From assembly GCF_011250635.1 (NCBI RefSeq), contig NZ_JAANNP010000007.1, positions 44,964-108,963 of the forward strand: a stretch of 64,000 bases of DNA, in the 5' to 3' direction. The notes under the pieces were generated by a model. The model was not told the DNA's origin and did not search any database. It saw only the letters and a program-made list of their open reading frames with translations. Position 1 is the stretch's first letter, and every line of letters starts with the position of its first letter. Source of the stretch: Motilibacter deserti. GTDB taxonomy: Bacteria; Actinomycetota; Actinomycetes; Motilibacterales; Motilibacteraceae. Below are positions 1 to 64,000 of the stretch, one piece after another. Made by a program: the position numbers and the translations under genes.

Positions 1-82
1 CAGCAGCCGCCAACCCGCAGCCCGTTCCCTGCTACTCACCGAGCGCCATCAGACTCGACGCGCTTCCGGGCGCAGGCTGGGC

Positions 83-667
83 TCAGCCACCTGTTCCCCC
101 GGCGGCCATCTCGATGCAGTCCTGGACCGACAGGTCCGCCTCGTCCATCTGCTTCTTCACGTCCTCCGACTTCTGTGCCGGCTCGACGCCACGCTTTCGC
201 AAGCACTCCTTGTACATCTGATTGGTCGGTGACTCGTCCTCGTGCGCCAACTGCCAGACCGTGTCGACGGCGCCGTATTCTCGCGCGTAGCAGTCGTCGT
301 AGACCCCGGACTGCATGGCTGCGTCCGGGACGGAGAAGTCGTTCATGTAAGCGGTTCTCGACACGTTCAGCACGTCGAACCCAGCCGCCCGGAAGCACGC
401 CTGAAGGCGCTGGAAGGCAGCCTCGTACTCTGCGGCCGTCACCTTCTTGTCGGCCAGCTCAGATTTTTGCGCATCTGACATTGAAGAATCAGACAGGCCG
501 GCTGTCGGATCCTGCGCGGTCGAGCCCCCATCTGCTCCGCACCCGGTCGTCGCCACGATGACAGCCGCAACACACGAGGCCGCCGCGCTGCGTGACCTGC
601 GCGCGCGCCTTGACGGGCCGGTGCCGGCTGTCCGCGGTTCGGCCAGCTTCGACTGCCAGATAGTCAT
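83..667 (-). CDS. Secreted lipoprotein, unknown function
   Basis: Predicted lipoprotein of 194 aa. An arginine-rich n-region (residues about 19-26) is followed by a hydrophobic stretch and a lipobox-like VATTGC, with the lipidated cysteine near residue 43, so the mature protein should be anchored outside the membrane. The mature part is acidic and carries four further cysteines in spaced contexts (ACFRA, DCYAR, ECLRK, DCIEM), which could form two disulfides. I recognise no enzymatic motif. The start is an ATG. It lies upstream of another small exported protein on the same strand, but the 90-bp gap gives no clear operon signal. Function unknown; reality of the gene is well supported by the signal sequence. 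Confidence 0.75.
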   Translation of the reverse strand: MTIWQSKLAEPRTAGTGPSRRARRSRSAAASCVAAVIVATTGCGADGGSTAQDPTAGLSDSSMSDAQKSELADKKVTAAEYEAAFQRLQACFRAAGFDVLNVSRTAYMNDFSVPDAAMQSGVYDDCYAREYGAVDTVWQLAHEDESPTNQMYKECLRKRGVEPAQKSEDVKKQMDEADLSVQDCIEMAAGGTGG

Positions 668-757
668 CGTGCATCCTTATCAGATCGGCGCTGTGCGTGC
701 TCCCGTGATGAAGAACGCGTGCTGGGGGAGAACTCGGCCCCCCCAGCACGCACGTTC

Positions 758-1081
758 TCAGGGGTAGCTCAAGGTGGGGGTTCCACCGCGCGAGGTGGAG
801 TGGCGACTGCGCGAGGTGTTCACCTGGTTCTTCACGGCGTGCGTAGCGTTGCCCACCCGTGCCGACCACACCGCTCCGCCAACGGTCTGGTACTGCACCT
901 CGACGTACACGGTGTTGCACTCGCTGGCGTCCTCGTAAGTGCCACCGCCCGAGCCGACACCGGCCGTAGACGTCGGGTTGGTATACCCGACGAATGCCTG
1001 AGCGCCGGTGCAATAGCCGACGACATGGGCGCCCGCCGACGCGGGCAGAGCAGTCGCCACAGTCACGCCTGTCGCCACCAC
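758..1081 (-). CDS. Small secreted protein with a doubtful 5' end
   Basis: The frame encodes a hydrophobic stretch ending in an ALPASA-type signal peptidase site, then a short mature domain with two cysteines (YCTG, ECNT) and beta-like segments, as in many small exported actinobacterial proteins. The first available start in frame is the GTG at 1081, which leaves a signal peptide with no positive n-region. The hydrophobic reading (AAALAVASVV) continues upstream in frame, but no ATG, GTG or TTG is found there before non-coding-looking sequence. The gene may therefore be 5'-damaged, use a rare start, or start at the GTG. Unknown function. Confidence 0.5.
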   Translation of the reverse strand: MVATGVTVATALPASAGAHVVGYCTGAQAFVGYTNPTSTAGVGSGGGTYEDASECNTVYVEVQYQTVGGAVWSARVGNATHAVKNQVNTSRSRHSTSRGGTPTLSYP

Positions 1082-1842
1082 GGACGCGACCGCGAGGGCA
1101 GCAGCTTCGTCCCACCGAACGGGGTGATGAGACGCGGAACTCGGCCGCGGCCGTCGATCAGCAGAACAGCCCGGCTCGATCCACCCGCATTCAGCGAGCC
1201 AACGCGCGTTGGCTCGTCGAAGGCAGACGTGAAGGGCGGCTCGGCAAACCCTGGTCCATGGCAGGGCCCGGCACGAGGACCAGGTGGCCGCGGGTTGAGT
1301 TTCTTCGAGTTGCCTAGCGGTGCGGAGCCGAATTCTTCGCGCACGCGCTCATGAAGCGAGTCACGGTCAGGACGCGTACGACTCGCGGCGGCTCGATGGA
1401 GAACTGCACCCAGTACGAGCTCTTCGGAACATCATCGTTGATCCCCCGTTGATCGTGATGTGCGTTGAGCATGTACTACGGCCTGGGTACAGGTCAACCA
1501 CTCCCTGCGTACTTCTCACTCGCACCAGGAACGGCCCTCGAGGACGGGGGGCCGTGCTGGGCCACGTGTCGGCAGATGGCCGCAGCAGCAGGAGGTTGCG
1601 GCACGGGGTGGCACGTCACCCCGACGGTCAGTCGCGCCGGTCGAGGGAACGGGCCTGCCTGTGCTGGACCGTGCCGACGCGCCCGATGAAGCCCGCGGGC
1701 CGCGTCCTCGCCGTGCCGGGGGTGCGGGCCATGCGCGGCGCTCCCCGAGCCCCCTTCGGCTCAGACGGTCCGGCGGCGGTGGCTCGTCGACCCGGTCCGC
1801 CCTGCGCGTCGCCGTCTCGGTGGGGCATCGTGGCGACCCACC
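1082..1842. other. Gene-poor stretch with one perfect palindrome
   Basis: No convincing gene was found in about 760 bases. Open frames here lack recognisable domains, signal peptides or Shine-Dalgarno sites. The only structured element seen is a 22-bp perfect palindrome at 1195-1216. Base composition and short frames look degraded rather than coding. Confidence 0.5.
1195..1216. repeat. 22-bp perfect palindrome
   Basis: The core GAGCCAACGCGCGTTGGCTC (1196-1215) is its own reverse complement and extends by one C/G pair on each side. There is no loop, so it is more like a dimeric protein-binding site than an intrinsic terminator. It lies upstream of the small secreted protein gene on the minus strand, so an operator role is possible but unproven. 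Confidence 0.5.
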
Positions 1843-2274
1843 TCAACGCTCTTTGTGCGACGCTCGCGACCGGGCGGGCAACAGCTCCGCGAGCAGCCGC
1901 TCAACCCGGGCGCGGATCTCGTCGCGGATCGGGCGTACAGCCTCGACGCCCTTGCCCGCGGGGTCCTCGAGCTCCCAGTCCAGGTAGCGCTTGCCCGGGA
2001 AGACGGGGCAGGTGTCGCCGCAGCCCATGGTGATGACGACGTCGGAGGCATGCACGGCGTCGGTGGTGAGGATCTTCGGCTGCTGGCTGGAGATGTCGAT
2101 GCCGACCTCGGCCATGGCCTCGACGGCGGCCGGGTTGACGGCGTCCTTGGGTGCGGAGCCGGCAGAGCGGACCTCCACGTCGTTCCCGGCGAGGGCGGTG
2201 AGGAAGCCGGCGGCCATCTGGGAGCGGCCGGCGTTGTGGACGCAGACGAACAGGACGCTGGGCTTGCGGGGCAC
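1843..2274 (-). CDS. arsC: Arsenate reductase ArsC (low-molecular-weight phosphatase fold)
   Basis: Cytoplasmic reductase of arsenate to arsenite. The N-terminus carries the LMW-PTP phosphate loop CX5R as CVHNAGRS near residue 11, and a second redox segment MGCGDTCP supplies the cysteines of the thioredoxin-type ArsC cascade; KRYLDWELEDPAG is the usual following loop. Length (143 aa) is normal for the family. In actinobacteria the electron donor may be thioredoxin or mycothiol/mycoredoxin; the sequence does not decide which. It is followed upstream in transcription order by the ArsO-like flavoprotein 51 bases away on the same strand, with ArsR divergent beyond that, making an arsenic resistance module without an obvious efflux pump in the window. 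Confidence 0.93.
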   Translation of the reverse strand: MPRKPSVLFVCVHNAGRSQMAAGFLTALAGNDVEVRSAGSAPKDAVNPAAVEAMAEVGIDISSQQPKILTTDAVHASDVVITMGCGDTCPVFPGKRYLDWELEDPAGKGVEAVRPIRDEIRARVERLLAELLPARSRASHKER

Positions 2275-2325
2275 GGTCGGGCCTTCCGGGGGTGGGCTGC
2301 GGAGCGGGTGACGGGCAGCAGGGTC

Positions 2326-3819
2326 TCAGCCGCAGCCGCCGCCGTCGCTCGCGCAGGAGGTGCCGGTGTCCCCGAGGACGGTGAGCCCGGCGAGCAGCCC
2401 GCCGCCCTGTCCCGTCGCGAAGCCCTGCGCGAGCCCGGGCCCCGGCCCGGCCGCGGGACCCTTCGTGCTTCCAGCGCCCTGCACCGTCGCGGGCCCGCTG
2501 GCGCCGCAGCAAGCTGCCGGGTCAGCGGCAACGGTGCTGCTGCCGGCGTCGGCGCCGCTCGTGGAGCAGACGCCGGTCTCGGGTAGCACCAGCTGCACCT
2601 CGTCGGCCGCCGCCGCGTCCCCGGCGATCGCGGCGACGACGGAGCGCGCCTGCTCGTTGCCGGTGGCGATGAGGAAGGTCGGGGCACGGCCGTAGGACTT
2701 CGCGCCGACGACGTAGAACCCGGGCTCGCCGGGGTGCGCGAGCTCGGCGTGGCCGTGCGGCGGGACGGTGCCGCAGGAGTGGAACTGCGGGTCGATGAGC
2801 GGCGCGAGCAGGCGTGGGGACTCCAGGCCAGGGTCGAGGTCGAGGCGGAGCTCGGACAGCATCTCCAGGTCCGGGCGGAACCCGGTCGCGGCGACCACGG
2901 TGTGCACGCCCGCGATGGACTCCCGGGCCGAGCCCACCGTGCCGGTCACGGTCACCGTCCTCTCCCCGTCCCGCTCCTGGAGCTCGAGCCGCGTGGTGCG
3001 GAAGCCTGCGACCAGCTCGACCTCCCCGGCCTCGACGAGGTGCTGCAGGTCCGACCCCAGGCGCCCCCGGTCCGCCAGCTGGTCCGCGCCGGCACCGCCG
3101 TAGAGCCGGCGGGCGGTGTGCGAGCGGATGGCCCAGATGGCCTGCGTCCCCGGCACCTCACGGGCGAGCCGGGCCAGGTCGCGCAGCGTGCCGGCGGCCG
3201 AGTGGCCCATGCCGACCACGAGGGTGCGCTTGCCGGCGAACCGGGCGCGGTCGGCCCCGAGCACGTCCGGCAGCGCGGCCACGACCGTGCCGGCTGCGGC
3301 GGCCTCCGCCTCGCCGACGGCGGGCAGGCCGGACGCACCGAGGGGGTTGCGCCGCCCCCACGTGCCCGACGCGTCGATCACGGCGCGTGCGGCCAGGTCC
3401 TCGACCGAGCCGTCCGCGTGCTCCACGCGGACCACGAAGGCGCGGGCCTCCCGGCCGATCGTCCGGGTCTTGTCCAGCCCGTCCCGCGTCACGGCAACGG
3501 CGCGGCAGCGCGTACGCACCGTGCCGAGCGCCGCTGCGAGCGGCGCCAGGTAGCGGTCGGCGATCTCGGCGCCCGTGGGCGGGACGTCACCGTCGGGGCG
3601 GCCCCAGCCGGTGGGGGAGAGGAGCTTCTCGGCCTCGTCGTCGACGATCCACCGCCAGGGCGTGAACGTCCGCACGTGTCCCCAGGCCCGCACCGCCGCC
3701 CCGGCCTGCTCACCGGACTCGAGCACGATGTGCGGCAGCCCGTACGCGCGCAGGTGCGCTGCCGCGGCCAGCCCCACCGGGCCGGCCCCGATGACGACGA
3801 CGGGCGTGGTCTCCTGCAC
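2326..3819 (-). CDS. ArsO-like FAD/NAD(P) flavoprotein of the arsenic cluster
   Basis: Flavin-dependent oxidoreductase of 497 aa. A Rossmann FAD-binding motif VVIGAGPVGLAAAAHL opens the protein, and a second dinucleotide motif (LVVGMGHSAAG, about residue 170) fits NAD(P)H binding, as in ArsO/FMO-type monooxygenases. The tail is long, Gly/Ala-rich and carries several cysteines (GVCS, ACCG, TSCASDGGGCG), typical of actinobacterial members next to arsR. The GTG start at 3819 is chosen because GGAGG precedes it by five bases and the FAD motif follows at once; a longer frame would run through the arsR promoter. Likely co-transcribed with arsC and repressed by ArsR. Exact substrate unknown. Confidence 0.85.
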   Translation of the reverse strand: MQETTPVVVIGAGPVGLAAAAHLRAYGLPHIVLESGEQAGAAVRAWGHVRTFTPWRWIVDDEAEKLLSPTGWGRPDGDVPPTGAEIADRYLAPLAAALGTVRTRCRAVAVTRDGLDKTRTIGREARAFVVRVEHADGSVEDLAARAVIDASGTWGRRNPLGASGLPAVGEAEAAAAGTVVAALPDVLGADRARFAGKRTLVVGMGHSAAGTLRDLARLAREVPGTQAIWAIRSHTARRLYGGAGADQLADRGRLGSDLQHLVEAGEVELVAGFRTTRLELQERDGERTVTVTGTVGSARESIAGVHTVVAATGFRPDLEMLSELRLDLDPGLESPRLLAPLIDPQFHSCGTVPPHGHAELAHPGEPGFYVVGAKSYGRAPTFLIATGNEQARSVVAAIAGDAAAADEVQLVLPETGVCSTSGADAGSSTVAADPAACCGASGPATVQGAGSTKGPAAGPGPGLAQGFATGQGGGLLAGLTVLGDTGTSCASDGGGCG

Positions 3820-3833
3820 CTGAGCCTCCAGGG

Positions 3834-3849
3834 TTAGACGTGTGTCTAA
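3834..3849. promoter_or_regulatory. ArsR-type operator, copy 1
   Basis: TTAGAC-GTGT-GTCTAA is a perfect 6-bp inverted repeat with a four-base spacer in the divergent arsR/flavoprotein intergenic region, immediately upstream of the flavoprotein Shine-Dalgarno site. Its position and symmetry fit an ArsR/SmtB-family operator controlling both directions. Confidence 0.7.
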
Positions 3850-3869
3850 GAACCAGGGTCGCGCAGGTC

Positions 3870-3884
3870 TTCGACGTGTGTCAA
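3870..3884. promoter_or_regulatory. ArsR-type operator-like site, degenerate copy 2
   Basis: TTCGAC-GTGT-GTCAA repeats the core GACGTGTGTC of the first site about 36 bases away and closer to the arsR start. The arms are imperfect. It could be a second binding site giving autoregulation of arsR. Confidence 0.5.
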
Positions 3885-3904
3885 GGAAGTGGCAGACTGG
3901 CGCC

Positions 3905-4273
3905 GTGCCCAAGACGCTGCCCGTGCTCGAGGACGTGAGCCCGATCTGCTGCCGCCCGTTGGGCAGCACGCGCGGCACGTTGTCCTACGACGAGGCCGTC
4001 GCGCTCGCCGTCCGCCTCAAGGCGCTGGCCGACCCGGTCCGTGTGCAGCTCGTGAGCTTCCTGCTGGCCCAGGACGGGCTGGAGGCGTGCACCTGCGACC
4101 TCGCGCCCGCCGTGGGGCTGAGCGAGCCGACCGTGAGCCACCACCTCAAGCAGCTCTACGCCGCCGGGCTCGTGGACAAGGAGCGGCGCGGCATGAATGT
4201 CTACTACCGCCTCGTGCCCGACGCCGTCAGCGCCGTCGGCCGGACGCTGACGATCGACGCGACCGCCGGTTGA
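3905..4273 (+). CDS. arsR: ArsR-family arsenite-responsive repressor
   Basis: Winged-helix metalloregulator of 122 aa. The recognition region reads LSEPTVSHHLKQLYAAGLV, and the beta-wing MNVYYRLVP follows. A cysteine pair sits at residues 15-16 (ICC) when translation starts at the GTG at 3905, and a second thiol cluster CTCDL lies at residues 62-64. The Cys15-Cys16 arrangement recalls the arsenite site described for Corynebacterium glutamicum ArsR, while CTCDL resembles the classic alpha-3 ELCVCDL site; which is used here is inference. The longer frame from 3842 starts inside the operator and is less likely. Divergent from the ArsO-like flavoprotein and arsC, which it presumably represses. 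Confidence 0.9.
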   Translation: MPKTLPVLEDVSPICCRPLGSTRGTLSYDEAVALAVRLKALADPVRVQLVSFLLAQDGLEACTCDLAPAVGLSEPTVSHHLKQLYAAGLVDKERRGMNVYYRLVPDAVSAVGRTLTIDATAG

Positions 4274-4321
4274 CGTCTCTGCCTTCGTCGAAAAGGACTT
4301 CGGCGAAGCGCCATGCGCGAA

Positions 4322-5983
4322 TCACTCCGGGATCGTGAACCGGACGGTCGTGCCGCCGCCGGGGGTCTCCGTGATCCAGATCCGGCCGCCGTGGCGCTCC
4401 ACGATGCGGTGACAGGTCGCGAGGCCGATGCCGTGCCCGCGCCCCGCCGCCCCGGTGTCGAACATGGCGAAGACCTTCTCACGCTTGTCCGGGGCGACGC
4501 CCAGGCCGTTGTCCGCGACGGCGAACTCCCACCCGGTCCCGGTCGCGACACCGGAGACGGTGACGGTGCCCGGGCGTGCCGGGTCCCGGTAGCGGATCGC
4601 GTTCGTCAGCAGGTTCTGCAGCAACTGCCGCAGCAGGACCGCGTCGACGCGCGCCTTCGGCAGCGGCTGGACGGCGCTGACCGCGACGCCGGCGGCCTCC
4701 GCCTCGGCCGCGACGTCGAGCACCGCGTGGGCGTACACCTCGCCGGTGTCCACGAGCTGGGGGGCGCACGGCTTCCCGCCGGCCTGGGCGTACGCCAGAA
4801 GCGCGTCGATCAGGCACCGCATGCGGACGCCGGCCCCGCGCGCCGTCCCGACCCAGGACTGCGCCTCCTCGTCCAGCTGCCCGCCGTAGACGTCGAGCAG
4901 CAGCTCGAGGTAGCCGTCGATGACGGCGAGCGGGGAGCGCAGGTCGTGGCTGGCGACGGCGGCGAACTGCGCGAGCTCGCGGTTCGACCGCTCGAGCTCG
5001 GCCGACCGCTCGGCCAGCCTGGAGTGCGCCTCCTCGAGAGCCTCCCGCTGCCTCCGATCGGCGGTGACGTCGGTCTGCGCGACGACCGCGCCCAGCGGCG
5101 TGCCGTCGGCGCGGGTCAGGGCACGTCCCGACACCAGGACGCGGGTGGCTGCTTGGCCGGGCGGCGCGATCACCATCTCGACGTCGCGCACCGCCCCCTC
5201 GACCAGCGCGCGATGCAGCGGCACCTGCTCGGGCGCGAGCGGGGTCGTCCCGTCCGCCGCCAGCAGGTTGTAGGTCGTGGCGTGATCGGCGGGGGCGACG
5301 CCGGAATCGGCCGGCAGGCCGTGCCAGTCCAGCGCGGCCCGGTTGAACAGCGTCAGCCGTCCGCTCGGGTCCGCGGCCACGACCGCGACGTCGATGGTGT
5401 CGAGGACCGCGTCGGTGAGCTCCTGCCGCTCCTCGAGGACCCCCATGGTCAGCTCGACCAGGTCGCGCTGCTCCTGGGCCTCGGCCGCGAGCTCGGCGCT
5501 GCGCCGGGCCTCGCGCCGGCGCTCGAAGAGCGCGACGACGACGGTCGCGAGGTCCTGCAGGCGGTCGAGCTGCCCCAGGGTGAGCTCGCCGGGGTCGGAG
5601 TCGAAGACGCAGAGCGTGCCGAGGGCGTGCCCGTCCGGCGAGATCAGCGGGAAGGAGGCGTACAGCCGCACGGCAGCGAGCCGGCCGGTGACCCAGGGGT
5701 TCGCCGCGTAGTCCGGGTGCAGGCTCGCGTCGGGGACGTGGACCGGCCGCCCCTCGAGGAAGCGCACGGCGCACATGGAGTCCGACCGGGCCGAGTTGGT
5801 CCCGGCGAAGCCGACGGTCGTGAGCTGGCACTGCCGGCTCTCGTCGATGAGGTTGAGGGTGGCCGTCGGCACCCCGGCGACGGACGCGGCGACCCGGAGG
5901 ACCGCGTCCAGCTCGGCGTCGGCGGGCCGGTCGAGGATCCCGTACGCGTGCAGCACCTCGAGCCGTTCCTGCTCGCCCGGCAC
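4322..5983 (-). CDS. GAF-PAS sensor histidine kinase (soluble)
   Basis: Cytosolic two-component sensor. Numbered from an upstream GTG at 6010, the order is: GAF domain about residues 15-160 (with the family's MCAVRFLEGRP region), a helical linker, PAS domain about 205-315, coiled coil 315-350, HisKA with SHDLRSPL (phospho-His about 355), and HATPase with N-box QNLLTNAIRYR, G1 VADNGLG and G2 GHGIGLA. No transmembrane segment is seen, so the signal is intracellular or redox/light-like. The start at GTG 5983 is preferred because GGAGG lies eight bases ahead. No response regulator adjoins it; the partner is elsewhere. It is convergent with arsR, whose end is 48 bases away. Confidence 0.9.
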   Translation of the reverse strand: MPGEQERLEVLHAYGILDRPADAELDAVLRVAASVAGVPTATLNLIDESRQCQLTTVGFAGTNSARSDSMCAVRFLEGRPVHVPDASLHPDYAANPWVTGRLAAVRLYASFPLISPDGHALGTLCVFDSDPGELTLGQLDRLQDLATVVVALFERRREARRSAELAAEAQEQRDLVELTMGVLEERQELTDAVLDTIDVAVVAADPSGRLTLFNRAALDWHGLPADSGVAPADHATTYNLLAADGTTPLAPEQVPLHRALVEGAVRDVEMVIAPPGQAATRVLVSGRALTRADGTPLGAVVAQTDVTADRRQREALEEAHSRLAERSAELERSNRELAQFAAVASHDLRSPLAVIDGYLELLLDVYGGQLDEEAQSWVGTARGAGVRMRCLIDALLAYAQAGGKPCAPQLVDTGEVYAHAVLDVAAEAEAAGVAVSAVQPLPKARVDAVLLRQLLQNLLTNAIRYRDPARPGTVTVSGVATGTGWEFAVADNGLGVAPDKREKVFAMFDTGAAGRGHGIGLATCHRIVERHGGRIWITETPGGGTTVRFTIPE

Positions 5984-6156
5984 GGTTCCCACCTCCTCGA
6001 CGCACGTCACGGCATCTCATCGGCCGGAGGGCGGCGGGGCTGAGGCGATGCCGAGGGCGATCCGTTGTCGCTCCGGCTGATGTGCGCTAACTCACGTGTC
6101 GTCATGCGGAGGCGGCGGCGGGGAACGCAGCCCGGATGCGATGAGGCCGGACGCAC

Positions 6157-6191
6157 GAAGGCCCGGCACCGGGAACCGGTGCCGGGCCTTC
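6157..6191 (-). terminator. Hairpin terminator after the tRNA pair
   Basis: A perfect 16-bp stem (GAAGGCCCGGCACCGG and its complement) closes on a three-base loop just downstream of tRNA-Asp in the direction of transcription. There is no T-run on either side, as is usual in actinobacteria. Confidence 0.75.
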
Positions 6192-6199
6192 GCCTGAGG

Positions 6200-6273
6200 C
6201 GACCCCGACGGGACTCGAACCCGCGGCCTCCGCCGTGACAGGGCGGCGCGCTAACCAACTGCGCTACGGGGCC
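6200..6273 (-). tRNA. tRNA-Asp (anticodon GTC)
   Basis: On the minus strand the sequence opens GGCCCCGTAGCGCAGTTGG, shows a D-loop, an anticodon stem with loop CTGTCAC (GTC), and a T-arm GGGTTCGAGTCCC. The acceptor stem GGCCCCG pairs with CGGGGTC, including one G-U pair, and G follows as discriminator. No encoded CCA is seen. Confidence 0.96.
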
Positions 6274-6328
6274 TTGCTCGGCCTTGCGGCCGTCGTGCAG
6301 GAGAAGTATTCCATACGGATACCGCTCG

Positions 6329-6401
6329 TGCCCCCAACGGGATTCGAACCCGTGCTGCCGCCTTGAAAGGGCGGTGTCCTGGGCCTCTAGACGATGAGGG
6401 C
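6329..6401 (-). tRNA. tRNA-Glu (anticodon TTC)
   Basis: On the minus strand the sequence opens GCCCTCATCGTCTAGAGG, has the anticodon loop CTTTCAA (TTC) and T-arm GGGTTCGAATCCC, and closes with an acceptor stem TGGGGGC followed by discriminator A. It lies 55 bases upstream of tRNA-Asp and is probably co-transcribed with it. Confidence 0.96.
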
Positions 6402-6502
6402 AAGTCTTCGCCTTGGCCACCCGCTGGGGTGCGCTCATCACGATACGGGACGCCGGCGGGCAGGTGCCACGCGCACCCTCCGGCGGCGCCCCCGCCGTGG
6501 GC

Positions 6503-8068
6503 TCAGCGCGGTGGCTCGGCCGAGCCCGCAGGCGCCGGGGAGCCCCGGCCGGCGCCGCTACCGCGCCCGGCGTCGGCCGGCTGCGCCTCCTCGGCCACGT
6601 GCCGCTCGACCGTCGCCGACGCCAGGCCCAGCCCGCCCAGGCTGATGTCGTCCCAGGCGGTGAGCCGCCGGGTCTCCTCGTCCACGTAGAGCACCGACAG
6701 CTCGATCGGCGTGGGCTCCTCGCCCTCGAGCCCGCGCAGGCCCGCCCCACCGGTGGAGCCCTCGACGAAGAGGCGCGTGCCCTGCTCCATCACCTCCGTG
6801 GAGCGCTTGTGCACGTGCCCGGCGATGACCAGCGGCACGGCGCCGTCGAGCCGGCGGGCGGTCTCCGGGTCGTGGACGACCGCGATGTCGATCGGCGGGA
6901 CCGCGGCCCTGGCCGTCGCCGCGAGCTGGTCGCCCAGGGCGACGACCGGGTCCTCGGCGGTGAGCTCGCCCTTGCCGACGGAGTCGTCGCGGGTCTCCTT
7001 GTCCGGGGTGAACCGGGGGTCCCCGGCTCCGAGCAGGCGCAGCCCGGCCACCTCGAAGGGCTCGCCGGTGAGGACCTTGGTGTTGTGCTGGCGCTCCACG
7101 GCCGCTGCGGTGGTCTCGGAGTCGTGGTTGCCCTTGACGAAGATGTACGGCACCCCGAGGTTGCCGATCGGCCGGGCGAAGGCGTTCTCGAGCTTGCTGC
7201 CGTGGTCGCTCAGATCGCCGGCGTCGATGATCAGGTCGACGGAGAACTGCTCGACCGTGGAGCGGATGACGTTCCACGCCGAGGGGTTCAGGTGGATGTC
7301 GCTGACGACGAGGATGCGCAGGTCGTCCGAGTCGTCGCTCAGCACCGGCAGCGTGCTCGTGGTGGCGTACAGCTTGGAGACGTTGCCGACCAGCTTGCCC
7401 AGCTGCTGGCTGTAGCGGCCGAAGTCGCCGACGATGTCCTCGGCGCTGCCGACGACCCCGGGCGCGCTCGCGAGCAGCCCGGAGTACTTCGGCTCACGGA
7501 TGGCGTCGGACCGCAGGGTCAGGGCGGCGGTGCCCAGCGACCCGGCCATGACCACGAGGGCGAGCCCGGCGCAGGCCAGCGCACGCCGCCTGCGGCGGTA
7601 GACGAGCAGGCCGAGCAGCCCGGCCCCCACGGTCGCCGCGGCGCACGTCACGGCGACGAGCCGTAGCAGGGCGCTGCGGACGTCGGCCGTGGCCTGCTCC
7701 GGGAGCGCGTCCAGCTTCGTGGGGTCGTCGACGATGGCCCTCGCCGCGTCCGCGTCGAGCCGCTGCACGTCGACGTCGACGGCGAGCGGCCCGTCGTGGG
7801 TGTCCAGCTCGATCGAGCCGAGCGGCGGGATGCGCACGTCCACGTCCCCGTGGTCGTTCCACGCGACGGCCATCCGGGTCTCGGCCGGGCCCACCGGGGC
7901 GTCGACGTGCCCGGCCACCGCCAGGCCGAGCCACCCGCCGGCCAGCGCGACGAGGACCACGCCGGCCCACCGGGCGGCCCGCGAGCGCAGAACGGCGCCG
8001 GCCCACCGCAGGGGGCGCGAGCGCGGGACGGGGCGCGGCTGTTCGGAGGTCGGCTGCTCGGAGATCAT
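6503..8068 (-). CDS. Membrane-associated metallophosphoesterase
   Basis: Calcineurin-like phosphoesterase of 521 aa. The N-terminal third has a basic cytoplasmic tail, a membrane segment (about residues 33-53), an extracytoplasmic domain of roughly 80 residues, then two more membrane segments (about 135-185). The catalytic domain follows with the metal-binding series VSDIHLNP, DAGDLSDHG, KGNHDSE and AGHVHKR, so the active site has all five blocks of the family. Substrate unknown; phosphodiester or polyisoprenyl/lipid phosphates are possible. It ends with a low-complexity Gly/Ala/Pro tail. Starts 54 bases from the divergent zincin gene. Confidence 0.88.
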   Translation of the reverse strand: MISEQPTSEQPRPVPRSRPLRWAGAVLRSRAARWAGVVLVALAGGWLGLAVAGHVDAPVGPAETRMAVAWNDHGDVDVRIPPLGSIELDTHDGPLAVDVDVQRLDADAARAIVDDPTKLDALPEQATADVRSALLRLVAVTCAAATVGAGLLGLLVYRRRRRALACAGLALVVMAGSLGTAALTLRSDAIREPKYSGLLASAPGVVGSAEDIVGDFGRYSQQLGKLVGNVSKLYATTSTLPVLSDDSDDLRILVVSDIHLNPSAWNVIRSTVEQFSVDLIIDAGDLSDHGSKLENAFARPIGNLGVPYIFVKGNHDSETTAAAVERQHNTKVLTGEPFEVAGLRLLGAGDPRFTPDKETRDDSVGKGELTAEDPVVALGDQLAATARAAVPPIDIAVVHDPETARRLDGAVPLVIAGHVHKRSTEVMEQGTRLFVEGSTGGAGLRGLEGEEPTPIELSVLYVDEETRRLTAWDDISLGGLGLASATVERHVAEEAQPADAGRGSGAGRGSPAPAGSAEPPR

Positions 8069-8122
8069 GTGCGCCGTCCCCTACCCGCCCTGAGCCGGCG
8101 CCCGGCGCCGTAGGCTCCCGCT

Positions 8123-8473
8123 GTGGTCGATGTCACGCCCGCCGAGTTCGAGGAGCTCGTCGCCGACGCGCTGGACCAGATCCCGGAGGAGCTCGGCCGG
8201 CTCATGCGCAACGTCGCGGTCGTCGTCGAGGAGGAGCCGCCGGAGGACGACCCGGAGCTGCTCGGGCTGTACGAAGGCACTCCGCTGACCGAGCGCGGTG
8301 AGTGGTACACAGGCGTGCTCCCCGACAAGATCAGTGTGTTCCGTGGGCCGTTGCTGCGGATGTGCGCCACTCGCGAGGAGGTGGTGGAGGAGGTCCTGGT
8401 CACCGTGGTGCACGAGGTCGCCCATCACTTCGGCATCGACGACGACCGGCTGCACGAGCTCGGCTGGGAGTAG
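8123..8473 (+). CDS. Small zincin-like metallopeptidase family protein
   Basis: Soluble 116-aa protein of the actinobacterial zincin-like metallopeptidase family (formerly DUF1025). The diagnostic motif is HEVAHHFGIDDDRLHELGW at the C-terminus, with HExxH plus a downstream aspartate/histidine suitable as third zinc ligands; the N-terminal part is acidic with EELGRLMRNVAVVVEEEP, as usual for the family. The GTG start at 8123 gives the usual length. Substrate unknown. Divergent from the membrane phosphoesterase. Confidence 0.88.
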   Translation: MVDVTPAEFEELVADALDQIPEELGRLMRNVAVVVEEEPPEDDPELLGLYEGTPLTERGEWYTGVLPDKISVFRGPLLRMCATREEVVEEVLVTVVHEVAHHFGIDDDRLHELGWE

Positions 8474-8588
8474 CCCGGACGGGCGAGCGCCGAGGCGCAC
8501 GGACGGCAGTCCGCGGCGCTGGCGCGGCGGCGGCGCCGCGCGCGTCGGGGGCTACGCGCCGACCGGGCTCAGGCAGTACCGTGACGGG

Positions 8589-9086
8589 ATGGAGCCGCTC
8601 GTCGTGCTCGCCGCCGCCGCGCCGGCCGCCGGCGCCGCCGGCTGGGGGTCGTACCTCCTGACGGTCCGCGCCGCCCGCCGCTGCCGACGCGCGGCCGACC
8701 TCGCCCGGCTGCGGGCCGAGTCGCTCACCCCCGGCCCCCGCGGCGACGTGGCCCGTGCCCGCCGCCGGCTGGCCGCCGAGGTCGAGGCCACCGCCGACCT
8801 GCTGCGCCACTGCGACGCCGCCTCCCGCCCCGTGGGCGACACGGCCTCGCTGCTCGCGCGGCTCCGGGTCGCGGCCGCGTCGCTGGACGCCGAGCTCGCG
8901 CTCCTCGGCCGGGAGCGTGACCCGCACGTACGCCGACAGGGGTCCCAGGGCGCCCTGGCCCAGGCCGACGAGCTCGTGCGGGCGGCCGGGGCGCTGCGGC
9001 TGGCGCTGGCCCGCCGCCGCGAGCGGCGCGACGTCGACGCGCTCGTCGAGGACCTGCGGCTGGAGGCGCGCGCCCTGCGGGCGTGA
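8589..9086 (+). CDS. Membrane-anchored coiled-coil protein, unknown function
   Basis: A 165-aa protein beginning with an Ala-rich hydrophobic anchor (MEPLVVLAAAAPAAGAAGWG) followed by an Arg/Ala/Leu-rich, strongly helical region likely to form a coiled coil on the cytoplasmic side. No family is recognised. The ATG at 8589 is chosen because the sequence before it is the low-quality gap after the zincin gene and the hydrophobic anchor begins right at this codon. High-GC codon use agrees with a coding frame. Confidence 0.6.
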   Translation: MEPLVVLAAAAPAAGAAGWGSYLLTVRAARRCRRAADLARLRAESLTPGPRGDVARARRRLAAEVEATADLLRHCDAASRPVGDTASLLARLRVAAASLDAELALLGRERDPHVRRQGSQGALAQADELVRAAGALRLALARRRERRDVDALVEDLRLEARALRA

Positions 9087-9500
9087 GCGCAAGAGGTACC
9101 GCGCTGGGAGACGCCTCTCGGCGAACGGCCGCTCGAAGCGGCTGATGATGGAGCCCGGGGTCATGCCCCAGCGCGGCACCCGTGACAACGGTGCACCACG
9201 CCGCCGCATTCCGCCAAACCGGGCACCCGGGCCCGGCGGGGGGCATGCCCGGTATTGCCCCGGACGGGTGAGGCTCGATCGGGCTAGCCTGGGGCGCGAC
9301 GGGAACGCGCACGGCGCTCAAGGCCGTTGCGCTTCCGGACGATGCATCACCCGGATGGAGGACTCCCGGCGGCACCACGACGCGTTCGCGGTCGTCACAC
9401 GAGTCACATCCACCCCACCCGCCACTGAACGGACCGCAGCCTCCGGCGTCTCCTCCCGAGTGAGGAACGTCGGCTGCCCCGCGAAAGGACCTCTCGACTC
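9087..9500. other. Intergenic region before the secreted hydrolase
   Basis: No gene recognised in about 410 bases. It holds a sequence (9203-9222, GCCGCATTCCGCCAAACCGG) matching 18 of 20 bases of the first unit of the palindrome array near 24.1 kb. The last part, with GAAAGGA before the ATG at 9501, serves as leader for the downstream gene. Confidence 0.5.
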
Positions 9501-10853
9501 ATGCGTGTTACCCGGATCGGCCGCCTCGGCGCGGCTGCCGTCGCCGTCACGGTGGCGGCCACGCTGACCCAGGCCGGCGGGACCGCCTCCGCCGCCCCCA
9601 AGCCGACCCCGGCCGACTTCTTCGGCATGCACGTCCTCAGCGCCGGCTCGGCCGGGGCTGCGTACCCGACGAAGGCCGCGCTGGGCTCGGTCCGGCTGTG
9701 GGACATCGGCACCACCTGGGCCGAGCTCCAGCCCCAGCAGGGCACCTGGAACACCGCCGCGGTCAAGAAGCTCGACACCGCTGTCGCCCAGGCCAAGTCC
9801 CGCAAGGCCGCGCCGCTGCTCGTGCTCGGCCAGACGCCGACGTGGGCGAGCAAGAACCCCACGCTGCAGGCGCCCGTCGCGGCCGGCTCGAGCGTCGCCC
9901 CGCGCTCGACCGCGTACTGGACGAACTACGTCAAGTACGTCGTCGACCGCTACTACAAGAAGGGCGTCCGCTCCTTCCAGACCTGGAACGAGCCCAACGG
10001 CGGCTTCTACTGGACCGGCAGCGTCAAGGAGATGGCCGACCTCAACCTGGCCGCCTACCAGGTCGTCCACGCCACGACGATCAAGGCCAAGAAGGTCAAG
10101 GTCAAGGGCAAGACGGTCACGCGGAAGGTCAAGGTCGCGAAGTACCCCGGCGCGGTCCTGGTCAGCCCCGGCCTCATCAGCCGCCGCCCGGCCCAGATCT
10201 CCTGGATCCGGCAGTACTACGCCCAGAAGAACGCCCGCTTCGCCGACGTCATCGGCCTGCACCTCTACCCGAACCCCGGCAAGACGCCGGAGTCGACCAT
10301 GACCCAGCTGGCGACGGTCCGCAAGAACCTCACCGCCAACAAGCTGGGCACCAAGCCGATCTGGGTGACCGAGGTCAGCTTCGGCGGCGCCGTCGGCGGG
10401 TCGCAGAACAAGGCCGAGGTCATCGCCCCCGAGTACCAGGCGGCGTACGTCTCGCGGATGCTGATGCTCGCCCGGGCGAACGGCATCGCCAAGCTCTTCT
10501 GGTACGCCTGGGACGTCTCGCCCAACGTGCTCGGCATCGAGCTGACGGCCAACGCGGCCGGCAAGGTCAGCATCACCCGCGCCGGCACCGCCTGGAGCGT
10601 GACGCGCGGCTGGATGAGCAGCCCGCTGGACAAGTGCGCCCGCGACAAGGCCGGGGTCTACACCTGCACGCTCAAGCGCGGCAAGGGCTTCGGCTACGTC
10701 AAGTGGACCGACACCCCGCGCAAGAACGTCCGTTTCAAGGCCCCCGCGGCCACCACGGCCGTCTTCGACCTGCAGGGCAAGAAGGCGGCGCGCAAGGCCG
10801 GCCAGGCCGTGACGATCGGCAACTCGCCGGTCCTCATCACGACCAGCCGCTGA
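9501..10853 (+). CDS. Secreted clan GH-A glycoside hydrolase
   Basis: Exported retaining glycosidase of 450 aa. A Sec signal peptide ends at about residue 31 (TASAAP). The (beta/alpha)8 barrel shows the clan GH-A pair: acid/base Glu in TWNEPNGG (about residue 164) and nucleophile Glu in IWVTEVSF (about residue 291), with FFGMH and IGLHLYPN strand ends. The overall pattern resembles GH39/GH5-like xylosidase or cellulase families. A lysine-rich insertion (KAKKVKVKGKTVTRKVKVAK, about residues 195-214) interrupts the barrel and is unusual. A beta-rich C-terminal domain with two cysteines follows. GAAAGGA lies just before the ATG. Substrate unknown, plausibly plant or fungal polysaccharide. Confidence 0.87.
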   Translation: MRVTRIGRLGAAAVAVTVAATLTQAGGTASAAPKPTPADFFGMHVLSAGSAGAAYPTKAALGSVRLWDIGTTWAELQPQQGTWNTAAVKKLDTAVAQAKSRKAAPLLVLGQTPTWASKNPTLQAPVAAGSSVAPRSTAYWTNYVKYVVDRYYKKGVRSFQTWNEPNGGFYWTGSVKEMADLNLAAYQVVHATTIKAKKVKVKGKTVTRKVKVAKYPGAVLVSPGLISRRPAQISWIRQYYAQKNARFADVIGLHLYPNPGKTPESTMTQLATVRKNLTANKLGTKPIWVTEVSFGGAVGGSQNKAEVIAPEYQAAYVSRMLMLARANGIAKLFWYAWDVSPNVLGIELTANAAGKVSITRAGTAWSVTRGWMSSPLDKCARDKAGVYTCTLKRGKGFGYVKWTDTPRKNVRFKAPAATTAVFDLQGKKAARKAGQAVTIGNSPVLITTSR

Positions 10854-10886
10854 CCCGGCGCTGGGCGAACCAGCGCAGGACCGACG

Positions 10887-10920
10887 ACGGGCCCGCTCCC
10901 CAGCAGGGGGGCGGGCCCGT
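10887..10920 (+). terminator. Terminator of the GH-A hydrolase gene
   Basis: A 10-bp stem ACGGGCCCGC/GCGGGCCCGT encloses an inner CCCC-AGCA-GGGG hairpin and is followed by TTCGT. It is 33 bases after the stop codon and may also serve the convergent gene. Confidence 0.75.
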
Positions 10921-10960
10921 TCGTCGTCATGGCCTCGTCATGGCTCGTCTGGCCGGCGCG

Positions 10961-11296
10961 CTAGCGAGAGGCGCAGGGGCCGTCGCCGCGGGGGACGGTG
11001 AGGTCCACGCGGGCGAGCGTGCGCACGAAGTCGGACGCCTCGATGTCGCCGTCCTTGCAGGAGGCGGCCGCCGCCGCCTCGGCCAGCGTCGCGGCGTACT
11101 CGACGAGCGCGCGGACGAAGGCCAGCGTGCCGCGCGGGTCACCGGTGATGTCGTCGGTGACGCGGCGGAGCGTGGACTCGCGGGCGTAGGGGTCGAGGGC
11201 GACCGTGTAGGCGCCGAGCAGCTCGAGGGCACGGGCGCGGCCCAGCCCTGTCACCTCGGCCGCCGACAGGTCGGGCGGAAGGAAGGAGCTGTCCAC
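10961..11296 (-). CDS. Hypothetical protein
   Basis: Protein of 111 aa, mainly helical and acidic, with two cysteines (ASCKDGD and GPCASR). I recognise no family. The GTG at 11296 is taken as start because the sequence upstream is the hairpin that terminates typA, so the longer frame from 11371 would translate through that terminator. It lies convergent with the GH-A hydrolase gene. Codon use is consistent with a real gene, but function cannot be assigned. Confidence 0.55.
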   Translation of the reverse strand: MDSSFLPPDLSAAEVTGLGRARALELLGAYTVALDPYARESTLRRVTDDITGDPRGTLAFVRALVEYAATLAEAAAAASCKDGDIEASDFVRTLARVDLTVPRGDGPCASR

Positions 11297-11308
11297 GCCT
11301 GCAAGTCG

Positions 11309-11343
11309 GCAGGCCGCCGTCCCAACTGAGGACGACGGCCTGC
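11309..11343 (-). terminator. Terminator of typA
   Basis: GCAGGCCG/CGGCCTGC (8 bp) and CGTCC/GGACG (5 bp) form a stem with a single C-A mismatch and a seven-base loop, 55 bases downstream of the typA stop. Confidence 0.7.
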
Positions 11344-11398
11344 ACGCGCGGGTGATGCTTGACTCAGGCACTCGCTGCCGCGAGGCCGGAGCGAGAAA

Positions 11399-13282
11399 TC
11401 AGGCGTTCGCCTTCGACTGGCGCCCGCGGTTGCGGCCGCGCGTCGTCGCGTCGAGGATCACCTTGCGGATGCGCACGGCGGTCGGCGTCACCTCGACGCA
11501 CTCGTCCTCGCGGCAGAACTCCAGCGACTGCTCGAGGCTGAGCTTGCGCGGCGGCACGAGGCGGACGAGCTCGTCACCGGTCGAGGAGCGCATGTTGGTG
11601 AGCTTCTTCTCCTTGGTGATGTTGACGTCCATGTCGTCGTCACGGGAGTTCTCACCCACGATCATGCCCTCGTAGACCTCGGTCGTCGGCTCGACGAACA
11701 TCGTGCCTCGCTCCTGCAGGTTGAACATCGCGAACGGGGTCGCAACGCCCGCGCGGTCCGCGACGAGCGAGCCGGTCGGGCGCGTACGCAGCTCGCCCGC
11801 CCACGGCTCGTAGCCCTCGAACACCGCGTTGGCGATGCCGGTGCCGCGGGTCTCGGTGAGGAACTCGGTGCGGAAGCCGATGAGGCCGCGCGACGGCACG
11901 AGGAACTCCATGCGGATCCAGCCGGTGCCGTGGTTGGTCATCGTCTCCATGCGGCCCTTGCGGACCGCGAGCAGTTGGGTGATGGCGCCGAGGTACTCGT
12001 CCGGTGCGTCGATCGTCAGCCGCTCGACCGGCTCGTGGAGCTTGCCGTCGATCGTCTTGGTGACCACCTGCGGCTTGCCGACGGTGAGCTCGTAGCCCTC
12101 GCGGCGCATCTGCTCGACGAGGATCGCGAGCGCGAGCTCGCCACGGCCCTGGACCTCCCAGGCGTCCGGGCGCTCGGTCGGCAGCACGCGCATCGACACG
12201 TTGCCGACGAGCTCGCGGTCGAGCCGGTCCTTGACGAGGCGGGCGGTGACCTTGTTGCCGCGCTCGCGGCCGGCCAGCGGCGAGGTGTTGGTGCCGATCG
12301 TCATCGAGATGGCCGGCTCGTCGACCGTGATGAGCGGCAGCGGGCGCGGGTCCTCGGGGTCGGCGAGCGTCTCGCCGATCGTGATCTCCGGGATGCCGGC
12401 GATGGCGATGATGTCGCCGGGGCCGGCCTTCTCGCCGGACACGCGCTCGAGGCCCTCGGTGATGAGCAGCTCGGTGACCTTGACCCGCTCGATGGAGCCG
12501 TCGTGCTTGCACCACGCGACCTGCTGGCCCTTGCGGATCTCGCCGGCGAAGATGCGGCAGAGCGCGAGGCGGCCGAGGAACGGCGACGCGTCGAGGTTGG
12601 TGACGTGCGCCTGCAGCGGCGCCTCCGGGTCGTACGCCGGCGCCGGCACCGAGTCCAGCAGCACCTGGAAGAGCGGCTCGAGGTTGTCCGAGTCGGGCAG
12701 CCCGCCGTTCTCCGGCCGGTTGAGCGAGGCGCGGCCGTTCTTCGCCGAGGCGTAGACGATCGGGAAGTCGATCTGGTCCTCGTCGGCGTCGAGGTCGAGG
12801 AAGAGCTCGTACGTCTCGTCGACCACCTCGCCGATGCGGGCGTCGGGGCGGTCGACCTTGTTGATGACGAGCACGACCGGCATGCGCTTCTGCAGGGCCT
12901 TGCGGAGCACGAAGCGGGTCTGGGGGAGCGGCCCCTCGGACGCGTCGACGAGCAGCACGACGGCGTCGACCATCGACAGGCCGCGCTCGACCTCACCGCC
13001 GAAGTCGGCGTGGCCGGGGGTGTCGATGATGTTGATCGTGAGCTCCTGGCCGTTGACCGTGTGCTTCACGGCGGTGTTCTTGGCCAGGATCGTGATGCCC
13101 TTCTCGCGCTCGAGGTCCATCGAGTCCATGACCCGGTCGGTGGCCTCGGCGTGAGCGGAGAAGGCGCCCGACTGCCGGAGCATGGCGTCGACGAGCGTCG
13201 TCTTCCCGTGGTCGACGTGGGCGATGATCGCGACGTTCCGGAGGTCGTCGCGGCGGGCGAGGTTGGCGGTCGCACTGGGCAC
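11399..13282 (-). CDS. typA: Translational GTPase TypA/BipA
   Basis: Ribosome-binding GTPase of the elongation-factor superfamily, implicated in late 50S assembly and stress adaptation. The G1 motif [10 protein letters not shown]3 DTPGHADF, G4 NKVD and G5 SAKNG are all present in the first 190 residues. Domain II ([18 protein letters not shown] beta barrel), an EF-G-like domain III and V with [19 protein letters not shown], and the TypA-specific C-terminal domain ([19 protein letters not shown]) follow. The length, 627 aa, is normal. A GTG start at 13282 gives the usual short N-terminal extension. It stands alone, with a terminator downstream. Confidence 0.97.
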
Positions 13283-13387
13283 GACTTGTCAGTCTACGGC
13301 GCGTCGCGCGCCTGCGGAAAATCGCGACGGCTGCCGCTCTGCGCCTCTACCGGCCGGGGCGTAGCGGCCGGCCGCACCCGGGCCCCG

Positions 13388-14938
13388 TCAGGCGAGGTCG
13401 AGGACCTCGGCCCCGCCGGGGCCGGCCGGGCCGGCGCCGGAGGCCGGCTCGGGCAGGCGCAGCCGCAGCCGGGCGACCGTACCGCCCCCGATGCGCGGCT
13501 CGAGGCTCGCCGAGCCGCCGTGCTCGGCCGCGACCTGGGCCACGATGGCGAGGCCGAGGCCGCTGCCCGGCACGGCGCGGGCCTCGGTCGCCCGGTAGAA
13601 CCGCTCGAAGACGCGTTCGCGGTCGGCCGGGTCGATGCCGCGGCCGCGGTCCGCCACCGCGACCTCGGCCAGCCGCGGGTCCGTCTCCGCCCGTCGGACG
13701 CAGACCTGCAGCACCGCGGGGGCCGGGGCGCTGAACTTGACCGCGTTGTCGATCAGGTTGTTGACCGCGCGGATGAGGCCGGTCTGCCGGCCCTGGACCA
13801 GCAGGGGCTCGGCCTCGACCGAGATCGTCGCGTCGGGCGCGTGCCGCTTCGCCCGCGCCACGCAGCGCCCGACGAGCTCGTCGAGACGCAGGTGCCGGGG
13901 TGCCTCCTGCCCGGCGTCCTCGCGCGCGAGCGCGACCAGCTCGTTCACGAGCGTCGTCAGCTCGACCGCCTGCTCGCCCAGGTCGGCGAGCATCGCCTTG
14001 CGGTCCGCCGCCGGAAGGGCCTGCGGCCCGCGCTCCTCGGCCCGGGCGAGCAGCTCGACGTTGGCGCGCAGGCTCGTCAACGGCGTACGCAGCTCGTGCC
14101 CGGCGTCCTCCACCAGCCGCCGCTGCTGCAGCCGCGCGCTCTCGAGCGCCGCGAGCATGGCGTTGACGCTGCGGGCGAGCCGGGCGACCTCGTCGTCCCC
14201 GCTGACGGGGATCGCCGCGCGCAGGTCCCGGGTCGCGGCGACGTGCTCGGCGGCCGCCGTGACGCGCCGCACCGGGCCCAGCCCGGCGGAGGCCACGGCG
14301 CGGCCGGCGAAGGCGGCGGCGGCGATGCCGAGCAGCGAGAAGAGCCCGAGGAGCAGGGCGAGCGAGCGCAGGGTGCCGTAGACCTCGTCCAGCGAGCGGG
14401 CGACCTGCACCGCGCCGCGGCCGGTCCGCAGCGTCGCGGGCGCCGTGATGATCCGGACGTGCGAGCCGTCGACCGTGGCGTCGCGCAGCACCATGCCCTC
14501 GCCCGTCCGGGCCACCTCGATGTCCGCAGCGGTGACGGGCAGCGTCAGGCTCCCGTTGCGCTGGAAGGCCGCGCGCCGTCCCGCGGCGTCGATGTACTGG
14601 ATGTTCTGCGCGGCCGCCTGGTTGAACGCGCCAGGAGGCGGCCCGCCGCCCCGGCCGAAGCTGCGGCCCGGCGGGCGGTTGCCGCCGACGACCGCGGCGA
14701 AGCGCGCCTCGGACTCGACCTGCTCGCGCAGCGTCTCGTCGGTCTCGCTGCGCAGCTCGGCCCGCACCGTGAGCCATGCCACGGTCGAGACCAGCAGCAC
14801 GGCGCCGGCGACCACGAGGGCGACGATGCCGGCGAGGCGGGCGCGCAGCCCGGGATGGCGCCATCGCGCGGCCCGGCTGCGCAGGCGCGGGGGCAGGAGC
14901 GCCGCCAGGCCCCGCCGGCCGAGCGACCGCCCCGTCAC
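13388..14938 (-). CDS. MprB-like membrane sensor histidine kinase
   Basis: Two-component sensor of 516 aa. Membrane segments lie at about residues 32-57 and 190-213, flanking a periplasmic sensor loop of about 130 residues with a Gly/Pro-rich stretch. A HAMP domain (about 215-270), HisKA with [13 protein letters not shown] (phospho-His about 281) and HATPase with [20 protein letters not shown] and GSGLGLAI complete a canonical EnvZ/MprB-type kinase. Its start overlaps the stop of the response regulator gene by four bases (ATGA), so the two are translationally coupled. The MprAB comparison suggests an envelope-stress role, but the signal is not seen in sequence. Confidence 0.92.
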
Positions 14939-15648
14939 CCCGAGCTCGCCCCGGGGCTCGGGTCGCGCAGGGCGTAGCCCACGCCGCGCACGGTCTGTAG
15001 GACGCGCGGCTCACCGTCGGCCTCGAGCTTGCGACGCAGGTAGCCCACGTAGACCTCGAGGCTGTTGGAGGTGGTGCCGAAGTCGTAGCCCCAGACCCGC
15101 TCGAGGAGGACCGTGCGGGTGAGCACCTGGCGCGGGTGGCGCAGGAAGACCTCGAGGAGCGAGAACTCGGTCCGGGTCAGCTCGAGCAGGCGCGCGCCGC
15201 GGCGTACCTCGTAGGAGACCGGGTCCATGGACAGGTCGCCGAACCGCAGGACGTCGTCCTCGTGCCGGGCGTCGTCGGGGGCCGACAGGCGCGCCCGGCG
15301 CAGCAGCGCGCGGACCCGGGCGAGCAGCTCCTCGAGCGCGAAGGGCTTGAGCAGGTAGTCGTCGGCCCCCGCGTCGAGCCCGGCGACCCGGTCGCCCACG
15401 CCGTCGCGTGCCGTGAGCATCAGCACGGGCGTCGTGTCCCCGGCCGCGCGCAGCCGGCGGCAGGCCTCGAGGCCGTCCATGCGCGGCATCATCACGTCGA
15501 GCACGACGGCGTCGGCGGGGGAGGACTCGAGCAGCTCGAGCGCCGCGGCGCCGTCACCGGCGGTCTCCACGTCATAGCCCTCGAACCGCAGGCTGCGCGC
15601 GAGCGCGTCGCGCACCGCGGGCTCGTCCTCGACGACCAGCACCTTCAT
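14935..15648 (-). CDS. MprA/OmpR-family response regulator
   Basis: DNA-binding response regulator of 237 aa. The receiver domain has the acidic pocket EDE (residues 7-9), phospho-acceptor Asp51 in VLDVMMP, the conserved Thr in MLTA and Lys101 in LLKPF. The C-terminal winged helix (about residues 130-228) carries [22 protein letters not shown] and the recognition helix [15 protein letters not shown], as in MprA/PhoB. It is the first gene of a two-gene operon with the downstream kinase, overlapping by four bases. The region upstream has no ORF and separates it from the divergent riboswitch-NlpC/P60 unit, which may or may not be its target. Confidence 0.94.
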
Positions 15649-15788
15649 CGGTCTAGAAGTAGCAGGCTCGGCTGAGGATGCGCTGAGAGGGTGACAGGAC
15701 GCACAGCACCGAGACTAGGCCCCGGCTCAGGTGCGTCGCATACCGTGACGAGGCAGAGATTGACGGTCGCAAGGCCGTCCACGCGCCG

Positions 15789-15966
15789 GCAACGCCGAGT
15801 CCTGCCCCGCCGGTGCGCAGACGTCGACTCCCACGTGGGGCAGGAGCGGGGGACCCACTCCTTCGCGAGATCGCCGGACAGCACCACCAGTGCCGGCTCG
15901 GGGTGAAGCCGCAGCAGCGGCCGGGGCACTTCCGGTCCCGAACCCGACAGCTCACTTCGCAGGCGT
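15789..15966 (+). ncRNA. c-di-AMP riboswitch (ydaO/yuaA type)
   Basis: The leader of the NlpC/P60 gene carries the conserved blocks of the ydaO-yuaA aptamer in the right order: GGGGGACCCA near 15848, CTCGGGGTGAAGCC at 15898-15911, and CCCGAACCCGACAGCTCAC running into TTCGCAGGCG, ending near 15965. A 5' segment (GCAACGCC near 15789) can close the outer stem. In actinobacteria this aptamer class commonly sits in front of cell-wall hydrolases, and c-di-AMP binding turns expression off. Boundaries are approximate. Confidence 0.88.
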
Positions 15967-15985
15967 GCTGGAAGGGCTCTTTCTC

Positions 15986-16576
15986 TTGTCGTACGCCGCC
16001 ACCGGCGGCGCGCGCGCTCTTGCGTGCCGCGCTGCCGTGTCCTCCGCTGCCCGCTTCTCGCTCCGCTCCGCCGCGTTGCTGCTGGCGCTGCTCGGTGCGC
16101 TCCTCGTCGCGCCGGCCGCGCCCGCGTCGGCTGCCGCCACCACCTCGGCCGACGCCTCTCCGGCGGCGAAGCCGGTCACCCGCTCGGCCAAGGCCCCCGC
16201 CGCGCGCGCAGCCGCCCTGCGCGCCGCGAGGGTGAAGACGGTCCTGTCGACCGCCGCCAAGCTGCGCGGCCGTCCGTACCGCTACGGCGCCACCGGCCCG
16301 CGCGCCTTCGACTGCTCGGGCTACGTCGGCTTCGTCATGAAGCGCGCCGGCAAGTCGCTCCCGCGCACCTCAGCCGCGCAGTACGCGTCGTCCAAGAAGA
16401 TCAACAAGTCGGCGATGAAGCCGGGCGACCTCGTTTTCTTCAAGCACGGCTCGCGCGTCTACCACGTCGCGGTCTACGCCGGCCACGGCCGCATCTGGCA
16501 CGCGCGTCAGCCGGGGCAGGGCGTCGCGCTGACCCGCATCACCGCGTCGAGCTGGGCCGCCGGCCGCGTGCTCTGA
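15986..16576 (+). CDS. Secreted NlpC/P60 peptidoglycan endopeptidase
   Basis: Exported cysteine peptidase that cleaves peptide crosslinks of peptidoglycan. The C-terminal NlpC/P60 domain shows the catalytic Cys in AFDCSGYVGF, the His in RVYHVAVYAGHG and the polar third site in IWHARQPG. An N-terminal hydrophobic stretch ending PAAPASA is the signal peptide, followed by a Lys/Ala-rich linker. The start is uncertain. The TTG at 15986 is listed because GAAGGG lies nine bases ahead and just after the riboswitch; the GTG at 16037 would give a neater signal peptide. Expression should be controlled by c-di-AMP through the leader RNA. Confidence 0.88.
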   Translation: MSYAATGGARALACRAAVSSAARFSLRSAALLLALLGALLVAPAAPASAAATTSADASPAAKPVTRSAKAPAARAAALRAARVKTVLSTAAKLRGRPYRYGATGPRAFDCSGYVGFVMKRAGKSLPRTSAAQYASSKKINKSAMKPGDLVFFKHGSRVYHVAVYAGHGRIWHARQPGQGVALTRITASSWAAGRVL

Positions 16577-16581
16577 CAGGA

Positions 16582-16621
16582 CACGATGCCCCCGCACTCC
16601 ATGGCGTGCGGGGGCATCGTG
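16582..16621 (+). terminator. Terminator of the NlpC/P60 gene
   Basis: A perfect 16-bp stem (CACGATGCCCCCGCAC and complement) with an eight-base loop starts six bases after the stop codon. Confidence 0.8.
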
Positions 16622-16631
16622 CGTTCTCAGT

Positions 16632-16669
16632 TTCGCTGAAGTGTGATGTGCACCTTCAGCTTCAGCGAA
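16632..16669 (-). terminator. Hairpin spanning the stop of the secreted beta-protein gene
   Basis: TTCGCTGAAG and CTTCAGCGAA form perfect 10-bp arms 18 bases apart. The right arm contains the stop codon of the minus-strand gene. Together with the adjoining hairpin it separates two convergent genes. Confidence 0.45.
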
Positions 16670-17087
16670 CGACCTCGTAGTACATCGTGTAGTCCGCTGT
16701 CCATGCGGCGAAGTGCGCCTCCTGCAGGCCCTGGCCCGCGTGGTCGAGGTTGACCGCGAACTCGCCGAGGAAGTCGTCGTTGTCGAAGAAGCCGGCGTCC
16801 GCGTCGTAGAGCTTGACCCGGGTCGTGTTGCTCGAGGACTTCGTCACGTTGATGGTCACGCCCTGTCGGTCGTTCAGGCTGCCGCTCCACACCTTGCTGC
16901 CGTTGACCGTGATGTAGGGCTCGTCCGCGCCGGTCCAGTCCTCGGTCGACTCGCACCACAGGTTGTAGATCTTGATCTTGTACGTGGTGGCCGCCTCCGC
17001 GGGGGACGAGAGGGCGACGAGGCCACCGGTCGCGACGGCGGCGGCAGCGGCGAGCGACGCGGTCTTGCGGAGGGTGTTTCCGAGCAT
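16662..17087 (-). CDS. Secreted beta-rich protein, possibly calcium-binding
   Basis: Exported protein of 141 aa. The Sec signal peptide ends at SPAEAA (about residue 32). The mature part alternates beta strands and contains an acidic loop DADAGFFDNDDFLGE that is reminiscent of calcium loops of C2-type sandwiches; this is a resemblance only. The ATG at 17087 is chosen because the signal peptide begins there and AAGGGG lies about nine bases upstream; longer frames run back into the divergent oxidoreductase. Terminates convergently with the NlpC/P60 gene. Function unknown. Confidence 0.75.
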   Translation of the reverse strand: MLGNTLRKTASLAAAAAVATGGLVALSSPAEAATTYKIKIYNLWCESTEDWTGADEPYITVNGSKVWSGSLNDRQGVTINVTKSSSNTTRVKLYDADAGFFDNDDFLGEFAVNLDHAGQGLQEAHFAAWTADYTMYYEVVR

Positions 17088-17396
17088 GGCTGTGGATCCC
17101 CTTCGAGATAGGTGAGGGTGCCGCGGATGGCGGCGTCGGGGGCGCTTCGTCTGCGCGTGACGCGAGGCGCGGCTCCGTCCGGCGCCGCCCCGTATGCGTC
17201 TGACTCTCCAGAGCGGGACGTCCGCCCGGAGATACACCGCAGGCGTGGAACCGCCACTTCCTTGCCTTCGACACCACCTCGCGCCGGCCGCCCCCGGCAC
17301 GACCGCGCACATCCCGGAGGAAGTGGGCCCGGCACGGCGCACGAGCCCGCGCAACCCCGGCGCGGGCCGGGCCCGTCGCAGGGGGAGGATGACGGG
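17088..17396. other. Divergent intergenic region
   Basis: About 310 bases between the divergent secreted-protein and Gfo/Idh/MocA genes. No gene, repeat or clear operator was seen. Both promoters must lie here. Confidence 0.5.
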
Positions 17397-18449
17397 GTGA
17401 CTGAGAACCTCCGCGTCGTCGTGCTGGGCTACGGCCTCGCCGGCTCGACCTTCCACGCTCCCGTCATCGAGTCGGTGCCCGGGCTCCGGGTCGCCGCCGT
17501 CGTCACGTCGAACCCCGAGCGGGCCGAGCAGGCCCGGGGCGACATCCCCGGCGTACGCGTGCTCGCGTCGGCGGACGAGGTGTGGGCGCAGCCCGAGGCC
17601 TACGACGCCGTCGTCGTCGCCACCCCCAACCGCTCGCACGCCCCGCTCGCGGCGGCGGCCATCGAGGCGGGCCTGCCGGTGGTCGTGGACAAGCCGCTCG
17701 CGGTCACGGCGGACGAGGGGCAGCGGCTGGTCGACCTCGCGGCCGAGCGCGCTGTCCTGCTGACGGTCTTCCAGAACCGTCGCTGGGACGCGGACCTGCT
17801 GACCGTGCGGCGGCTGCTCGCCGACGGGGCCCTCGGGCGCGTGCACCGCTTCGAGTCCCGCTTCGAGCGGTGGCGCCCGGAGCCGAAGGCGGGCTGGCGC
17901 GAGAGCGGGTCGCCGGAGGAGGCCGGTGGGCTCCTCTACGACCTCGGCAGCCACCTGATCGACCAGGCGCTCCACCTGTTCGGGCCAGCGACCTCGGTCT
18001 ACGCCGAGGTCGACGTGAGACGCACCACCGTGGTGGTGGACGATGACGTCTTCGTCGCGCTGACGCACGCGACCGGCGTCCGCTCCCACCTCTGGGCCGG
18101 CGCTCTCACCGCGCAGCTCGGCCCGCGTTTCCGCGTGCTCGGCAGCGAGGGCGGATATGTGAAGCACGGGATGGACCCGCAGGAGGACGCGCTGAAGGCC
18201 GGCGGCCGGCCCGACGCGCAGGGCTGGGGCGTCGAACCGGAGGAGGCCTGGGGCCGGCTCGGGGTCGACGGCGCGACCACGGCCGTGCCGACGGAGGCTG
18301 GGGCGTACCAGGAGTTCTACGCGCTGCTGGGCAAGGCGCTGCGCGGTGAGGGGCCGGTGCCGGTGGACCCGGCCGAGGCCGTGACGACGCTGCGGGTGCT
18401 CGAGGCGGCGCGCGCCTCGTCGGCCGAGGGGCGCGTCGTGCAGCTCTGA
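17397..18449 (+). CDS. Gfo/Idh/MocA-family oxidoreductase
   Basis: NAD(P)-dependent sugar or inositol dehydrogenase family protein of 350 aa. The Rossmann motif VVLGYGLAGSTFHAPVI opens the protein, and VVDKPLAV carries the conserved KP of the EKP motif. The C-terminal domain contains GGLLYDLGSHLIDQALHLFG, whose Asp/His pair is the usual catalytic region. The nearest pattern is the YvaA/YdgJ-like group. The GTG at 17397 is supported by GGGGAGG upstream. No sugar transporter adjoins it, so the substrate is open. A hairpin follows the stop. Confidence 0.9.
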   Translation: MTENLRVVVLGYGLAGSTFHAPVIESVPGLRVAAVVTSNPERAEQARGDIPGVRVLASADEVWAQPEAYDAVVVATPNRSHAPLAAAAIEAGLPVVVDKPLAVTADEGQRLVDLAAERAVLLTVFQNRRWDADLLTVRRLLADGALGRVHRFESRFERWRPEPKAGWRESGSPEEAGGLLYDLGSHLIDQALHLFGPATSVYAEVDVRRTTVVVDDDVFVALTHATGVRSHLWAGALTAQLGPRFRVLGSEGGYVKHGMDPQEDALKAGGRPDAQGWGVEPEEAWGRLGVDGATTAVPTEAGAYQEFYALLGKALRGEGPVPVDPAEAVTTLRVLEAARASSAEGRVVQL

Positions 18450-18487
18450 CCGAAACCGCTCCGGTCGTACGAACCGGATTTCGCGCG

Positions 18488-18517
18488 AGGCCCGCTGTGG
18501 ACAGCCACAGCGGGCCT
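18488..18517 (+). terminator. Terminator of the Gfo/Idh/MocA gene
   Basis: A 13-bp perfect stem AGGCCCGCTGTGG with a four-base ACAG loop begins 38 bases after the stop codon. Confidence 0.75.
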
Positions 18518-18565
18518 TCGTGCGTCCGGCCTACCGTCCTTGCCTCGACAGACGGAGGGGGAACG

Positions 18566-18859
18566 GTGGGCTGCGACCTCAAGGTCGACACGGACGAGCT
18601 GCGCGACCTGGCGTCGAGGCTGCGCGGGATCCGCACGGGGCTGGAGTCGGCGTCCGACGACATGACGGTGCTGCACGGGGAGCTCGGCTCCGGGGTGCTG
18701 GCGACGACGATGGACCGCTTCGCTTCCGAGTGGCGCGTACGCCGCCGCAAGCTCTGTGCGTCCGTCGAGGCGGTCGAGCAGATGGCGGCGCAGTCCGCCC
18801 GGCAGTACGACGCCTGTGACGACGCGCTCGCGAGAGCCGTCGCGGGCGGCCGCAAGTGA
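18566..18859 (+). CDS. WXG100-like (ESX-type) small helical protein
   Basis: Protein of 97 aa, two predicted helices with a turn around residues 45-60, ending in an alpha-helical tail. The residues VDTDELRDLASRLRGI and the later FASEWRVRRRKL place it in the ESAT-6/WXG100 superfamily, with the Trp in a diverged EWR context rather than a clean WXG. The GTG start at 18566 follows GGAGGGG. Its stop overlaps the next gene (GTGA), so the two are translationally coupled, the arrangement of ESX substrate pairs. No ESX secretion ATPase is present in the window. Confidence 0.75.
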   Translation: MGCDLKVDTDELRDLASRLRGIRTGLESASDDMTVLHGELGSGVLATTMDRFASEWRVRRRKLCASVEAVEQMAAQSARQYDACDDALARAVAGGRK

Positions 18860-20160
18860 CCGCGCGCCCGCGCGACTGGTCGCCGCTCGCGCTCGTCGAC
18901 CCCGTGCCGGGGGACGCCGCCGCCGTCGAGTCCGCCGCGGTCCGGATGGGGACGATGGCGGCCGAGCTGGAGCAGCAGGCGAGGCGGCTGCGCCGGCTCG
19001 CCACGCCGCAGACGTGGGAGGGGGAGGCCGGACGGGAGTTCCGGTCGGCGGCCACCGATCTCGCCGAGGACCTGGAGCGCCTACGCGGCCGCTACGAGGC
19101 CGCGGCCGGTGAGCTGCGGACGTGGTCCCGCGAGCTGTCCGCCGCCCAGGACGACTCGCTCCGCGCGCTGCGGGCTGCGCAGGACGTCGAGGCTGCTGCG
19201 GCGACGTCGTCTGGGGCGGCGGCGGGGGCGGCCGAGGCGCCCGACCTGGCCGTGCCGCGGCGGATGCTCGAGGACGCGGTGGCCCGCCGCGACGCGGCCG
19301 CCCGCCGGGCTGCGCACGCGATCGAGCAGGCCATGCACGACGACGGGCTGCGCGACTCGTGGCTCCAGCGCTTCGCCGGGGCGCACCCCGTCGTGGTGGC
19401 ATGGATGAAGGTCGCTTCAGAGGTCGCGGCACTGGCCGGCCTGGCGCTCGCGCTCGTCGCGGTGACGACTCTGGCGGCGGTCCCGGCGGCCGTCCTGCTG
19501 ATCCTGGCCGGGCTCGGCCTCGTCGTCGACGGGCTGCTCTGGGGCATGGGCGAGGGTGACGGGCTCTCCGTCGTCCTCGGCGTCGTGAACCTCGCGACCG
19601 CTGGCCTCGGCGTCGCCGGAGCGCGCGTCCTCGCCGACGGCTGGGGCTCCTCCGTCAGCGCGGCGAAGGGCGTCGCCCGGGAGCGGGCCGAGGACGGCGT
19701 CCGCGCGGCCAACGCCGCCAAGGTCTCCTTGGCCGAGCGGACGGTGCAGCGCGCCCGGCCCGGGGGAGCCGCCCACGCCCGGGCGCGGAGCATCCTCGCC
19801 GACGTCGACGCACGGGCGCGCCACGCCGGCGACGTGGCCGCGGCGGGAGTCGGGCAGCCGGCGAGCCGCCCGGGCCTGGGGCGGCGGTTGTGGACCTTCG
19901 ACCGCGCCTCGGCCCAGCAGGTCGCAGCGGCGCGCTGGTTCCGCGACAGCTACCGGAGCTCGGAGGTGGAGAAGGCCTACGCCCGCATGAAGGCGGCCGC
20001 GTGGGCGCTCGGCGGGAGCGGGGCATCCGGCGTGTCGACCGAGGCCTACGACCGGTGGCGGCAGAAGTGGGCCACATCGGCCGCCCCGTGGAAGGACGCC
20101 TGGGGCACGGTCAGGACCGCGGCGGGCGCAGATCAGCGCCGGCGGCCGGTGACCCCGTGA
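18856..20160 (+). CDS. WXG100-type protein with membrane hairpin
   Basis: Protein of 434 aa. An N-terminal helical domain (about residues 20-110) contains WEGEAGREF, a WXG-like turn, consistent with a type VII secretion substrate or ESX-associated protein. A hydrophobic hairpin spans about residues 178-232, and a basic, helical C-terminal domain with RRLWTFDRAS follows. No nuclease, ADP-ribosyltransferase or other toxin motif is recognised. It overlaps the small WXG100-like gene by four bases at its start and the next gene by four at its end. Could be a polymorphic toxin with an unknown C-terminus, or a structural partner. Confidence 0.8.
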   Translation: MTARPRDWSPLALVDPVPGDAAAVESAAVRMGTMAAELEQQARRLRRLATPQTWEGEAGREFRSAATDLAEDLERLRGRYEAAAGELRTWSRELSAAQDDSLRALRAAQDVEAAAATSSGAAAGAAEAPDLAVPRRMLEDAVARRDAAARRAAHAIEQAMHDDGLRDSWLQRFAGAHPVVVAWMKVASEVAALAGLALALVAVTTLAAVPAAVLLILAGLGLVVDGLLWGMGEGDGLSVVLGVVNLATAGLGVAGARVLADGWGSSVSAAKGVARERAEDGVRAANAAKVSLAERTVQRARPGGAAHARARSILADVDARARHAGDVAAAGVGQPASRPGLGRRLWTFDRASAQQVAAARWFRDSYRSSEVEKAYARMKAAAWALGGSGASGVSTEAYDRWRQKWATSAAPWKDAWGTVRTAAGADQRRRPVTP

Positions 20161-20897
20161 GCTCCGCGATCCGTCGGCCGACCGGCTACCGCATCGTCCT
20201 GCCGCCGGCGTGGTGGCACATCCCGCTCGACAACGGCCGGCATGCCTCAGTGGCGGCCCTGGTCCGGCACCAGGTGCGCCGGTCGCCGAAGGACGCCGCG
20301 GCGCTCCTGCGCGGCGGGCTGCGGCGCGAGCTCACGGGCGTCGTCGAGCGGGCGGCGCACGCAGGCGCCTGCGACCTCTACCTCTCGCTCGGCGTCGAGC
20401 GCGGGATCCCGCTCGCGGCGTCGCTGCTCGTGCAGCGCATGGCCGTCCCGGTCGCCCCGGGCGAGGACGTGCTCGAGTTCGTTGAAGCCGTCGCGGGACA
20501 GCGCGACGGCGTCCCGCGCCGCCTGCTGGTGGGCGGGGCCGAGGCGGTCGCGGTGCGCCGGGTCGAGCTGCTCCCGGTCCGTGATGACCTCGTCCTCGCC
20601 GGCGACGCCGCGCCGGTCGACCTGTCCTCCGTCCCTCGGCCGTGCACGACAAACCTGGACGTCTTCGTCCCGGTCCCGAGTGACGAAGCCCTGCTGCTGC
20701 TGGCCTTCAGCACACCCGTGCCGCCACTGGCGGAGGCCTTCGTCGACCTCTTCGAAGCCGTGGCGCAGAGCCTCACCTGGTCCTATCCGGCCCGGCGCAC
20801 GCCCGCGCCGCCGGGCGGACGGGCCGCGTCGAGGGCTCCGGCGATGCGCTTCGACGACAGCGGCCGGGGTCGGGCGGGTCAGCGGCGGTGGGCGTAG
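20157..20897 (+). CDS. Third protein of the WXG100 cassette, unknown function
   Basis: Soluble 246-aa protein with no recognised domain. It starts YRIVLPPAWWHIPLDN, followed by helical SVAALVRHQVRRSPKDAAALLRGGL and alternating beta strands, and ends in a disordered Arg/Gly-rich tail. The GTG start overlaps the stop of the preceding gene (GTGA), so it is coupled to the two WXG100-like genes and is likely a chaperone, immunity or regulatory partner; this is inference from position only. Not membrane-bound. Confidence 0.75.
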   Translation: MSSAIRRPTGYRIVLPPAWWHIPLDNGRHASVAALVRHQVRRSPKDAAALLRGGLRRELTGVVERAAHAGACDLYLSLGVERGIPLAASLLVQRMAVPVAPGEDVLEFVEAVAGQRDGVPRRLLVGGAEAVAVRRVELLPVRDDLVLAGDAAPVDLSSVPRPCTTNLDVFVPVPSDEALLLLAFSTPVPPLAEAFVDLFEAVAQSLTWSYPARRTPAPPGGRAASRAPAMRFDDSGRGRAGQRRWA

Positions 20898-20954
20898 GGG
20901 CGTCCGAGGTGTGGGGGGGAGGTGTGCGACGAGCCGGCGGGAGGTGACGAGCCG

Positions 20955-20993
20955 GGGCGGGCGGTCGGCGGCGAACGGGCGGGCGGTCGGCGG
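20955..20993. repeat. Two 17-bp direct repeats
   Basis: GGGCGGGCGGTCGGCGG occurs at 20955-20971 and again at 20977-20993 in a G-rich gap. Likely simple slippage duplication; no function is suggested. Confidence 0.5.
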
Positions 20994-21058
20994 GGCGGCG
21001 TACGGGCGGAACGAGGCGTACGGACACCGCCGGGCCCGCCCGGCGTACCCTCCCGCTC

Positions 21059-21520
21059 GTGGCAATCGCGACGAACACGACCGTCGACCGCGAGCAGTTG
21101 CTCGACTTCCTCCGCCCGCGGCGCAAGGGCCTGGTCATCACGACCCGGCGGGACGGCCGGCCGCAGGTCTCGCCGGTCTCGTGCGGGCTCGACAGCGAGG
21201 GGCGGATCATCGTCTCGACCTATCCGGACCGGGCCAAGACGCGCAACGCCGAGCGCGACCCGCGGGTGTCGGTCTGCGTGCTGTCCGACGACTGGAACGG
21301 CCCCTGGGTACAGGTCGACGGCCGGGCCGAGGTCCTCCACATGCCCGAGGCGCTGGAGGCGCTCGTCGACTACTACCGCGCGCTGGCCGGCGAGCACCCG
21401 GACTGGGACGACTACCGCGCCGCCATGGAGCGCCAGGGCAAGTCCTTGCTCCGGGTGCACATCGAGCGGTGGGGGCCGATCGCGACCGGTGGGTTCCCGG
21501 CACGTCTCGCGGACAGCTGA
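21059..21520 (+). CDS. PPOX-class F420-dependent oxidoreductase
   Basis: Small flavin/deazaflavin reductase of the split-beta-barrel (PPOX) fold, 153 aa. The pattern GLVITTRRDGRPQVSPVSCG, the strand IIVSTYPDRAKTRNAERDPRVSVCV and VQVDGRAEVL fit the actinobacterial F420-dependent group (Rv1155-like). No membrane segment. GTG start at 21059 with little upstream leader. The substrate is unknown. Confidence 0.9.
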   Translation: MAIATNTTVDREQLLDFLRPRRKGLVITTRRDGRPQVSPVSCGLDSEGRIIVSTYPDRAKTRNAERDPRVSVCVLSDDWNGPWVQVDGRAEVLHMPEALEALVDYYRALAGEHPDWDDYRAAMERQGKSLLRVHIERWGPIATGGFPARLADS

Positions 21521-21603
21521 GCGGGGTACGTCGTCGCGGAGCGGGAAGCCCTGCTTCCGTGTCGCGGGACGCCGTGGCCTCGGTCCTGTTGTCGCCCCAG
21601 AAA

Positions 21604-21625
21604 CCTACGGTAACGTAGCCGTAGG
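21604..21625. promoter_or_regulatory. Palindromic operator in front of the desaturase
   Basis: CCTACGG and CCGTAGG are perfect 7-bp arms eight bases apart, and an inner TACG-GTAA-CGTA dyad overlaps them. The site is 21 bases before the ATG, between promoter and Shine-Dalgarno, as expected for a TetR-type regulator of fatty-acid genes. Regulator not identified here. Confidence 0.65.
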
Positions 21626-21645
21626 AAGACCGACCTGGAGGTGCG

Positions 21646-22671
21646 ATGTCCGCTCGCCGCCCGACCCAGCTGGAGCTGCTGCACGAGCTCGAGCCCGTCG
21701 TCGAGGAGAACCTCGAGCGCCACCTGAAGGTCGCCAAGGAGTGGTTCCCCCACGAGTACATCCCGTGGAGCGAGGGCCGCGACTTCGACGGCGTCCTCGG
21801 CGGCGAGGCCTGGGACCCTTCCCAGTCGCGCATCTCCGAGGTCGGCCAGACCTCGCTCGTGGTCAACCTGCTCACCGAGGACAACCTCCCGAGCTACCAC
21901 TACGAGATCGCGAACGTCTTCGGCCGTGACGGCGCCTGGGGCACGTGGGTCCACCGCTGGACCGCCGAGGAGGGCCGGCACGGCATCGCGCTGCGCGACT
22001 ACCTGCTCGCCACCCGCGCCGTCGACCCGATCGAGCTCGAGCGGCTGCGCATGGCGCACATGAGCGGCGGCTACGAGACCGCGCAGGAGGAGGACCTGCT
22101 GCGCTCGGTCGCCTACGTCTCCTTCCAAGAGCTCGCGACCCGCATCTCGCACCGCAACACCGGCCGGTTCACCCAGGACCCGCTCTGCGACCAGCTGCTC
22201 GCCCGCATCTCCACGGACGAAAACCTGCACATGGTCTTCTACCGCAACCTGCTCGAGGCCGCGTTCAAGATCGCGCCCAGCCAGACCATGCGAGCGGTCA
22301 CCGAGGTCGTGCGTGGCTTCGAGATGCCGGGGTCGACGATCGAGAACTTCGGCCGCAAGGCGATGCAGATCGCGCTCGCGGGGATCTACGACCTGCGCAT
22401 CCACCACGACGACGTCCTCAACCCCGTGCTGCGGGCGTGGAAGATCTGGGACGTCGAGGGCCTGGACGCCGACGGTGAGGCCGCCCGCGAGGAGCTCGCG
22501 GCCCTGATGGCCAAGACCGACAAGAGCGCGAGCCGGTTCGAGGACAAGCGCGAGATGCTGCGCGCCCGGATGGAGCAGCAGGACAAGCCGGCCGACCCGC
22601 TGCCGCCGCGGGTGAGAATGGAGCTGCCGAAGGACGCGGCCGAGGCCGCCGGGGTCGAGCCCACCGCCTGA
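21646..22671 (+). CDS. Acyl-ACP desaturase (diiron, soluble)
   Basis: Stearoyl-ACP 9-desaturase-type enzyme (DesA family) that introduces a cis double bond in acyl-ACP using a diiron centre. Iron ligands are visible: Glu in LLTEDNLPSYH, EEGRH (about residues 108-112), Glu in FQELATRISH (about 162) and DENLH (about 191-195). Length, 341 aa, is normal. GGAGG lies four bases before the ATG. A palindromic operator just upstream suggests control by a TetR-type lipid regulator. The terminator follows immediately. Confidence 0.95.
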   Translation: MSARRPTQLELLHELEPVVEENLERHLKVAKEWFPHEYIPWSEGRDFDGVLGGEAWDPSQSRISEVGQTSLVVNLLTEDNLPSYHYEIANVFGRDGAWGTWVHRWTAEEGRHGIALRDYLLATRAVDPIELERLRMAHMSGGYETAQEEDLLRSVAYVSFQELATRISHRNTGRFTQDPLCDQLLARISTDENLHMVFYRNLLEAAFKIAPSQTMRAVTEVVRGFEMPGSTIENFGRKAMQIALAGIYDLRIHHDDVLNPVLRAWKIWDVEGLDADGEAAREELAALMAKTDKSASRFEDKREMLRARMEQQDKPADPLPPRVRMELPKDAAEAAGVEPTA

Positions 22672-22688
22672 GACCGGCTGTCCGACGA

Positions 22689-22720
22689 ACGGCTCCCTCC
22701 CCCTCGCGGGAGGGAGCCGT
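22689..22720 (+). terminator. Terminator of the desaturase gene
   Basis: A perfect 13-bp stem ACGGCTCCCTCCC/GGGAGGGAGCCGT with a six-base loop begins 18 bases after the stop. Confidence 0.8.
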
Positions 22721-22755
22721 CGTCGTCTCCCGCCCGGTGCGGGGCAGCAGGCACC

Positions 22756-23967
22756 ATGGAGGGGATGAGCGTCTTCGGCTTCCCCCTCCGCGTCAGCCCC
22801 TGGATCTTCGTCGTGCTGTTCGCGCTCGGGCAGGGGACCGGTCTCGCCGCCCTGCTCGCCTTCATGATCGGCGGCGTGGCGGCGATCGCAGTGCACGAGC
22901 TCGGCCACGCGCTGGCCGCGCGCGGGGCGGGCGCGACCGACGTCCGGATGGAGCTGACGGCGTTCGGCGGCCTCACGACCTTCGCGCCGGCGCCGGAGAG
23001 CCGGCTGCAGCGCATCTGGATCGCGGTCGCCGGACCGCTCACCGGCCTGCTCCTCGGCGTGCCGCTGCTCGCGCTGCGCTTCGGGACGGGCATGGACCCG
23101 CACTCGACCGCGAGCAGCGTGCTGAACGCGCTGCTCGTCGTCACCATCGGCTGGGCCGTGCTGAACCTCCTGCCGGTGCTGCCGTTCGACGGCGGGCAGG
23201 TCCTGGTCTCCTCGCTGCCGGGCGACGAGGAGACGCGCACCCGCGTGGCGGCCGCGCTGTCCGTCGTCATCGCCGGCGCCGCTGCCTTCTTCTTCTGGCA
23301 GCGGGACGCGGCGTGGTCCGCCGCGGTCTTCGGGCTGCTCGCCGCGATGAACGTCATCACTCTGGTCACCAGCGGGCGCAACCCGCAGGCGCAGCAGTCC
23401 CGGTCGTACGCGGTGCTGCGCGCCGTCCTCGCCGGCAGGCTCGACGCCGCCCGTGCGGCGATGCAGGAGGGCCGGGTCGATCCGGTCGTGGCCGCGCTCG
23501 TCGACGTCGCCGAGGGAGGCGGGGTGCCGGCGGCCGCGCAGCTCGAGCGTGTGGCCGGAAGCCGGCCGGACCCGCTGGCGCGGTCCAGCCTGGTCGTGCT
23601 GCGCGCGTCGCAGCGGGACTGGGACGGCGTCGGCCGGCTGGGCGCCGAGGGCGGGGTGCCGCCGGACGTCCTCGCCTGGGCGGTGTCGATCGCAGCACGC
23701 AGCGGTGCGGCGGCCGCGGGCGCGCGGGCCGGGCAGGCGGCCCTGGCCGGGTCGCCGGGCGCCGTGCTGGCCCACGCCACCGCCCGCGCGTGGGCGGCCG
23801 CCGGTGAGCCGAGCCGCGCGTTCGACGCGGTCGTCTACGCCGTCGCGCTGGGCTGGGACGACCTGGCGGCGCTCGACGTCGACCCCGTGCTCGCCCCCGT
23901 GCGGGCGCTCGCCCCGTGGCCCGGCTGGCGGCAGGGCGTTGGCGCCGCGGCCGTGCGCCCGGCCTGA
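22756..23967 (+). CDS. Site-2 protease family membrane metalloprotease
   Basis: Intramembrane zinc protease of 403 aa. HELGH (residues 47-51) sits in the second membrane segment, and the third zinc ligand is Asp145 in LPFDGGQVL. About four to five transmembrane helices occupy residues 12-220. The C-terminal 180 residues are soluble, Ala-rich and helical (TPR-like in appearance), which is longer than minimal family members. The ATG at 22756 is taken; an alternative ATG lies nine bases later. Substrate unknown; such proteases often release membrane-bound anti-sigma factors. It is convergent with the amidase gene across the repeat region. Confidence 0.9.
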   Translation: MEGMSVFGFPLRVSPWIFVVLFALGQGTGLAALLAFMIGGVAAIAVHELGHALAARGAGATDVRMELTAFGGLTTFAPAPESRLQRIWIAVAGPLTGLLLGVPLLALRFGTGMDPHSTASSVLNALLVVTIGWAVLNLLPVLPFDGGQVLVSSLPGDEETRTRVAAALSVVIAGAAAFFFWQRDAAWSAAVFGLLAAMNVITLVTSGRNPQAQQSRSYAVLRAVLAGRLDAARAAMQEGRVDPVVAALVDVAEGGGVPAAAQLERVAGSRPDPLARSSLVVLRASQRDWDGVGRLGAEGGVPPDVLAWAVSIAARSGAAAAGARAGQAALAGSPGAVLAHATARAWAAAGEPSRAFDAVVYAVALGWDDLAALDVDPVLAPVRALAPWPGWRQGVGAAAVRPA

Positions 23968-24002
23968 CCCGGCGTACCCCAAGCACCACGCTCCGCCCCA
24001 CT

Positions 24003-24098
24003 GCGAGCCTCCGCCGGCGCGACGCTCCGCGGCTGCGACGCTTCGCCGGCGCGATGCTCCGCGGCTGCGACGCTTCGCCGCTGCGACGTTGCGCCCGG
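24003..24098. repeat. Six tandem 16-bp repeats
   Basis: Six consecutive units with consensus GCGACGCTYCGCSGSY, period exactly 16 bases, alternate between a CTCCGCGGCT and a CTTCGCCGGC ending. They sit in the convergent intergenic region after the site-2 protease gene and directly precede the 32-bp-spaced array, whose period is twice as long. Confidence 0.8.
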
Positions 24099-24125
24099 CG
24101 CGGCCGCCGCTCGCCGTGGTTGGCA

Positions 24126-24361
24126 GAATGCCGCATTCAGCCGAACCGGTGCTGCATGAATGTGACATCGTGGCGAACCTATTGGCCGAATGCCGCATTC
24201 ACGCGAGCCGGGGCCGCACGCATGGCGCATTCACGCGAGCGGGGGTCGTACGGATGGAGCATTCACGCGGGCCGGGCCGGATGAATGCGGCATTCTGCCA
24301 AAGCGGCGGCCGGGTGAAGGCCGCGTCGGTACAACGGCCTCGCGGGATGAATGTGCCATTC
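24126..24361. repeat. Array of eight palindromes at about 32-bp spacing
   Basis: A 13-bp palindrome, GAATGCSGCATTC, recurs with starts at 24126, 24158, 24188, 24220, 24252, 24283, 24316 and 24349 (steps 32, 30, 32, 32, 31, 33, 33). Copies 1, 3 and 6 are perfect; the others have two or more changes, and copy 7 (GAAGGCCGCGTC) is the most worn. Spacers of 17-20 bases are mostly different, though copies 3-5 share ACGCGRGCC. Copies 1 and 6 share TTGGCAGAATGCCGCATTCA in opposite orientation. Spacing near three helical turns puts the units on one DNA face. Confidence 0.85.
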
Positions 24362-24387
24362 ACCCAGAACAGGGCCGGGTGCCGAGC

Positions 24388-24406
24388 GCCGGGCGTGACG
24401 CCCGGC
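24388..24406. terminator. Short GC hairpin after the array
   Basis: GCCGGGCG-TGA-CGCCCGGC is a perfect 8-bp stem with a three-base loop between the palindrome array and the amidase terminator. It could be a second transcription stop for either convergent gene. Confidence 0.45.
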
Positions 24407-24456
24407 AACCCCGACCCGCCGGAGCGCCCGCTGGGGCCACGGCCACCCGCTACGCC

Positions 24457-24492
24457 GAAGGCCCCGCCCCCCGGAAGGGAGGCGAGGCCTTC
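24457..24492 (-). terminator. Terminator of the amidase gene
   Basis: GAAGGCC-C-CGCC pairs with GGCG-A-GGCCTTC across a 12-base loop, 22 bases downstream of the amidase stop on the minus strand. Confidence 0.7.
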
Positions 24493-24513
24493 GTGGTGCT
24501 CAGGCGAACCGGC

Positions 24514-26157
24514 TCACTCGCTGAGCGCCGTCGCCTGCTCCGGGGTCAGGCGCAGCGGCGCGGCGACCGCGGCGCGGGCCACCGGCGAGCTGACCGGGTT
24601 GGCCGGGCGGCGCAGGTGGAAGTCGGTCACCTGCTGGTACGCCGCGGCGACCTCGAGGAGCCGGTCCTCGGCGTAGGGGCTGCCGCCGAGGATGCAGCCG
24701 CGCGGCGTGGGCAGGCCGTTGCGGTTGACGAAGCCGATCGGGAACGTGATCTCCGGCAGGCCGAGGATGTCGAACGGCACGACGCTCGTCTGCAGCACGA
24801 CGTCGCACTTGTCGAAGAACGTGTCCATGACGCGCTCGAGCAGCTCGTACTTCGCGCGCTGCCCGGTGATCCACTCGTCGCCGGACAGGAACAGCCCCTG
24901 CATCCAGCTGCCGAGCGAGACGCCGAACTGCTTGAGGTCCTTCTTGAGGAACTGCTTGAACGGCTCGGACCGCTCGGGCAGCCGGACGGCGTTGAACGTG
25001 TCCGTCAGCAGGCTCCACTCCGCCGGCAGCGGAACCTCGACCAGGTCGACCTTGTGGATCGAGCTGAGCGTGTCGAGGAACTGCCCGCGCAGGGCCGCGT
25101 CCGCACCGCTGACGTAGTTCGGGATGACGCCGATCTTCGTCCGCGACCGGATGGCCGGCTTGCCCCCGGTCACGACCGGCGTGGCCGCGCGGATGTAGTC
25201 GGGCGGATCGGGCAGCCCCTGCGTACGGAAGTCGTTGGGGTCCTCGCCGGCCATCGCGGTGAGCATGATCGCCGCGTCCTTGGCGTCCCGGGCGAGCGGG
25301 CCGGGGTGGTCGCGGGTGTAGGTGAGGGGGACGATGCCGTAGAGCGAGATGCGGCCCATCGTCGGCTTGAGGCCGGTGAGGCCCTGCTGCTGGGACGGCC
25401 CGATGATCGAGCCGCCGGTCTGCGTGCCGATCGAGGAGGTCGCGAGCCGGCCGGCCGTCGCAGTGGCCGAGCCGGTCGAGGAGCCGGCCGGGTCGTACGA
25501 CGGGTCGTTGGGCGTCCACGCGTTGACCGTGGTGACCGTGCCGTTCGGCGTGGTCGCGCGGGTGGTCGCGAGCGGGCCCATCTGCATCTTGCCGAGCACG
25601 AGGCCGCCGGCGAGCTTGAGCCGGGCCACGGCCGTGGCGTCGAACGGCGGCACGAAGTCGGCGAAGATGTAGGAGTTCGCCGTGGTCAGCGTGCCCTTGG
25701 TGAAGTAGTTGTCCTTGATCGCGAGCGGGATGCCGTAGAGCGGCGTCTTCGCGCTCGCGCCGCCGGTCAGGGCGCGGGCCTCGGCGAGCACATGGTCGGT
25801 GCGCAGCGTGTTGAAGGCCTTGTAGACCGACTCGAACGCGTTGATGCGGGCGAGGTAGGCCTCGACCAGCCCGACGGGCGTGAGCTTGCCGTTCTTGATC
25901 TGGTACGCCGCCTCGGCGATGGTGAGCTCGGTCGGGTCGGCGAGCGCCTCGGGCCGCGGGGCGACCCACGCGTCGGCGCGGAACGTCGCCAGCGGCGCGG
26001 ACCTCGGCGTCCGGTACTTCACCGAGGTGGCGGCCTCGGCCGCCGTCGGGCCCCACGCGAGCTGCCCCGCCGACGCCGCGGCGGTCACGGCGAGCGAGCG
26101 GGCCAGGAACGTACGCCGGGCGAGGCCCTTGTCGAGGTAGCCGTTCTCGTCGCGCAT
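24514..26157 (-). CDS. Tat-exported amidase-signature enzyme
   Basis: Amidase-signature hydrolase of 547 aa. The N-terminus has a twin-arginine signal (LARRTFLARSLAV) and a cleavage site near TAAEAA. The Ser-cisSer-Lys triad is present: Lys in PLAIKDNY, Ser in SSTGSATATA and Ser in SIGTQTGGSI. Motifs up to LPEITFPIGFVN and LGGSPYAEDRLL are complete, so it should be active. It could cleave amides outside the cell, with unknown substrate. The ATG at 26157 overlaps the stop of the small upstream gene (TGATG), indicating coupling. A terminator follows. Confidence 0.92.
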   Translation of the reverse strand: MRDENGYLDKGLARRTFLARSLAVTAAASAGQLAWGPTAAEAATSVKYRTPRSAPLATFRADAWVAPRPEALADPTELTIAEAAYQIKNGKLTPVGLVEAYLARINAFESVYKAFNTLRTDHVLAEARALTGGASAKTPLYGIPLAIKDNYFTKGTLTTANSYIFADFVPPFDATAVARLKLAGGLVLGKMQMGPLATTRATTPNGTVTTVNAWTPNDPSYDPAGSSTGSATATAGRLATSSIGTQTGGSIIGPSQQQGLTGLKPTMGRISLYGIVPLTYTRDHPGPLARDAKDAAIMLTAMAGEDPNDFRTQGLPDPPDYIRAATPVVTGGKPAIRSRTKIGVIPNYVSGADAALRGQFLDTLSSIHKVDLVEVPLPAEWSLLTDTFNAVRLPERSEPFKQFLKKDLKQFGVSLGSWMQGLFLSGDEWITGQRAKYELLERVMDTFFDKCDVVLQTSVVPFDILGLPEITFPIGFVNRNGLPTPRGCILGGSPYAEDRLLEVAAAYQQVTDFHLRRPANPVSSPVARAAVAAPLRLTPEQATALSE

Positions 26158-26462
26158 CAGTCGGTCACCTGTCCGGTCCACGCCTTGAGGATCGAGGGGT
26201 ATTCGGCCGGGGGAGCGGCCTGCTGGACGACCCGGTCCGAGTCGGCCCCGGTGACGCCGGAGGCAGGCAGCCAGTTGGAGATGGGCGGCACGGTCCCGCG
26301 CAGGAAGCTGCGCAGCGAGGAGAGGATCGACGCCTGCGAGGGGGACCCGGTGACCGGGTCGGTCTGGGTGGGGTGCAGCTGCGAGAGGTCGATGCCGATC
26401 AGGGCCAGCCGGGCCTTGATCAACGTGTCGAGCTCCGCGTCGGTGGGCGGAACGATTGCCAA
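26157..26462 (-). CDS. Small partner protein upstream of the amidase
   Basis: Protein of 101 aa with no signal peptide or membrane segment; sequence such as PPTDAELDTLIKARLALIGIDLSQLHP, without known motif. It ends one base into the amidase start (TGATG), so both are translated from one message. Co-expression with an exported enzyme suggests a chaperone or subunit that travels with the Tat cargo; this is inference from position. It is not a recognised family. Confidence 0.65.
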   Translation of the reverse strand: MAIVPPTDAELDTLIKARLALIGIDLSQLHPTQTDPVTGSPSQASILSSLRSFLRGTVPPISNWLPASGVTGADSDRVVQQAAPPAEYPSILKAWTGQVTD

Positions 26463-26761
26463 CGGGGTCGCCTTTCGTCTCAGCCGTGCTTCGCTCGAGA
26501 GCGTCGGGGGGCGCGCGGCTCCGGCGGCGGCCCCGAGGGGCCGTCGGCGGTGCCTGCCCCCGCACCGTCGCCCGTCCTGGTTTCGGCAGCGTTCCGCATC
26601 CGTGACCAGCTCGTCACGGGGATGGGCAGATGGGGCGACTACGGTTTCTCCGGGACTGCTCAGCTTTGGCGCGTAGGGTGGTGTTGCGGCACCGCGCAGC
26701 AGGCCTCTACGGCCCGCTCGCGCCGGCCGCGCTCCCGGTTGTCAACGATCTTGAGGTTGCT
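26463..26761. other. Divergent intergenic region
   Basis: About 300 bases between the divergent amidase operon and the FKBP lipoprotein gene. No gene or repeat recognised; promoters for both directions must lie here. Confidence 0.45.
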
Positions 26762-27727
26762 GTGCGCCGTCTGGCAGTGCTGCCCGTGCTCGCCCTGTCC
26801 GCGTCCCTGCTGCTCGCCGGCTGCGGCGACGACGGCGGCGACAGCCCGGACGCGTCCGCGTCGTCGTCCGCCTCCGCGGCCGAGGGCGGCCTGCCGTCGG
26901 TCGAGGGCGCCTACGGAGAGAAGCCGACCCTCACCTTCAACGGGGCGGCCCCCAAGGCCCTGCAGAAGGAGATCCTCGACGAGGGTGACGGCCCGGAGGT
27001 GCAGAGCGGGGACCTGCTCGTCGCCGACTACCTGGGTCAGATCTGGGGCGGCAAGGTCTTCGACAACTCCTACGACCGCGGCCAGGTGGCTGCGTTCCCG
27101 ATCGGCGTCGGCCAGGTCGTCACCGGCTGGGACGAGACGCTCGTGGGGGTCAAGGCCGGCAGCCGCGTCCTCATGAGCCTCCCGCCGGACAAGGGCTACG
27201 GCGCGCAGGGCAACGAGCAGGCCGGGATCAAGGGCACCGACACGCTCGTGTTCGTCGTCGACGTCGTGGGGTCCTACTCCAAGACGGCGGGCGCCCAGAA
27301 GGACGCGACCGCCGGTGACGAGCCGTCGAACGGCATCACCGTCGGCGGCGAGCTCGGCGCAGCGCCGAAGGTCACCGTGCCCAAGGGCTACAAGTCGCCG
27401 GCCAAGGAGTCGACGGCCGTGCTCGCGAAGGGCACCGGCGAGGCCGTGAAGTCCGGCCAGGTCATCGCCCAGTACGTCGCAGTGGACGCCACCGGCAAGT
27501 CGCTCGGCTCGACGTGGGAGGCCACTCCGCAGGCCATCCCGGTCGCGGTCGAGGGCCAGCCCGGCCCGTTCGACGAGCTCGTCGGGGTGCCGGTCGGCAG
27601 CCGCGTCCTGCTCCAGATCCCCGAGACCAAGGCGAACCAGTCGACCGGCCAGCAGGCCTCGCCCGGCGTCGTCGCGGTGGTCGACGTCGTCGCGCAGGCG
27701 CCGACCGCCAAGGACGCCGCCAAGTAG
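26762..27727 (+). CDS. Lipoprotein FKBP-type peptidyl-prolyl isomerase
   Basis: Exported prolyl isomerase of 321 aa. The signal sequence ends in a lipobox SLLLAGC with the lipidated Cys near residue 21, so it is membrane-anchored outside the cell. A Ser/Ala-rich acidic linker follows. The first FKBP domain (about 55-165) is good, with GDLLVADYLGQIWGGKVFD, GWDETLVGVKAGSRVLMSLPP and the DTLVFVVDVV strand. A second, diverged FKBP-like half (about 215-315) keeps FDELVGVPVGSRVLLQIPE. The GTG at 26762 is preferred over the longer frame because the lipoprotein signal begins there. Role: folding of exported proteins. Confidence 0.9.
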   Translation: MRRLAVLPVLALSASLLLAGCGDDGGDSPDASASSSASAAEGGLPSVEGAYGEKPTLTFNGAAPKALQKEILDEGDGPEVQSGDLLVADYLGQIWGGKVFDNSYDRGQVAAFPIGVGQVVTGWDETLVGVKAGSRVLMSLPPDKGYGAQGNEQAGIKGTDTLVFVVDVVGSYSKTAGAQKDATAGDEPSNGITVGGELGAAPKVTVPKGYKSPAKESTAVLAKGTGEAVKSGQVIAQYVAVDATGKSLGSTWEATPQAIPVAVEGQPGPFDELVGVPVGSRVLLQIPETKANQSTGQQASPGVVAVVDVVAQAPTAKDAAK

Positions 27728-27863
27728 CTCCTGCCGGTGGGGCTTCCTCGCCCCGCCCGGAACGACCCACGGGCTCCGTCAGCCGCCACTTCCCGGTGGT
27801 GTGCTGGCGGAGCCCGACGTCGTTGCGCGTTACGCGAAGCCGCCAGCCGGCCCGTACGAGAGC

Positions 27864-27907
27864 GTCAGCCGGGCCCGCGCGACCCGTCAGCCGGCCCAGC
27901 GCGACCC
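27864..27907. repeat. 22-bp tandem duplication
   Basis: GTCAGCCGGGCCCGCGCGACCC-like units occur back to back at 27864-27885 and 27886-27907 (three differences), just downstream of the permease stop codon on the minus strand. A partial copy precedes them. It looks like local slippage. Confidence 0.55.
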
Positions 27908-27908
27908 G

Positions 27909-29417
27909 TCAAACGCCCCGCGCAAGCCGGGCCTGCCGGCGCCCGTACGCCAGGTAGACCACGAGCCCGAGGGCGAGCCACGCGAGGAACCGCAGCCACG
28001 TCTCCACCGAGAGGTTGGCCATGAGGTAGAGGCAGGCGAAAGCCGACAGCACGGGCAGCACCGGCGAGAGCGGCACCCGGAACGGCCGCTCGAGGTCGCG
28101 CCGGGTCACCCGCAGCACGGGCACGGCGATCGAGACGAGCACGAAAGCGAAGAGCGTCCCGATGCTGACCAGGTCGGCGAGCGTCTCGAGCGGCACCAGC
28201 CCGGCCAGCAGCGCGACGGCCACGGTCACCACGACCGTGATCCGGTACGGCGTGCCGAAGCGCGGATGCACGGCGGCGACGGCGCGCGGGAGCAGCCCGT
28301 CCCGGCTCATCGCGAACGTGATCCGCCCCATCGCGGTGATGTCGACCAGGATGACCGTCGTCAGCCCGGCGACCGCGGCGACCGACACCAGGTCCGAGGC
28401 CCAGCCGAGGCCGACGGCGTCGAAGGCGGAGGCGATGGGGGCGCCGGTGTCGATCTCCCGGTAGTCCACCATGCCGGTGATCACGAACGACACCGCGACG
28501 TAGAGCAGGGCGCAGACGCCGAGCGTGCCGAAGAGGCCGAGCGGCAGGTCGCGCTGCGGCCGCCGTGTCTCCTCGCCGAGGTTCGCGACCGCCTCGAAGC
28601 CGGTGAACGCGAAGAACACGACGGCCATCGCCGCGAGCACGCCGCCGATGCCGTAGACCGAGGGCTCGAGCCCGAACAGCGTCTGCACGAGCGGCCGGGC
28701 CAGTCCGGACTCGTCGTCGGACGGGGGCTGCGACGGGGGCACGAAGGGCGTGAGGTTTGCCTTGGTGACGTAGAACGCGCCGGCGATGACGACGAAGACG
28801 CAGATCGCGACCTTGACCACGACGAGCGTGTTGGTCACGCGGGCGGACTCGCGGATGCCGAGGTACGCCACCGCGCCGAGGACGAGCGTGATCGCCACGG
28901 CACCGACGTTCACGGGTGCCTCTTCGGTGAAGAGGCCGGTGGGAAGGTCGAGCAGCCGGGCGAGGTAGTCCGACCAGCCGCGCGCGACCGTCGCGGCCCC
29001 GAGCGCGAACTCCAGGACGAGGTCCCAGCCCACGATCCACGCGAAGATCTCGCCCATGGTCGCGTAGGAGTACGTGTAGGCGCTTCCGGCCGTCGGGACG
29101 CTGGAGGAGAGCTCGGCGTAGCAGAGCGCGGCCAGCATGCTCACCACCCCGGCGAGCGCGAACGAGATCGTGATGGCGGGGCCGGCGTTCTCCCGGGCCT
29201 GGACCCCGGTCAGCGTGAAGATGCCGGTCCCGATCACGATCCCGATGCCGAACCCCATGAGGTCCCACGGCCCGAGGCTCTTGCGCAGCCGGCCGCGCGA
29301 CTGCTCGTCACCTTCGCCGGCTGTCTGCGCGAGCACGTCCTCGATCGGCTTGGTACGCAGCACCGAGCCCGCCCGGCCGCCGCGCCGCGACCGCCCCCGC
29401 CCGTCCGTGACCGCCAT
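27909..29417 (-). CDS. APC-superfamily cationic amino-acid permease
   Basis: Integral membrane transporter of 502 aa with about 12 hydrophobic helices. The N-terminal motif GFGIGIVIGTGIF, the AELSSSVPTAGSAYTYSY region and the VFFAFTGFEAVANLGEE stretch identify the CAT (cationic amino acid) subgroup of the APC superfamily. Start ATG at 29417. No binding protein or ATPase is nearby, as expected for a secondary transporter. Substrate is probably a basic amino acid, inferred from family. It is divergent from the siderophore-interacting gene. Confidence 0.92.
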   Translation of the reverse strand: MAVTDGRGRSRRGGRAGSVLRTKPIEDVLAQTAGEGDEQSRGRLRKSLGPWDLMGFGIGIVIGTGIFTLTGVQARENAGPAITISFALAGVVSMLAALCYAELSSSVPTAGSAYTYSYATMGEIFAWIVGWDLVLEFALGAATVARGWSDYLARLLDLPTGLFTEEAPVNVGAVAITLVLGAVAYLGIRESARVTNTLVVVKVAICVFVVIAGAFYVTKANLTPFVPPSQPPSDDESGLARPLVQTLFGLEPSVYGIGGVLAAMAVVFFAFTGFEAVANLGEETRRPQRDLPLGLFGTLGVCALLYVAVSFVITGMVDYREIDTGAPIASAFDAVGLGWASDLVSVAAVAGLTTVILVDITAMGRITFAMSRDGLLPRAVAAVHPRFGTPYRITVVVTVAVALLAGLVPLETLADLVSIGTLFAFVLVSIAVPVLRVTRRDLERPFRVPLSPVLPVLSAFACLYLMANLSVETWLRFLAWLALGLVVYLAYGRRQARLARGV

Positions 29418-29521
29418 GCACGCCTCCGCTCTCGACGCTCGCCGACCGCCGGTCTGCCCACGCCGGCGCCGGCTATCCGCCGCGCAGGGCGCCACCTGCG
29501 CGGGACGGGAGGACGTACGCT

Positions 29522-29540
29522 CTAGGTAAGGCTTGCCTAA
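29522..29540. promoter_or_regulatory. Iron box (DtxR/IdeR operator)
   Basis: CTAGGTAAGGCTTGCCTAA matches 15 of 19 bases of the DtxR/IdeR consensus TTAGGTTAGGCTAACCTAA and is dyad-symmetric. It lies 23 bases before the start of the siderophore-interacting gene, so Fe(II)-loaded IdeR should repress that gene. Confidence 0.85.
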
Positions 29541-29563
29541 CCAGGCGGCAGTGGGAGGCGGAC

Positions 29564-30367
29564 ATGACGCTGGCGGATGAGCGGGTACGACGGGTCGGCC
29601 CGATGCCGGTGCAGGTCCGCCTGCTCGAGGTGCTGCGCACCGAGCGGGTGACGCCGGGCGTCGTCCGCGTCACGCTCGGCGGGCCGCAGCTCGAGGGCTT
29701 CCGCTCCTCCGCCCCCGACGACCACGTCAAGCTCTTCTTCCCGGTCGACGGCCGCCCCCTCGTCCTGCCGCTGCCGGGCCCGAACGGCGTCGTCTGGCCC
29801 GAAGGCGTCGAGCGCCCGCCGGCCCGCGACTACACGCCGCGCCGCCACGACCCCGTGGCGGGCGAGCTCGACATCGACGTCGTCCTGCACGGCGACGGCC
29901 CGGCCGCCACCTGGGCCGCGTCCGCGCGACCGGGCGACCGGGTGGGGCTCGGCGGCCCGCGTGGCTCGCTGCTCGTCTCCCGGAGCTTCGAATGGTACCT
30001 CCTCGTCGGCGACGAGAGCGCGCTGCCGGCGATCGGCCGCCGGATCGCGGAGGCCGGGCCGGACGAGCGCATCGTCGCCGTGGTCGAGGTCGCCGGCCCG
30101 GAGGAGGAGCAGCCGCTGCCGGTGGGGCCCGTGGTGTCGTTGACCTGGGTGCACCGGAGCGGGGCGGAGCCGGGCGCCGGGACCGGGCTGCTGGACGCCG
30201 TCCGTGCCCTCGCCCTGCCGCCCGGGGACTTCTTCGCGTACGTCGCCGGCGAGGCGGGGACCGTGCGTGCGGTCCGGGAGCACCTGCTGGCCGAGCGGGG
30301 CGCGCGCAAGGAGTGGATGCGGGCGACCGGCTACTGGAAGCGCGGCGTCGCGAACCACCACGACTGA
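29564..30367 (+). CDS. Siderophore-interacting protein (ferric-siderophore reductase)
   Basis: Cytosolic FAD/NAD(P)H reductase of 267 aa that releases iron from imported siderophores. The ferredoxin-reductase-like N-domain has ERVTPGVVRVTLGG and DDHVKLFFP, and the FAD loop is RDYTPRRHD. The C-terminal SIP domain contains LLVGDESALPAIGRRI and VAGEAGTVRAVREHL, with KEWMRATGYWKRG at the end, a family hallmark. GGGAGG precedes the ATG. The iron box upstream makes it a member of the IdeR/DtxR regulon. No siderophore synthesis genes are in the window. Confidence 0.95.
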   Translation: MTLADERVRRVGPMPVQVRLLEVLRTERVTPGVVRVTLGGPQLEGFRSSAPDDHVKLFFPVDGRPLVLPLPGPNGVVWPEGVERPPARDYTPRRHDPVAGELDIDVVLHGDGPAATWAASARPGDRVGLGGPRGSLLVSRSFEWYLLVGDESALPAIGRRIAEAGPDERIVAVVEVAGPEEEQPLPVGPVVSLTWVHRSGAEPGAGTGLLDAVRALALPPGDFFAYVAGEAGTVRAVREHLLAERGARKEWMRATGYWKRGVANHHD

Positions 30368-30541
30368 CCGACCGGCTCGCGGCCCCCGCGACGGCGCGCA
30401 GCAGGCCCGGCGGCCGACGAGCAGGCGGCGAAGGCCACGCGGATGACCCTTTCGCGCAGGCCAGCTACGCTCACGCCAGCGGCGCAAAGAGGCGCATTCG
30501 TCGCATCCATGCTGCGCAACGGCCGCTGAGGGGGCACCGCG

Positions 30542-30898
30542 ATGAGCCTGACGTTGTCCTCACGCCGGACCGGCGGCGCCACCGTCGTGAAGCTCGCCGG
30601 TGAGCTCGACGCCGCGTCCGCCGTGCAGCTGCGGATGTTCGTGCTCGACCAGATCGCCAAGCGCCACCACGTGGTGGTCCTCGACCTCGCCGACGTGTCG
30701 TTCGTCGACTCGGCCGGGTGCCGGGCACTGGTCGACGCGCGTCAGCGGCTCTGCGAGCGGACGGGCCAGTTGCGGCTGGCGCGGCCGACGCGGGACGTCA
30801 GCCGGATGCTGCGCACCACCGGGCTCGGCCGCGTGCTGCCGGCGCACGCCACGATCGCTGCCGCGCTCCGGGCGGGAACCCCCGACGCCGGCTCGTGA
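30542..30898 (+). CDS. STAS-domain anti-sigma factor antagonist
   Basis: Small phosphorylatable antagonist of the SpoIIAA/RsbV type, 118 aa. The fold motif VVVLDLADVSFVDSAGCRALVDA contains the serine (DSAG) that a kinase/anti-sigma partner phosphorylates. GAGGGGG lies upstream of the ATG. It is not next to an anti-sigma factor or sigma gene, so it probably works with distant partners, potentially including the SpoIIE-type phosphatase at 37.4 kb; that link is inference. Fused domains are absent. Confidence 0.92.
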   Translation: MSLTLSSRRTGGATVVKLAGELDAASAVQLRMFVLDQIAKRHHVVVLDLADVSFVDSAGCRALVDARQRLCERTGQLRLARPTRDVSRMLRTTGLGRVLPAHATIAAALRAGTPDAGS

Positions 30899-30981
30899 CG
30901 ACGGCCCGGTGCCGGTGCGAGTCGAAGACCGCACACGCACCTGGGCGGCGAACTCGAACCGTTCGGCGCCGGTCCAGCTGA

Positions 30982-31659
30982 TCACGGCAGCAGCGTGGGA
31001 CCCGGCCCCGACGGGGTCGTCGGCGCGAGCCGGCGGAGCACGAGGCCGCGGGTCTGCGTGGGCAGCTCCGGAGCGTCCAGCAGGCGCGGCAGCAGCGCCG
31101 GCTCGGTCAGCAGCGCGCGGAAGGCCACCTGCATCGTGACCCCGTGCCCGGGGCGGTGCTCGACCCGCAGCCCGTCGCCGCGGCGCACCTCGCCGGGCTC
31201 GAGCACGCGCAGGTACGCCCCCGGGACTGCTGCGGCCGTGAAGGTGCGCATCCACCCGCGCTCGCCCAGCCAGCCCGCGAACGTACGGCACGGCACACGC
31301 GGCTGCGTCACCTGCAGCAGCAGGCTCGGGCCGACCCGCCAGAGCTCGCCGACCTCGGCGCCAGTCACGTCGACGCCCTCGGTGGTGAGGTTCTCGCCGA
31401 ACCCGCCCGACGTCAGCGCCCGGCCCAGCTGCCGCTCCCAGGTGTCGAGGTCCTCGCGGGCGTAGGCGTAGACGGCCTGGTCGGGGCCGCCGTGGTGCCT
31501 GGCGTCGCAGACCGCGTCCTCGGCCAGGCCGCCGCCCTTCCCCGCGGGCGCGGACACGTGCACGGGGCCGTCGACGGGCCGCTTGTCGATCCCGGACATC
31601 CGGCCCCGGGCGCCGACCGGGCGGGGCCGGCCGACGTTGACCGAGGTGACGCGTCCCAT
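30982..31659 (-). CDS. MOSC-domain protein (YiiM-like)
   Basis: Soluble protein of 225 aa. The MOSC domain shows GGPDQAVYAYAREDLDTWE, GGFGENLTTEGVDVTGAEVGELWRVG and the conserved cysteine in QPRVPCRTFAGWLGE, matching YiiM-type proteins. A C-terminal 3-alpha-like extension carries MQVAFRALLTEPALL. The role is likely molybdenum-cofactor-linked reduction or sulfur transfer; N-hydroxylated compound reduction is known for YiiM. No molybdopterin genes adjoin. The start ATG is at 31659; it is divergent from the TipA-like regulator. Confidence 0.9.
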   Translation of the reverse strand: MGRVTSVNVGRPRPVGARGRMSGIDKRPVDGPVHVSAPAGKGGGLAEDAVCDARHHGGPDQAVYAYAREDLDTWERQLGRALTSGGFGENLTTEGVDVTGAEVGELWRVGPSLLLQVTQPRVPCRTFAGWLGERGWMRTFTAAAVPGAYLRVLEPGEVRRGDGLRVEHRPGHGVTMQVAFRALLTEPALLPRLLDAPELPTQTRGLVLRRLAPTTPSGPGPTLLP

Positions 31660-31765
31660 GCCCGGAACTCTAGGGCGCTCGCCTTGACCCTTCCGCGGCG
31701 TCAGGGCCTAGCGTCGCCGGCGAGCAGGGCACGGTGACGAGGGCGGGACGACGCGGAGGTGGACG

Positions 31766-32554
31766 GTGGGCGAGGAGCCCGTGGGCCTCTCGGTCGGCGA
31801 GGCCGCCCGCCTCGCGGGCGTCACGGTCCGGACGCTGCACCACTACGACGCGGTCGGGCTGCTGCGCCCGAGCGGGCGCAGCGCCGCGGGCTACCGGGTC
31901 TACGACCAGGACGACGTGGCCCGTCTGCAGGGCGTCCTCGCCTATCGCGCGCTCGGCGTGCCGCTGCGCGAGATCCCGGCGCTGCTCGACGAGCCGGGCG
32001 GACGCCTGGGGGTGCTGCGCCGCCAGCACCGGCTCCTCCTGGGGCGCATCGAGGCGCTCCGGGCCGTCACACGGACGATCGAACGGACGATGGAGGCACA
32101 TCAGATGGGGATCCGGCTGGGCCCGCACGAGCTGCTCGAGGTCTTCGGCGACGACGACCCGACCCGGCACGCGCAGGAGGCGGAGGAGCGCTGGGGCGAG
32201 ACCGACGCGTACCAGGAGTCGCAGCGCCGCACGTCGGCGTACACCAAGGACGACTGGCTGCGGATGAAGGAGGAGGCGGCGGCGGTCGAGCAGGCCTACG
32301 TCGACGCCCTCGCCGCGGGGCTGCCCGCGGACAGCACGGTGGCGATGGACGCGGCCGAGGCGCACCGCAGCCACATCTCCCGGTGGTTCTACGACTGCAG
32401 CCCCGACATGCACTGCGCGTTGGGTGAGATGTACATCAGTGATCCCAGGTTCACCGAACACTACGACAGCATCAGGCCCGGGCTCGCGGAGTACGTGCAC
32501 GCCGCCGTCGCGGCCAACGCCCGGCGTGCTGAGGGACCGGCCGCGAAGAGCTGA
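31766..32554 (+). CDS. MerR-family regulator of the TipAL type
   Basis: Transcription activator of 262 aa, MerR HTH (VGEAARLAGVTVRTLHHYDAVGLL) plus a coiled coil (about 80-110) and a C-terminal TipAS drug-binding domain (MGIRLGPHELLEVFGDDDP onward). TipAS Cys residues are present as YDCSPDMHC (211 and 217), which in Streptomyces TipAL include the thiopeptide-binding cysteine. GTG start at 31766, six bases after GGAGG. An internal GGAGG stands eight bases before ATG 114 (32105), so the drug-binding domain could also be made alone, as in Streptomyces. Effectors here are unknown. Confidence 0.9.
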   Translation: MGEEPVGLSVGEAARLAGVTVRTLHHYDAVGLLRPSGRSAAGYRVYDQDDVARLQGVLAYRALGVPLREIPALLDEPGGRLGVLRRQHRLLLGRIEALRAVTRTIERTMEAHQMGIRLGPHELLEVFGDDDPTRHAQEAEERWGETDAYQESQRRTSAYTKDDWLRMKEEAAAVEQAYVDALAAGLPADSTVAMDAAEAHRSHISRWFYDCSPDMHCALGEMYISDPRFTEHYDSIRPGLAEYVHAAVAANARRAEGPAAKS

Positions 32555-32576
32555 CGACGCCGGGCCCGTGCGCAGG

Positions 32577-33713
32577 TCAGTGCAGCTGGCACACGTCGAT
32601 GACCCGGCGGGCCGCCGCGCCACCCGCCTCCACCGCGGTGTCGATGGCGCGCTCGACGTCGAGGTCGTCGAGCAGGGCGGCATCGACCTCCTGCACCGCC
32701 GTCATCGAGCCGCCCGGGTGGCTGGCCGCGGCGTACAACGCCTCGACGCGCTCCGCGGCCCCCTGCAGGGCGGCGGGCTCGTACTCCCACGGCTGCCGCC
32801 ACGGACGGTCGAGGCAGAGCAGCCGGATCGCCGCGGGGGAGGCGGACTCGAGCAGGTCCTCGACGAGGACGAGGTTGCCGGTCGACTTGGCCATCTTGGC
32901 GCCGGCGTAGGACACGACGCCCGGCCGCAGCCAGGCCCGGGAGAAGGGCGCGACTCCGGTGGCCGCCTCGCCGAGCAGGGCCTCCACGGCGTGGTGCGGG
33001 AAGCGCAGGTCCGCGCCGCCGGCGTGCAGGTCCACCCCGGAGCCGTACGACGACAGCACCATCGCGGTGCACTGCGCGTGCCAGCCCGGCCGGCCAGGGC
33101 CCCAGCGGCTCGGCCAGCTGACGTCGGCGTCGTCGGTCGCGCCCTTCCACACCACGACGTCGAGCGGGGACTCCTTGGCGGGGTCGTCGGGCTCGTCGCC
33201 GTACTCGGCCGCGAGCCGAAGCGCCTCGTCCGGGTCGACCCCGGCGCGCGCGGCCGCCGCGGTGGCCCGGGCGTAGACCGTGCCGTTGCGCTCGTAGGCG
33301 GCGCCGCGCAGCAGCAGCGCCTGCACGAGCTGGATCACCTGCGCGACGGCCTGCCGGGCCGTCGGCTCGCGGTCGGGCAGGCGGACGCGCAGCGCCTCCA
33401 TCGTGCGGTCGAACGCGAAGCGCTGCCGGGTCGCCAGCTGGTCGTACGGCTCGTGCCGGCGCCGGGCCTCGGCGAGCAGCGACTCGTCGACGTCGGTGAC
33501 GTTGCGGGTCAGCTCGACCGCCGAGCCGGTCGCGCGCAGGACCCGGGCGGCGAGGTCGGACCAGAGGAACGTCGAGGCGTGGCCCAGGTGGGTCACGGCG
33601 TAGGGCGTGATCCCGCAGACGTAGACCCGGACGCGGCCGACGGTGGGCAGCGGCTCGCCGCCGAGGCGGAGCGGGGGCGGGGGGAAGTCGGTCAGCCGGG
33701 TCACGTCACGCAT
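32577..33713 (-). CDS. MshC-like cysteine ligase (class I aaRS fold)
   Basis: Protein of 378 aa related to cysteinyl-tRNA synthetase and to MshC, the ligase joining cysteine to GlcN-inositol in mycothiol synthesis. The ATP site is HLGHA within VYVCGITPYAVTHLGHA, a form typical of MshC rather than CysS, and the second signature is KMAKSTGN. Zinc/substrate region GRPGWHAQCTAM and GGADLRFPHH are present. It is shorter than typical MshC (about 410) and its C-terminus diverges, so either true MshC or a paralogue is possible; hence no symbol. The ATG at 33713 is the natural start. Confidence 0.78.
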   Translation of the reverse strand: MRDVTRLTDFPPPPLRLGGEPLPTVGRVRVYVCGITPYAVTHLGHASTFLWSDLAARVLRATGSAVELTRNVTDVDESLLAEARRRHEPYDQLATRQRFAFDRTMEALRVRLPDREPTARQAVAQVIQLVQALLLRGAAYERNGTVYARATAAAARAGVDPDEALRLAAEYGDEPDDPAKESPLDVVVWKGATDDADVSWPSRWGPGRPGWHAQCTAMVLSSYGSGVDLHAGGADLRFPHHAVEALLGEAATGVAPFSRAWLRPGVVSYAGAKMAKSTGNLVLVEDLLESASPAAIRLLCLDRPWRQPWEYEPAALQGAAERVEALYAAASHPGGSMTAVQEVDAALLDDLDVERAIDTAVEAGGAAARRVIDVCQLH

Positions 33714-33825
33714 CGTGCCATCTCCGCCCGCCCCGCCGGGCGGGTGCCGCGGCCGGTGCCCGTCCCCGCCGGGGCGACCGGGCCGGCGGTAGCGGAGGGT
33801 GACGCCAAACAAACGGTTGTGTCGC

Positions 33826-33852
33826 GTTTGTGCGGGGCCCCGCTCCGGGTAG
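33826..33852 (+). promoter_or_regulatory. Sigma-B/F-like promoter of the YihY gene
   Basis: GTTT at 33826-33829 and GGGTAG at 33847-33852 are separated by 17 bases, the spacing of the mycobacterial sigma-F consensus (GTTT-N17-GGGTAT). A hairpin with 11-bp arms follows at 33869-33904, within the leader. Confidence 0.5.
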
Positions 33853-33868
33853 CCGCATTGTCTAGAGC

Positions 33869-33904
33869 GGGAGCACCGGATGCGCCCCACGCCCCGGTGC
33901 TCCC
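33869..33904 (+). other. Leader hairpin before the YihY gene
   Basis: GGGAGCACCGG and CCGGTGCTCCC are perfect 11-bp arms around a 14-base loop, about 140 bases before the start. It may be an attenuator or a leftover terminator; no T-run follows. Confidence 0.5.
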
Positions 33905-34044
33905 GGCTCAGCTAGCTCCCACCGCGCCCCGTCCGGGGCGGGCCCGCACGGCGCCGAGACCAGCGCGCCGGCGACGGAGACGTCGCCGGGAACCGTCGAG
34001 CCGGAGCTTCCTCGCCGGCCACCACGAGAGACAGGGAAGCGGCC

Positions 34045-35031
34045 ATGGCTCAGCAGACGACGCACCGGGACCGGCTCGAGGTCCACCACGACCCTGGGCA
34101 GCCCGGGCAGGACGCCGAGAAGCCCACCGAGATCCCCGCCGCCGGCTGGAAGCAGATCGTCAAGCGCGCCTGGGCGGAGACCAAGGAGGACAACGTCTCG
34201 CTCATGGCGGCGGGCGTCGCGTTCTACGCCTTCCTGGCGATCTTCCCGGCCGCGATCGCGGCGGTCACGATCTACGGCCTCGTCGCGGACCCGCAGCAGG
34301 TGACCCAGCAGGTCAACGACCTCTCCAGCGGGATGCCCGAGGAGACCAAGACCCTGCTGACCAATCAGATGACGAGCATCGCCAACGGCAGCAGCGGCGC
34401 CCTCTCCATCGGCCTCGTCATCAGCGTGCTGGCCGCCCTGTGGTCGGCCAGCGGCGGCATGGGCAACCTGATCAAGGCGATCAACATCGCGTACGACGAG
34501 AAGGAGACCCGCGGCTTCGTCAAGCAGAAGGCGCTGGCCCTCGCCCTGACCCTCGGCGCGATCCTCTTCATCGTCGTCGCGGTGGCGCTCATCGCCGTCG
34601 CCCCCGCCGTGCTCGACTCGCTCGGCCTCGGTTCGATCGCCACCGTTGCGATCCAGGTCGGACGGTGGGTCGGCCTCGTCGTCGCCGTCATGATCGCCCT
34701 GGCGGTCTGCTACCGGTACGCCCCGGACCGCGACAACCCGAAGTTCTCGTGGGCGAGCCTCGGCGCCGTCGTCGCGGGCGTGCTGTGGATCGTGGGCTCG
34801 GTCGCGTTCTCGCTCTACGTCAGCAACTTCGGCAGCTACGGCAAGACGTACGGCGCGCTCGCCGGCGTCGTCATCCTGCTGCTCTGGCTCATGCTGACCT
34901 CGTTCATCGTGCTTTTCGGCGCGGAGATCAACGCCGAGACCGAGCGCCAGACCGCGAAGGACACCACGCAGGGCCCGGAGAAGCCGATGGGCGAGCGGCG
35001 CGCGCAGGCCGCCGACACCGTCGCCCGCTGA
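34045..35031 (+). CDS. YihY/virulence factor BrkB family membrane protein
   Basis: Integral membrane protein of 328 aa. A hydrophilic N-tail of about 50 residues precedes six transmembrane helices, with the family pattern DNVSLMAAGVAFYAFLAIFPA in helix one and GSYGKTYGALAGVVILLLWLMLTSFIVLFGAEINAE near the end. Members are called BrkB, though the RNase BN name once used was an error. The function is unknown; transport or flippase roles are suggested. Expression may be under a general stress sigma factor, judging from the promoter-like sequence upstream. Confidence 0.93.
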   Translation: MAQQTTHRDRLEVHHDPGQPGQDAEKPTEIPAAGWKQIVKRAWAETKEDNVSLMAAGVAFYAFLAIFPAAIAAVTIYGLVADPQQVTQQVNDLSSGMPEETKTLLTNQMTSIANGSSGALSIGLVISVLAALWSASGGMGNLIKAINIAYDEKETRGFVKQKALALALTLGAILFIVVAVALIAVAPAVLDSLGLGSIATVAIQVGRWVGLVVAVMIALAVCYRYAPDRDNPKFSWASLGAVVAGVLWIVGSVAFSLYVSNFGSYGKTYGALAGVVILLLWLMLTSFIVLFGAEINAETERQTAKDTTQGPEKPMGERRAQAADTVAR

Positions 35032-35047
35032 GACCCCCTGCTCGTAC

Positions 35048-35081
35048 GCAGCGGCCGGCGCCCGACGGCGCCGGCCGCTGC
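35048..35081. terminator. Bidirectional terminator after YihY and the ABC exporter
   Basis: GCAGCGGCCGGCGCC pairs with its complement over 15 bases around a CGAC loop. It sits 16 bases after the YihY stop and 17 before the convergent ABC permease stop. Confidence 0.8.
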
Positions 35082-35098
35082 TGCGTCCCCCCGGTCGC

Positions 35099-36313
35099 TC
35101 AGCGGTGCCGGCCCCGCCACGCCTCGCGCCAGGACAGCGCGGCGCCCGTCCGCAGCACCGCCCCCTCGTAGAGCCGCGCGGCGAAGGTCGCGAGCGCCAC
35201 GATGGCCCCCACCATGAGCGCCACCGCGAGCACGATCTCCCACGCGGCCACGTCCCCGGCCGCCGTGCGCGGCGGGTTCACCAGGACCGAGAACGGCGGC
35301 ACGATCGCCAGCACCCGGGCCAGCGGCTCGTCCGGGCTGCTGCTGGCCCAGATCGCGGCGAAGAAGCTGCCGAGGATGACGAGCGTCATCGGCGTCGTGA
35401 CGTTCTGCAGGTCCTCCTGCCGGCTGACCCGCGCGGCCGCGGCGGCGAAGGCGGTGGCGTAGAACGCGTACCCCAGCAGGAACCAGCCGAGCACGAGCGC
35501 GAGCGGGGTGACGACCTCCGAGCCGAGATCGACGGCCCCGGTCGCGACGGCGACCGTCACCCCGACGACGGCCAGGGCGAGCAGCTGGGCGAGCCCGAGC
35601 AGGCCGATGCCGAGGATCTTCCCGGTGAGCAGGGCGCGCGGGGACACGGTGGCGAGGAGCACCTCCACGACGCGGCTGGACTTCTCCTCCACGACTCCGA
35701 GCGCGACCCAGAAGCCGTAGCCGAACACCTGCCCGTAGAGCAGCAGCGTGCCGACGAAGGCGATGCCCTGGCGCCGGTCGGCGTCCTCGTCGGGCGGGTC
35801 CAGGGCCTCGATCTGCAGGGGCTCGACGTCGAGCGCGGCGCGCACCTGCGCGGGGTCGAGCCCGCGCTCGCGCAGGCGCTCCTCCCCGACCAGCGCCGCG
35901 GACGCCTGCTCGAGCACGGCGCGCAGGGTCCCCTCCAGCTCCTCCTTGACGACCGCCGAGCCGGGCGCGAGCAGGGCCGCGTCGAGGTCGCCGTCGCGGA
36001 CGAGCGTCCGGGCCTCGTCCGGGCTGACGTCCCGCACGTCGATCTCGACGTCGAGCGCCTCGGCCTGGGCCTGCAGGCCGGGGGCGGCCGCGGTCGCCGC
36101 GCCGGACAGGCCCACGTCGTAGCTGTCGTCGTCGCCTCCCGCGAGCTGGGAGATCACGGTGACGGCGAGCAGGATCAGCAGGGTCACCGCTGTCGAGACC
36201 AGGAACGAGCGGTCGCGCCCGCGCTCGACGAACTCACGGCGCGCCACGAGCCGGACGGCGGCGCCCGACGACAGCTCGGGGGCCTGCGGACGGGTCGGAG
36301 CCGGGGCGCTCAT
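35099..36313 (-). CDS. ABC-2 exporter permease (NatB-like)
   Basis: Membrane subunit of 404 aa. It has an N-terminal helix (RSFLVSTAVTLLILLAVTVI), a large extracytoplasmic domain of about 150 residues, and five or so C-terminal helices beginning VVEEKSSRVVEVLLATVSPRALLTGKILGIG, the pattern of the NatB/ABC-2_3 permeases involved in sodium or drug export. The ATG at 36313 overlaps the stop of the ATPase gene (ATGA), so the two are coupled. The substrate is unknown. Converges with YihY at a shared hairpin. Confidence 0.9.
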   Translation of the reverse strand: MSAPAPTRPQAPELSSGAAVRLVARREFVERGRDRSFLVSTAVTLLILLAVTVISQLAGGDDDSYDVGLSGAATAAAPGLQAQAEALDVEIDVRDVSPDEARTLVRDGDLDAALLAPGSAVVKEELEGTLRAVLEQASAALVGEERLRERGLDPAQVRAALDVEPLQIEALDPPDEDADRRQGIAFVGTLLLYGQVFGYGFWVALGVVEEKSSRVVEVLLATVSPRALLTGKILGIGLLGLAQLLALAVVGVTVAVATGAVDLGSEVVTPLALVLGWFLLGYAFYATAFAAAAARVSRQEDLQNVTTPMTLVILGSFFAAIWASSSPDEPLARVLAIVPPFSVLVNPPRTAAGDVAAWEIVLAVALMVGAIVALATFAARLYEGAVLRTGAALSWREAWRGRHR

Positions 36314-37203
36314 GCCGCCACCGCCTCGCGGAAGAGGTCGACCAGGCTGCGGGCGACCGGACGGAACTCCCGCACCCGGCCCGCACGCCGTGCCGCGTCG
36401 AGCACGGCCTGGTCGTCGACGTCGGGGGCCAGCTCGAGCACGACGGCGCCGTCGGGAGCCGCGCCGGTCGCGACGCGTACGCCGGGGAGCCCGTCGGCCC
36501 ACCCCGCGGGCGCGTCCACGGCCACCCGGAGCCGGCGCACCCCGCCGCGCGAGCGCAGCTCGTCCACGCCGCCCGCGGCCACCATGCGACCGTCCTTGAT
36601 GATGCCGACGCTGTCGCACAGCCGCTCGACCAGCTCGAGCTGGTGGCTGGAGAAGACCACCGGTACGCCCGTGTCGACGCGGGCGCGCAGGGCGGCCGCC
36701 AGCACGTCCACGCCGACGGGGTCGAGCCCGCTGAACGGCTCGTCGAGGACGAGCAGGTCCGGCTCGTGCACGAGCGCCGCGGCCAGCTGGACCCGCTGCT
36801 GGTTGCCCAGCGACAGTGCCTCTACCTTGTCCGCGCCGCGGTCCGCGATGCCGAGCTGCTCCAGCAGCGCGTCGGTGGACGCCTCGGCGCGGTCGGCCGG
36901 CAGCCCGTGCAGCCGGGCGAGGTAGACCAGCTGGTCGCGGACGCGCATCTTCGGATAGAGCCCGCGCTCCTCGGGCATGTAGCCCGTGCGCCGGCGCGCG
37001 GCGGCGTCCATCGGGCGCCCCTGCCACCGCACCTCGCCGGCGTCGGCCGCGAGCACGCCCAGCACGATCCGCATCGTGGTGGTCTTGCCCGCGCCGTTCT
37101 GCCCGACGAAGCCGAACACCTCTCCCGGCCGGACGGCGAACGACAGCCCGTCCAGCGCCGTCTTGTCTCCATAGCGTTTGCGTAGCTCGAGGATCTCCAG
37201 CAT
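36310..37203 (-). CDS. ABC transporter ATP-binding protein (NatA-like)
   Basis: Cytosolic ATPase of 297 aa that pairs with the downstream permease. Walker A is GQNGAGKTT, Q-loop region MPEERGLYPKM, the signature is the diverged LSLGNQQRVQLAAAL, Walker B is LLVLDEPFSGLDP and the switch His is in SSHQLE. The C-terminal DUF4162-type extension (VRRLRVAVDAPAGW and so on) fits NatA-like exporters. The ATG at 37203 follows directly after the stop-free leader. First gene of a two-gene operon. Confidence 0.93.
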   Translation of the reverse strand: MLEILELRKRYGDKTALDGLSFAVRPGEVFGFVGQNGAGKTTTMRIVLGVLAADAGEVRWQGRPMDAAARRRTGYMPEERGLYPKMRVRDQLVYLARLHGLPADRAEASTDALLEQLGIADRGADKVEALSLGNQQRVQLAAALVHEPDLLVLDEPFSGLDPVGVDVLAAALRARVDTGVPVVFSSHQLELVERLCDSVGIIKDGRMVAAGGVDELRSRGGVRRLRVAVDAPAGWADGLPGVRVATGAAPDGAVVLELAPDVDDQAVLDAARRAGRVREFRPVARSLVDLFREAVAA

Positions 37204-37358
37204 GCGCCCACCCTGCCCGTCGGCAGGGCCGGAGCGCCAACCAGCCCTCCCGCTCGCGATGGTCTTCGCCGGCAGTGACGGGCTGTGACCCCGCATAATG
37301 GGAGCGTCGTCCCTCGGCCCCGGAGGCACCGCTGGAACTCGCCCGACGAGCGGCAAGG

Positions 37359-38516
37359 GTGATGACCGGCCGCGCTCCCGGGCATCACGTCGCCGCGCCG
37401 CCGCGCCGCCGGCTGCTGGGGATCGCCGCCGGGCTCGCGGCCATCGTGACCGTCATCGCGGCCGACGTCCTGCAGGGGACGGGGCTGCAGTACCTCGGCG
37501 TCCTCACCGTCGCGCCGTTCGTCACCGCGATCTTCGCGGCGCCGGTCGACGTCCTGGCCGTCGGGATCGTGACGATGGGCTCGAGCCAGCTGTTCTACGA
37601 GGTCGCGCGGACCGTCAGCAGCACCGGGCAGGCGGGCCGGCTCGGCTTCGCCGTCGCGGGCACGTTCACCGCGGTCCTGGCCGCCACCGTGCGCCAGCGC
37701 GGCGACCGGCAGTTGCGCGAGATCACCGACATCGCCGAGGCGGCCCAGGCCGCGATCCTGCGCCCGCCCCCCGAGCGCTCCGGCGCGCTCCGGTTCGCCG
37801 CGCGCTACCGCTCCGCGACCGCGTCCGCGCGCGTGGGCGGGGACTTCTACGACGTGCAGGCCACGCCGTACGGCGTGCGGGTCATCGTGGGGGACGTCCG
37901 CGGCAAGGGGCTCGACGCCGTACGCCTCGCCAGCGCGGTGCTCGGGAGCTTCCGCGAGGCCGTGTTCACCGCCGGCCCGGACCTCGCCGCCGTCGCTCGC
38001 ACCGTCAGTGACAGCACCGCACGGTCCATGGCGATCGAGGACTTCGTCACGGCGGTCCTGCTGGAGCTCGACGGTGAAGGGCGTGGGCGCATCGTGAACT
38101 GCGGCCACCCGGCCCCGCTGCGGCTGGCGCCCGACGGCGAGGTGAGCGCAGTCGAGCCCCGGACGCCGCAGCCGCCCCTGGGCCTGGCCGACGTCCCCGT
38201 CGCGGAGGACCTGTCACTGGCCCACGGCGAACGCCTGCTCCTCTTCACCGACGGCATCGTCGAGGCGCGAGACGCCGAGGGCAGGTTCTTCGAGCTCGAG
38301 CGGGCGGTGCGCGAGATCGGCGCCTCGGCCTCGCGCGAGGCCGTGCTGGACCTGTTGCTCGACGCGGTCGACGCCCACAGCGGCGGCGCGCGAGGGGACG
38401 ACACGGCGGTCCTGCTGGTGGAGCGCTGCGCGCCGGGCCACCGGGCTGCCGGCGCGCGTGGTCGTTCGCAGCCGGCTGCCGCCCCGGGCGGCAGGTGGCC
38501 GGCGCACGGTCTTTAG
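37359..38516 (+). CDS. Membrane-bound SpoIIE-type PP2C phosphatase
   Basis: Serine phosphatase of 385 aa. Three to four hydrophobic helices (about 18-112) form an N-terminal membrane domain; the PP2C domain follows with metal-binding residues in GGDFYDV, VIVGDVRGKGLDA, LFTDGIVEARD and RGDDTAVLLV. Such enzymes dephosphorylate STAS antagonists and so activate sigma factors of the stress type; the STAS gene at 30.5 kb is a candidate partner only by function class. The start is GTG 37359 or the ATG right after it. The C-terminal tail is disordered. Divergent from the NatAB-like operon. Confidence 0.9.
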   Translation: MMTGRAPGHHVAAPPRRRLLGIAAGLAAIVTVIAADVLQGTGLQYLGVLTVAPFVTAIFAAPVDVLAVGIVTMGSSQLFYEVARTVSSTGQAGRLGFAVAGTFTAVLAATVRQRGDRQLREITDIAEAAQAAILRPPPERSGALRFAARYRSATASARVGGDFYDVQATPYGVRVIVGDVRGKGLDAVRLASAVLGSFREAVFTAGPDLAAVARTVSDSTARSMAIEDFVTAVLLELDGEGRGRIVNCGHPAPLRLAPDGEVSAVEPRTPQPPLGLADVPVAEDLSLAHGERLLLFTDGIVEARDAEGRFFELERAVREIGASASREAVLDLLLDAVDAHSGGARGDDTAVLLVERCAPGHRAAGARGRSQPAAAPGGRWPAHGL

Positions 38517-38803
38517 GACACGTCCTGGCTTAACACGGCCGACTTCAACGCCACCCTTCGGGCTAATTGACGCCTCCGCAAGCCCGGCTTAGCCTGCGCT
38601 GGCGCACCGAGCTCCCGTCGTCCGAACGAGCAGGGACGTGCACGGGCGTTTTCGGACAGGGCCGGGCAGAAAGGACAGCGAGATGCGGAAGCGGCACGGG
38701 GAGCTCCCGTCCCGCATCCGCGAGCGCCGGCCTGCACGCGGGCCGGCACCGACCGGCCGCAGCGGCCGGTGACGGCGAGACAGCAGGCGAAGGGGTGCCG
38801 CCG

Positions 38804-39775
38804 GTGACCCCGACCGGCTCGACCGGGCCCTCGGACGTGTCGCGCCTGACGCCGAACCGGCTGCGGGTCTACGTCACGGTCGTGGACCGGCAGTCGATCC
38901 GGGCCGCGGCCCAGGAGCTCACCCTCAGCGAGGTGGCCGTCCGGCAGAACCTCGCCGAGCTGACCGAGGTGACCGGCGGCTCGTCGCTGCTCACCAGGGG
39001 CGGGAGTGACGGGCGGCTCGTCGTCCCCACGGTGCACGGCCGCCGGGTCTACGCTGCGGCCGGCACGATCCTCGCTCAGGCCGAGGCGCTGGCCCGGTTG
39101 GGCAGCACGCAGCACGTGCTCGCCTTCGCGCCGCAGCACGCTTTCTTCGTCGCGCCCGCGTGGCGGGCCGTGGAAGGCGGCGAGCACGTGGAGCTCCGAC
39201 TGCTCGAGGACGGTGACAACGGCGGGGCGCGCGCGGAGGAGCGGGCGCTGCGCAGCCTCGAGGAGGGGGTCTACGACCTCGTCGTCGGGGCGCCCGGCGG
39301 GCTCGCCGACCGGCATCCCACGCTCCGCTCCGAGCTGCTCTTCACGGCACACGTCGAAGCCCTGGCCCCGGTCGCGGGGCAGGCCCGGGGCGTCGATCTC
39401 GCCGACCTGCGCGACTCGCCTCTCCTGCTGCCGCCGCCGAGCGTGCGCGGAAGGCAAGTTCTGGAATCGGCCTTCACTGAAAGGTATGACGAGAAGCCGG
39501 TGGTCGCCCTCGAGTGCGCCGACCCTGCCAGCCTGGTCGCGTTCGCACGCCAAGGAGCCGGCACGGTCGTCCTCGGGTCGGACGTCTCGTCGTCCTGCCG
39601 GGCCCTACCCGCAGGGGACGGGCAGTGGGCACCGGTGCTCGTGGAGGGCGAGCGCCTCACCTACCCCGTCGTCGTCGTGACGCGGCAGGACCCCGGGCCC
39701 GTCGTGCAAGCGCTCTGCCGGCAGTTGCACGCAGCGGTCGCCGACTCGTCCGGGGCCGTCCCCGCGCAGGCCTGA
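38804..39775 (+). CDS. LysR-family transcription regulator
   Basis: Regulator of 323 aa. The N-terminal winged HTH reads RLRVYVTVVDRQSIRAAAQELTLSEVAVRQNLAELTEVTG, and the rest is a periplasmic-binding-like effector domain with HVLAFAPQHAFFVAP and GVYDLVVGAPGG. GTG at 38804 follows AGGGG by eight bases and opens just before the HTH; the longer frame from 38567 overlaps the upstream leader. No divergent target is present, so the controlled gene is unknown; the secreted dehydrogenase downstream is one possibility. Confidence 0.88.
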   Translation: MTPTGSTGPSDVSRLTPNRLRVYVTVVDRQSIRAAAQELTLSEVAVRQNLAELTEVTGGSSLLTRGGSDGRLVVPTVHGRRVYAAAGTILAQAEALARLGSTQHVLAFAPQHAFFVAPAWRAVEGGEHVELRLLEDGDNGGARAEERALRSLEEGVYDLVVGAPGGLADRHPTLRSELLFTAHVEALAPVAGQARGVDLADLRDSPLLLPPPSVRGRQVLESAFTERYDEKPVVALECADPASLVAFARQGAGTVVLGSDVSSSCRALPAGDGQWAPVLVEGERLTYPVVVVTRQDPGPVVQALCRQLHAAVADSSGAVPAQA

Positions 39776-40166
39776 CCGGGCACTCCTGGGCATTGCGCGT
39801 ACTTTTGCTGCTACACGCGGAAGCAAGGCTTTAGTAGAGACAAGTTGTGCTTGGTCACGACGCCGTAACGATTGATTCTCTCGATACTTTCGCTTGACGC
39901 CACCTTGGCGCCTCATTACGTTCCCGTTTCATGGACGGCGCTGTCCCCGGGCAACGGGCGAATCCCCTCACTTCGGGTGCTTCCCGCGGTGTCGGTGCCT
40001 ACGGGTGCTCGGCTCGCACCAGTGCTGCACCGTCCAGCTCGTGCGCTTCCCCGCGAGGCACCGAGGCCGTCGCCAGCGGTTCCCGGTAGCCGTCCCGCCC
40101 CTCCCGCGCGCAGCACGCGCCGTGGCAGGCAGATCAGTCCCACCAGCAGCGAGGAGTTCCCACGCA
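39776..40166. other. Long leader of the secreted dehydrogenase gene
   Basis: About 390 bases without a gene. The first half (about 39800-39920) is clearly lower in GC than its surroundings and includes a small CGCCA-CCT-TGGCG hairpin at 39898-39910. The promoter of the 1,124-aa gene is expected here. No operator could be assigned. Confidence 0.5.
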
Positions 40167-43100
40167 ATGAAGCGAAGTCGGCTTCGTCTGCTCTCCGTGC
40201 CCCTGGCGGTTGCCCTTCCGGCAGCCGCTCTGGTGGCAACGGTGGCACCCGTGGCGTCGGCCGCGGACCCGGATCCGTTGGACTGGAACAACTACGAGAA
40301 GATCACGATCACCAAGGACACCGGCGAGCCGATCGACCTGGCCGTCATGTCCGACAAGCGCATCCTGCACACCGCGCGCAACGGTGACCTGCGGCTGACG
40401 GACCCGTCGACCGGCGTGACGAAGATCGTCAACAAGCTCGACGTCTACAACAACTCCGAGGACGGCCTGCAGACCGTCACGCTGGACCCGAGCTTCGCCA
40501 CCAACAAGTGGGTCTACCTCTACTACTCGCCCCGCACGATGAGCGGGACGGCCCAGAACGGCCAGCCCTACCCGGCGACGACGCCGACGGGCAGCGCGCC
40601 GACCACGCTCCCGGCGGGCCAGACCGAGTCGTACTGGCAGCAGTGGCTGGGCTACAACCAGCTGTCGCGCTTCAAGTGGAACGACGCCACGCAGGCGCTC
40701 GACCTGACCACCGAGCAGGTCATCATCAAGGTCGAGGTCCAGCGCGGCCAGTGCTGCCACCTCGCGGGCGACGTGGACTTCGACGCCGCCGGCAACCTCT
40801 ACCTCTCCACTGGTGACAACACGCCGGCCAGTGCCCCTGGCGCAGCCGGCATGGCGCCGAACGTCGCGCTGGTCAACGGCAACCCGGGCAACGACTCCCG
40901 CCGCGGCGCCGGCAACTCCAACGACCTGCGCGGCAAGATCCTGCGCATCAAGGTCCAGGACGACGGCAGCTACTCGATCCCGTCCGGCAACCTGTGGGCG
41001 CCGGGCACGCCGAAGACCCGCCCCGAGGTGTTCGTCACCGGCCTGCGCAACCCCTTCCGCATGGAGGTCGACCCGGCGACCAACTCGCTGTCGTGGGGTG
41101 ACTACGGCCCCGACGCGGGCGCGCCGCTGGCGAACCGCGGCCCGATGGGCTACGTCGAGTGGCAGATCACCGGCCTCGACAAGCCGATGAACGGCGGTTG
41201 GCCGTACTGCACGGGCAACCAGTTCAACTACAACGAGTACAACTACGCGACGAACACCTCCGGTGCCTGGTTCGACTGCGCCGCCGGAGCGGTCAACAAC
41301 TCGCCGTGGAACACGGGTGTCGCGACGCTGCCGCCGGCCACGCCGGCGACGCTGTACTACGGCGACCGCAACACGGACCAGCCTGCGGAGTGGGCGGGGC
41401 TCACGGACTTCGGCACGGGCACCGCCCAGTCGCCGATGGGTGGCCCGATCTACCACTTCGACGCGGCCAACCCGTCGCCGACGAAGTTCCCGGCCTACTG
41501 GGACAACAAGGCCTTCATGGCCGAGTTCCAGCAGGACTACATGGCTGCCTTCACCGTGACGTACCCGAACGGCCCGGTCACCAAGCTCGAGGACTTCCTG
41601 CCCAACGGCCGCGCCACCTCGAGCAACGTCCCCAAGTGGGACGGCACGATGGACTTCGAGTTCGGCCCTGACGGCTCCATGTACGTCATCGACTACGGCA
41701 ACGGCTACTTCCGGCAGAACCCCGAGGCTGCGATCTTCCGCATCGACTGGGCGCCGGGCAACAAGACGCCGACCGCCGCGTTCACGACGCAGCCGAGCTC
41801 CAGCAGCTCCGCCCCGCTCACGGTCGCGTTCAACGGGGCCGGCTCGGTCGACCCCGAGGGCAGCGCCCTCACGTACGAGTGGGACTTCAACAACGACGGT
41901 GTCTTCGACGCCACCGGCGTGACGGCGTCCTACACCTACACCGACCTCGGCGCCTACACGGCCCGTCTGCGCGTCACGGACACGTCCGGCAAGTCCGCCC
42001 TGGTGTCCAAGCGCATCTCGGTGGGCAACCAGGCCCCGACCGTCTCGATCTCCACACCGTCCGGTGGCTTCTTCAAGTGGGGCCAGGCCGTCCCGTGGGC
42101 CGTCACCACGAACGACCCCGAGGAGGGCACCAGCACGGTGTGCTCGCGGGTCGCCCTGACCTACGGCCTGGGCCACAACACCCACGCCCACCCGCTGTCC
42201 ACCGCGACCGGCTGCTCCGGTGCGTGGGCCACCCCGGTCGACGCCCCGCAGCACGGCGTCACCGAGAACATCTTCGGCATCATGCTCGTCACCTACACCG
42301 ACGCCGGCGCCAACGGCGTCCCCGCGGCGTCGGGTGAGGCCGAGGTCATCCTCAACGACAAGCTCCAGCAGGCCGAGTGGTTCGACGCGCAGTCCGGCGT
42401 CGAGGTCGTCTACGACGAGGCCGCCGGCGGTCTCAACAAGGTCACCTCGTTCGACGCCGGCGACTACCTCGCCTGGGACCCGGTGAACTTCTCCGGCGTC
42501 ACCGGCGCGCAGGTCAAGGCCTCGGGCACCGGCACGCTCTCCTTCCGCTGGGGCTCGGCCGACGCCGCTCCGTTCGCCACAGCTGCCTTCACCGGCACGG
42601 ACTGGCAGACGGTCAACCTCGCGCTGACCGGCACCTCCCTGCCGACCGGCTCGGGCAAGCTGTTCGTCACCTCCACCGGTGGCGTGGTCTTCGACCAGGT
42701 CGAGTTCCTCGGCAACGGCGTCGCCGACACCGTGGCCCCGACCGTCTCCGCGACCCTGTCCCCGGCGGCCAACGGCACCAACGGCTGGTACACCTCGGGC
42801 AACGTCACCGTGAGCATCGCGGCCACGGACAACGGCGTCGTCGCGTCGCGCCAGTACCGCACCGTCACCAACGCCAACCAGTGCAACACCGCGGGTGCGA
42901 CGTGGACCAACACGCCGACCAACGGCAACGTGACGGTCAGCACCGAGGGAACGACGGTCGTCTGCTACCGCGCGACCGACACGGGCGGCAACGTCTCCAC
43001 TGTGGGCAACGTGACGGTCCGCATCGACCGCACCGCTCCTGCCGGCTCGCTGCCCGGCGTGGTGGACGGCTCGATCCTCAACTCGGCCTACCTCGCGCCC

Positions 43101-43541
43101 GCGGGCACGGACAACACCGGCGGCTCCGGCTTCCTGTCGGCGACCTCCATCTCGGTGGACGGCAAGAGCTACGGCGCCGCCCAGCCGATCGACCTGTCGA
43201 CCCTGTCCGTCGGTGCTCACACGATCGTGTTCACCGTCAAGGACGTCGCCGGCAACACCAAGGTCGAGACGCTAACGTTCAGCACGACGGTCTCCTTCGA
43301 CAGCATCGACGCTCTGATCGGGCGTTACCTCGCTGCGAAGACGATCTCGGCGAGCGCGGCGGCCAGCCTGCGCGACCGGCTCGAGGGCGCGCAGACCCGC
43401 GTCGAGCGTGGCCAGACCTCCTCGGCGGTCAGCTACCTGAACCAGTTCATCGCCAAGGCCGACAGCCAGGTCAAGCAGAAGGCGGCGCACGACATCCTCG
43501 TCCGCGACGCCCGGGCGCTCATCGCGTCCCTCGAGGGCTAG
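40167..43541 (+). CDS. Secreted multidomain PQQ-type sugar dehydrogenase with PKD and FIMAH-like domains
   Basis: Exported protein of 1,124 aa. Signal peptide to about residue 33, then a glucose/sorbosone dehydrogenase beta-propeller (about 35-530; motifs GLQTVTLDPSFATNKWVYLYY, CHLAGDVDFDAAGNLYLSTGD, VFVTGLRNPFR). Next a PKD domain (about 531-620, YEWDFNNDGVFD), a CBM6-like module (about 730-850), Ig-like repeats (about 853-1040) and a helical FIMAH-like C-terminus (about 1041-1124, LNQFIAKADSQVK). GAGGAG is ten bases before the ATG. It is upstream of a Tat protein with the same terminal domain. Likely an extracellular sugar oxidoreductase or lectin-like enzyme; the quinone cofactor is inferred. 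Confidence 0.9.
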   Translation: MKRSRLRLLSVPLAVALPAAALVATVAPVASAADPDPLDWNNYEKITITKDTGEPIDLAVMSDKRILHTARNGDLRLTDPSTGVTKIVNKLDVYNNSEDGLQTVTLDPSFATNKWVYLYYSPRTMSGTAQNGQPYPATTPTGSAPTTLPAGQTESYWQQWLGYNQLSRFKWNDATQALDLTTEQVIIKVEVQRGQCCHLAGDVDFDAAGNLYLSTGDNTPASAPGAAGMAPNVALVNGNPGNDSRRGAGNSNDLRGKILRIKVQDDGSYSIPSGNLWAPGTPKTRPEVFVTGLRNPFRMEVDPATNSLSWGDYGPDAGAPLANRGPMGYVEWQITGLDKPMNGGWPYCTGNQFNYNEYNYATNTSGAWFDCAAGAVNNSPWNTGVATLPPATPATLYYGDRNTDQPAEWAGLTDFGTGTAQSPMGGPIYHFDAANPSPTKFPAYWDNKAFMAEFQQDYMAAFTVTYPNGPVTKLEDFLPNGRATSSNVPKWDGTMDFEFGPDGSMYVIDYGNGYFRQNPEAAIFRIDWAPGNKTPTAAFTTQPSSSSSAPLTVAFNGAGSVDPEGSALTYEWDFNNDGVFDATGVTASYTYTDLGAYTARLRVTDTSGKSALVSKRISVGNQAPTVSISTPSGGFFKWGQAVPWAVTTNDPEEGTSTVCSRVALTYGLGHNTHAHPLSTATGCSGAWATPVDAPQHGVTENIFGIMLVTYTDAGANGVPAASGEAEVILNDKLQQAEWFDAQSGVEVVYDEAAGGLNKVTSFDAGDYLAWDPVNFSGVTGAQVKASGTGTLSFRWGSADAAPFATAAFTGTDWQTVNLALTGTSLPTGSGKLFVTSTGGVVFDQVEFLGNGVADTVAPTVSATLSPAANGTNGWYTSGNVTVSIAATDNGVVASRQYRTVTNANQCNTAGATWTNTPTNGNVTVSTEGTTVVCYRATDTGGNVSTVGNVTVRIDRTAPAGSLPGVVDGSILNSAYLAPAGTDNTGGSGFLSATSISVDGKSYGAAQPIDLSTLSVGAHTIVFTVKDVAGNTKVETLTFSTTVSFDSIDALIGRYLAAKTISASAAASLRDRLEGAQTRVERGQTSSAVSYLNQFIAKADSQVKQKAAHDILVRDARALIASLEG

Positions 43542-43690
43542 TCCTTCCTACGCACAACCGCCGGTGAGCATCTTCGCCGGTAGGCACCCCGCAGTACCGG
43601 CCGGCCCGACGGCATCGCCGCCGTCGGGCCGGCCCCCGCTCGACCCGCATCCCGGACCCGCCTGGCCCGGGTGGAATGAGGAGATACGCA

Positions 43691-45028
43691 ATGAGCAAGC
43701 TCAACCGCCGCAACTTCCTCGGCCTGGCAGGGGCCTCCGCCGTCGGTGTCGCGGCCTCCCCGCTGCTCGGCATCGCGCCCGCCAACGCCGCCCTCGACGT
43801 CGCCGCCCCGGACGTCCCGCTCGAGAACCTGGGCCTGCAGCTCTTCACCGTCCGCGACAAGATCTCCTCCCTCGGCTTCGCGGTGGTGTTCGAGGAGCTG
43901 GCGCGCATCGGCTACAAGGAGGTCGAGTTCGCGGGCTACACGCAGAGCACGAACATCCTGGGCCGCCAGATCACGACCGCCGAGATCAAGAAGGCGCTCG
44001 ACGACAACGGCCTCAAGGCGATCGGCTCGCACATCAGCGCGCAGGCCCTGACGGACCCGAACCAGCGCAAGGCCTCCTTCCAGACCGCGCTCGACCTCGG
44101 CATGCCGTTCGTCGGCACGGCGAACGACTTCTGGGGCGGCATCCGCGCCAGCGACGGCTTGCCGTACGCGACGTCGAACACCGTCGCCGAGGTGCAGCGC
44201 GCGGCCGACATGCTCAATGCCGCGGCGGTCGAGGCCAAGGCCATGGGCCTCAAGGGCATCTACCACCACAACCACCAGAACGAGTTCCGCTTCACGACGG
44301 ACCAGCCGACCGTCCGCCGCTACGACGTCTTCACCTCGCGCCTGGACGACAGCACCGGCGCGTTCATGGAGATGGACATCGCGTGGGCCTTCAAGGGGGC
44401 GCGCACCTTCCCGGCTCCGGGCGTCCCCGGCCGCCACGAGGCGTCCTACCTCGGTGGGTTCGACCCGGCCGACTACGTCGTGGCCAACCCGAACCGCTAC
44501 AAGCTCTTCCACACCAAGGACGCCGTTCCTACGGCGCTCACGGCCAACACCATCCTCGGTGACCTGGTCCCGGTCGAGTTCGGCACCGGCATCGTCCCGT
44601 TCCGCGCCTTCTTCGCCAAGGTCGGTGCCCGCGCCGCGGCGACGGGCGTCTACGAGCAGGACAGCGCCACCAACGCCGGCGTCCCCGGCGGCTCGCTCGG
44701 CGCGGCCGCCCGCTCCTACGACGGCATGTACTACGTCCGCACCCTGACCTGGCTGGACGAGCTGTACGCGCTCGTCGGCCGCCTGGTCACCGCGGGCCGC
44801 GTGAAGGCCGCCGTCGGCGCCGACCTGCAGGGCCGCGTCGGCAACGCCATCAAGCGCTACGAGGGTGGCCACGAGGAGTCGGCGATCGGCTACCTCGGCC
44901 AGTTCATCGCCAAGGCCAACAACCAGGTCAAGGGCGACGACGCGGCGAAGGACCTGCTCGTGAGCAACGCCAACGTCATCCTCGGCTGGCTGCAGACCTC
45001 CGAGGACAAGGAGAACGGCGTCCTCTGA
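43691..45028 (+). CDS. Tat-exported sugar-phosphate isomerase/epimerase-like protein with FIMAH-like tail
   Basis: Protein of 445 aa. A twin-arginine signal (NRRNFLGLAGAS) leads to a cleavage near ANAA. The TIM-barrel domain (about 45-330) has LGLQLFTVRDKI, GYKEVEFAGYTQS, IYHHNHQNEF, FMEMDIAWAF and LFHTKDAV, typical of xylose-isomerase-like sugar phosphate isomerases. Metal-binding His/Glu/Asp are present. The tail (about 360-440) shares GYLGQFIAKANNQVK with the protein just upstream. GAGGAG precedes the ATG at 43691 by seven bases. It is likely co-transcribed with the dehydrogenase gene and acts on the same substrate outside the cell. Confidence 0.9.
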   Translation: MSKLNRRNFLGLAGASAVGVAASPLLGIAPANAALDVAAPDVPLENLGLQLFTVRDKISSLGFAVVFEELARIGYKEVEFAGYTQSTNILGRQITTAEIKKALDDNGLKAIGSHISAQALTDPNQRKASFQTALDLGMPFVGTANDFWGGIRASDGLPYATSNTVAEVQRAADMLNAAAVEAKAMGLKGIYHHNHQNEFRFTTDQPTVRRYDVFTSRLDDSTGAFMEMDIAWAFKGARTFPAPGVPGRHEASYLGGFDPADYVVANPNRYKLFHTKDAVPTALTANTILGDLVPVEFGTGIVPFRAFFAKVGARAAATGVYEQDSATNAGVPGGSLGAAARSYDGMYYVRTLTWLDELYALVGRLVTAGRVKAAVGADLQGRVGNAIKRYEGGHEESAIGYLGQFIAKANNQVKGDDAAKDLLVSNANVILGWLQTSEDKENGVL

Positions 45029-45063
45029 CGTCGTCGCCGCCGCCCCTCGGCGGTCGAACGTCG

Positions 45064-45097
45064 CAAGGGCCCCGGCGCGGACGCGCCGGGGCCCTTG
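45064..45097 (+). terminator. Terminator of the FIMAH gene pair
   Basis: CAAGGGCCCCGGCGCG pairs perfectly over 16 bases (loop GA, opening in practice to a larger loop) 35 bases after the isomerase-like stop. Confidence 0.8.
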
Positions 45098-45169
45098 TGC
45101 ATCCACGCGGTTGCGGGAGCTCCCAGTCGCCCGCCCGGAAGGATCGCGGTCGCAGGGTGAGGAGAAGCG

Positions 45170-45532
45170 TCAGGCCTGCTGCGCGGCGAGCTGCTTGCGC
45201 ACGTCGTCCATGTCGAGGGCGCGCACCGCGTCGATGACCTGCTCGAGGGCGGAAGCGGGGAGCGCGCCGGGCTGCCGGTAGACCAGGACGCCCTCGCGGA
45301 ACGCCATGAGCGTCGGGATGGACGTGATCTGCGCGGCACCGGCGAGCGCCTGCTCGGCCTCGGTGTCGATCTTGCCGAACACGATGTCGGTGTGCTTGTC
45401 CGACGCCTTCTCATAGACCGGCGCGAACGAGCGGCACGGCCCGCACCAGCTCGCCCAGAAGTCGACGAGCACGATGTCGGACTCGCTCACGGTGGACTCG
45501 AAGGTCTGGGCGGTCAGGTCGACCGTGCTCAT
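45170..45532 (-). CDS. trxA: Thioredoxin
   Basis: Cytosolic disulfide reductase of 120 aa with the active site FWASWCGPCRSF (Cys30, Cys33) and the cis-proline SIPT. Length and motif are those of a canonical thioredoxin with a slightly longer C-terminal helix. Its ATG overlaps the stop of the debranching-enzyme remnant (ATGA), so its translation is coupled to that frame and, through it, to GH63. The operon context is unusual for a thioredoxin; other thioredoxins are expected elsewhere in the genome. Confidence 0.94.
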   Translation of the reverse strand: MSTVDLTAQTFESTVSESDIVLVDFWASWCGPCRSFAPVYEKASDKHTDIVFGKIDTEAEQALAGAAQITSIPTLMAFREGVLVYRQPGALPASALEQVIDAVRALDMDDVRKQLAAQQA

Positions 45533-45879
45533 GCCGTCTCCAGGTGCTCGGAACTGTTCGGTGCGGGTGCCGCTGACACACGCACAACGGCACCCTCCGG
45601 CGCGGCATTCCGGCGCGTGTCCCGGGGGCCGGCCAGCAGCCGACGGACGAGCAGCAGCTCGGCCACGGACCAGGCCTGGGCCGGGCAGCCCGTTGCGGCG
45701 TGCGGCGCGGTGCCCTCGGCCGTCTCGGACACCGACCCGACGCCCCACTCGGACAGGGTGCGCAGCCCGGCGACGGTGCCGATGGCGTACCCGCCGAGGC
45801 CGTCGGTGACGAGCCACTCGCGCGCGCCGGACTCGGACAGGGTGCCGCAGGCCTGCGGCCCGAGGCGGGTCACGGTCAC
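45529..45879 (-). pseudogene. Internally deleted glycogen-debranching-enzyme remnant
   Basis: An open frame of 116 codons whose N-terminal part, GAREWLVTDGLGGYAIGTVAGLRT, matches the start of amylo-alpha-1,6-glucosidase (GDE) proteins, and whose later part, GVGSVSETAEGTAPHAATGCPAQAWSVAELL, matches the extreme C-terminus of the same family. The several hundred residues between, including the catalytic part, are missing. The frame is nevertheless intact and overlaps both neighbours by four bases (GTGA with GH63 upstream, ATGA with thioredoxin downstream). It may be a dead remnant kept for translational coupling or a small new protein. Confidence 0.75.
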
Positions 45880-48527
45880 CAGGACTCGCCCTCCCCGCCC
45901 AGCCTCCGCCCGGTGATCAGGTCGGCCACGAGGCCGGTCCAGCCCGTCTGGTGCGAGGCGCCCAGGCCGGCGCCGTCGTCTCCGTGGAAGTACTCGAAGA
46001 AGAGCGTCTGCCCGTGCCATCGCGGGTCCTGCTGGAAGCGCTCGACCCCGCCGTACGTCGGCCGCCGCCCGTCGGGACCGGGCAGGAACAGCGACACCAG
46101 CCGGCGGCGCAGCTCTGCGGCCACGTCGTCGAGGCGGAGCAGGCTCCCCGAGCCCGTGGGGCACTCGACGGTGAGCCGGTCGCCGAAGTACGACCCGAGC
46201 CGCGCGAGCGCCTCGACGACGAGGTAGTTCACCGGCATCCACACCGGCCCGCGCCAGTTGGAGTTGCCGCCGAACATCCCGCTGCGCGACTCGGCGGGCT
46301 CGTAGCCGACCCTCGCGGAGATGCCGTCGACGTCGATGCGGAACGGGGCGTCGAGGTGTCGTCGCGAGAGCGAGCGGATGCCGTGGGGCGACAGGAAGGA
46401 CTCCTCGTCCAGCAGCTCGGCGAGGAAGCGGCGCAGCACGTCGGGCGACACGAGCGAGAGCAGCACACGCTCCTCGCCGTCCCCGGGGACGACCGCCCCG
46501 AGATGGCGCGCGTCGGCCTCCTCGGCGCGGGCGAGCAGGCCGGGCAGTCGTCGGGCGAACCCGTTGCGCTCGACCCGGTCGCGATCGACCACGGTCGCGG
46601 CCAGCAGGGGCAGCACGCCGACCATCGAGCGCACCTTCAACGGCACGCGCCGCCCGGTCGGGGTGATCAGGACGTCGTAGAAGAAGGCGTCGTCGGGGTC
46701 CCAGAGCCCCTGCTCCTCGAGTGCCTCGGAGATCGAGGCGAAGTGCTCGAGGAACGTCGTGGTGAGGTCTTCGTACGCCGGGTCCTGCTCGGCGAGCTCG
46801 AGGGCTATGTGCAGCATCGACAGGCAGTAGAACGCCATCCACGCGGTGCCGTCCGCCTGCTCGAGGGAGACGTCCTTCGGCAGGTGCGAGCGGTCGAGCG
46901 GGCCCACGTTGTCCAGCCCGAGGAAGCCACCGTGGAAAGCGCTGTTGCCGTCGGGGTCCTGCCGGTTGACCCACCAGGCGAAGTCCAGCAGCAGCTTGTG
47001 GAACACCCGCTGCAGGAATCCCCGATCTCTGCTTCCGTCCAGGCGGTAGACCTTCATCACCGCCCACGCGTGCACCGGCGGGTTGACGTCGTCGAACGCC
47101 CATTCGTAGGCGGGCAGCGCGCCGTTGGGGTGCTGCAGCCATTCGCGGGTCATCAGCTCGAGCTGGTACTTCGCGAACGCGGGGTCGAGGTGGGCCAGCA
47201 CGACGGTGTGGAAGGCGAGGTCCCACGCCGCGAACCAGGGGTACTCCCACGGGTCGGGCATGGACAGGATGTCGTTCGACCGCAGGTGCCGCCACTTCGC
47301 GTTGCGCCCGCCGCGCCGCGGCGCCGGGGGAGGCGGCTGGCCGGGGTCGCCGTCCAGCCAGCGCGCCACGTCGTACGGGTAGAACTGCTTGCCCCAGAGC
47401 ATCCCGGTGAAGGCCTGCCGCATGACGCGGGCCTCCTCGGCTCCCGCGTCCGGCGGCGTGAGGCCGGCGTAGAACTCGTCGGCCTCGCCCTTGCGCTCGG
47501 CCATCGTCGTGTCGAACACGGCGCCCGCCCAGCCGGTCTCGGCCGCTCCGGCGTGCAGCCGGAGGCGCAGCTCGACCGTCTCCCCGGCGGCCACGGGCAC
47601 CCGGTAGTGCAGCGCGGCCTTGGTCCCCGAGCGGTCCGGGTTGACCGTGGGCGCGCCGTGGACGAGGTGGTCGCCGATCCCGTCCTTGGGATGGGCGGGG
47701 CCGGGTGTCCCGAAGAGCCGTTCGGTGTTCGTCTCGTTGTCGCAGAAGAGCGGGGTCGGTGCGCCCTCCGGCCCCGACGCGGCGTCGAGCCGGTACGTCC
47801 CGAGGGTGGGGTGGCTCGCCACGAGGCCGTCGCCGTCCGCCCGGGCCCGCGGCTGCGGCGAGCCGGGCTCCCACGCCCAGGTGTTGCGGAACCACAGGGT
47901 CGGCAGCACGTGCAGGACGTCAGCATCGGGGCCGGCGTTCGTGACGCGTACGCGCATGAGCACGTCGTCGACGTCCGCCTTGGCGTAGTCGACGTCGACG
48001 ACCCAGTAGCGGTCCCCGTCGAAGACCCCGGTGTCGAGCAGCTCGAACTCGGCCGCCCCTCCGTCACCACGACGGCGTGCCGCCTCCTCGACGAGACGCC
48101 CGTAGGGGAACTCGCGCTGGGGGTAGTGGTAGCGCCAGGACAGCCACGCCGAGCTGGGGACCGCGTCGACGTACCACCAGTACTCCTTCGCGTCCTCGCC
48201 GTGGTTGCCCTCCGGCCCGGTCAGCCCGAAGATGCGCTCCTTGAGGATCGGGTCGCGCCCGTTCCACAGCGCCAGCGCCAGGCAGAGCCGCTGCTCGGCG
48301 TCGCAGATCCCGGCCAGGCCGTCCTCGTTCCAGCGGTACGCGCGTGAGCGGGCGTGGTCGTGCGGGAGGTAGCCCCACGCCTCGCCGCCCGCGCTGTAGT
48401 CCTCGCGAACCGTCCCCCACGCGCGCTCGGAGAGGTAGGGCCCCCAGAGGTACCAGGGGCTGGCCTGAGCCACGCCCTCGTCCGGCCGTCCGATGCCCGC
48501 GACCCGCTCCCGCTCGGCTCCCGTCAT
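45876..48527 (-). CDS. GH63-type glucosidase
   Basis: Cytosolic (alpha/alpha)6-barrel glycoside hydrolase of 883 aa. No signal peptide. The order is an N-terminal beta-sandwich (about 1-390, LSERAWGTVREDYS) and a C-terminal catalytic barrel with FPYDVARWLDGDP, DPWEYPWFAAWDLAFHTVVLA, GNSAFHGGFLGLDNVGP and SGMFGGNSNWRGPVWMPVNYL. This is the pattern of GH63/MGH-like proteins that hydrolyse alpha-glucosides such as glucosylglycerate or oligoglucosides; the substrate is not proven. The gene is the first of an overlapping operon followed by the GDE remnant and thioredoxin. Confidence 0.9.
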   Translation of the reverse strand: MTGAERERVAGIGRPDEGVAQASPWYLWGPYLSERAWGTVREDYSAGGEAWGYLPHDHARSRAYRWNEDGLAGICDAEQRLCLALALWNGRDPILKERIFGLTGPEGNHGEDAKEYWWYVDAVPSSAWLSWRYHYPQREFPYGRLVEEAARRRGDGGAAEFELLDTGVFDGDRYWVVDVDYAKADVDDVLMRVRVTNAGPDADVLHVLPTLWFRNTWAWEPGSPQPRARADGDGLVASHPTLGTYRLDAASGPEGAPTPLFCDNETNTERLFGTPGPAHPKDGIGDHLVHGAPTVNPDRSGTKAALHYRVPVAAGETVELRLRLHAGAAETGWAGAVFDTTMAERKGEADEFYAGLTPPDAGAEEARVMRQAFTGMLWGKQFYPYDVARWLDGDPGQPPPPAPRRGGRNAKWRHLRSNDILSMPDPWEYPWFAAWDLAFHTVVLAHLDPAFAKYQLELMTREWLQHPNGALPAYEWAFDDVNPPVHAWAVMKVYRLDGSRDRGFLQRVFHKLLLDFAWWVNRQDPDGNSAFHGGFLGLDNVGPLDRSHLPKDVSLEQADGTAWMAFYCLSMLHIALELAEQDPAYEDLTTTFLEHFASISEALEEQGLWDPDDAFFYDVLITPTGRRVPLKVRSMVGVLPLLAATVVDRDRVERNGFARRLPGLLARAEEADARHLGAVVPGDGEERVLLSLVSPDVLRRFLAELLDEESFLSPHGIRSLSRRHLDAPFRIDVDGISARVGYEPAESRSGMFGGNSNWRGPVWMPVNYLVVEALARLGSYFGDRLTVECPTGSGSLLRLDDVAAELRRRLVSLFLPGPDGRRPTYGGVERFQQDPRWHGQTLFFEYFHGDDGAGLGASHQTGWTGLVADLITGRRLGGEGESW

Positions 48528-48597
48528 GGTCGGACCGTAGGGCCGGCTGGGCGGCCGGCGCTACGGTCGTCGTCGACCGACTCGGATCGGAGGACGG

Positions 48598-49173
48598 ATG
48601 CGCGAGCTCGTCTACGTCGTCGGCACGACGCTCGACGGTCGGGTGGCGGGGCCCGACGACGAGATCGACTTCTTCTTCCCGCTGGCCGCGGACGTCACCG
48701 ACCACCTGCGCACCGAGCTCGCGGACACCCTGCCGTCGGGAGCGCGGGCCGCGCTCGGCGTCGAGGGCCCGGTCCGGCGCTTCGACACCGTGGTCATGGG
48801 CCGCCGGACCTACGAGCCCGCGCTCCGCGAGGGGATCGTGAGCCCGTACGCCCACCTGCGCCAGTACGTCGTCTCCTCCACGCTCCCCGCGCCGGCCGAC
48901 CCGGCGGTGACCGTCGTCCGCGACCGGCCGCTCGACCTCGTCCGCCGGGTGAAGGCCGAGGACGGGCTGGACATCCTGCTCGCGGGCGGCGGCCGGCTCG
49001 CGGCCGAGGTGCTCGACGAGGTGGACCGCATCGTGGTCAAGCACTACCCGCTGCTCGCCGGGGACGGCGTCCCGCTGCTGGCGGGCGCCTTCCGGCCGCT
49101 GCGGCTGACGGTGAAGGACGAGCGGCGCTTCAGCGACGGCGCTTGCGTGGTGACGTACGTCCCGCGTCGCTGA
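48598..49173 (+). CDS. Dihydrofolate reductase-like (RibD C-terminal) family protein
   Basis: NADPH-dependent reductase family protein of 191 aa. Pattern: VYVVGTTLDGRVAGPDDEIDFF at the start, VVMGRRTYEPAL in the middle and ILLAGGGRLAAEVLDEVDRIVVKHYPLLAGDGVPL near the end, as in the YyaP/YqjY-type RibD_C proteins. GGAGG lies four bases before the ATG. The substrate is unknown; it is not a classical folate-reducing DHFR. Divergent from GH63. Confidence 0.9.
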   Translation: MRELVYVVGTTLDGRVAGPDDEIDFFFPLAADVTDHLRTELADTLPSGARAALGVEGPVRRFDTVVMGRRTYEPALREGIVSPYAHLRQYVVSSTLPAPADPAVTVVRDRPLDLVRRVKAEDGLDILLAGGGRLAAEVLDEVDRIVVKHYPLLAGDGVPLLAGAFRPLRLTVKDERRFSDGACVVTYVPRR

Positions 49174-49186
49174 GCCGCCTCGTTGC

Positions 49187-49260
49187 GGTCGGCCGACTGG
49201 TAGACGTGCGCGCCGTGCCGCTCCGGCTCGCCCGTCACCGGTCGGCCGACTGGTAGACGT
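49187..49260. repeat. 21-bp direct repeats at the nhaA 3' end
   Basis: GGTCGGCCGACTGGTAGACGT lies at 49187-49207 and again at 49240-49260. The second copy encodes the last codons of nhaA (VYQSADR); the first is outside it. The 53-bp step looks like a segmental duplication of the gene's end. Confidence 0.7.
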
Positions 49261-50545
49261 CCGGCACGCCGTCGGCGTCCGCGTCGACCTCCTCCGCGGC
49301 GCAGATCGAGCGGTGGGCCCGGCTGCGCAGGCCGAGCAAGACGGCCGCGATCGCCGCCGCGAGCAACGAGCCGGTGAGGACCGCGACCTTGACGTGGTCG
49401 TCACGCTCGCTGCCGAGCCCGAACGCGAGTTCGCCGATCAGCAGCGACACGGTGAAGCCGATCCCGCCGAGGATCGCGAGGCCCAGCACGTCCAGCCAGT
49501 TGAGGTCGGAGTCGAGGTCGGCGCGGGTGAAGCGGGCGACCAACCAGGTCGCGAGCGTGATGCCGACCGTCTTGCCCACGACCAGGGCGGCCACGATGCC
49601 CAGTGCCACCCGGTCGGAGAGCGAGTCGCCGAGCCCGGACAGGCCGCCGACCGAGACCCCGGCCGCGAAGAACGCGAACACCGGGACGGCCACGCCTGCG
49701 GACAGCGGGCGGAACCGGTGCTCGAAGTGCTCGGCCAGCCCCGGCCCTGCGTCGGGCCCACCCGCACGGTCGCTGCGGATGACGGGAACCGCGAAGCCGA
49801 GCAGCACCCCGGCCACGGTCGCGTGCACGCCGGACTCGTGGACGAGCGCCCACGTCACGACCGCCAGCGGCAGCAGCAGCCACCAGGAGCGCACCCGGCA
49901 CTGCACGAGCACGGTGAACGCGCCGAGCGGGACGAGGGCCAGCAGCAGCGGGCCGATCTCGAGGTCGGAGGTGTAGAAGAGCGCGATGATGGTGATCGCG
50001 AGCAGGTCGTCGACGACGGCGAGCGTGAGCAGGAACGTACGCAGTGCCGACGGCAGGTGCCGGCCGATGACTGCGAGCACGGCGAGCGCGAACGCGATGT
50101 CGGTGGCCGTGGGGATGGCCCACCCCTTGGCCGCACCGTCGCCGGCCCCGGCCGCGATCGCCGTGTAGACCAGGGCCGGGACGAGGACGCCGCCGCACGC
50201 CGCCGCGACCGGCACCGCCGCCCGGCGCGGGTCGCGCAGGTCGCCCGCGACGAACTCGCGCTTGAGCTCGAGCCCGGCGACGAAGAAGAAGACCGCGAGC
50301 AGCCCGTCGGCCGCCCACGTCGCGAGCGTCAGGTCCAGGTGCAGCGCGCCCGGCCCGACCTTCGTGTCACGCAAGTCCTCGTAGGCGCCCGACCAGGGCG
50401 AGTTGGCCCACGCCATGGCGAGCACGGCGCCGGCGAGGAGCAGGGCGCCGCCGATGGTCTCCTTGCGCAGGATCTCGGCGATGCGCGACGCCTCGGGCCA
50501 GGAGCCGCGGCCGAGCAGACGGCGGGGCGAGGTCGGCTGGGCCAC
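49235..50545 (-). CDS. nhaA: Na+/H+ antiporter NhaA
   Basis: Secondary sodium/proton antiporter, 436 aa, with about 11-12 transmembrane helices. The family signatures [51 protein letters not shown] and [18 protein letters not shown] (with the Asp pair VVDD) are all present. The C-terminal tail ends [16 protein letters not shown], and its last 21 bases are repeated further downstream. GAGGAG stands before the GTG start. Function: pH and salt homeostasis. Confidence 0.95.
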
Positions 50546-50640
50546 GGGGGCTCCTCAGGTGTGCGGGGACGACGAAGACGTCGCCGACCAGACTTCCCGG
50601 CACACCGTGGTCCAGCTTAGTCGGCGCTCGCGGGCCACCT

Positions 50641-50686
50641 CGTGTGCGTGGGGGCACGTCAGGACGTGCTGGGGGGCACACAACGT
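50641..50686. repeat. Inverted repeat, left copy, flanking the DUF559 gene
   Basis: When reversed, this 46-bp segment matches 51684-51729 at about 35 positions without gaps. Shared blocks in order are ACGTTGTGTGC, AGCACG, TGACGTG, CC and GCACAC. It lies upstream of the gene; the mirror copy overlaps the gene's 3' end. Confidence 0.75.
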
Positions 50687-50775
50687 GCGAGCAGCGGTTG
50701 TCCACAGGGGCCGGACCGTCCACAGATGCCGGCTCGGACGCCCTGCCCGGTCGGTGCGGCCCGCAGGCTCGGCAG

Positions 50776-51711
50776 ATGCCCGACCTCGACGAGACCGCAC
50801 TGCTGCAGGGACGCGTGGTGCATCGCGACCAGGCCCTCGCCGAGCTGACCCGTTCGGCGCTGGCGTGGCGTGTCCGGTCCCGGCGCTGGCGAGCTGTGCA
50901 CCGAGACGTCTTCTGCATCGACCAAGGGCCGTTGGGCCCGGAGGGCACGGCTTGGGCTGCGCTCCTCGCAGCGGGGCGGGGCGCGGCTCTCAGCCACGGC
51001 ACCGCCGGCTGGCTGTGGGGCTTGCTCGACGCACCCCCAGCGCTCGTGCACCTGACGGTCCCGGCGGGGCGCAGAGCGGTGCGGCTCGAGGGAGTACGCG
51101 TCCACCGCTCCCGCCTGCTCGACCTCGCGGCGCACCCTGCTGCCGCCCCGCGGCGGACCAGGCTCGAGCACACCGTCATCGACCTCGTCGCGGCCGCGCC
51201 GGACCTCGACTCCGCGCTGGCTCTCGTCGCGGCCGCCGTCCAACGTCGGCTCACGACGCCCGCACGGCTTCGGACGGCCGTCGAGGCGCGGAAGGCCTTC
51301 CGGTGGCGGCGCGACCTCGTCGCGGTCCTGGTGGACGTCGCCCGCGGCGCCCAGTCGCTCCTCGAGCTGCGCTACGTGCGGGACGTCGAGCGCGCGCACG
51401 GGCTGCCTCGTGGCCGGCTGCAGTCGGTGGAGCGCGTCGCGGGCCAGCGGGTCTACCGGGACGTGGAGTACGAGGACTACGGCGTGTGCGTGGAGCTCGA
51501 CGGCAGGCTAGGACACGACGCGCCACGCGACCGGTGGCGGGACAAGGCACGCGACAACCTGGTCGCGGTGTCCGGCCGGCTCAGCCTGCGCTACGGCTAC
51601 GCGGACGTGACCGTACGACTGTGCGCGTCTGCGGTCCAGCTCGCCGCGGTGCTGACCGCTCGAGGGTGGGCCGGCAAGCTCCGACGTTGTGTGCGCTGCA
51701 GCACGCCATGA
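50776..51711 (+). CDS. AbiEi/DUF559-type protein
   Basis: Protein of 311 aa. The N-terminal part (LLQGRVVHRDQALAELTRSALAWRVRSRRWRAVHRDVF) resembles the winged-helix of AbiEi-type antitoxins, and the C-terminal domain (ECGVCVELDGRLGH-like: YGVCVELDGRLGHDAPRDRWRDK) resembles DUF559, a Vsr/PD-(D/E)XK-like endonuclease fold. ATG at 50776. No cognate AbiEii nucleotidyltransferase toxin is adjacent, so the protein is probably a solitary family member common in actinobacteria. It is flanked by imperfect inverted repeats that start 90 bases upstream and overlap the last codons. Confidence 0.8.
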   Translation: MPDLDETALLQGRVVHRDQALAELTRSALAWRVRSRRWRAVHRDVFCIDQGPLGPEGTAWAALLAAGRGAALSHGTAGWLWGLLDAPPALVHLTVPAGRRAVRLEGVRVHRSRLLDLAAHPAAAPRRTRLEHTVIDLVAAAPDLDSALALVAAAVQRRLTTPARLRTAVEARKAFRWRRDLVAVLVDVARGAQSLLELRYVRDVERAHGLPRGRLQSVERVAGQRVYRDVEYEDYGVCVELDGRLGHDAPRDRWRDKARDNLVAVSGRLSLRYGYADVTVRLCASAVQLAAVLTARGWAGKLRRCVRCSTP

Positions 51712-51729
51712 CGTGTCCTGCTGCACACA
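51684..51729. repeat. Inverted repeat, right copy, flanking the DUF559 gene
   Basis: Mirror of 50641-50686. This copy is itself partly dyad-symmetric (TTGTGTGC...GCACACAA with inner CACG...CGTG), so it could fold into a hairpin terminator while also being an end repeat. Confidence 0.75.
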
Positions 51730-51900
51730 AGGTCATCGACCCCCGCCGAAATCGTCGCGACCGACGAAGCTTTCGCTGCAACCTGACACGGATGTCACGG
51801 CTTGGCATCGGGCTGACCGTGGGCAGCGGTTCGGCCTTGTCCGAAGGCGCTCCGACGCGCACCATGCCGGAGCCCATCCCTCCGTCTCCCAAGGGCCGAG

Positions 51901-54900
51901 ATGACCAAGAAGCATCCTTCGCGGGCGCCGATCGCAGCCGTGGCCACCGCCGGGCTGGTCGCGTCCTCCGCGCTGCTCGCCGCGTACGCCGCCCCGGCGT
52001 CGGCGGCGACCGGGACCGCCCCCGGGGCACCGGGCGCGGACGCCACGTGGACGACGGGCGCCAAGACCGGCGTCGGCACGTCCACCACCCTGCAGTCCAA
52101 GGTCTGGTACACGCTGTCCGACGGCGTCCTGTCCGAGGTCTACTACCCGCGGGTCGACGTCGCGGACTCCCGCGCGCTCGAGCTGATCGTGTCGGACGGA
52201 AGGACCTTCGCCGAGAGCGAGGTCGACGCGACCGACCACACGACCGAGCTCGCCGACGACCGCGGGCTGGTCTACCGGCAGGTCAACACCGACAAGGACG
52301 GCCGCTACTCGATCACGAAGACCTACGTGACCGACCCGGCCCGCTCGACGGTGATGGTCAACGTCGAGTTCCGGTCCCTCGACGGCGGCAGCTACCAGGT
52401 CTACGCCCGCTTCGACCCGGCGCTCGCGAACTCCGGCCGCCATGACCGGGCCTGGACGGCGAGCGGCGCGCTCCTGGCCGAGGACACCAGCGGTGCGGAC
52501 AAGATCGCCAGCGCGCTGGTCGCGGACAAGCCGTTCCTCGCCACGTCCAACGGCTACGTCGGCACGGCCAGCGACGGCTGGAACGACCTGCGTGCCGACT
52601 TCGACCTCGACGACTCCTACACCGACGCCCCGGACGGCAACGTCGTGCAGGTCGCCCGCCTGCAGCTGGGCGGCACGGCGCGTACCTCGTCCGCGGCTCT
52701 GGCGCTCGGGTTCGGCGCCACCTCGGCCGAGGCGGTCGCCACCGCCCGGGCCAGCCAGGCGACGGGCTTCTGGGACATCCGCCGGGCGTACTCCGACGGC
52801 TGGCACGACTACCTCGACTCGCTGGCGAAGGCGCCGAAGAGCGTGCGCAGGGACTACGAGCTCTACACGCAGTACCGCGTGGCGGCCATGCAGCTCAAGG
52901 CGCACGAGGACAAGACCTACCGCGGCGCCAACATCGCGTCGCTGACCGTGCCGTGGGGCGAGGCGCAGAACGCCAACGAGGCCGGGGTCGGCGGCTACCA
53001 CCTCGTCTGGGCCCGCGACCTCTACCAAGTGGCCACGGCACAGCTCGCCGCCGGCGACGTCGCCGCCGCCAACCGTTCGCTGGACTACCTGTTCGACGTG
53101 CAGCAGAAGCCGGACGGCTCGTTCCCGCAGAACACCCTGCTCGACGGCACGCCCTACTGGGGGAGCCTGCAGCTCGACGAGGTCGCCTTCCCGATCGTGC
53201 TGGCCTGGCAGCTCGGCCGCACCGACGCCGACTCGTGGGGACACGTGAAGCGCGCTGCGGACTTCCTCGTCGGCCGCGGGCCGTCCACCCCGCAGGAGCG
53301 GTGGGAGGAGGAGGGCGGCTACTCCCCGAGCACCATCGCGGCCGAGATCGCGGGACTCGTCGCCGCCGCCGACATCGCGCGCACGAACGGCGACACCACC
53401 TCGGCCGTGCTCTACACCGCGGTCGCGGACGAGTGGCAGCGCAAGGTCGAGTCGTGGACCTACACGACGACCGGCCCGCTGGGTGACGGCAGGTACTACG
53501 AGCGCATCGACGACAACGGCAACCCGAACGACGGGGCGCAGCTGTCGATCAACAACGGCGGCGGGACGTGGGACGAGCGCGAGATCGTGGACGCCGGCTT
53601 CCTGGACCTCGTCCGGCTCGGCGTGAAGCCGTGGAACGACCCCTACGTCACGTCCTCGCTGCCCGAGGTCGACTCCACGATCCGCGTCAGCACGCCGCAC
53701 GGGCCGATGTGGTACCGCTACAACCACGACGGCTACGGCGAGGAGGTGGACGGCTCGCCCTACACCGGTGAGGGCGTCGGCCGGCTGTGGCCGCTGCTGT
53801 CCGGCGAGCGTGGCGAGTACGAGCTGGCCGCCGGCCGCTCCGCGGACTCCTACCTGCGCACGATGGCGGCCGCCGGCAACGAGGGCTACCTGATCCCGGA
53901 GCAGGTCTGGGACCGCCCCGAGGCGACGTCGTACGGCTTCGAGTTCGGCGAGGGCACCGGCTCGGCCACGCCGCTCGCCTGGTCGATGGCGCAGTACATC
54001 CGGCTCGCGCTGTCCATCGACGCCGGCCGCCCGGTCGAGACGCCGTCGGTGGTCGCGAACCGCTACGCCCGCGGGTCGCTGCCCGCCGGCCCGGCACTCG
54101 CGCTCACGTCGCCGACGGAGAGCGCGGTCACGGACCAGGCGACGGTCACCGTCACGGGCACGACCACCGGCAGCGCGGTCTACGTCAACGTCGGCACGAC
54201 CACCACGGCCGTGCCGGTCGTCAACGGCTCGTTCTCGTACGCCGTCCCGATCGTGCGCGGCGCCAACGCCATCACGGTCGTCGCCGTCTCCGGCGACGGC
54301 GGCACCTCGATCGTGACGCGCAACGTCACGTCGAACAACTTTGGCACCCGCATCGGCACGGTCGACGACCCGAGCGGCGACGACAACGGGCCGGGGACGT
54401 ACGTCTATCCGGCCGACGGCGCCTACAACCCGGGGGCGTTCGACATCACGCGGTTCGGCGTCTACGACGACGGCACGAACTACAACTTCGTCACCACGAT
54501 CCGCGGGGACGTCCGCAACCCGTGGGGCGGCAACTCGATCTCGGTCCAGCGGATGAACTTCTACGTCCGCACCGGGTCGGGCACCGGGGCCGTCCCGGCT
54601 CTGGTCGGCACGAACGCCCAGCTGAGCGCGCCGTACGACTTCGTCGTGACAGGGGAGGGGTTCCAGACCCCGACCGTGCAGAACGCCGCGGGCAACGTCC
54701 TCGCGACCGGCTCGCTGCAGGCGCTGCCCGTCACGCGGCAGATCGCGGTGTCCATCCCGAAGTCGGCGTTCGGTTCGATGGACCTCGCTTCGGCCTCGTA
54801 CGCCGTCGACATGATGAGCCGGGCGGACGCCGGGGAGGGGGCGGGCAACATCCGGCCCGTCTACTCGCTGGCCTACTGGCAGGCCACGGCAGGGACGGGC

Positions 54901-55092
54901 ATGTCGTGGATCCACGACCACCGCTTCGGCGGAGGTGCGGGCGAGTGGACCGACTCCAACGCGGCGAAGGACACGGACACGCGTGACCCCAACGTGCTGG
55001 ACATCCTCACTCCTGCGGGGGTGAGCCAGGCGGCCGCGCTGGCGTGGTCCGCGGGGACGCCGGCGACGCTCCCCTACGTTCCCCTCGGCTGA
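51901..55092 (+). CDS. Secreted GH15 glucodextranase/glucoamylase
   Basis: Exported inverting alpha-glucosidase of 1,063 aa. Signal peptide to about residue 36. A GH15 super-beta-sandwich (about 40-300) precedes the (alpha/alpha)6 catalytic barrel (about 300-720), with GGYHLVWARDLYQVA, SFPQNTLLDGTPYWGSLQLDEVAFPI, RWEEEGGYSPSTIAAEIAGL (acid Glu about 470) and YLIPEQVWD (base Glu 667). An Ig-like domain (about 730-820) and a glucodextranase-type C-terminal domain (about 820-1063, ITRFGVYDDGTNYNF) follow. It attacks non-reducing ends of alpha-glucans or dextran. Hairpin after the stop. Confidence 0.93.
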   Translation: MTKKHPSRAPIAAVATAGLVASSALLAAYAAPASAATGTAPGAPGADATWTTGAKTGVGTSTTLQSKVWYTLSDGVLSEVYYPRVDVADSRALELIVSDGRTFAESEVDATDHTTELADDRGLVYRQVNTDKDGRYSITKTYVTDPARSTVMVNVEFRSLDGGSYQVYARFDPALANSGRHDRAWTASGALLAEDTSGADKIASALVADKPFLATSNGYVGTASDGWNDLRADFDLDDSYTDAPDGNVVQVARLQLGGTARTSSAALALGFGATSAEAVATARASQATGFWDIRRAYSDGWHDYLDSLAKAPKSVRRDYELYTQYRVAAMQLKAHEDKTYRGANIASLTVPWGEAQNANEAGVGGYHLVWARDLYQVATAQLAAGDVAAANRSLDYLFDVQQKPDGSFPQNTLLDGTPYWGSLQLDEVAFPIVLAWQLGRTDADSWGHVKRAADFLVGRGPSTPQERWEEEGGYSPSTIAAEIAGLVAAADIARTNGDTTSAVLYTAVADEWQRKVESWTYTTTGPLGDGRYYERIDDNGNPNDGAQLSINNGGGTWDEREIVDAGFLDLVRLGVKPWNDPYVTSSLPEVDSTIRVSTPHGPMWYRYNHDGYGEEVDGSPYTGEGVGRLWPLLSGERGEYELAAGRSADSYLRTMAAAGNEGYLIPEQVWDRPEATSYGFEFGEGTGSATPLAWSMAQYIRLALSIDAGRPVETPSVVANRYARGSLPAGPALALTSPTESAVTDQATVTVTGTTTGSAVYVNVGTTTTAVPVVNGSFSYAVPIVRGANAITVVAVSGDGGTSIVTRNVTSNNFGTRIGTVDDPSGDDNGPGTYVYPADGAYNPGAFDITRFGVYDDGTNYNFVTTIRGDVRNPWGGNSISVQRMNFYVRTGSGTGAVPALVGTNAQLSAPYDFVVTGEGFQTPTVQNAAGNVLATGSLQALPVTRQIAVSIPKSAFGSMDLASASYAVDMMSRADAGEGAGNIRPVYSLAYWQATAGTGMSWIHDHRFGGGAGEWTDSNAAKDTDTRDPNVLDILTPAGVSQAAALAWSAGTPATLPYVPLG

Positions 55093-55100
55093 CCGGACAC

Positions 55101-55132
55101 GGAAGGCGCGGCCCGCTCGGGCCGCGCCTTCC
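55101..55132 (+). terminator. Terminator of the GH15 gene
   Basis: GGAAGGCGCGGCCCG pairs with its complement over 15 bases around a CT loop (which opens to a small tetraloop), nine bases after the stop. Confidence 0.8.
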
Positions 55133-55243
55133 GCGTGTTCGGCTCGGGCCGCGCGCCCTTGGTGCGTCCTGCTCGGCCGGCTCGCGGCCGAAAAGGCGGG
55201 CTGTGGCAGGCGCGTCGGAGAGGACGAGCCGTGGAAAAGCAGA

Positions 55244-55281
55244 GAAAGGCCCGGCTTCCGCCGCGTGACGGAAACCGGGCC
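55244..55281 (-). terminator. Terminator of the lasso-precursor transcript
   Basis: AAGGCCCGG-C-TTCCG pairs with CGGAA-A-CCGGGCCTT around an eight-base loop, 70 bases downstream of the lasso-precursor stop on the minus strand. Confidence 0.65.
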
Positions 55282-55350
55282 TTGCCCTGTTGCATCCCGG
55301 AACGGGATGTCGGTTGGCGCTGTCTTCCGGCCGAGCCGGACTTGCTGTTG

Positions 55351-55515
55351 CTAGGAGAAGATCGAGAACGGCGGAACCGGCGTGTTGAGCGGAACGTCCG
55401 TCCGCGCGCCGGCGTTCGAGGCCGCCGTGAGCTTCTCCAGTGTGCCCACCATCGCGAGCTCCGGTGCGACGTACGGGCGTCGGCCGGACTGTGTCCCGGC
55501 GACATCGTTGACCAT
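55351..55515 (-). CDS. Orphan lasso-peptide precursor
   Basis: A 54-aa peptide. Leader: RRPYVAPELAMVGTLEKLT matches the lasso recognition pattern YxxPxLxxxGxxxxLT. Taking that Thr as position -2 gives a 23-residue core beginning ASNAGARTD, so Ala1 and Asp9 could form the nine-member macrolactam ring, with a VPLNTPVPPFSIFS tail to thread. GGAGGGGG stands just ahead of the ATG at 55515, better than the longer start at 55581. Terminator downstream. No cyclase (asparagine synthetase-like), leader peptidase or recognition protein lies in the window, so processing enzymes must be elsewhere or absent. Neighbours are glucanases, an unusual setting. Confidence 0.75.
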   Translation of the reverse strand: MVNDVAGTQSGRRPYVAPELAMVGTLEKLTAASNAGARTDVPLNTPVPPFSIFS

Positions 55516-55621
55516 GTGCTTCCCCCTCCGTCGGCGATACTTGGCCCTACTGAAAATCGACGTAGCGGGCACTCCTGTCAAGACCTTCTCGCGACATTCC
55601 GCATCTCGTGGGCGCTCGCCG

Positions 55622-56869
55622 TCAAGATCCCGGTCGGGTGTAGACCGCCACGTAGTCGACGATCATGGGAATGCCGGAGGCGGTCGCCGCGGTGGGCAGC
55701 CCCGGCCATCCTCCGCCGATAGCCACGTTCAGGATGAGGAAGTAGCCGTGGCTGAACGCGTTCTGCCACGTCTGCGCCGGAAGCTGGTCCTGACGGATGC
55801 TGAAGTACTGGATGCCGTCGACGTACCACCGCAGCTCCTCCAGGGCCGAGCTGCGGTCCCACTCGAGCGCGTAGGTGTGGAAGGCGGACTGCAGGCTCGG
55901 CTGGCCCATGGGCCGGGTCCCGCTCAGGCCGTTGAACTCGTTGCACGGGCCACCCGGTGCCGTCCCGCAGTGCAGCGTGCCCCAGACCTGGTTGGCACCG
56001 TTCACGTTCTCGAGGATGTCGATCTCCCCGACGCGCGGCCAGTCCAGCGTCCCGCGGAAGGGCGCGCCGAGCGACCAGAAAGCCGGCCAGATGCCCTGCG
56101 CGGCCGGCCCGGTGACGTCGGGCAGCCGGATCCTGCCCTCGAAGCGCAGGACCCCTCCGGCCGGCGGCTCGAAGTCGCTGCGCCGGGTCTCGATGCGCGC
56201 CGACGTCCACTGGCCGCCCGCACCCCGGATCGGCGTGATGCGCAGGTTGCCCTGGCCGTCGGTGCTGACGTTCGCCGGGTCGTCGGTCATGGTCTCGATC
56301 TCGCCCGTGCCCCATTGCGGCGGGCCACCGGGGTATTGCGTGCCGATGTCGAAGATCCAGTTCTCGGCAGACGGCAGCTGGCCGGCGGGGCCGTTGAAGT
56401 CGTCGGCCCAGACCGTGGTGAACGCGGGGCCGCTCGCCGCGCGGACGGTGACCGCTGTGGTCGTCACCGCGGAGCTGCCGTCCGGCCCCGACAGCCGCAC
56501 GGTCGCGCGGAAGACCCCGCTCGTGGCGTAGGAATGGGTGCCGAAGATCCCCCAGGCCTCGCGCGGGCCGGCGAGGAACCCGGGGGAGGTCGTGCCGTCG
56601 CCCCAGTCGATGACGGCCGACAGGTCCGCGCGCTGCGTCCCCGGCGCGTACGCCGTGGCGAGCGCCGCCGACATGGACCGGTTCTGCGTGAGGGTGACGG
56701 TGGTGGGGCTCAGGCTGACCGGCCCGGCAGCCGTGGCGGGTGGGCCGACGACGGTGGCGGCGGCGAGCGCGGTGCCGGCCAGCAGGGCGAGGCCGGCGGA
56801 CCGCAGGCGCCTCCGGCTTCCGGGGCGCGACAGGGGCAGGGGCAGAGACAGGTGCAGGGACAGGGGCAT
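55622..56869 (-). CDS. Secreted GH16 beta-glucanase-like hydrolase
   Basis: Exported jelly-roll glycosidase of 415 aa. Signal peptide to about residue 48 (PPATAAG), a PKD-like domain (about 55-150, VIDWGDGTTSPGF and SYATSGVFRATVRLSG), then the GH16 domain (about 155-415) with QWGTGEIETMTDD, WSARIETR-like segment, WPAFWSLG and the catalytic GEIDILENVNG (nucleophile Glu, Asp, acid Glu). Probably a laminarinase-type endo-beta-1,3-glucanase. The ATG at 56869, after GGGAGG, is chosen because the signal peptide starts there. Convergent or separate from the GH15 gene, with the lasso gene between. Confidence 0.92.
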   Translation of the reverse strand: MPLSLHLSLPLPLSRPGSRRRLRSAGLALLAGTALAAATVVGPPATAAGPVSLSPTTVTLTQNRSMSAALATAYAPGTQRADLSAVIDWGDGTTSPGFLAGPREAWGIFGTHSYATSGVFRATVRLSGPDGSSAVTTTAVTVRAASGPAFTTVWADDFNGPAGQLPSAENWIFDIGTQYPGGPPQWGTGEIETMTDDPANVSTDGQGNLRITPIRGAGGQWTSARIETRRSDFEPPAGGVLRFEGRIRLPDVTGPAAQGIWPAFWSLGAPFRGTLDWPRVGEIDILENVNGANQVWGTLHCGTAPGGPCNEFNGLSGTRPMGQPSLQSAFHTYALEWDRSSALEELRWYVDGIQYFSIRQDQLPAQTWQNAFSHGYFLILNVAIGGGWPGLPTAATASGIPMIVDYVAVYTRPGS

Positions 56870-57010
56870 GGGGCCTCCCGACGACGTTGGCGGTCGATCG
56901 GGAGCCGTTGATCCGAATTCGTCCCCCGACAGGCAGCAGCCTCCGCCTCCGGCGAGCCAGCCGTCAAACCTCCGCCCCTGGCAGCGGGGCATCGGTCTCG
57001 GGGCCCGCGA

Positions 57011-57487
57011 TCACGGCCCCGGGCGGAAGCTGATCCGCATCAAGCGGCTGTGGGCCCAGTCCTCGAGCCGGGTCGGTCGGATGGTGCCGGGGTCGTGGGG
57101 CTGGTTGAGATCCGCCACGATCTCCGCCAGCACGGCCTGCCGTTCGGCGGGGTCGGTGACCGGCGTGGCCCGTGCCGGCAGATCCGCACGGACCCCGTTC
57201 TTGAGGTGGAAAGTGAACGTGGGATCGGCGAGAAGGTTCGCGTGCCAGTCGGTAGCACCCCCGCCGGCGCCGCTGCACAGGTAGGTGCTGCCCGCCGCTC
57301 GGTAGAAGAAGATCTCGATGCGGCGTGCCCGGCCGGTGCGGCGCCCCCGTGTCGTGATGTCGATGATCCGTTCCCGCGTGCCCGCCGCGGGGGTGATCTG
57401 GATGGCTCGCCGAATGTGATCGGGCAGGTGCGACAAGGACCCGTCCCCTACGGAGTCGTCCCGCCCGGTCGTTCCAGGACTGCTCAT
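57011..57487 (-). CDS. Nitroreductase/F420-dependent (DDN-like) protein
   Basis: Deazaflavin-dependent nitroreductase (DDN) family protein of 158 aa, split beta-barrel. Core: IIDITTRGRRTGRARRIEIFFYRAAGSTYLCSG and DWHANLLADPTFTFHLKNGV. DDN members use F420H2 to reduce quinones or nitro-compounds. The ATG overlaps the stop of the SDR gene (ATGA), so the two are a coupled operon; both are likely repressed by the divergent TetR. Physiological substrate unknown. Confidence 0.9.
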   Translation of the reverse strand: MSSPGTTGRDDSVGDGSLSHLPDHIRRAIQITPAAGTRERIIDITTRGRRTGRARRIEIFFYRAAGSTYLCSGAGGGATDWHANLLADPTFTFHLKNGVRADLPARATPVTDPAERQAVLAEIVADLNQPHDPGTIRPTRLEDWAHSRLMRISFRPGP

Positions 57488-58263
57488 GCGGCCTCGGTCC
57501 GAAGGGCCGGCCCGAGGAGGAGCCCGCCGTCGATGACGTACTCCGACCCGGTGATGAACGACGCCTCTGACGAGGTGAGGAACAGGAGTAGCCCGGTGAC
57601 GTCGGCCGGCACTCCGAGCCGGGGGATGGCGAACGGCTCGGGGGAGAAGAAGTCGGCGATCGCCGCGGTGGCGCCGGCTGCTGGCTCGTGGATGAAGGGG
57701 GTCGCGATCACACCGGGGTGGATGGTGTTCACCCGGATGCGGTCCCGGCCGAGCTCGAGCGCTGCCGTCCGCGTCAGGCCTCGCACGGCCCACTTGCTGG
57801 CGACGTACGGCGCGTAGTGCGCCGTGCCGCCCAGGCTCATGGTCGAGGCGATGTTGACGATGGCCCCGCCTGTCGCCCTGCGCAGGGCGGGGACCGCGGC
57901 CTTGATGCCGAGGAAGGTCCCGGTGAGGTTGATGTCGAGGATGCGCGACCACGTGGCCCGGTCCGTCTGCTCGATCGGCGCCGGCGGGTTCTGGACGCCC
58001 GCGTTGTTGACGAGCACGTTCAGCGCGCCGAAGGCGCGCTCGGCGGCCAGCACGGCGGCGGACCACGAGCTCTCGTCGGTGACGTCGAGGTGGGTGAAGC
58101 GGGCGCGGCCCCCGAGCTCGTCGGCGAGCTCGACACCGCGCTCGGCGTCGATGTCGGCGATCAGCACGTTCGCTCCCTCCGCGTGGAAGGCGCGTACGTG
58201 GCTCGATCCCTGGCCACCGGTCCCGCCGGTCACGAGCACGGTCTGGTCGTCGAAGCGGCCCAT
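57484..58263 (-). CDS. Short-chain dehydrogenase/reductase
   Basis: NAD(P)-dependent SDR of 259 aa with TGGTGGQGSSH (cofactor loop), NNAG, catalytic Ser in VNIASTMS and YAPYVASK (Tyr/Lys). Length is normal. ATG at 58263 follows GAAGGA; an alternative ATG 39 bases earlier exists. Together with the DDN-like gene it forms an operon of two reductases, perhaps for xenobiotic or quinone detoxification. Divergent from the TetR gene, with two palindromes between. Confidence 0.92.
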   Translation of the reverse strand: MGRFDDQTVLVTGGTGGQGSSHVRAFHAEGANVLIADIDAERGVELADELGGRARFTHLDVTDESSWSAAVLAAERAFGALNVLVNNAGVQNPPAPIEQTDRATWSRILDINLTGTFLGIKAAVPALRRATGGAIVNIASTMSLGGTAHYAPYVASKWAVRGLTRTAALELGRDRIRVNTIHPGVIATPFIHEPAAGATAAIADFFSPEPFAIPRLGVPADVTGLLLFLTSSEASFITGSEYVIDGGLLLGPALRTEAA

Positions 58264-58323
58264 CAGAGATTCCTTCGGTGCGACAAGGACTGGCCGGGTC
58301 ATCGGTGCTCGGCGACGGCCAGT

Positions 58324-58343
58324 AGTGAGCCGAACGACTCACC
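58324..58343. promoter_or_regulatory. TetR-type operator, copy 1
   Basis: AGTGAG...CTCAC(C) arms (GTGAGCCGAACGACTCAC core) lie between the divergent SDR and TetR genes, close to the SDR start. Confidence 0.65.
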
Positions 58344-58370
58344 ACTGCCTGACGCTAAGCCACCGGCGAT

Positions 58371-58390
58371 GGTGAGTCAAGCCACTCACC
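58371..58390. promoter_or_regulatory. TetR-type operator, copy 2
   Basis: GGTGAGTCAAGCCACTCACC has perfect 7-bp arms and matches copy 1 at 14 of 18 core positions, 47 bases away centre to centre. It lies just ahead of the TetR gene and probably mediates autoregulation. Confidence 0.7.
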
Positions 58391-58405
58391 TCGTAGGCTG
58401 GGCGC

Positions 58406-59050
58406 ATGAGCAGGGTCGTCCCGACGTATCACCAGCGCATCGCCCAGGAGAAGCGCGCGCTGATCCTGGCGGCTGCGACGGCACTGTTCCTCGAGTTGGG
58501 CTACGACCGGACCTCGCTGGCGCGGGTGGCAGAGCGGTCGGGCGTTTCGCGCGCGACCCTGTTCAAGCAGTTCCCGAGCAAGGCGGCCCTGTTCGACGCC
58601 ATGGTCAGCGAGTCCTGGTCGACCGCCGACGAGGAGGAGCTTCCGCCAGCAGGCGACATCGCTGCCGGTCTCGGCATCATCGGCCGCCGCTACGCCGAGC
58701 TGTTGGGCCGCGCCCAGATGACCGACCTGTTCCGGATCGTCATCGCCGAGCTGCCGCGATTCCCCGAGCTCGCCAATGCGCAGTTCTCGCACGGGAAGCT
58801 GCCCTACTTCGAGTCCGTACGCGGCTACCTGCTGGCCGAGCACGAGGCGGGGACGGTGCGGGTCGACGACGTGGACCTCGCCGCCACCCAGTTCCTGGGC
58901 ATGATCTCCAACTACGTCTTCTGGCCGACGCTCCTGGTGCCGGGCTGGGAAGTGAGCGCCGAGCGCGTCGCTCAGGTGGTCGACGAGGCCGTCCGCACCA
59001 TGGCTGCGCGATACGCCGCGGCCGGGCCGGGGCCGTCGGTCGACGACTGA
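58406..59050 (+). CDS. TetR-family repressor
   Basis: Repressor of 214 aa. The N-terminal HTH shows RALILAAATALFLELGYDRTSLARVAERSGVSRATLFKQFPSKAALFDAM, the canonical TetR pattern; the C-terminal ligand domain is of the usual helical kind with no obvious specificity. Divergent from the SDR/DDN operon; the intergenic region carries two matching palindromes, so it is very likely the regulator of that operon. Ligand unknown. Confidence 0.93.
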   Translation: MSRVVPTYHQRIAQEKRALILAAATALFLELGYDRTSLARVAERSGVSRATLFKQFPSKAALFDAMVSESWSTADEEELPPAGDIAAGLGIIGRRYAELLGRAQMTDLFRIVIAELPRFPELANAQFSHGKLPYFESVRGYLLAEHEAGTVRVDDVDLAATQFLGMISNYVFWPTLLVPGWEVSAERVAQVVDEAVRTMAARYAAAGPGPSVDD

Positions 59051-59151
59051 GTCCGAGCGCGAGCAGGCCCCACCGTCGCACGAGGGGAGGCGACGGCCCG
59101 AGAGCCCATGGATACACGGTCGTCTCGGAGGATCTGGGCCCCGCGGGAACG

Positions 59152-59187
59152 CCGACGGCCCGGCTCCCACCGGAGCCGGGCCGTCGG
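59152..59187. terminator. Bidirectional terminator between TetR and nucleotidase genes
   Basis: CCGACGGCCCGGCTCC pairs perfectly over 16 bases around a CACC loop, between convergent genes. Confidence 0.85.
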
Positions 59188-59215
59188 TTGTTCGTCAGCC
59201 GCGGGGAAGCGTTCC

Positions 59216-60991
59216 TCAGAAGACGGGCACGCCCTCGCGTACGAGCCGCCAGTTGACGTCGGAGAAGCCCGCCGGGTCGATGACGCCCTTGGAGGTCACC
59301 CAGTCGACGATCATCTGCCGGATGTCGCGCTGCTGGTCGTAGATCACCGGCGCTGTCGACACGTGCGGGAAGTTGCCGCCGCCGGAGCGCCGGTAGTTGT
59401 TGACGGCGACCGCGAACCGCTCGCTCCCGGCGACGGGCGTCCCGTCCGGGTGGCGCAGCCCGACGACCCGCGAGCCGACCGGCCTGGAGACGTCGATGTC
59501 GTAGTCGAGGCCGGAGATCATGTCGTAGAGGTAGTCCGGCGTGCCGTTCGCATTGGTCAGCTGCGACTCGACGACGGGCGCGCCGACCGGCAGAGTGCTG
59601 AAGTAGCGTGCCGAGAACTCGAGGTAGTCCTTCACCTGAGCGCCCGTCATCAGCACAGCCTGCAGGGTGTTGTCATAGACGTAGAGCCCGGCGACGTCCT
59701 TGATCCGCAGGTCACCCGCGGGGAAGAGCGCGGTCCGCGTGAACGGCGCCGCGACCGACAGCACCGGGAGGTCGGCGTACTCGGTGCCGGCGAGCGCCGT
59801 GTCGACCGCCTCCGTCTGCACCTGCTGGATCAGGTCGACGATCGGGGTGTCCTCGAACGGGCCGCGCGCGCCGGACAGCTCGACCGCGGACTTCGCGACC
59901 ACCTGGTTGACGTAGCCCACCGTCTTCGCGTGCTGCGGGGCGATGATGTCGAGGATCTTCGGGTCGGCGGGGACCGTGTTGCTGTTGAGGTTCGTGGAGC
60001 GCTTCGCCGTCACCTGCCACTCGCCGCCCACCCGCTGGACGTCGAAGTCCATGACCGTCAGCCGCTGGCCGAAGCGCGACGGCTCCGCGGTGAGGACCTG
60101 CTCCCCGGTGACGAGGTTCTTGACGAAGCGCTGCGGAACGTCGTTGTGCGCGTGCCCGAAGAGCACGGCGTCGACGTCGGGCACCTGCTGGGCCACCAGG
60201 GCGGACGCGTTCTCCACAGGCAGGTCGTCGCCGTAGGACGAGAAGCCGCTGTCGCCGGCGTGGGCCGTGACGACGACGATGTCCGCGCCCTCGGCCTTCA
60301 TCTCGGGAACGTACTTCTTCGCGGTGGCGACGAGGTCGTCGAAGTGCTGCTTGCCCTTGACGTTGTCCTTGTCCCAGATGGCGACACCGGGGTTCGTGAG
60401 CCCGAGCACGCCGATCTTCACTGGCTTCTGACCGGGGACGAGGATCTTCTTCATCACCCACGGCTCGTACGCCGGCTTGCCCGTCCGGTCGTCGATCGCG
60501 TTGGCGGCGAGCACCCGGGCCGTCAGCTGGCGCTGCCACTTGTCGAGCAGCTTGATGCCGTAGTTGTATTCGTGGTTCCCGAGGGTCACCGCGTCGTATC
60601 CGATGGCGTTCATCGCCGCGGCCATCGGGTGGATCGCACCCGTCTTCGTGATCGGCTCGACCTTGGCGTAGTAGTACGCCAGCGGCGTGCCCTGGATGGT
60701 GTCGCCCGAGTCGAACAGCAGCGTCCTGTCGCGCCCGCGGGAGGTGCGCACCTGGTTGACGAGCGAAGAGATCTTCGCGAGCCCGACGTCGTTGTGCGCC
60801 GAGTCGTCGTACTCCTTGTCGCTGAAGTAGTCCCAGTTGTAGACGTTGCCGTGCAGGTCCGACGTGCCCATGACCGTGACGGTCAGCGAGGGGGGCGCGG
60901 CGGCCGAGGCCGGCCCGGTCAGGCCGGTCGGCGCCGCGAGGGCGGCCGCGGCGGTAGCCACGACAACCGCCGGCAGAAGGCGTCGCCGCAT
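59216..60991 (-). CDS. Secreted 5'-nucleotidase / cyclic-nucleotide phosphodiesterase
   Basis: Exported two-domain nucleotidase of 591 aa. A Sec signal ends near PASAAAP. The metallophosphatase domain (about 35-350) has [31 protein letters not shown] and FGHAHND, so the dinuclear site is complete. The C-terminal nucleotide-binding domain (about 355-590) has [10 protein letters not shown] and [12 protein letters not shown]. This is the CpdB/UshA-type family, which dephosphorylates extracellular nucleotides to recover phosphate and nucleoside. ATG at 60991. Convergent with TetR. Confidence 0.93.
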
Positions 60992-61121
60992 GGGGTCCTC
61001 CGCAATTCTCGAGGGGGGTGAACCGCGGCACTGTAGCTCCGGGCGGCGGCCGGGAGGCATGCCCCGTGAGAGACGTAGCATCGGCGCTCGTTCGCGAATT
61101 CCTCGACGGAAAGGCCCTGTC

Positions 61122-62129
<1,008 letters not shown>

Positions 62130-62207
62130 TCGCTCGGGCGCTGGGTCGCCGTCCGGGGCCTGAGCGACACTGGAGGCAGTAGCCGCTCTCCCGACTTGGA
62201 GCCTCCC

Positions 62208-63140
62208 GTGCAACAGGGCACCGTCCGCTGGTTCGACCCCGAGCGGGGGTTCGGGTTCCTCGCGCCCGAGGACGGCAGCGCGGACGTGTTCGTGCACGCC
62301 TCCGAGATCGTCGGCGACGGTGGCGAGCGGCTGCTCCGCGAGGGCCAGGCCGTCGAGTTCGAGGTCGGCACGAACGAGCGCGGCCCGCAGGCCCTGCGCG
62401 TCAGGGTCACCGGCGATGTCGCCGACGGCCCGGGGCTGGGTGTCCTCGGCACCGTCGCCTGGTACGAGCCGGGCAAGGGCTACGGCTTCGCCACGCCGGA
62501 CGGCGGCGGCTCCGAGGTCTTCGTCCACAGCTCCGCGATCGTCACCGGCGGCGTGGTCGCCGCCGGCCAACGGGTGGCCTTCCTGATCACCGAGGGCGAG
62601 CGCGGGCCGCAGGCGGCGCACGTGGTCCCGCTTGGTGCCGATGCCGGCCGCGCCGCGCCCGGCGACGGCGCCGACGGGACCGTGTCCTGGTTCGACGAGG
62701 ACAAGGGCTTCGGGTTCATCACGCCGGACGCAGGGAGCGCGGACGTCTTCGTCCACGTCCGCTCCCTCGAGGAGGGGCTGACCTGGCTGACCGAGGGCGA
62801 CCGCGTGGCGTACGAGGTGGTGCAGGGCGACAAGGGCCTGCAGGCCCGCGACGTGCGCCTCGTGCGCGGGGCCGACGAGGCGCCGAAGCCGTCGGCGCCT
62901 GCGGGACGCGGCAACCGGGGCGCCGCGGACGCCCCCGCGCGGGCCGGAGAAGGCGTCGTCGCTCGCTACGACGGGGACCGCGGCTTCGGCTTCATCACGC
63001 CCGATGCGGGTGGCCCCGACCTCTTCGTGCACGTGTCGGTCCTGGGCGGCGCCGAGCCGCTGACCGAGGGCGAACGCGTCCGCTACAAGATCCGCCAGAG
63101 CGACCGCGGCCCGCAGGCCGACCGGGTGGAGCGGGTCTGA
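62208..63140 (+). CDS. Protein of four tandem cold-shock domains
   Basis: RNA/DNA-binding protein of 310 aa made of four CSDs. Each has an RNP1-like motif (GFGFL, GYGFAT, GFGFIT, GFGFIT) and an RNP2-like motif ([25 protein letters not shown]); approximate borders are 1-70, 80-150, 155-225 and 245-310, the last preceded by an Ala/Gly linker. Ordinary bacterial Csp proteins have one domain of about 67 residues, so four in one chain is unusual. GTG at 62208, close to GGAG. Likely chaperone of structured RNA; targets unknown. Confidence 0.88.
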
Positions 63141-63709
63141 GGTCGGGAGCACGGGCGGAACGAGACTCCGACTGACGATGGTCTGACTCCTCGCGGCCGA
63201 GGATCTTGGGCGGGTGGGACGTCGTCGTGACCACGGGCTTCTTCGACAAGCTCGTACGGTGGCGCAGATGGTGTGCGATCGCGTCTAGCAGGTGAATGCG
63301 GGCCTCGCAGCCTTGCAGCATCAACTCCCGCTCGGCCCTGTCGGACAACTGCTGCGGGCGACGTCGGAAGACCATTTCCAGGATCATGCCCGGTGCGGTG
63401 CGAACGACTGCCCGGTCGCCTGCGCCACCGGTCTGTCTGCACGCTCCGACGCGGACTTCTCGGCGGACGGCGACTGCGAGACTCCGAGAATGGTGAGTTC
63501 GCCGTAGCGGCTGCTTGAGCTCCAGCCACCAGTTGGCTCCGGTCCCCGGGGCGTACGTCCTCGCTTCGGCGCCCTCCAAGGGTGCGACCTGAACAATCTT
63601 CCTCACGAGAGGCCAACCTCGCCGGCGCCATGACTCGGCCACCAACCCGCCGTCGCGCCCGGCCCGCGGCAAGAGCGATGACAATCCCGATCTTGGGCAG
63701 GGGCCGCTC
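63141..63709. other. Unresolved region
   Basis: About 570 bases with no confident gene. A minus-strand frame from GTG 63606 reads plausibly (KIVQVAPLEG, later ERELMLQGCEARIHLLDAIAHHLRHR) but runs into the 3' end of the four-CSD gene before stopping, and composition differs from neighbours. It may be a decayed gene or one with a sequence error. Confidence 0.35.
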
Positions 63710-63877
63710 ATGCGGCTGTGGCAGCGGTGGTTCGTCGGCGCGATGGTCCTTGGCCTCGTCGCCACGCTGACGGGGAACTACGCGGACGTCCTGGTTCCGC
63801 GCCTGGTCGGGCCGTTGCTTGGTCTCGTCGGCGCGGTCGTGGGCCTGGTGGTCGAGTGGCGCCGCCAGTCGCAGTAG
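63710..63877 (+). CDS. Small membrane protein
   Basis: A 55-aa peptide with two hydrophobic stretches (FVGAMVLGLVATL and LVGPLLGLVGAVVGLVVEW) and a basic tail. A CAGGGG sequence lies a few bases ahead of the ATG. Two-helix membrane peptides of unknown function are common in actinobacteria. It is below typical gene-finder cut-offs. Confidence 0.45.
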   Translation: MRLWQRWFVGAMVLGLVATLTGNYADVLVPRLVGPLLGLVGAVVGLVVEWRRQSQ

Positions 63878-64000
63878 CACCGGAGCGGCACGTCAGTGCG
63901 AAATCAATGGCTACCAGCGAACCCGGACCAGTTGCTGAAGTGCAGCACGGGATCCGAGAGTGACGTGGACCCCATCTGCGTTGACGGGTCAGGTCGCTGT

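Follow-up and report, generated by a model that had tools for sequence, protein, structure and literature searches.

A stand-alone lasso-peptide precursor gene in Motilibacter deserti with paralogues in a lasso enzyme cluster on another contig

Genome mining for lasso peptides commonly seeks precursors beside a cyclase gene. In a 64,000-nucleotide stretch of the Motilibacter deserti genome (here called the window; C253:44964-108963 of an assembly with 4,993,991 bases in 269 contigs, 98.68% complete), the initial annotation placed a 54-codon lasso precursor between two glucanase genes, called it an orphan and proposed that enzymes encoded elsewhere might serve it. The locus raises the question of whether this short frame is a genuine gene and, if so, which enzymes would mature its product. 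The frame was borne out and lies on the minus strand, which had not been given; its features and surroundings are as follows.

55351..55515, minus strand: stand-alone lasso-peptide precursor gene, 54 codons from ATG to TAG; product MVNDVAGTQSGRRPYVAPELAMVGTLEKLTAASNAGARTDVPLNTPVPPFSIFS, 54 aa
55423..55515, minus strand: predicted leader, residues 1-31, ending ...LTA at a putative cleavage site
55456..55473, minus strand: YxxPxL motif, here YVAPEL, the predicted binding site of the B1 recognition protein
55354..55422, minus strand: predicted core ASNAGARTDVPLNTPVPPFSIFS, 23 residues, with a putative boundary
55396..55398, minus strand: Asp at core position 9, the predicted ring-closing residue
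55521..55529 (written 55529-55521), minus strand: Shine-Dalgarno site, sequence GGAGGGGGA
55246..55283, minus strand: terminator-like hairpin of 17 pairs with a T-rich tail, fold z -8.5
55622..56992, minus strand: GH16-type glucanase gene, a flank and not lasso machinery
51901..55092, plus strand: GH15 glucodextranase-type gene, the other flank
55132..55639, no strand: precursor-bearing stretch between the blocks that can be aligned to M. aurantiacus, 508 bp as against 115 bp there

The two glucanase neighbours are accordingly the GH15 and GH16 flanks, and the strong Shine-Dalgarno site and own terminator that had been described correspond to the listed site and the 17-pair hairpin. With the putative cut after LTA, the leader has Y(-17), P(-14), L(-12), G(-8) and T(-2), that is, YxxPxL at -17 to -12 and Thr at -2, positions also given for lasso precursors in the available text of PMC10368454, and the core has Asp9, within the range of core positions (7-9) at which lasso precursors carry Asp or Glu. 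The leader pattern, the Ala at the start of the core and Asp9 could be read from the translation as annotated, and the mass calculated for the lasso form (core minus water) is 2339.191 Da, with [M+2H]2+ at 1170.603; the calculated values for the other three precursors of the genome are 2314.148, 2419.163 and 2336.238. A scan for the leader motif combined with Asp at core position 9 gave a single match in the window and none in 100 first-order Markov windows of 64 kb, the pattern having been composed after the gene had been seen. The peptide is 87% and 84% identical by alignment (87% and 80% by BLASTP) to two proteins on other contigs, both of which also have the MVND extension and the ring Asp, and the gene has three strong paralogues elsewhere in the M. 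deserti genome. On these sequence comparisons the window frame is confirmed as a genuine gene, homology being stronger proof than the motif count against Markov windows. Pfam gave no match for the peptide. A consensus scan upstream of the gene found no sigma-70-type promoter, and by eye a TTGACA is present there. No tRNA lies near the precursor (both window tRNAs are at 6198-6401), and no Rfam family was found at window positions 50000-60000. About 3.4 kb from the GH15 gene there is a GH63/MGH1-type hydrolase (45876-48527, minus strand), the region being rich in glycan enzymes.

The genome-wide enzyme search proposed by the initial annotation yielded a cyclase, a B1 and the start of a B2 on contig C227. 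The asparagine-synthase search of the M. deserti genome led to an open frame of 460 residues at an end of this contig (22,363 bp), and the genes there are arranged in the order B1, DUF6065, precursor A1, precursor A2, cyclase and start of B2, with DUF6065 alone on the opposite strand. The cyclase (417 aa, SGGRDS, PF00733 54 bits) is the one cyclase of lasso type found in the genome; PF00733 otherwise gave five weak partial matches, two of them flagged over the cut-off (21.8 and 21 bits). Compared with solved structures, B1 matched the lasso B1 proteins TbiB1 (E 2e-11) and TfuB1, the cyclase gave weak matches to NAD-synthetase chains, and B2 gave no match. In M. deserti, B2 runs for its first ~76 residues to the end of C227; PF13471 had eight matches in this genome, none over the cut-off, and the catalytic half of B2 was not found there. 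M. aurantiacus has the same cluster order with a complete B2, which scores 38.5 against a lasso B2 cut-off of 33 and 35.1 against a PF13471 cut-off of 26, and the cyclases of the two species are 85% identical. Upstream of the M. aurantiacus cluster are ribose-phosphate pyrophosphokinase and GlmU-type genes, with similar frames at the matching place on C227. Judged by motifs read in the sequences, SGGRDS in the cyclase and Cys and His in B2 are the putative catalytic residues.

L015:3268-3537: B1 gene (PqqD-like) of the C227 cluster, M. deserti
L015:2290-3168 (M. deserti) and L029:13856-14827 (M. aurantiacus), plus strand: DUF6065 gene
L015:1840-1904 and L029:13500-13571, minus strand: hairpin between A1 and A2

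The clusters have further features of their own. In both Motilibacter species the DUF6065 gene (PF19541, 254 and 251 bits) separates B1 from the precursors and is encoded on the other strand; DUF6065 had no mention among the literature matches listed. Both species have a strong hairpin after A1 and ahead of A2, with fold z -6.5 and -4.6; it is perhaps an attenuator through which A1 would be favoured relative to A2 and the enzymes. The stretch past B2 in M. aurantiacus (L029:5055-10955) carries glycosyltransferase and polysaccharide-flippase-type genes, and the occurrence of glycan genes near both precursor sites of this species could be chance.

An alignment-based search of the M. deserti genome returned four strong matches (the window gene, A1, A2 and a lone gene on contig C234) and two weak ones; a weak match inside a longer frame (L021) was set aside as apparently due to chance. 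M. aurantiacus has three precursors, namely A1, A2 and a lone gene on contig C2, the C2 protein being recorded in the database as 'hypothetical' and A2 as 'lasso RiPP family leader peptide-containing protein'. The term orphan therefore describes the location of the window gene, beside which no lasso enzymes were seen, and does not hold otherwise, given that the gene is one of four paralogues in a genome where one such cyclase was found. The window leader is identical to the A1 leader at Y, P, L, G and T, and the two cores share TDVP and TPVPPFSIFS, with 9 of the 23 differing codons between the genes being synonymous; no upstream sequence common to both was seen by eye.

The lone genes on C234 and C2 are at equivalent positions, in the gap that parts the divergent glgE and glgP genes, and are co-directional with glgP (the M. 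aurantiacus copies are GlgE and glycogen-phosphorylase-type by Pfam, and the M. deserti pair was assigned by 92% identity). Between the species, the precursor forms an aligned block of 119 columns (70.6%, E 8e-10) that extends from 13 nt before the ATG to codon 35. Further aligned blocks are found at the glgE start, over 47 weakly matching columns (E 0.01) and across the glgP start (82.5%), the rest being unaligned or at E above 0.1, so that the precursor block stands apart from the conserved ends of the two genes. Immediately ahead of the called glgP start, ~126 bp (L031:7620-7745 and the matching L030 stretch) are well conserved as part of the 82.5% block, and may perhaps represent a promoter or a longer glgP. 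Comparison of the two lone genes gave 15 identical, 11 synonymous and 18 non-synonymous codons. In a drift simulation at 34% substitution (substitutions only, one ancestor, no indels), the motif, Asp at core position 8 or 9 and Pro two residues on were retained in 39 of 200,000 runs, and the open frame in 115,082 of 200,000. Among genomes of the taxonomic family, the glg-site copy is present in both with the cyclase and in none of the three without it, numbers too small for a statistic. These three other genomes have the divergent glgE-glgP pair with no precursor motif; searches found neither the cyclase nor a precursor in them, and their aligned glgE and glgP starts are 179, 260 and 417 bp apart, as against 696 and 957 bp in Motilibacter.

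At the window site the two species differ. The GH15-GH16 pair also occurs in M. aurantiacus, with a GH16 gene 82% identical, and a motif scan of the 16-kb region in this species, the only congener searched, found no precursor at the matching place; the window copy was therefore either gained in M. deserti or lost in M. aurantiacus. The core of another lone-type peptide, P0004, starts with QSTAGS and resembles A1, which suggests that the MVND-type copy arose from A1 by duplication. Concerning the distance to the enzymes, 8,485 bp separate the window gene from the end of C253, and the cluster occupies an end of C227; the minimum separation is thus about 8.5 kb, and loose physical linkage is conceivable. 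The GH pair and the lasso cluster of M. aurantiacus are on different contigs, and the listed matches between the right end of the window and this genome are incomplete, have identities of 66-87% and fall on several contigs. For the lone C234 gene, the distance to the nearer contig end is about 347 kb, and on this scale there is no linkage to the cluster. A mobile-element origin was rejected after tblastn with the window peptide found no match in 72,556 plasmid records or in 50,697 phage records.

To place these genes in a wider family, we used a profile of nine precursors, none of which contains Cys; out of 231 candidates it recovered 124 proteins with E no higher than 1; 120 of these are listed, several query genes among them. 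The leader motif is present in all 120 listed homologues, partly by construction since the leader was in the query. As the initial annotation had expected of the ring Asp, an acidic residue is conserved: 117 of the 120 have it at core position 9 and the other three at position 8. Its further demand for Ala at core position 1 was not supported, the residues there being T (51 listed homologues), A (28), G (14), Q (12), S (5), R (4), V (2), M (2), N (1) and I (1). A first core residue that varies so freely, including Thr, Gln and Arg, is unusual for lasso rings; the part of PMC12670498 available to us names Gly, Cys, Ser and Ala as the usual residues and reports Asn as new. The C-terminal part of the core is near-constant, with TDVP in 109 and a PPFSIFS end in 77 of the 120 listed homologues (P0017-P0130). 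These sequences come largely from metagenome collections, one being labelled as a Chloroflexota MAG, and four strings of the core family were found in no paper. The initial annotation had made its reading depend on lasso enzymes being encoded in the genome and on a conserved ring; because a cyclase, a B1 and the start of a B2 are encoded there and the homologues keep the ring Asp, the reading of a lasso precursor served by enzymes encoded elsewhere is supported.

Genome surveys with the core family gave matches in five of 197 relatives and in eight genomes each at class level (393 surveyed) and phylum level (396 surveyed), all weak except those in M. deserti and M. aurantiacus; none of the others was assigned with confidence, and scans of genome contigs gave no confirmed locus in the named relatives. 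Related cyclases were found in 11 of the 197 genomes, the two Motilibacter species included. The other nine genomes have ten cyclase loci, with two tandem precursors at seven (L055-L061), one precursor at two (L062 and L064) and none by the pattern used at L063, which is located at a contig start. Tandem precursor pairs are common in related clusters, and lone copies were seen in Motilibacter only, in searches that used precursors of the window gene's family as queries. By eye, the weak matches L024 (genome G075) and L034 (genome G251) are precursor-like frames beside asparagine-synthetase-like frames, and G075 was also matched by the cyclase search.

Lone and clustered precursors differ in their scores on the NCBIfam lasso-leader model NF033521, whose cut-off of 19 bits is a model threshold and not a biological requirement. 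The window peptide scored 12.4 bits and the other lone-type peptides 13.6 (P0003), 16.6 (P0004) and 15.2 (P0015), with no listed match for P0014, so that five of five are below 19, whereas all four clustered precursors are above it, at 21.8 (A1), 19.6 (A2), 20.3 and 19.4. Because all five lone leaders score under the cut-off, they may be recognised less well than the clustered ones; their motif residues are nonetheless the same.

Considering that the window gene, its paralogy to the cluster precursors, and the genes for B1, A1, A2, the cyclase and the start of B2 are directly established in one genome, we regard this gene as a paralogue that stands apart from the cluster precursors and whose product is likely to be matured in trans by the cluster enzymes. 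The PqqD-like B1 would bind YVAPEL in the leader, B2 would cut after ...LTA, and the ATP-dependent cyclase would join the amine of Ala1 to the side chain of Asp9 around the tail, giving a threaded product with a 9-residue ring and a 14-residue tail. The window gene would be expressed independently of the cluster. In the simplest account, precursor genes were duplicated out of the cluster and kept because one enzyme set recognises the common leader motif. Enzymes encoded apart from their precursors are an arrangement seen for the glg copy on C234 and, on its own contig, for the window copy; the action of the enzymes on these peptides is predicted only. As far as sequence comparison can tell, one lasso enzyme set probably serves peptide genes scattered round the chromosome. 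It is a more tentative proposal, and a doubtful one, that this is a dispersed lasso system in which the cluster matures its own two precursors together with stand-alone ones switched on separately beside glucan-metabolism genes, producing different knots per carbon condition in a combinatorial use of enzymes like that of the prochlorosins. The glucan neighbourhood of the lone copies is suggestive only.

Other explanations could account for parts of the data. The window gene may be a duplicate of A1 that is poorly expressed or unmatured and heading to loss, which is unlikely in our estimate: the copy is absent at the matching M. aurantiacus site, its leader scores under the cut-off like those of the other lone copies and the consensus scan gave no promoter, but its frame, Shine-Dalgarno site and terminator are intact, the two close homologues on other contigs keep the MVND extension and the ring Asp, and TDVP and TPVPPFSIFS are common to the A1 protein despite the synonymous codon changes. 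Little credence can be given to the idea that the stand-alone peptide acts in the service of the glucan genes next to it, both lone copies being located beside glucan enzymes for a functional reason. The GH15 and GH16 genes flank one copy and GlgE and a glycogen-phosphorylase-type gene the other, as this idea would have it; however, these are two sites only, spotted after the fact and without a background rate, and the window site is not common to the congener.

The leader alone proves neither a lasso peptide nor another RiPP, because motifs similar to YxxPxL also occur in other RiPPs according to the available text of PMC13381572, which likewise describes lasso clusters holding several precursors with common leader motifs. 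Together with the unusually variable core position 1, this would allow a precursor matured by B1 and B2 to a linear or otherwise non-lasso product. We consider such a product highly improbable, as the cluster contains a lasso-type cyclase and an acidic residue is found at core position 9 or 8 in 120 of the 120 listed homologues, as the ring needs. Maturation in trans to a lasso peptide remains the preferred explanation.

The predicted system resembles the actinobacterial split-B1/B2 lasso peptides (TbiB1 and TfuB1 type) in the YxxPxL leader, Thr(-2), the ring Asp, a PqqD-like B1, B2 and an asparagine-synthetase-like cyclase, and is unlike them in having the window precursor outside the cluster and a DUF6065 gene between B1 and A. 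By analogy, the nearest layout to the lone Motilibacter precursors may be that of the prochlorosin precursors, described in the accessible portion of PMC10783134 as likewise single genes away from the enzyme cluster and scattered across the genome. These differ in their lanthipeptide chemistry, LanM-type enzyme and Cys-containing cores, Cys being absent from the Motilibacter precursors, and in number, with 79 and 83 precursors in Synechococcus strains (same portion of PMC10783134) as against four in M. deserti. The lasso pathway of the citrulassins is also split across the genome, but there the unclustered part is a tailoring enzyme, a deiminase, as far as the available text of PMC12971885 goes, whereas in Motilibacter it is the precursors. 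No case of an unclustered lasso precursor was found in the literature searched, and subscription papers may hold one; none is reported in the available portions of PMC10368454, PMC12670498, PMC9576775, PMC10783134, PMC8498205, PMC12971885, PMC7280977, PMC4289311, PMC13381572 and PMC13352647.

If the lone precursors are matured in trans, surveys restricted to the neighbourhood of cyclases would overlook some peptides, including those of genomes whose cluster is already known, and the lasso enzymes would be suited by nature to a wide range of substrates. Motilibacter, having four natural substrates for a single enzyme set, makes this directly testable, and the case points to a large precursor family of at least 120 proteins listed out of 124 found, the sources shown being largely metagenomic.
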